Shown here: positions 1-10,000 of the stretch, piece by piece | Position numbering within the stretch: the stretch's first letter is position 1 | Layout of the letters: every line of letters begins with the position of its first letter | Assembly (NCBI GenBank): GCA_008636095.1 | Contig: VSJD01000352.1 | Coordinates: forward strand, 1-10,000 | DNA: 10,000 nucleotides | Reading direction: 5' to 3' | From: Kiritimatiellota bacterium | GTDB taxonomy: Bacteria; Verrucomicrobiota; Kiritimatiellia; JAAZAB01 | Made by a program: the position numbers and the translations under genes | The notes under the pieces: model-generated | Databases searched by the model: none | Told to the model about the DNA's origin: nothing | Seen by the model: the letters and a program-made list of their open reading frames with translations, nothing else

Positions 1-1
1 A

Positions 2-277
2 ATCGTAGCCGAGTCCTACGCGCGCATATTCTTCCGCAACGCCATTGCCACCGGTGAGCAATACCCGTGCGAGACGGCAACCAATCTGCGGGCCGTCTTC
101 CAGACCGGCGATGAAGCCGAAATCCGGCTCGACCGCGAGGAGATCGTACATGTGAAGTCCGGTAAGGTCTTTAAACTGAAATCGTTGGGCGCCGTGATGC
201 CGGTAGTCAGCGCCGGTGGACTCTTTGCCTATGCGCGCAAGACGGGCATGATAGCTTCACAGGCAGATAGGCTATAG
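2..277 (+). CDS. leuD: 3-isopropylmalate dehydratase small subunit, C-terminal part
   Basis: The last 91 codons of a gene that begins left of the window, ending at TAG 275-277. The product pairs with LeuC to isomerise 2-isopropylmalate to 3-isopropylmalate in cytoplasmic leucine biosynthesis. The visible part opens with IVAESYARIFFRNAIATG, the conserved LeuD stretch around the Ser and Arg residues that contact substrate, and continues with the usual short beta-rich tail. Small subunits of this archaeal/short type are about 160-200 residues, so roughly half is seen. A homoaconitase small subunit would look similar here, and the upstream leuC would settle it. The last residues (about QADRL) and the stop codon lie in a seven-base-period repeat tract, so the extreme C-terminus is probably repeat-derived. 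The family call is firm; exact substrate is inferred. Confidence 0.86.
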   Translation: MVAESYARIFFRNAIATGEQYPCETATNLRAVFQTGDEAEIRLDREEIVHVKSGKVFKLKSLGAVMPVVSAGGLFAYARKTGMIASQADRL

Positions 278-292
278 GCTATGGACTGTTAG
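265..292. repeat. Degenerate heptamer tract at the leuD stop
   Basis: Seven-base units AGATAGG, CTATAGG, CTATGGA and CTGTTAG follow each other at 265-271, 272-278, 279-285 and 286-292. The tract overlaps the last three codons and the stop of leuD. Short degenerate heptamer tracts also occur at 4253-4289, 5237-5271 and 5335-5359, so this looks like one member of a genome-wide class rather than chance. The tract is short, and the last unit is poor. Confidence 0.5.
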
Positions 293-414
293 TGTCTACA
301 CCCATAACATGTATGCTTTTGCGGAGAAGATGAACGAGTTAAATGTTGCCTGGGCCTCCCCCTGCTCTAACGGAGGAGATTGGGTGGCATGTAAACGCAG
401 GGCGAATTTCGCTT

Positions 415-428
415 CCCGCGTAAGCGGG
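415..428. repeat. Small perfect hairpin CCCGC/GCGGG
   Basis: A 5-bp GC stem with a GTAA loop lies a few bases before the A-run that opens the larger palindrome. On the plus strand it is followed by ATTTAAAAAAG and not by a clean T-run, so it is not a convincing plus-strand terminator. Read from the minus strand, a T-run precedes rather than follows it. It is more likely part of the repeat cluster. Confidence 0.5.
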
Positions 429-432
429 ATTT

Positions 433-545
433 AAAAAAGCAAGGCAAGTTTGGCTCAGATGCGCCGGCGGCGGGCGAAGCGCTATACTCGTGTATGCGCA
501 AGCGCGGTAACGGCACAGATGAGCCGAAATCGCCGATGCCTTTTT
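433..545. repeat. 113-bp imperfect palindrome, possible bidirectional terminator
   Basis: The element opens with AAAAAAGC (433-440) and closes with GATGCCTTTTT (535-545). Paired blocks are centred on about 489: GGCTCA at 452-457 with TGAGCC at 520-525, and the inner GCGCTATAC (479-487) with GTATGCGC (492-499), the last with a bulge. The whole can fold into a long interrupted cruciform or hairpin with A-run and T-run feet. Such a stem followed by five T residues could end leuD transcripts, but the symmetry suggests an interspersed palindromic repeat first. Copy number in the genome cannot be seen from this window. Confidence 0.6.
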
Positions 546-570
546 CAAACGAAATTCGCACTGCTATTAT
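542..570 (+). promoter_or_regulatory. Possible sigma70-type promoter for the parA fusion gene
   Basis: TTTTCA at 542-547 (four of six matches to TTGACA) and TATTAT at 565-570 (five of six to TATAAT) are 17 bp apart. This would start transcription near 577, about 50 bases before the ATG at 628. The -35 lies in the T-run foot of the palindrome, so the repeat may have supplied part of the promoter. The match is modest and could be chance in this AT-richer stretch. Confidence 0.3.
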
Positions 571-590
571 CCAATAACGAGCGATAATAG
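564..590. promoter_or_regulatory. 8-bp perfect inverted repeat, candidate operator
   Basis: CTATTATC at 564-571 and GATAATAG at 583-590 are exact reverse complements with an 11-base spacer. The left arm overlaps the proposed -10 (565-570), and the whole lies 37 bases before the start codon of the ParA fusion. That position suits a repressor site or a transcript hairpin in the leader. No regulator gene lies in the window, so its role is inferred from position only. Confidence 0.4.
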
Positions 591-627
591 AAAACAGCCT
601 GCAGCTTATCCACCTGAGCAGCGACTT

Positions 628-2586
628 ATGAACGCAACGCGGGTCATAGCCTTTGCCAATCAGAAGGGCGGCGTGGGGAAAACCACGACGGCCGTCAACC
701 TGGCCGCCTGCCTGGCCGCGCTCGGCCAGGACATGCTGGTCATTGACCTGGACCCGCAGGCCAATGCCACCAGCGCGCTGGGTATTGAAAAGCAACCGGG
801 CCACAGCGTCTATGCCACGCTCCTCGATGAGAGTACGCTCCAGGAAGAAATTATCGGCACGGTGGTGAAGCGCCTGGACCTGATCCCTTCCGAATTGGAC
901 CTGGCCGGCGCCGAGGTGGATATCGCCCGGTCCGAGCACTATCTGCACTGTTTCCAGAAGGCCTTGACCCCGCTCCTGGCCGAGAACCACTATAATTATA
1001 TTTTCATTGACTGCCCGCCCTCACTCGGCATTCTCACCAGCAATGCGCTCACGGCGGCACACGCCATGATCATTCCCGTCCAATGCGAATATCTGGCGCT
1101 GGAGGGACTGAGCATGATCACCCGGATGATCGAGCAGTTGCGTGTCGGCGGCGCCAACCCCGAGCTGATCCTGGACGGCATTGTCATGACCATGTTTGAT
1201 GGCCGCACCCGGCTGTCCCTCCAGGTCATCGAGGAAGTGAAGAAGCATTTTGGGGAGCGCGTGTACGAGACGGCCATTCCGCGTACAGTTCGCCTGAGTG
1301 AAGCCCCCAGTTTCGGCCAGCCCATCATGCTCTACGATCCGCGGGGCACGGGCGCGCTGGCGTATCGGGCGCTGGCTAAGGAGTTTCTGCGGCGGCATCG
1401 GCCTGCCCACCGACCTGTCCACCATAGCTTTAGCGACGGTGGAAACCCCAGGGGCGAAGGCGGGACGCGGGAAGCCGGACCGCAGGTGGCCATCCCGAAG
1501 GCACTCTCGTCCCGGGAACGTCTGCACCGCGCCTATTTCCAGGAAGAAATGGATCGTCCCGCTGTTTATGTCCGGACTGGATTCCCCGATCAGGATCCAT
1601 CCTATGATCCTTTGAAAGCCTGCCTGGCGGAACGGGCGGAATTGAAAGTCGGCTGGAACGGACGCCAGTTCGAAACGCCCTATCCAACGGAAACGAATCG
1701 CGAGCCGTATTCCAACGATTTTGTGCGGGTCATTACGCGCCTCACCACGCCCAAGGGGGTTCTGCAGGCCAATCGGCTGGAAAGCCTGAAAGGCCAACCT
1801 GGCATGTCTGAAACCCATTTTATCAAAACACGGGAAGACGCCGAGGCTTGGCTTTCACTGCCCCTGCCTGAAATCCAGGGTGACGTCAACTCGTTTTTCG
1901 AGATGGAGCAAAAAATCGGTGACCGGGGCATTGTGGATGTCAGTGTGGGCTCTAATCCGGCAGGCGTGGCGGTAGAGCTTATGGGATCAGACCCGTTTGC
2001 CATGTTCTCGGTTATGGATCGGGACGTGATTCATGCCCTGTGCGCGCGGCAGATGCAAATCACGCTGAACGCGGTAAAATTCCTGTTGGCTCACAAAATT
2101 GGCCCATATTTCCGTATGGACGGCGAAGAATATATTACCCCGCCACTCCATGGCCCCCGGGATTTCAACGATTTTAACGTGAAATACGATAAACCTATTA
2201 TTGATTTGATCCATGCGGCCGGGAGCCGGATGCATATCCACTGCCACGGCCGAATCAAGCAGGTGTTCAAAGAATTTCTCGACATGGGCACGGATGTCCT
2301 GCACCCCTTTGAGGCGCCGCCCATGGGAGATATCACAGCCGCCGAAGCAAAAGCTCAAGCCCGCGGCAAGCTATGTCTGGAAGGCAATATCCAAATCGCC
2401 GCCATGTATGAGCATAAGCCGGAAACCGTCCGGGCGGAAACCGAAGCGTTGATTCGGGATGCCTTTGACGACCGGCGCGGGCTGATTGTCTGCCCGACGG
2501 CCTCCCCTTATATCCGGGGCGCCGGCGGCCAATGCCTTGAGCAGTTCAAGGCCATGATTGACACGGTCGTGAACTGGAAACCGTGA
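628..2586 (+). CDS. Soj/ParA ATPase fused in frame to a URO-D/MtaA-like methyltransferase domain
   Basis: One open frame of 652 codons joins two normally separate proteins. Residues 1-257 are a full Soj-type ParA ATPase, which moves or positions DNA or other cargo by ATP-dependent dimerisation. Visible motifs are deviant Walker A KGGVGKTT (13-20), IDLDPQAN (39-46), Walker B IFIDCPPS (125-132) and the C-terminal RLSEAPSFGQP segment. Residues about 287-652 are a full-length uroporphyrinogen decarboxylase-superfamily domain of the MtaA/CmuA corrinoid-methyltransferase type, with HIHCHG (536-541) and Cys622 (VCPTASP) as likely zinc ligands. Residues 258-286 are a low-complexity linker that coincides with a quasi-palindrome. 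If the two parts are translated separately, the second could begin at GTG 1486 (weak ribosome site) or ATG 1549. No parB follows. Each domain call is firm; whether one polypeptide is made is uncertain, and a lost stop or an assembly error could give the same picture. Confidence 0.8.
   Translation: MNATRVIAFANQKGGVGKTTTAVNLAACLAALGQDMLVIDLDPQANATSALGIEKQPGHSVYATLLDESTLQEEIIGTVVKRLDLIPSELDLAGAEVDIARSEHYLHCFQKALTPLLAENHYNYIFIDCPPSLGILTSNALTAAHAMIIPVQCEYLALEGLSMITRMIEQLRVGGANPELILDGIVMTMFDGRTRLSLQVIEEVKKHFGERVYETAIPRTVRLSEAPSFGQPIMLYDPRGTGALAYRALAKEFLRRHRPAHRPVHHSFSDGGNPRGEGGTREAGPQVAIPKALSSRERLHRAYFQEEMDRPAVYVRTGFPDQDPSYDPLKACLAERAELKVGWNGRQFETPYPTETNREPYSNDFVRVITRLTTPKGVLQANRLESLKGQPGMSETHFIKTREDAEAWLSLPLPEIQGDVNSFFEMEQKIGDRGIVDVSVGSNPAGVAVELMGSDPFAMFSVMDRDVIHALCARQMQITLNAVKFLLAHKIGPYFRMDGEEYITPPLHGPRDFNDFNVKYDKPIIDLIHAAGSRMHIHCHGRIKQVFKEFLDMGTDVLHPFEAPPMGDITAAEAKAQARGKLCLEGNIQIAAMYEHKPETVRAETEALIRDAFDDRRGLIVCPTASPYIRGAGGQCLEQFKAMIDTVVNWKP
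1418..1443. repeat. 26-bp quasi-palindrome in the ParA/URO-D linker
   Basis: TCCACC (1418-1423) and GGTGGA (1438-1443) are perfect complementary ends. Over the full 26 bases, 20 positions agree with the reverse complement, several of the rest being G-T pairs in RNA. It encodes part of the linker (about PVHHSFSDGGN), just past the expected end of ParA at residue 257. Its position suggests a small intergenic palindrome that became translated when the ParA stop was lost. Confidence 0.5.
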
Positions 2587-2590
2587 AATA

Positions 2591-3151
2591 TCAGGCCAGA
2601 CCCAACTCCGCTTCCCTTTCTTTGCGCATCCGTTTAAGTTTGCCTGCCAGGGTAATTTTCTTGACCGGTGAAACGCGGTCCACGAACAGCACCCCGTTCA
2701 GGTGATCCATTTCGTGCTGGATGACGCGGGCCAGCATGCCGCAGGCGCGCAATTCCCGTTGAACACCCTGGATATCGAGGAAGGACACCGTAACTTCGGC
2801 CGCGCGGTTGACCGGCGCCCAGATTTCCGGAACACTCAAACAGCCTTCTGTCTCGCGCTGGGCCCCTTTTTTGGCCACCAGAACAGGATTCAGCATAACC
2901 AGCGGTAACGTCACATCCGGATTCAGGCGCGGGCCATCCGGCACGGCAACGTCAATGGCCGGCGGAAGATCCATAACGCAGATCTGGATGGTTTGGCCGA
3001 TTTGCTGGGCCGCCAGACCGATACCCTTCCGTTCCTTCATGATCCGGAGCATATCGCCGGAGAGGACTTTGATGGCGCCATCGATGCGGTTGACGATCTC
3101 CGCCTTCTGCCGGAGCACCGGATCGCCATAAGTACAGAATCGGTAATTCAT
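2591..3151 (-). CDS. def: Peptide deformylase
   Basis: A 186-residue metalloenzyme that removes the formyl group from the N-terminal methionine of new proteins at the ribosome exit. All three family motifs are present: GIGLAAQQIG (43-52), EGCLS (101-105, with Cys103 as metal ligand) and HEMDH (145-149, with His145 and His149 as ligands and Glu146 as the catalytic acid/base). Length is slightly above the usual 165-180, explained by a Pro/Asp-rich insert at about 62-82 (AIDVAVPDGPRLNPD) before the beta strand leading to EGCLS. The ATG has a good ribosome site, AAGGA at 3159-3163 on the complement, 7 bases away. The gene converges on the ParA fusion with only 4 bp between stops and no fmt beside it, so it is probably a single-gene transcript. 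Confidence 0.96.
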   Translation of the reverse strand: MNYRFCTYGDPVLRQKAEIVNRIDGAIKVLSGDMLRIMKERKGIGLAAQQIGQTIQICVMDLPPAIDVAVPDGPRLNPDVTLPLVMLNPVLVAKKGAQRETEGCLSVPEIWAPVNRAAEVTVSFLDIQGVQRELRACGMLARVIQHEMDHLNGVLFVDRVSPVKKITLAGKLKRMRKEREAELGLA

Positions 3152-3177
3152 GGGAAAATCCTTGACCGTTGCATTCT

Positions 3178-3206
3178 ACTATAATGGGCCTGCCGACGGG
3201 GTGCAA
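3178..3206 (-). promoter_or_regulatory. sigma70-type promoter of def
   Basis: Read on the minus strand, TTGCAC (complement of 3201-3206) and TATAGT (complement of 3178-3183) are separated by exactly 17 bp. Both hexamers are close to consensus. Transcription would begin near 3171, giving a leader of about 20 bases that still includes the AAGGA ribosome site at 3159-3163. This is the best promoter in the window. Confidence 0.65.
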
Positions 3207-3270
3207 CCCAAAACCGATCCGCCGTCCGCGCTCATAAATTATCATTATGGCCTTCCGTCATCAGCGAACA

Positions 3271-3430
3271 TGTCATCCCGAGCGAAGTCCTGAAGCATGC
3301 GCTTCGCTTAACTTCAGGGCGAAGTCGAGGGATCTCTATTTGTGCGCAACACGTTCGGCTGGAGATTCTTCGACTTTCCGCCACGGGCGGACCCGCCTCT
3401 GGAGGGCGCTACGCTACGTTCAGAATGACA
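3271..3430. repeat. 160-bp interspersed repeat with inverted ends and palindromic inserts
   Basis: The ends TGTCATCCCGAGCGA (3271-3285) and, read on the complement, TGTCATTCTGAACGT (3416-3430) match at 11 of 15 positions, as in small non-coding palindromic elements. The core holds GCGAAGTC, GAGGGATCT and GGAGATTCTTCGACT, wording familiar from intergenic repeats of many environmental bacteria. Two internal hairpins look like later insertions: CCTGAAG...CTTCAGG at about 3289-3318, flanked by repeated GCGAAGTC, and TCCGCC-ACG-GGCGGA at about 3377-3391. A 66-codon frame spans it but is only the repeat read as protein. No transposase is linked. Confidence 0.7.
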
Positions 3431-3514
3431 GACCAACAGAACTCTGACAGTCGGTTGCGGCCATAATGTTGGTCCGCGCTTGCCAAACCGCGACCATTCC
3501 TCTAAAGTTTCGCC
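3431..3514. other. Leader ahead of the Dpm1-like gene
   Basis: Between the repeat and the ATG at 3515 lies an inverted pair GACCAAC (3431-3437) and GTTGGTC (3468-3474), and a second near-match GGTTGCGG (3453-3460) with CCGCGACC (3488-3495). These could form alternative stems. There is no clear -35/-10 pair and no strong ribosome site before 3515, so the promoter of the sugar-lipid genes is not identified. Confidence 0.3.
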
Positions 3515-4243
3515 ATGTCCGAAATTCTGGTTGTTATTCCAACCTATAATGAGGCGGAAAATATTCGGCTGATCACCGCAGCCGTGTTGTCAGCTTGTCC
3601 GCAAGCCAATGTTCTGTTCGTGGACGACAATTCCCCGGACGGTACCGGGCGCCTGGCAGACGCCATGGGCCAGGCAGATCCGCGCGTGCATGTCCTGCAT
3701 AAGCAGGATAAACAGGGGCTGGGCCGCGCCTATATCGCCGGGTTCAAGTGGGCTCTGGAGCGGCATTATCGCTATATCTTCGAGATGGACGCTGATTTTT
3801 CACACAACCCCATGGAAATCCCGAAATTTCTCGAGGCCGCCGCAAACGCCGATCTCATCCTGGGTTCCCGTTACATCAACGGCATCCGCATCGTCAACTG
3901 GCCGCTCAACCGGCTGATCCTGAGCAAGGGCGCCAGCCTGTATGTCCGCCTGTTGACCGGCATGCCCTTCAGCGACCCGACCGGCGGCTACAAGTGCTTT
4001 CGCCGCGAAGTGCTGGAGGCCATCAACCTGGACCGTATCCGCTCCAACGGGTACTCGTTCCAGATCGAAATGACCCATACCGCCTGGAAACTCGGCTTCC
4101 GGATCGTGGAAGTACCCATTATTTTTGAAGATCGCCGCTCAGGCCAGTCCAAGATGAATTCGGCTATCGTCCGGGAGGCGCTCGGCATGGTTCTTCGCCT
4201 GCGCTTCCGATTTCAGCAGATGAAAAATCCGGCAGTAAAATAA
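3515..4243 (+). CDS. Polyprenyl-phosphate mannosyltransferase (Dpm1-like, GT2)
   Basis: A 242-residue GT2 enzyme expected to move mannose (or a related hexose) from GDP-sugar to polyprenyl phosphate at the cytoplasmic face of the membrane. Seen motifs: VVIPTYNEAENI (6-17), VDDNSPDGTG (36-45), the metal/nucleotide-binding DAD within MDADFSHNP (91-99), GSRY (117-120), GGYKCFRREVL (157-167) and FEDRRSGQSKM (204-214), which is highly typical of dolichol-phosphate-mannose synthase. There is no C-terminal membrane segment, so it is the short soluble Dpm1 form rather than the form carrying a GtrA-like domain. It is followed after 2 bp (or 41 bp, depending on the start chosen) by the UbiA gene, consistent with one transcript. 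Sugar specificity (mannose versus glucose or other) is inferred from the close motif match, not proven. Confidence 0.92.
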   Translation: MSEILVVIPTYNEAENIRLITAAVLSACPQANVLFVDDNSPDGTGRLADAMGQADPRVHVLHKQDKQGLGRAYIAGFKWALERHYRYIFEMDADFSHNPMEIPKFLEAAANADLILGSRYINGIRIVNWPLNRLILSKGASLYVRLLTGMPFSDPTGGYKCFRREVLEAINLDRIRSNGYSFQIEMTHTAWKLGFRIVEVPIIFEDRRSGQSKMNSAIVREALGMVLRLRFRFQQMKNPAVK

Positions 4244-4252
4244 CTGTGGCGT

Positions 4253-4289
4253 GGTTCAACGGTTCACGGTTAGGAGGTTCACGGTTGGG
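4253..4289. repeat. Tandem 15-bp/heptamer repeat containing the UbiA ribosome site
   Basis: CGGTTCACGGTTAGG (4260-4274) is followed directly by AGGTTCACGGTTGGG (4275-4289), two mismatches in 15, after a further GGTTCA at 4253. The underlying unit is seven to eight bases (GGTTCAN). If translated from GTG 4246 it gives a GSRLG-GSRLG tandem. It also supplies AGGAGG at 4272-4277. Confidence 0.6.
4272..4287 (+). promoter_or_regulatory. Ribosome binding site that decides the UbiA-gene start
   Basis: AGGAGG at 4272-4277 lies 7 bases before an in-frame TTG at 4285-4287. The longer reading from GTG 4246 has no purine-rich site before it and would translate the repeat tract. On this ground TTG 4285 is preferred, despite TTG being the rarer start. 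Confidence 0.55.
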
Positions 4290-5244
4290 AAATTCGATAG
4301 AAAAATCGCCAGACAGTATACCTCCGCCGCAGGCAGCCGCCACGCCCCGGCTGACACTCCGGAATCTGGCGCGCGCCCTGCGGCCCCGGCAGTGGACCAA
4401 AAACATCGTGGTGCTGGCGGCATTCTTCTTTGCCCTGGGCGACAAGCAACAGCACCTTTCCCCACTCATGTTCGGCTGGGCCCTGCTGGCCGCGGCCCTG
4501 TTTTGCATCACGTCCAGCGCCGTGTATATATTTAACGACATTATTGACCGCCAACGCGATTCCGCGCACCCCGTCAAGCGATTACGGCCCATTGCGTCGG
4601 GCGCGATCCCGGTGGCGACGGCCTGGGCAGTTGCGTTTATCCTGCTGGGTATCGGTATGGGCGGGTCCTGGTTTGTGGCGCCGGATTTCGCGCTGATGGT
4701 CAGCATGTATGTGGCGTTGCAGATCGCTTACACGTTATGGCTCAAGCATGTGGCTTTGGTGGACGTGTTTGTAATCGCCTTTGGTTTTGTCCTGCGGGCA
4801 ATTGCCGGCGGGTTTGCCGTGAACGTGACGATCTCCTCCTGGCTGCTGATCTGCACGTTCCTGATGGCGCTGTTCCTGGCCCTCTGCAAGCGCCGGCATG
4901 AGAAACGGTTGATGGAGGAAAAACAGCTGTTTAATCTCCGGCCAAGCCTGAATGACAGCGACCAGCGGCTCTTCGATCAGTTGATTGCCATCATGGCCGG
5001 CGCGGTTATCATCGCCTACGCCATCTACACCCAGTGGCCGGACACCGTGGCGAAGTTTCAGACCACCCACCTCAGCTTTACCATTCCTTTTGTCATCTTT
5101 GGCATGTTTCGCTACCTGGACCTGGTCTATCGCCAGGCCAAGGGCGACCAGCCGGAATATATCCTGCTCACCGATATCCCGCTGATTCTGGACGTCCTCT
5201 TATTTGGCGTCTGCGTCTGGTGGATAATTATAGGGAATGGTTGA
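4285..5244 (+). CDS. UbiA-family decaprenyl-phosphate phosphoribosyltransferase-like protein
   Basis: A polytopic UbiA-superfamily membrane prenyltransferase, 319 residues from TTG 4285 (332 from GTG 4246). Closest in form to DPPR synthase, which transfers 5-phosphoribose from PRPP to polyprenyl phosphate. Seen: the start RPRQWTKN, typical of this branch; the Mg-binding NDIIDRQRD (84-92, NDxxDxxxD); the family's paired YTLWLKHVALVD (149-160) second motif; and about eight or nine hydrophobic segments ending VLLFGVCVWWIII. After it would come epimerisation to a polyprenyl-phospho-arabinose-type donor, but no DprE1/DprE2 homologue is in the window. It lies between two polyprenyl-phosphate sugar genes, which fits a lipid-linked pentose role better than ubiquinone or haem O synthesis. 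Both its start and its stop (TGA 5242-5244) fall within heptamer repeat tracts, so both termini may drift among relatives. Confidence 0.85.
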   Translation: MGNSIEKSPDSIPPPQAAATPRLTLRNLARALRPRQWTKNIVVLAAFFFALGDKQQHLSPLMFGWALLAAALFCITSSAVYIFNDIIDRQRDSAHPVKRLRPIASGAIPVATAWAVAFILLGIGMGGSWFVAPDFALMVSMYVALQIAYTLWLKHVALVDVFVIAFGFVLRAIAGGFAVNVTISSWLLICTFLMALFLALCKRRHEKRLMEEKQLFNLRPSLNDSDQRLFDQLIAIMAGAVIIAYAIYTQWPDTVAKFQTTHLSFTIPFVIFGMFRYLDLVYRQAKGDQPEYILLTDIPLILDVLLFGVCVWWIIIGNG

Positions 5245-5271
5245 TGGTTGATGGAAAATGGTCAATGGGAA
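5237..5271. repeat. Heptamer tract ATGGNNN, left arm
   Basis: Five successive seven-base units begin with ATGG at 5237, 5244, 5251, 5258 and 5265 (ATGGTTG twice, ATGGAAA, ATGGTCA, ATGGGAA). The stop codon of the UbiA-family gene lies across the first two units. It is the left arm of an inverted pair with 5335-5359. Confidence 0.75.
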
Positions 5272-5334
5272 ACATGTTCCCGCGCTGGCCATCAGTCCAG
5301 AGCTATAGAAGTTGCATACTTCCTGTTTCATAGA
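5272..5334. other. 63-bp core between inverted heptamer arms
   Basis: Mostly unremarkable sequence holding one perfect short hairpin, GAAGT-TGCAT-ACTTC, at 5308-5322. No gene or clear promoter is seen. Its only notable feature is being framed by heptamer tracts of opposite orientation. Confidence 0.4.
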
Positions 5335-5359
5335 CCATCAACCATTTCCCATTAACCAT
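5335..5359. repeat. Heptamer tract NNNCCAT, right arm (inverted)
   Basis: CCAT recurs at exactly seven-base steps: 5335, 5342, 5349 and 5356. It is the reverse complement in kind of the ATGGNNN units at 5237-5271, so together they make a 123-bp inverted-repeat cassette filling the gap ahead of the DUF2723 gene. Confidence 0.75.
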
Positions 5360-5423
5360 TCTTCAGTTGACCTGCTCCCGGCAACTTTGTAGGATGCGTT
5401 TTCAATTGCCTTCTTGGAATCAC

Positions 5424-5441
5424 GAGGAGTTGCACCCTATG
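5424..5441 (+). promoter_or_regulatory. Ribosome binding site deciding the DUF2723 start
   Basis: GAGGAG at 5424-5429 stands 9 bases before ATG 5439-5441. The frame is open back to TTG 5367, but that codon has no ribosome site and the extra 24 residues look non-coding. ATG 5439 is therefore preferred. Confidence 0.65.
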
Positions 5442-8400
5442 GCGAAAGCCAGGCAGAATCAACGGTCCGCATCGGCGCCATTCCGTCAACCGACGGACGG
5501 AACACACGTTCCCCAGTCGTCGGCGCCCGCCCGCCCGCCTGCAAAGCTGGGCGTAGCACTGCGGGCAGGCAACGCTGGAGTGGTAGCGACTACGGGCAGG
5601 CCGACCAAATCCATCCCCTTTTTCAAGCGCTATGACTGGCTGGCATTCGGCATCACCTATATCATCGCGCAGGTGTTCTATGTTCTGACCCAGGCGCCCA
5701 CGGTCACGTTGGAGGACTCGGGCGAGCTGGTCACGGCAGCGGCCTACCTGGGTGTGCCGCACCCGCCCGGCTATCCGCTCTGGTCGATTCTGGCTTGGCT
5801 CTTCACCCGCGTTTTCTGGTTTATGCAATATCAGGGATACCCCAATCCGGCTTGGGCCGTTAATTGCATGTCGGGTGTTTTCGGCGCGCTCTGCTGTGCC
5901 ACGGTAGCTTTGCTCATCAGCCGTTCCGGACGTGACCTCCTGCGCTCGTTCCGGCACGAGGACGATCCCGAATCAGCCTCAACGGTGGAAAAAGTGATCA
6001 GCTGGGCTAGCGGAATTGCCTCGGGGCTGGTCCTGGCGTTCTGCCCGTTTATCTGGTCGCAGTGCGTCATCGCCGAAGTGTACAGCCTGAACACCTTCCT
6101 GCACGTGTTGATCCTGACGCTGGCCTACGTCTGGCTGCGCCGGCCCTATGAGAACCGCCTGCTCTACTGGATTGCGGCGCTGTTCGGCGTTACCTTCACC
6201 AATTGCCAGCCGATCATGCTAATGGTGCCGGGGCTCATGATGATTTTCTGGGCAGGTGACCGACGCCTCTTCCGGGATTGCCTGGCGGCTGGCCTGGTGG
6301 TTATCGGCGCGGTTGTTCTCGCGCAAATTGCTTTTCCGCAATATTCTTTCGGCAATTTTGTCCGGCGTGAATTCTGGATTACGGCAGGCATCGTTATGAT
6401 GCTGTCGCCGCTCATCCTGTGGGTATTCACCCGCCAGATTTTCTCAGAATGGAAACGCCTGGTGCCGATGATCCTGTTCGCGCTCCTGGGTCTGTCATTT
6501 TTCGTCTACATGCCCATTGCCGGGGACTTCAATCCGCCCATGAATTGGGGCTACCCACGGACGTTTGAAGGCTTTCGCCACGCCGTCACCCGCGGACAGT
6601 ACCAGGCCCTGAATCCGGCACTCAATCCCACGGCCTTCGTAACCCAGTTTGTTGAATTCCTGAGCCAGCTGGAAGACCAGTTCCCGTTCCCGATCCCGCT
6701 CCTGGCCCTGGTACCGATTTTCTTTTTCCGCTCCATCTGGCGTCGGCACTGGTCCTGGTTAATGACCACGATTATCGCGTTCATGGTCACCGGGCCGGGC
6801 ATGATGATCCTCCTTAATCCGCCCCACGATATCCAGTCCCTCTTTATCGCCCAAGTACAGTTTGTCCAGTCCACCGCCATCTACGCCATCTGGGTAGGCT
6901 ATGGATTTCTGTTCTGCCTGGCTTTCCTTGAACGATTTTTCAAGCACCGCATCGTGCTGGTCCTGGCATTGGCCATCACCATGCTGTCGCCGCTGGGAGG
7001 CATCTGGCAGAACTGGTATGATGAAAAAATGATTGCGGCCAGCGGCGGCACGGAATTGCGCGGTCATGACTTCGGCTGGCAATTCGGCAACTACCAGTTG
7101 TGCGGCGCCGAGGCCATCACGCGGGAGCTTAAACCTGGCGAACCACCCTTGCCGAACCCGGTTTTCCCGCCGGCCATGACAACCAACGCCGTCTTCTACG
7201 GCGGTACTGATCCGGGCCGGTTCGTACCCACCTATATGATCTTCTGCCCCAAGGTGCACCCTGACGTATTTCTGATCACCCAGAACGCGTTGGCCGACAA
7301 CACCTACATGAACGTCATGCGCGATCTCTACGGCGACCTGATCTGGATTCCCACGCCGCAGGACACTAACTTGGCCTTCCAGTCGTACGTCAACGACGTG
7401 CGCACTGGACGCATTCCGTCCAACGCCGCCGTGACCATTGACCCGAGCGGCAAGGTCAGCGTCCAAGGCGTGCAGGGCGTCATGGAAATCAACGGGATCA
7501 TCAGCAAGTCCATCTTCGAGGCCAACAAATGGCGGCACGACTTCTACGTCGAGGAAAGCTACGTCATCAACTGGATGTATCCCTACCTCTCACCGCACGG
7601 CTTGATCATGAAGATCAACAAGGAACCTCTGCCCAAGCTGACCGACGAAATGGTGAAGAATGACATGGATTTCTGGGCCTGGTACTTCAACCGCTTGATG
7701 AAGGACCGGAAATTCCAGCGGGACGTCGTGGCACGCAAAACGTTTTCAAAACTGCGTTGCGCCATTGCCGGACTGTACGTTTACCGCCGGATGATGAACG
7801 AGGCGGAAATCGCCTTCCGGCAGGCCGTGGACCTGTATCCTTCCAGCCCGGAGGCCAATTTCCGCCTGGCCGACATGTACTTGCAGACGGGCCGGTTTGC
7901 CGATGCCCTCCAGCTCATGGAAACGAACCTGGCGAACGATCCCAACAACGACCGGATCACCGGGTTCATTAACCAGATCAAGGACATGGCCCAGATGAAC
8001 AATCGGGTCAGCCAGTTGCAGGCCCAGCTCTCGAAAGGCAGCGGTACGCTGGATATGGTGTTCGAGCTGGCCTCGATTTACCAGCGCACGGGCCGCGAAC
8101 AGCCGTTCCAGGATCTGGCCATGCAAGTGCTGAACAATTCGAATATTCCGCCCCAGGCCTACCTGAAAGTGGCCGATTTAGCTTCCAATCCACCACGCTG
8201 GCCACTGGTTGCCGAGGCCTACCAGCGCTACCTCCAGCGGGAGAAGAACGACCCGCGCGCATGGCTGGAACTGGCCTGCGCACAGGCCCAGATGGGCCAG
8301 CACGACCGCGCCATCCAAACCTTGCGTCAGGCCGTCGCCTGCGGCGGCGAGCCGCTTAAAGACGCGATCCGCAAGGACACCCGCATTGATCCCCTGCGCG

Positions 8401-8477
8401 GCATGGAAGGTTTCCAGAAGCTGGTCCAGCCGACCCAACAGCCGTTCGCGCCACTGCCGGGCCTGTTCGGTCCGTAA
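5439..8477 (+). CDS. DUF2723 (TMEM260-like) GT-C membrane protein with C-terminal TPR region
   Basis: A 1012-residue membrane protein. Residues 1-65 are a polar, Pro/Ala-rich tail. From about 68 there are roughly twelve hydrophobic segments (to about 520). The first extramembrane loop carries the DUF2723 signature EDSGEL (92-97) followed by LGVPHPPGYPL (104-114), where Asp93 or Glu96 is the probable catalytic acid of the GT-C fold. A soluble region follows, with GGTDPGRFVPTYM in place of the GGDNDT-type motif common in bacterial homologues. Residues about 773-990 are TPR-like, with AEIAFRQAVDLYPSSPEANF and YQRYLQREKNDPRAWLELA as clear repeats. The human DUF2723 protein TMEM260 is an O-mannosyltransferase with the same GT-C plus TPR layout. 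With a Dpm1-like gene in the same array, transfer of a sugar from polyprenyl phosphate to secreted proteins is a reasonable inference. Acceptor and sugar are unknown. Confidence 0.87.
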   Translation: MAKARQNQRSASAPFRQPTDGTHVPQSSAPARPPAKLGVALRAGNAGVVATTGRPTKSIPFFKRYDWLAFGITYIIAQVFYVLTQAPTVTLEDSGELVTAAAYLGVPHPPGYPLWSILAWLFTRVFWFMQYQGYPNPAWAVNCMSGVFGALCCATVALLISRSGRDLLRSFRHEDDPESASTVEKVISWASGIASGLVLAFCPFIWSQCVIAEVYSLNTFLHVLILTLAYVWLRRPYENRLLYWIAALFGVTFTNCQPIMLMVPGLMMIFWAGDRRLFRDCLAAGLVVIGAVVLAQIAFPQYSFGNFVRREFWITAGIVMMLSPLILWVFTRQIFSEWKRLVPMILFALLGLSFFVYMPIAGDFNPPMNWGYPRTFEGFRHAVTRGQYQALNPALNPTAFVTQFVEFLSQLEDQFPFPIPLLALVPIFFFRSIWRRHWSWLMTTIIAFMVTGPGMMILLNPPHDIQSLFIAQVQFVQSTAIYAIWVGYGFLFCLAFLERFFKHRIVLVLALAITMLSPLGGIWQNWYDEKMIAASGGTELRGHDFGWQFGNYQLCGAEAITRELKPGEPPLPNPVFPPAMTTNAVFYGGTDPGRFVPTYMIFCPKVHPDVFLITQNALADNTYMNVMRDLYGDLIWIPTPQDTNLAFQSYVNDVRTGRIPSNAAVTIDPSGKVSVQGVQGVMEINGIISKSIFEANKWRHDFYVEESYVINWMYPYLSPHGLIMKINKEPLPKLTDEMVKNDMDFWAWYFNRLMKDRKFQRDVVARKTFSKLRCAIAGLYVYRRMMNEAEIAFRQAVDLYPSSPEANFRLADMYLQTGRFADALQLMETNLANDPNNDRITGFINQIKDMAQMNNRVSQLQAQLSKGSGTLDMVFELASIYQRTGREQPFQDLAMQVLNNSNIPPQAYLKVADLASNPPRWPLVAEAYQRYLQREKNDPRAWLELACAQAQMGQHDRAIQTLRQAVACGGEPLKDAIRKDTRIDPLRGMEGFQKLVQPTQQPFAPLPGLFGP
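5533..5601. repeat. Repeat-like GC-rich DNA inside the DUF2723 N-terminal tail
   Basis: Within codons for residues about 32-55 lie GCCCGCCTGC (5533-5542) and its near-inverse GCGGGCAGGC (5561-5570, 8 of 10 complementary). CGGGCAGGC also occurs twice (5562-5570 and 5593-5601), and there is a small palindrome GTAG-CGA-CTAC (5583-5593). The encoded stretch has no domain character. This looks like a palindromic repeat inserted in frame, though a GC-rich linker could produce some of it by chance. Confidence 0.35.
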
Positions 8478-8522
8478 CGGAAGCACGTGAAGCGGGGAGC
8501 AGGTTTTGCGATGTCCACTGAC

Positions 8523-8615
8523 TTAATGAACACAATATGCGAATCCCGTTTATATTTAACTGTCGCATTACAATTTGTAAAAATATGTGTTTTTAGCGCG
8601 CCTATTGTTCATTAA
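8523..8615. promoter_or_regulatory. Two inverted 10-bp half-sites 83 bp apart
   Basis: TTAATGAACA at 8523-8532 and TGTTCATTAA at 8606-8615 are exact reverse complements. The match extends inward loosely (both continue to an ATA-containing segment: ACAATA and, on the complement, ATAGG). Their centres are 83 bp apart, close to eight helical turns, so proteins bound at both would face the same side. The right copy ends 51 bases before the oxidoreductase ATG. A looping or dimeric regulator such as an AraC- or LacI-type protein is possible; none is encoded here. Confidence 0.4.
8568..8580. promoter_or_regulatory. 13-bp perfect dyad TTACAA-T-TTGTAA
   Basis: Six-base arms at 8568-8573 and 8575-8580 flank a single T. 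The dyad sits near the midpoint of the two TTAATGAACA half-sites. It resembles an operator for a small homodimeric repressor, but AT-rich DNA yields such dyads fairly easily. Confidence 0.3.
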
Positions 8616-8666
8616 ACCCGATAGTTTTACCCACAATTTCAAATTATGCGGAAGACCAGGAATTAT

Positions 8667-10000
8667 ATGAAACAAATTATTGTCCCATCGGAAAAAGTGC
8701 CCATAATCAATGAGGTGGATATTTGCGTTGTGGGCGGAAGCTGCACCGGAGTGTTTGCGGCGGTCCGCGCGGCCAGGCTCGGCGCAAAAGTCGTAATCGT
8801 TGAAAAGCAGAATCGGTTCGGCGGGGTCGCCACCAACGGCCTGGTTCACATGTGGCACAGCATTTATGACACGGACTTTAATGAACAGATCATCGGCGGC
8901 CTGACTTATGAAGTCATGGAACGGCTGGAAAAAAGAAACGCGATAAGCCAATTTAAAAATTCCAAAACCTACGCTATCCGGCTGAATTCGGAAGAATTGA
9001 CCATTGAGCTGGATGAACTCGTGCTTGAAGCAAAAATCAAGCCTTACCTCCACTCTTTCTTTTCGGCGCCGGTCATTGAAAATGGCCGCGTTACTGCGGT
9101 CATTATTCAGAACAAATCCGGCCGGGGCGCGGTCAAAGCCAAAATGTTCATTGACGCCACCGGCGACGCCGATCTGTGTCACCTGGCGGGATTGCCGACA
9201 TATACACCGGCTCACATCCAGCCCCCGACCACCTGCGCAAGATTCGCCAACTGGAACGTTAAACTTGATACAAACAAGCTGATTATGAAACACGCTGCAG
9301 AATTCGATCTGCCGGAAGGTTATATGTGGGGCGCCCCCATTCCACCGGACAATGATGTTTTCATGCTGTCCGGCACGCGCGTCGCCGGAAAAAATCCCGC
9401 GGATGGAGAACAATTGACCTTCTGCGAGATGGAAGGACGGCGCCAGGTCAGGGCGATCATGGATATCTGGCGAAAATACGTGAAAGGCAAAGGCATCACG
9501 CTGCATGCTCTGCCGTCCCAAATCGGCATCCGGGAAAGCAGGCACATCAAGGGAATATGCCGGATCGCCGGGAATGATCTGCTTTATGGAAAGAAATTTA
9601 GCGATGCAATTGCCAACGGAACTTATCCGGTGGATATTCATCATCAGTACAAACCGGGCATAACGTTCAAGGAACTGAACGGAACTCAGCATTATTGCCG
9701 GCCAGGCAAAGCGGCCGTTGTCAGCCGCTGGCGCAAAAAAACGGCGGATTGCCCGAAATATTATCAGATACCTCTGCGCTCTTTGATCCCGCAAAATTCC
9801 AAAAACGTCATTGCCGCCGGCCGCATGCTGGATGCCGACCGGGAAGCGTTCGGCGCTGTCAGGGTAATGGTCAACCTCAACCAGACCGGCGAAGCCGCCG
9901 GAGTCGCCGCCTGGCACGCGCTGATTTCAGGCCTTGAGATTGCGCAAGTCAATCCGCGGAATGTCAGGAAAACGCTGGCCGCCGGCGGATCGCGCATGCT
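8667..10000 (+). CDS. FAD-dependent oxidoreductase (FAD_oxidored family), 3' end outside the window
   Basis: 444 complete codons of a flavoprotein that continues past the right edge. Near the N-terminus is the dinucleotide-binding fold: VDICVVGGSCTGVFAAVRAA (GGxxxG form) then VVIVEKQNRFGGVATNG, where the Glu would hold the adenosine ribose. FIDATGDADLCHLAG is the second FAD motif, and NVIAAGRMLDADREAFGAVRVM near the right end is the C-terminal FAD-contact segment of this family. ATG 8667 is chosen for AGGA at 8658-8661; in-frame ATG 8646 lacks a ribosome site. The substrate is not evident: members occur beside polysaccharide and glycoside catabolism genes in PVC bacteria, and many are unassigned. 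Separate control from the preceding genes is suggested by the AT-rich gap with dyad sites. There is no signal peptide; it is probably cytoplasmic. Confidence 0.88.
   Translation, partial: MKQIIVPSEKVPIINEVDICVVGGSCTGVFAAVRAARLGAKVVIVEKQNRFGGVATNGLVHMWHSIYDTDFNEQIIGGLTYEVMERLEKRNAISQFKNSKTYAIRLNSEELTIELDELVLEAKIKPYLHSFFSAPVIENGRVTAVIIQNKSGRGAVKAKMFIDATGDADLCHLAGLPTYTPAHIQPPTTCARFANWNVKLDTNKLIMKHAAEFDLPEGYMWGAPIPPDNDVFMLSGTRVAGKNPADGEQLTFCEMEGRRQVRAIMDIWRKYVKGKGITLHALPSQIGIRESRHIKGICRIAGNDLLYGKKFSDAIANGTYPVDIHHQYKPGITFKELNGTQHYCRPGKAAVVSRWRKKTADCPKYYQIPLRSLIPQNSKNVIAAGRMLDADREAFGAVRVMVNLNQTGEAAGVAAWHALISGLEIAQVNPRNVRKTLAAGGSRM

Follow-up and report, generated by a model that had tools for sequence, protein, structure and literature searches.

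The window, by which is meant the whole 10,000-nt stretch of DNA that was analysed, carries near its start an open reading frame on the forward strand (positions 628-2586) that runs from ATG to TGA with no internal stop and encodes 652 amino acids. Pfam places two domains on this product, AAA_31 at residues 4-172 (1.4e-55) and URO-D at residues 444-623 (4.6e-11), and a single chain of about 70-kDa containing both domains is predicted. The features of the locus are as follows.

1..277, forward strand: 3' end of leuD, truncated by the contig end and read to its stop (58% identity to the LeuD of locus L017)
628..1398, forward strand: Soj/ParA ATPase domain, residues 1-257 (AAA_31; 251.7 bits against the ParA 8ray)
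1396..1476, forward strand: dispersed DNA repeat occupying most of the linker (the genome has 23 matches, this site among them)
1399..1503, forward strand: inter-domain linker, residues 258-292 (pLDDT <50 at residues 260-289; frame kept in six genomes)
1504..2586, forward strand: URO-D/MtaA-fold domain, residues 293-652, and the stop codon TGA (Pfam URO-D; pLDDT 90.7; Foldseek)
2233..2247, forward strand: H536-I-H538-C-H540, at the place of the MtaA HxCG motif (alignment via the paralogue L007 to 4ay7)
2591..3151, reverse strand: def, encoding peptide deformylase, in convergent orientation to the fusion gene (Pfam Pep_deformylase, 3.3e-45)

Farther along the window, an open frame of 449 amino acids lies on the reverse strand at 8568-9917; it has no Pfam match at 1e-5 and is perhaps merely antisense.

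The original prediction, that no stop separates the ParA and URO-D parts, holds for the frame itself and for its relatives. The same fused gene is present in six of the ten genomes of the order (G009, G008, G003, G005, G001 and G000, the genome of the window), and both Pfam domains are found in 23 of the 120 best of 7949 homologue matches (clusters P0001-P0022 and P0024), at 57-82% identity and lengths of 538-659 amino acids. The gene order around the fusion is likewise kept among the relatives' assemblies, with leuD before parA as a shared arrangement. The fused gene of G008 is identical over the gene to the MAG record JAPLSY010000020.1 (L015), as is G002, over the genes compared, to JACQHI010000413.1. 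An assembly join, a sequencing error or a stop codon lost in this strain only had been raised as duller accounts, and the assembly is indeed fragmented (357 contigs), with a linker that is a dispersed repeat and hence a place prone to misjoining. Against this stand the fused genes of the six genomes, the MAG record among them, and of the 23 database clusters, and the conserved surroundings, so that such an artefact is rejected. Judged from these sequences, the ParA-URO-D fusion is genuine, since independent relatives carry the same fused gene. Nor was a stop codon followed by two separate genes, which was expected if the fusion were spurious, found in the ten genomes; the relatives with ParA alone have no URO-D relative at 1e-60.

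Upstream of parA, leuD is found in all six fused genomes and in three genomes where ParA stands alone (G006, G004 and G002), and leuC is present too wherever the contig reaches. Downstream, def follows in five of the six fused genomes as well as in G006 and G004; in G003 no def turned up within the 7 kb read 3' of the fusion. In G006 the def match lies about 80 nt from the stop of ParA, and the URO-D part is thus cleanly absent there. Among 41 parA loci of relatives, chosen by hand and mostly with short flanks, leuC-leuD precedes parA in 11 and a convergent def follows it in 13. Rather than adjoining parB, parA here comes after leuD. The absence of a neighbouring parB was correctly predicted, yet it is ordinary and does not set the fusion apart, because only one of these 41 loci has parB in a scan with the ParB of this genome (many flanks being short).

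The ParA half was also predicted to be complete over residues 1-257 with its nucleotide motifs intact, and K13, K18, D40, D42 and N46 are all present. By profile, sequence and structure comparison the ParA fold is full-length, with the deviant Walker A and the catalytic aspartates, and it matches 8ray over residues 4-256 and 1WCV at 215 bits. K13, K18, D40, D42, N46, Y62 and R222 do not vary across 21 aligned fused proteins. L133 is kept in 20 of them, and I135 in 19, with V in the other 2; at D91, 19 proteins have D and 2 have N, and at D98, 14 have D and 7 have E. Residues of M. xanthus ParA for catalysis, ParB contact and DNA binding are reported in PMC12462528, and residues of the fused protein were mapped to those positions via the 8ray alignment. 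The mapped positions D42, Y62, D91, D98, L133, I135 and R222 are kept or conservatively changed relative to those given there, and E82 of M. xanthus ParA, which is A63 in the fused protein, is a changed one. In the model of the ParA half, the segment 222-236 around R222 has pLDDT <50. The top Foldseek row for the ParA half (model m37b7a3d489fe) is 9a6n, a model of a Soj-NrdR complex, which links Soj to a regulator of nucleotide metabolism and is perhaps of interest for the idea, discussed below, that the two halves are coupled.

At E<=1e-6, nine of the ten genomes yield a single Soj-type ParA, and the tenth, G007 (70% complete), yields none. In the genome of the window, the remaining AAA_31 matches are weak, at 24-38 bits. 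A ParB_N protein is present in nine of the ten genomes, including all six with the fusion, and a second, weaker one in G001, G003 and G006. The genome of the window has one, on contig C70, and in each of the six fused genomes ParB is on a contig other than that of parA. The textbook parS site is a 16-mer. Allowing one mismatch at most, this 16-mer, the only form of parS searched for, occurs at two places among the ten genomes, both in G009; the lineage may use a different parS. All nine best ParBs have LGRGL near the N-terminus (the N-terminal ParB peptide of L009 is MASKHGLGRGLSALINEK), and the ParA-binding motif of ParB is given as LG-R/K-GL in PMC12704722.

In the second half of the protein, PF01208 scores 42.8 bits against a curated cut-off of 23.9. 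No URO-D chain came up when the domain sequence was searched against solved structures, and folds were therefore compared. Since the best 50 Foldseek rows for the whole fused model were all ParA/MinD-like, the URO-D domain was modelled alone, which gave a pLDDT of 90.7 and Foldseek matches to 1j93 (1.4e-11) and 4ay7 (2.8e-10); the structure jobs used alignments of 21 rows (A3) and 24 rows (A2). The domain is complete, as had been proposed, with its start at about residue 293 instead of 287, stand-alone relatives beginning at the equivalent of about 293. Its description as MtaA/URO-D-like stands in part: the URO-D fold is there, whereas the likeness to MtaA is only distant. Identity as HemE was rejected (TIGR01464, 13.6 bits against a cut-off of 302.95), as was identity as MtaA or CmuA (NCBIfam models, 21.2-30.1 bits against cut-offs of 235.4-400). 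His-x-Cys is part of the zinc site of MtaA, and at this place, in the alignment via L007 to 4ay7, the fused domain has HxH; of 21 aligned fused proteins, all keep H538 and 19 keep H540.

The conservation of the domain was gauged on the 77 columns in which identity among 101 stand-alone relatives (94 plus seven from genomes) reaches 97% or more, a choice that favours stand-alone over fused rows. The domain of the window keeps 76 of them. Among 30 fused rows, 24 keep at least 72 of the 77, P0021, G001 and P0019 keep 71, P0024 keeps 70, P0022 keeps 64 and P0059 keeps 42. Because most fused rows retain the conserved residues, the fused domain is probably useful, and an active enzyme, in most of the fused lineages seen. 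H540 has been lost in three lineages, G001/P0019, P0022 and P0059, one of them with a wrecked domain. P0059, at 43% identity over its whole length, has a decayed second part that is without a Pfam URO-D match and still in frame, and is by all appearance a decaying passenger. Both halves are under purifying selection, with omega of 0.07-0.12 for the ParA half (10 pairs) and of 0.10-0.16 for the URO-D half (8 of 10 pairs, the other two being without dS), in a comparison that leaves out G001 and in which distant pairs are near saturation.

Methyl-transfer chemistry is likely available in the lineage. A B12-binding corrinoid protein is encoded in all ten genomes, with or without the fusion, and MttB-family proteins in eight of the ten. 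The presence of such partners is thus uninformative for the fused domain, which nothing here ties to this chemistry; as a marker of its function the corrinoid protein was dismissed, being found in ten of ten genomes whatever their ParA. The corrinoid protein of G009 (L193, 1414-2133) is nearest to MtgC/MtbC models while falling under every NCBIfam cut-off, and is followed by a pterin-binding protein at 2243-3223; such a corrinoid and pterin-binding pair occurs in five of 11 loci, within short flanks. By eye, an AraC-like frame lies on the other side of the corrinoid protein in L193.

Between the two domains lies a linker that is presumably disordered over residues 258-292, to judge from the fused model (overall pTM 0.58). 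The linkers of the six fused genomes are 105, 168, 54, 51, 69 and 183 nt long, all multiples of three and free of stops. Most of the window's linker is the repeat at 1396-1476, whose matches in the genome are 75-100% identical and many of them partial (40 of 64 candidates were scored). The reading of the linker as a special hairpin was ruled out by comparison with shuffled sequences, than which the repeat folds no better (z -0.47). The same GC-rich repeat (loci L168-L176) also lies inside other open frames, for instance one on C55 that by eye is GrpE-like, and other repeat-like stretches are seen, again by eye, in the linkers of G008 and G009; in-frame invasion by repeats may be common in the lineage. 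As for the origin of the linker, the tails of 32 unfused ParAs (29 from the class and 3 from the phylum) are 3-75 amino acids long and the longer ones are of low complexity, a hint which suggests that the linker derives from such a low-complexity tail. At the same 32 loci no other large C-terminal domain was found on ParA; long frames that had been considered as such proved to be upstream extensions.

One frame need not mean one protein, and the URO-D part could also, or solely, arise by initiation inside the frame (at GTG 1486 or at an ATG further on) or by cleavage. The GTG at 1486, to which the original prediction pointed, is present and sits in the natural start region of stand-alone URO-D relatives; P0023, which has URO-D alone, begins at this very place, as well. 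At the corresponding place there is a GTG in G009 and G003 and, seven codons later, an ATG in G001, and an ATG lies some 15 codons inside the domain in four of the six fused genomes. GTG 1486 is not conserved across the fused genomes, however, and as the sole start of the second domain it was discarded: in G005 the first in-frame ATG, GTG or TTG comes only 46 residues into the URO-D domain, and the linker of G008 offers only TTGs. Moreover, six linkers of differing length are all in frame, which separate translation would not need. The Shine-Dalgarno-like letters 5' of GTG 1486 are weak by eye and count for little, since those at the ParA start are equally weak. Two proteins from this frame are, on balance, quite improbable.

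The distribution of the fusion is narrow. Three of the ten genomes of the order (G006, G002 and G004) have ParA alone, and no URO-D relative was found elsewhere in them at 1e-60 with all candidates scored (completeness 85, 59 and 68%, respectively). In a search of the class with at most five candidates scored per genome, URO-D matches at 1e-80 were found in 11 of 345 genomes, six of them with the fusion and five with frames of 334-388 amino acids. In a phylum sample of 387 genomes, drawn from a larger group and with at most three candidates scored per genome, every match listed from outside the family spans just one of the two domains. Hence no fused gene was seen outside the family in the 345 genomes of the class or, among the matches listed, in the 387 of the phylum.

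In the ParA tree, from which P0016, P0020 and P0024 are absent, 26 fused rows together with P0059, G002, G004, G006 and P0088 form one clade (97/82), within which the fused label needs five changes, at least four going by the starred branches. The URO-D tree, built without P0005, P0016 and P0088, includes 47 of the 94 stand-alone proteins of P0025-P0120 together with P0023 and seven from genomes. Here all fused rows but P0021 fall on the same side of a branch (89/96); P0021 pairs on long branches with the stand-alone protein of G118, and P0023, listed as URO-D alone, sits among the fused proteins. Three changes of the label are needed in this tree, whose bootstrap has not settled. Sub-groups are largely alike in the two trees, which is what a single fused gene passed on vertically would produce; P0021 is again the exception. 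One old fusion followed by later losses fits these trees. With five label changes and a fused group that is undivided in 0% of 200 bootstrap trees, for ParA and URO-D alike, several independent gains of the fusion are also conceivable. Two database proteins near the window sequence, P0088 (a ParA of 398 amino acids with a long, repeat-rich tail) and P0023, may represent a split, two-gene form of the fusion.

The interpretation favoured here, with a probability of roughly 0.6, is that the chromosomal ParA of this lineage carries a URO-D-fold enzyme as a C-terminal passenger, which has been lost or has decayed several times. In an ancestor, a gene of the URO-D family would have come to sit in the parA-def interval, oriented like parA, and would have fused in frame with a low-complexity ParA tail. 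The ParA half would cycle as in other ParABS systems, with ATP-bound dimers on the nucleoid and release triggered by ParB, and the tethered enzyme would be carried on a flexible linker that repeats have invaded. The enzyme is probably active in the majority of the fused lineages seen, in a metal-dependent methyl transfer or a related reaction of the MtaA/URO-D fold, and it would be dispensable for ParA function. Loss of the domain in G006, G004 and G002 and its decay in P0059, P0022 and G001/P0019 argue that ParA does not need it, and the losses in relatives, taken with the loss of H540 in three lineages, make the enzyme a probable passenger.

The persistence of the domain could instead reflect coupling. 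The URO-D part might sense or handle a methylated or tetrapyrrole-like metabolite, or pair with itself, and so set the ATP and dimer cycle of ParA; alternatively, ParA might place the enzyme on the nucleoid, the original prediction having pointed to localisation of a methyl-transfer complex. In keeping with this, the fusion and most of the conserved columns have long been kept, both halves are under selection and the partner is the only Soj-type ParA found. Some bearing on the nucleoid comes from G118, of another family, where a stand-alone URO-D relative (L149, 8450-9565) shares one base with the start of an HU-like DNA-binding gene (9565-10455, PF00216). This is a single case and a hint at most: G118 is one of six stand-alone loci listed, the neighbours at these six are mostly catabolic-looking (oxidoreductases and isomerases of TIM-barrel type, for example), and the stand-alone genes of G401 and G402 overlap a TIM-barrel gene in like manner. 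The three clade relatives with ParA alone, the conserved residues lost in P0059, P0022 and G001/P0019, and the variable length and content of the linker all speak against coupling, as does the model, whose pTM of 0.58 and low linker pLDDT give no sign of a fixed contact. Coupling of this sort is accordingly a tentative and somewhat doubtful alternative. Its strongest version, in which the URO-D domain gates, or is placed by, the only Soj-type ParA and so wires methyl-transfer or metabolic state into segregation as a metabolic checkpoint on ParABS, is unlikely.

The fused protein resembles M. xanthus ParA (8RAY) and T. thermophilus Soj (1WCV) in its full-length ParA match, and M. xanthus ParA in the key mapped residues. 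It differs from these chromosomal Soj/ParA proteins in having a 360-residue enzyme domain after the C-terminal helix, and in a gene without an adjoining parB; none of the solved Soj/ParA relatives found, with chains of 255-276 residues, has a domain of this kind. Compared with HemE and MtaA, the fused domain is joined to ParA and is only 14-15% identical, far under the curated cut-offs, with HxH where MtaA has HxC. Its closest counterparts are stand-alone URO-D-family proteins, which are 59-66% identical to it across the domain, have its conserved columns and are encoded by separate genes of about 360 amino acids, whereas the fused domain is part of the ParA gene. Source names of these relatives include Verrucomicrobiia, Planctomycetota, Poribacteria and Anaerolineae.

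A precedent in design is the ParB-CTPase fold, which is found joined to foreign enzymatic domains (PMC12704722). Both cases combine the fold of a partition protein with a foreign enzymatic domain, the difference being that those fusions use the ParB fold, and the one described here the sole Soj-type ParA that the genome was found to encode; the main text of PMC12704722 does not contain the word uroporphyrinogen. No report of a ParA-URO-D architecture was found in the open-access literature searched, in line with the original prediction, for which no established family of this kind was known. Both domains are known, and it is their combination in the lineage's only detected Soj-type ParA that is new.

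That the only Soj-type ParA detected in the lineage has carried a 40-kDa enzyme long enough for the fused proteins to diverge to 57% identity shows that the C-terminus of ParA tolerates a large passenger. With the ParA-only and decayed relatives as built-in controls, the lineage offers a natural experiment on whether a metabolic enzyme can be borne by ParA on the nucleoid or can regulate it.
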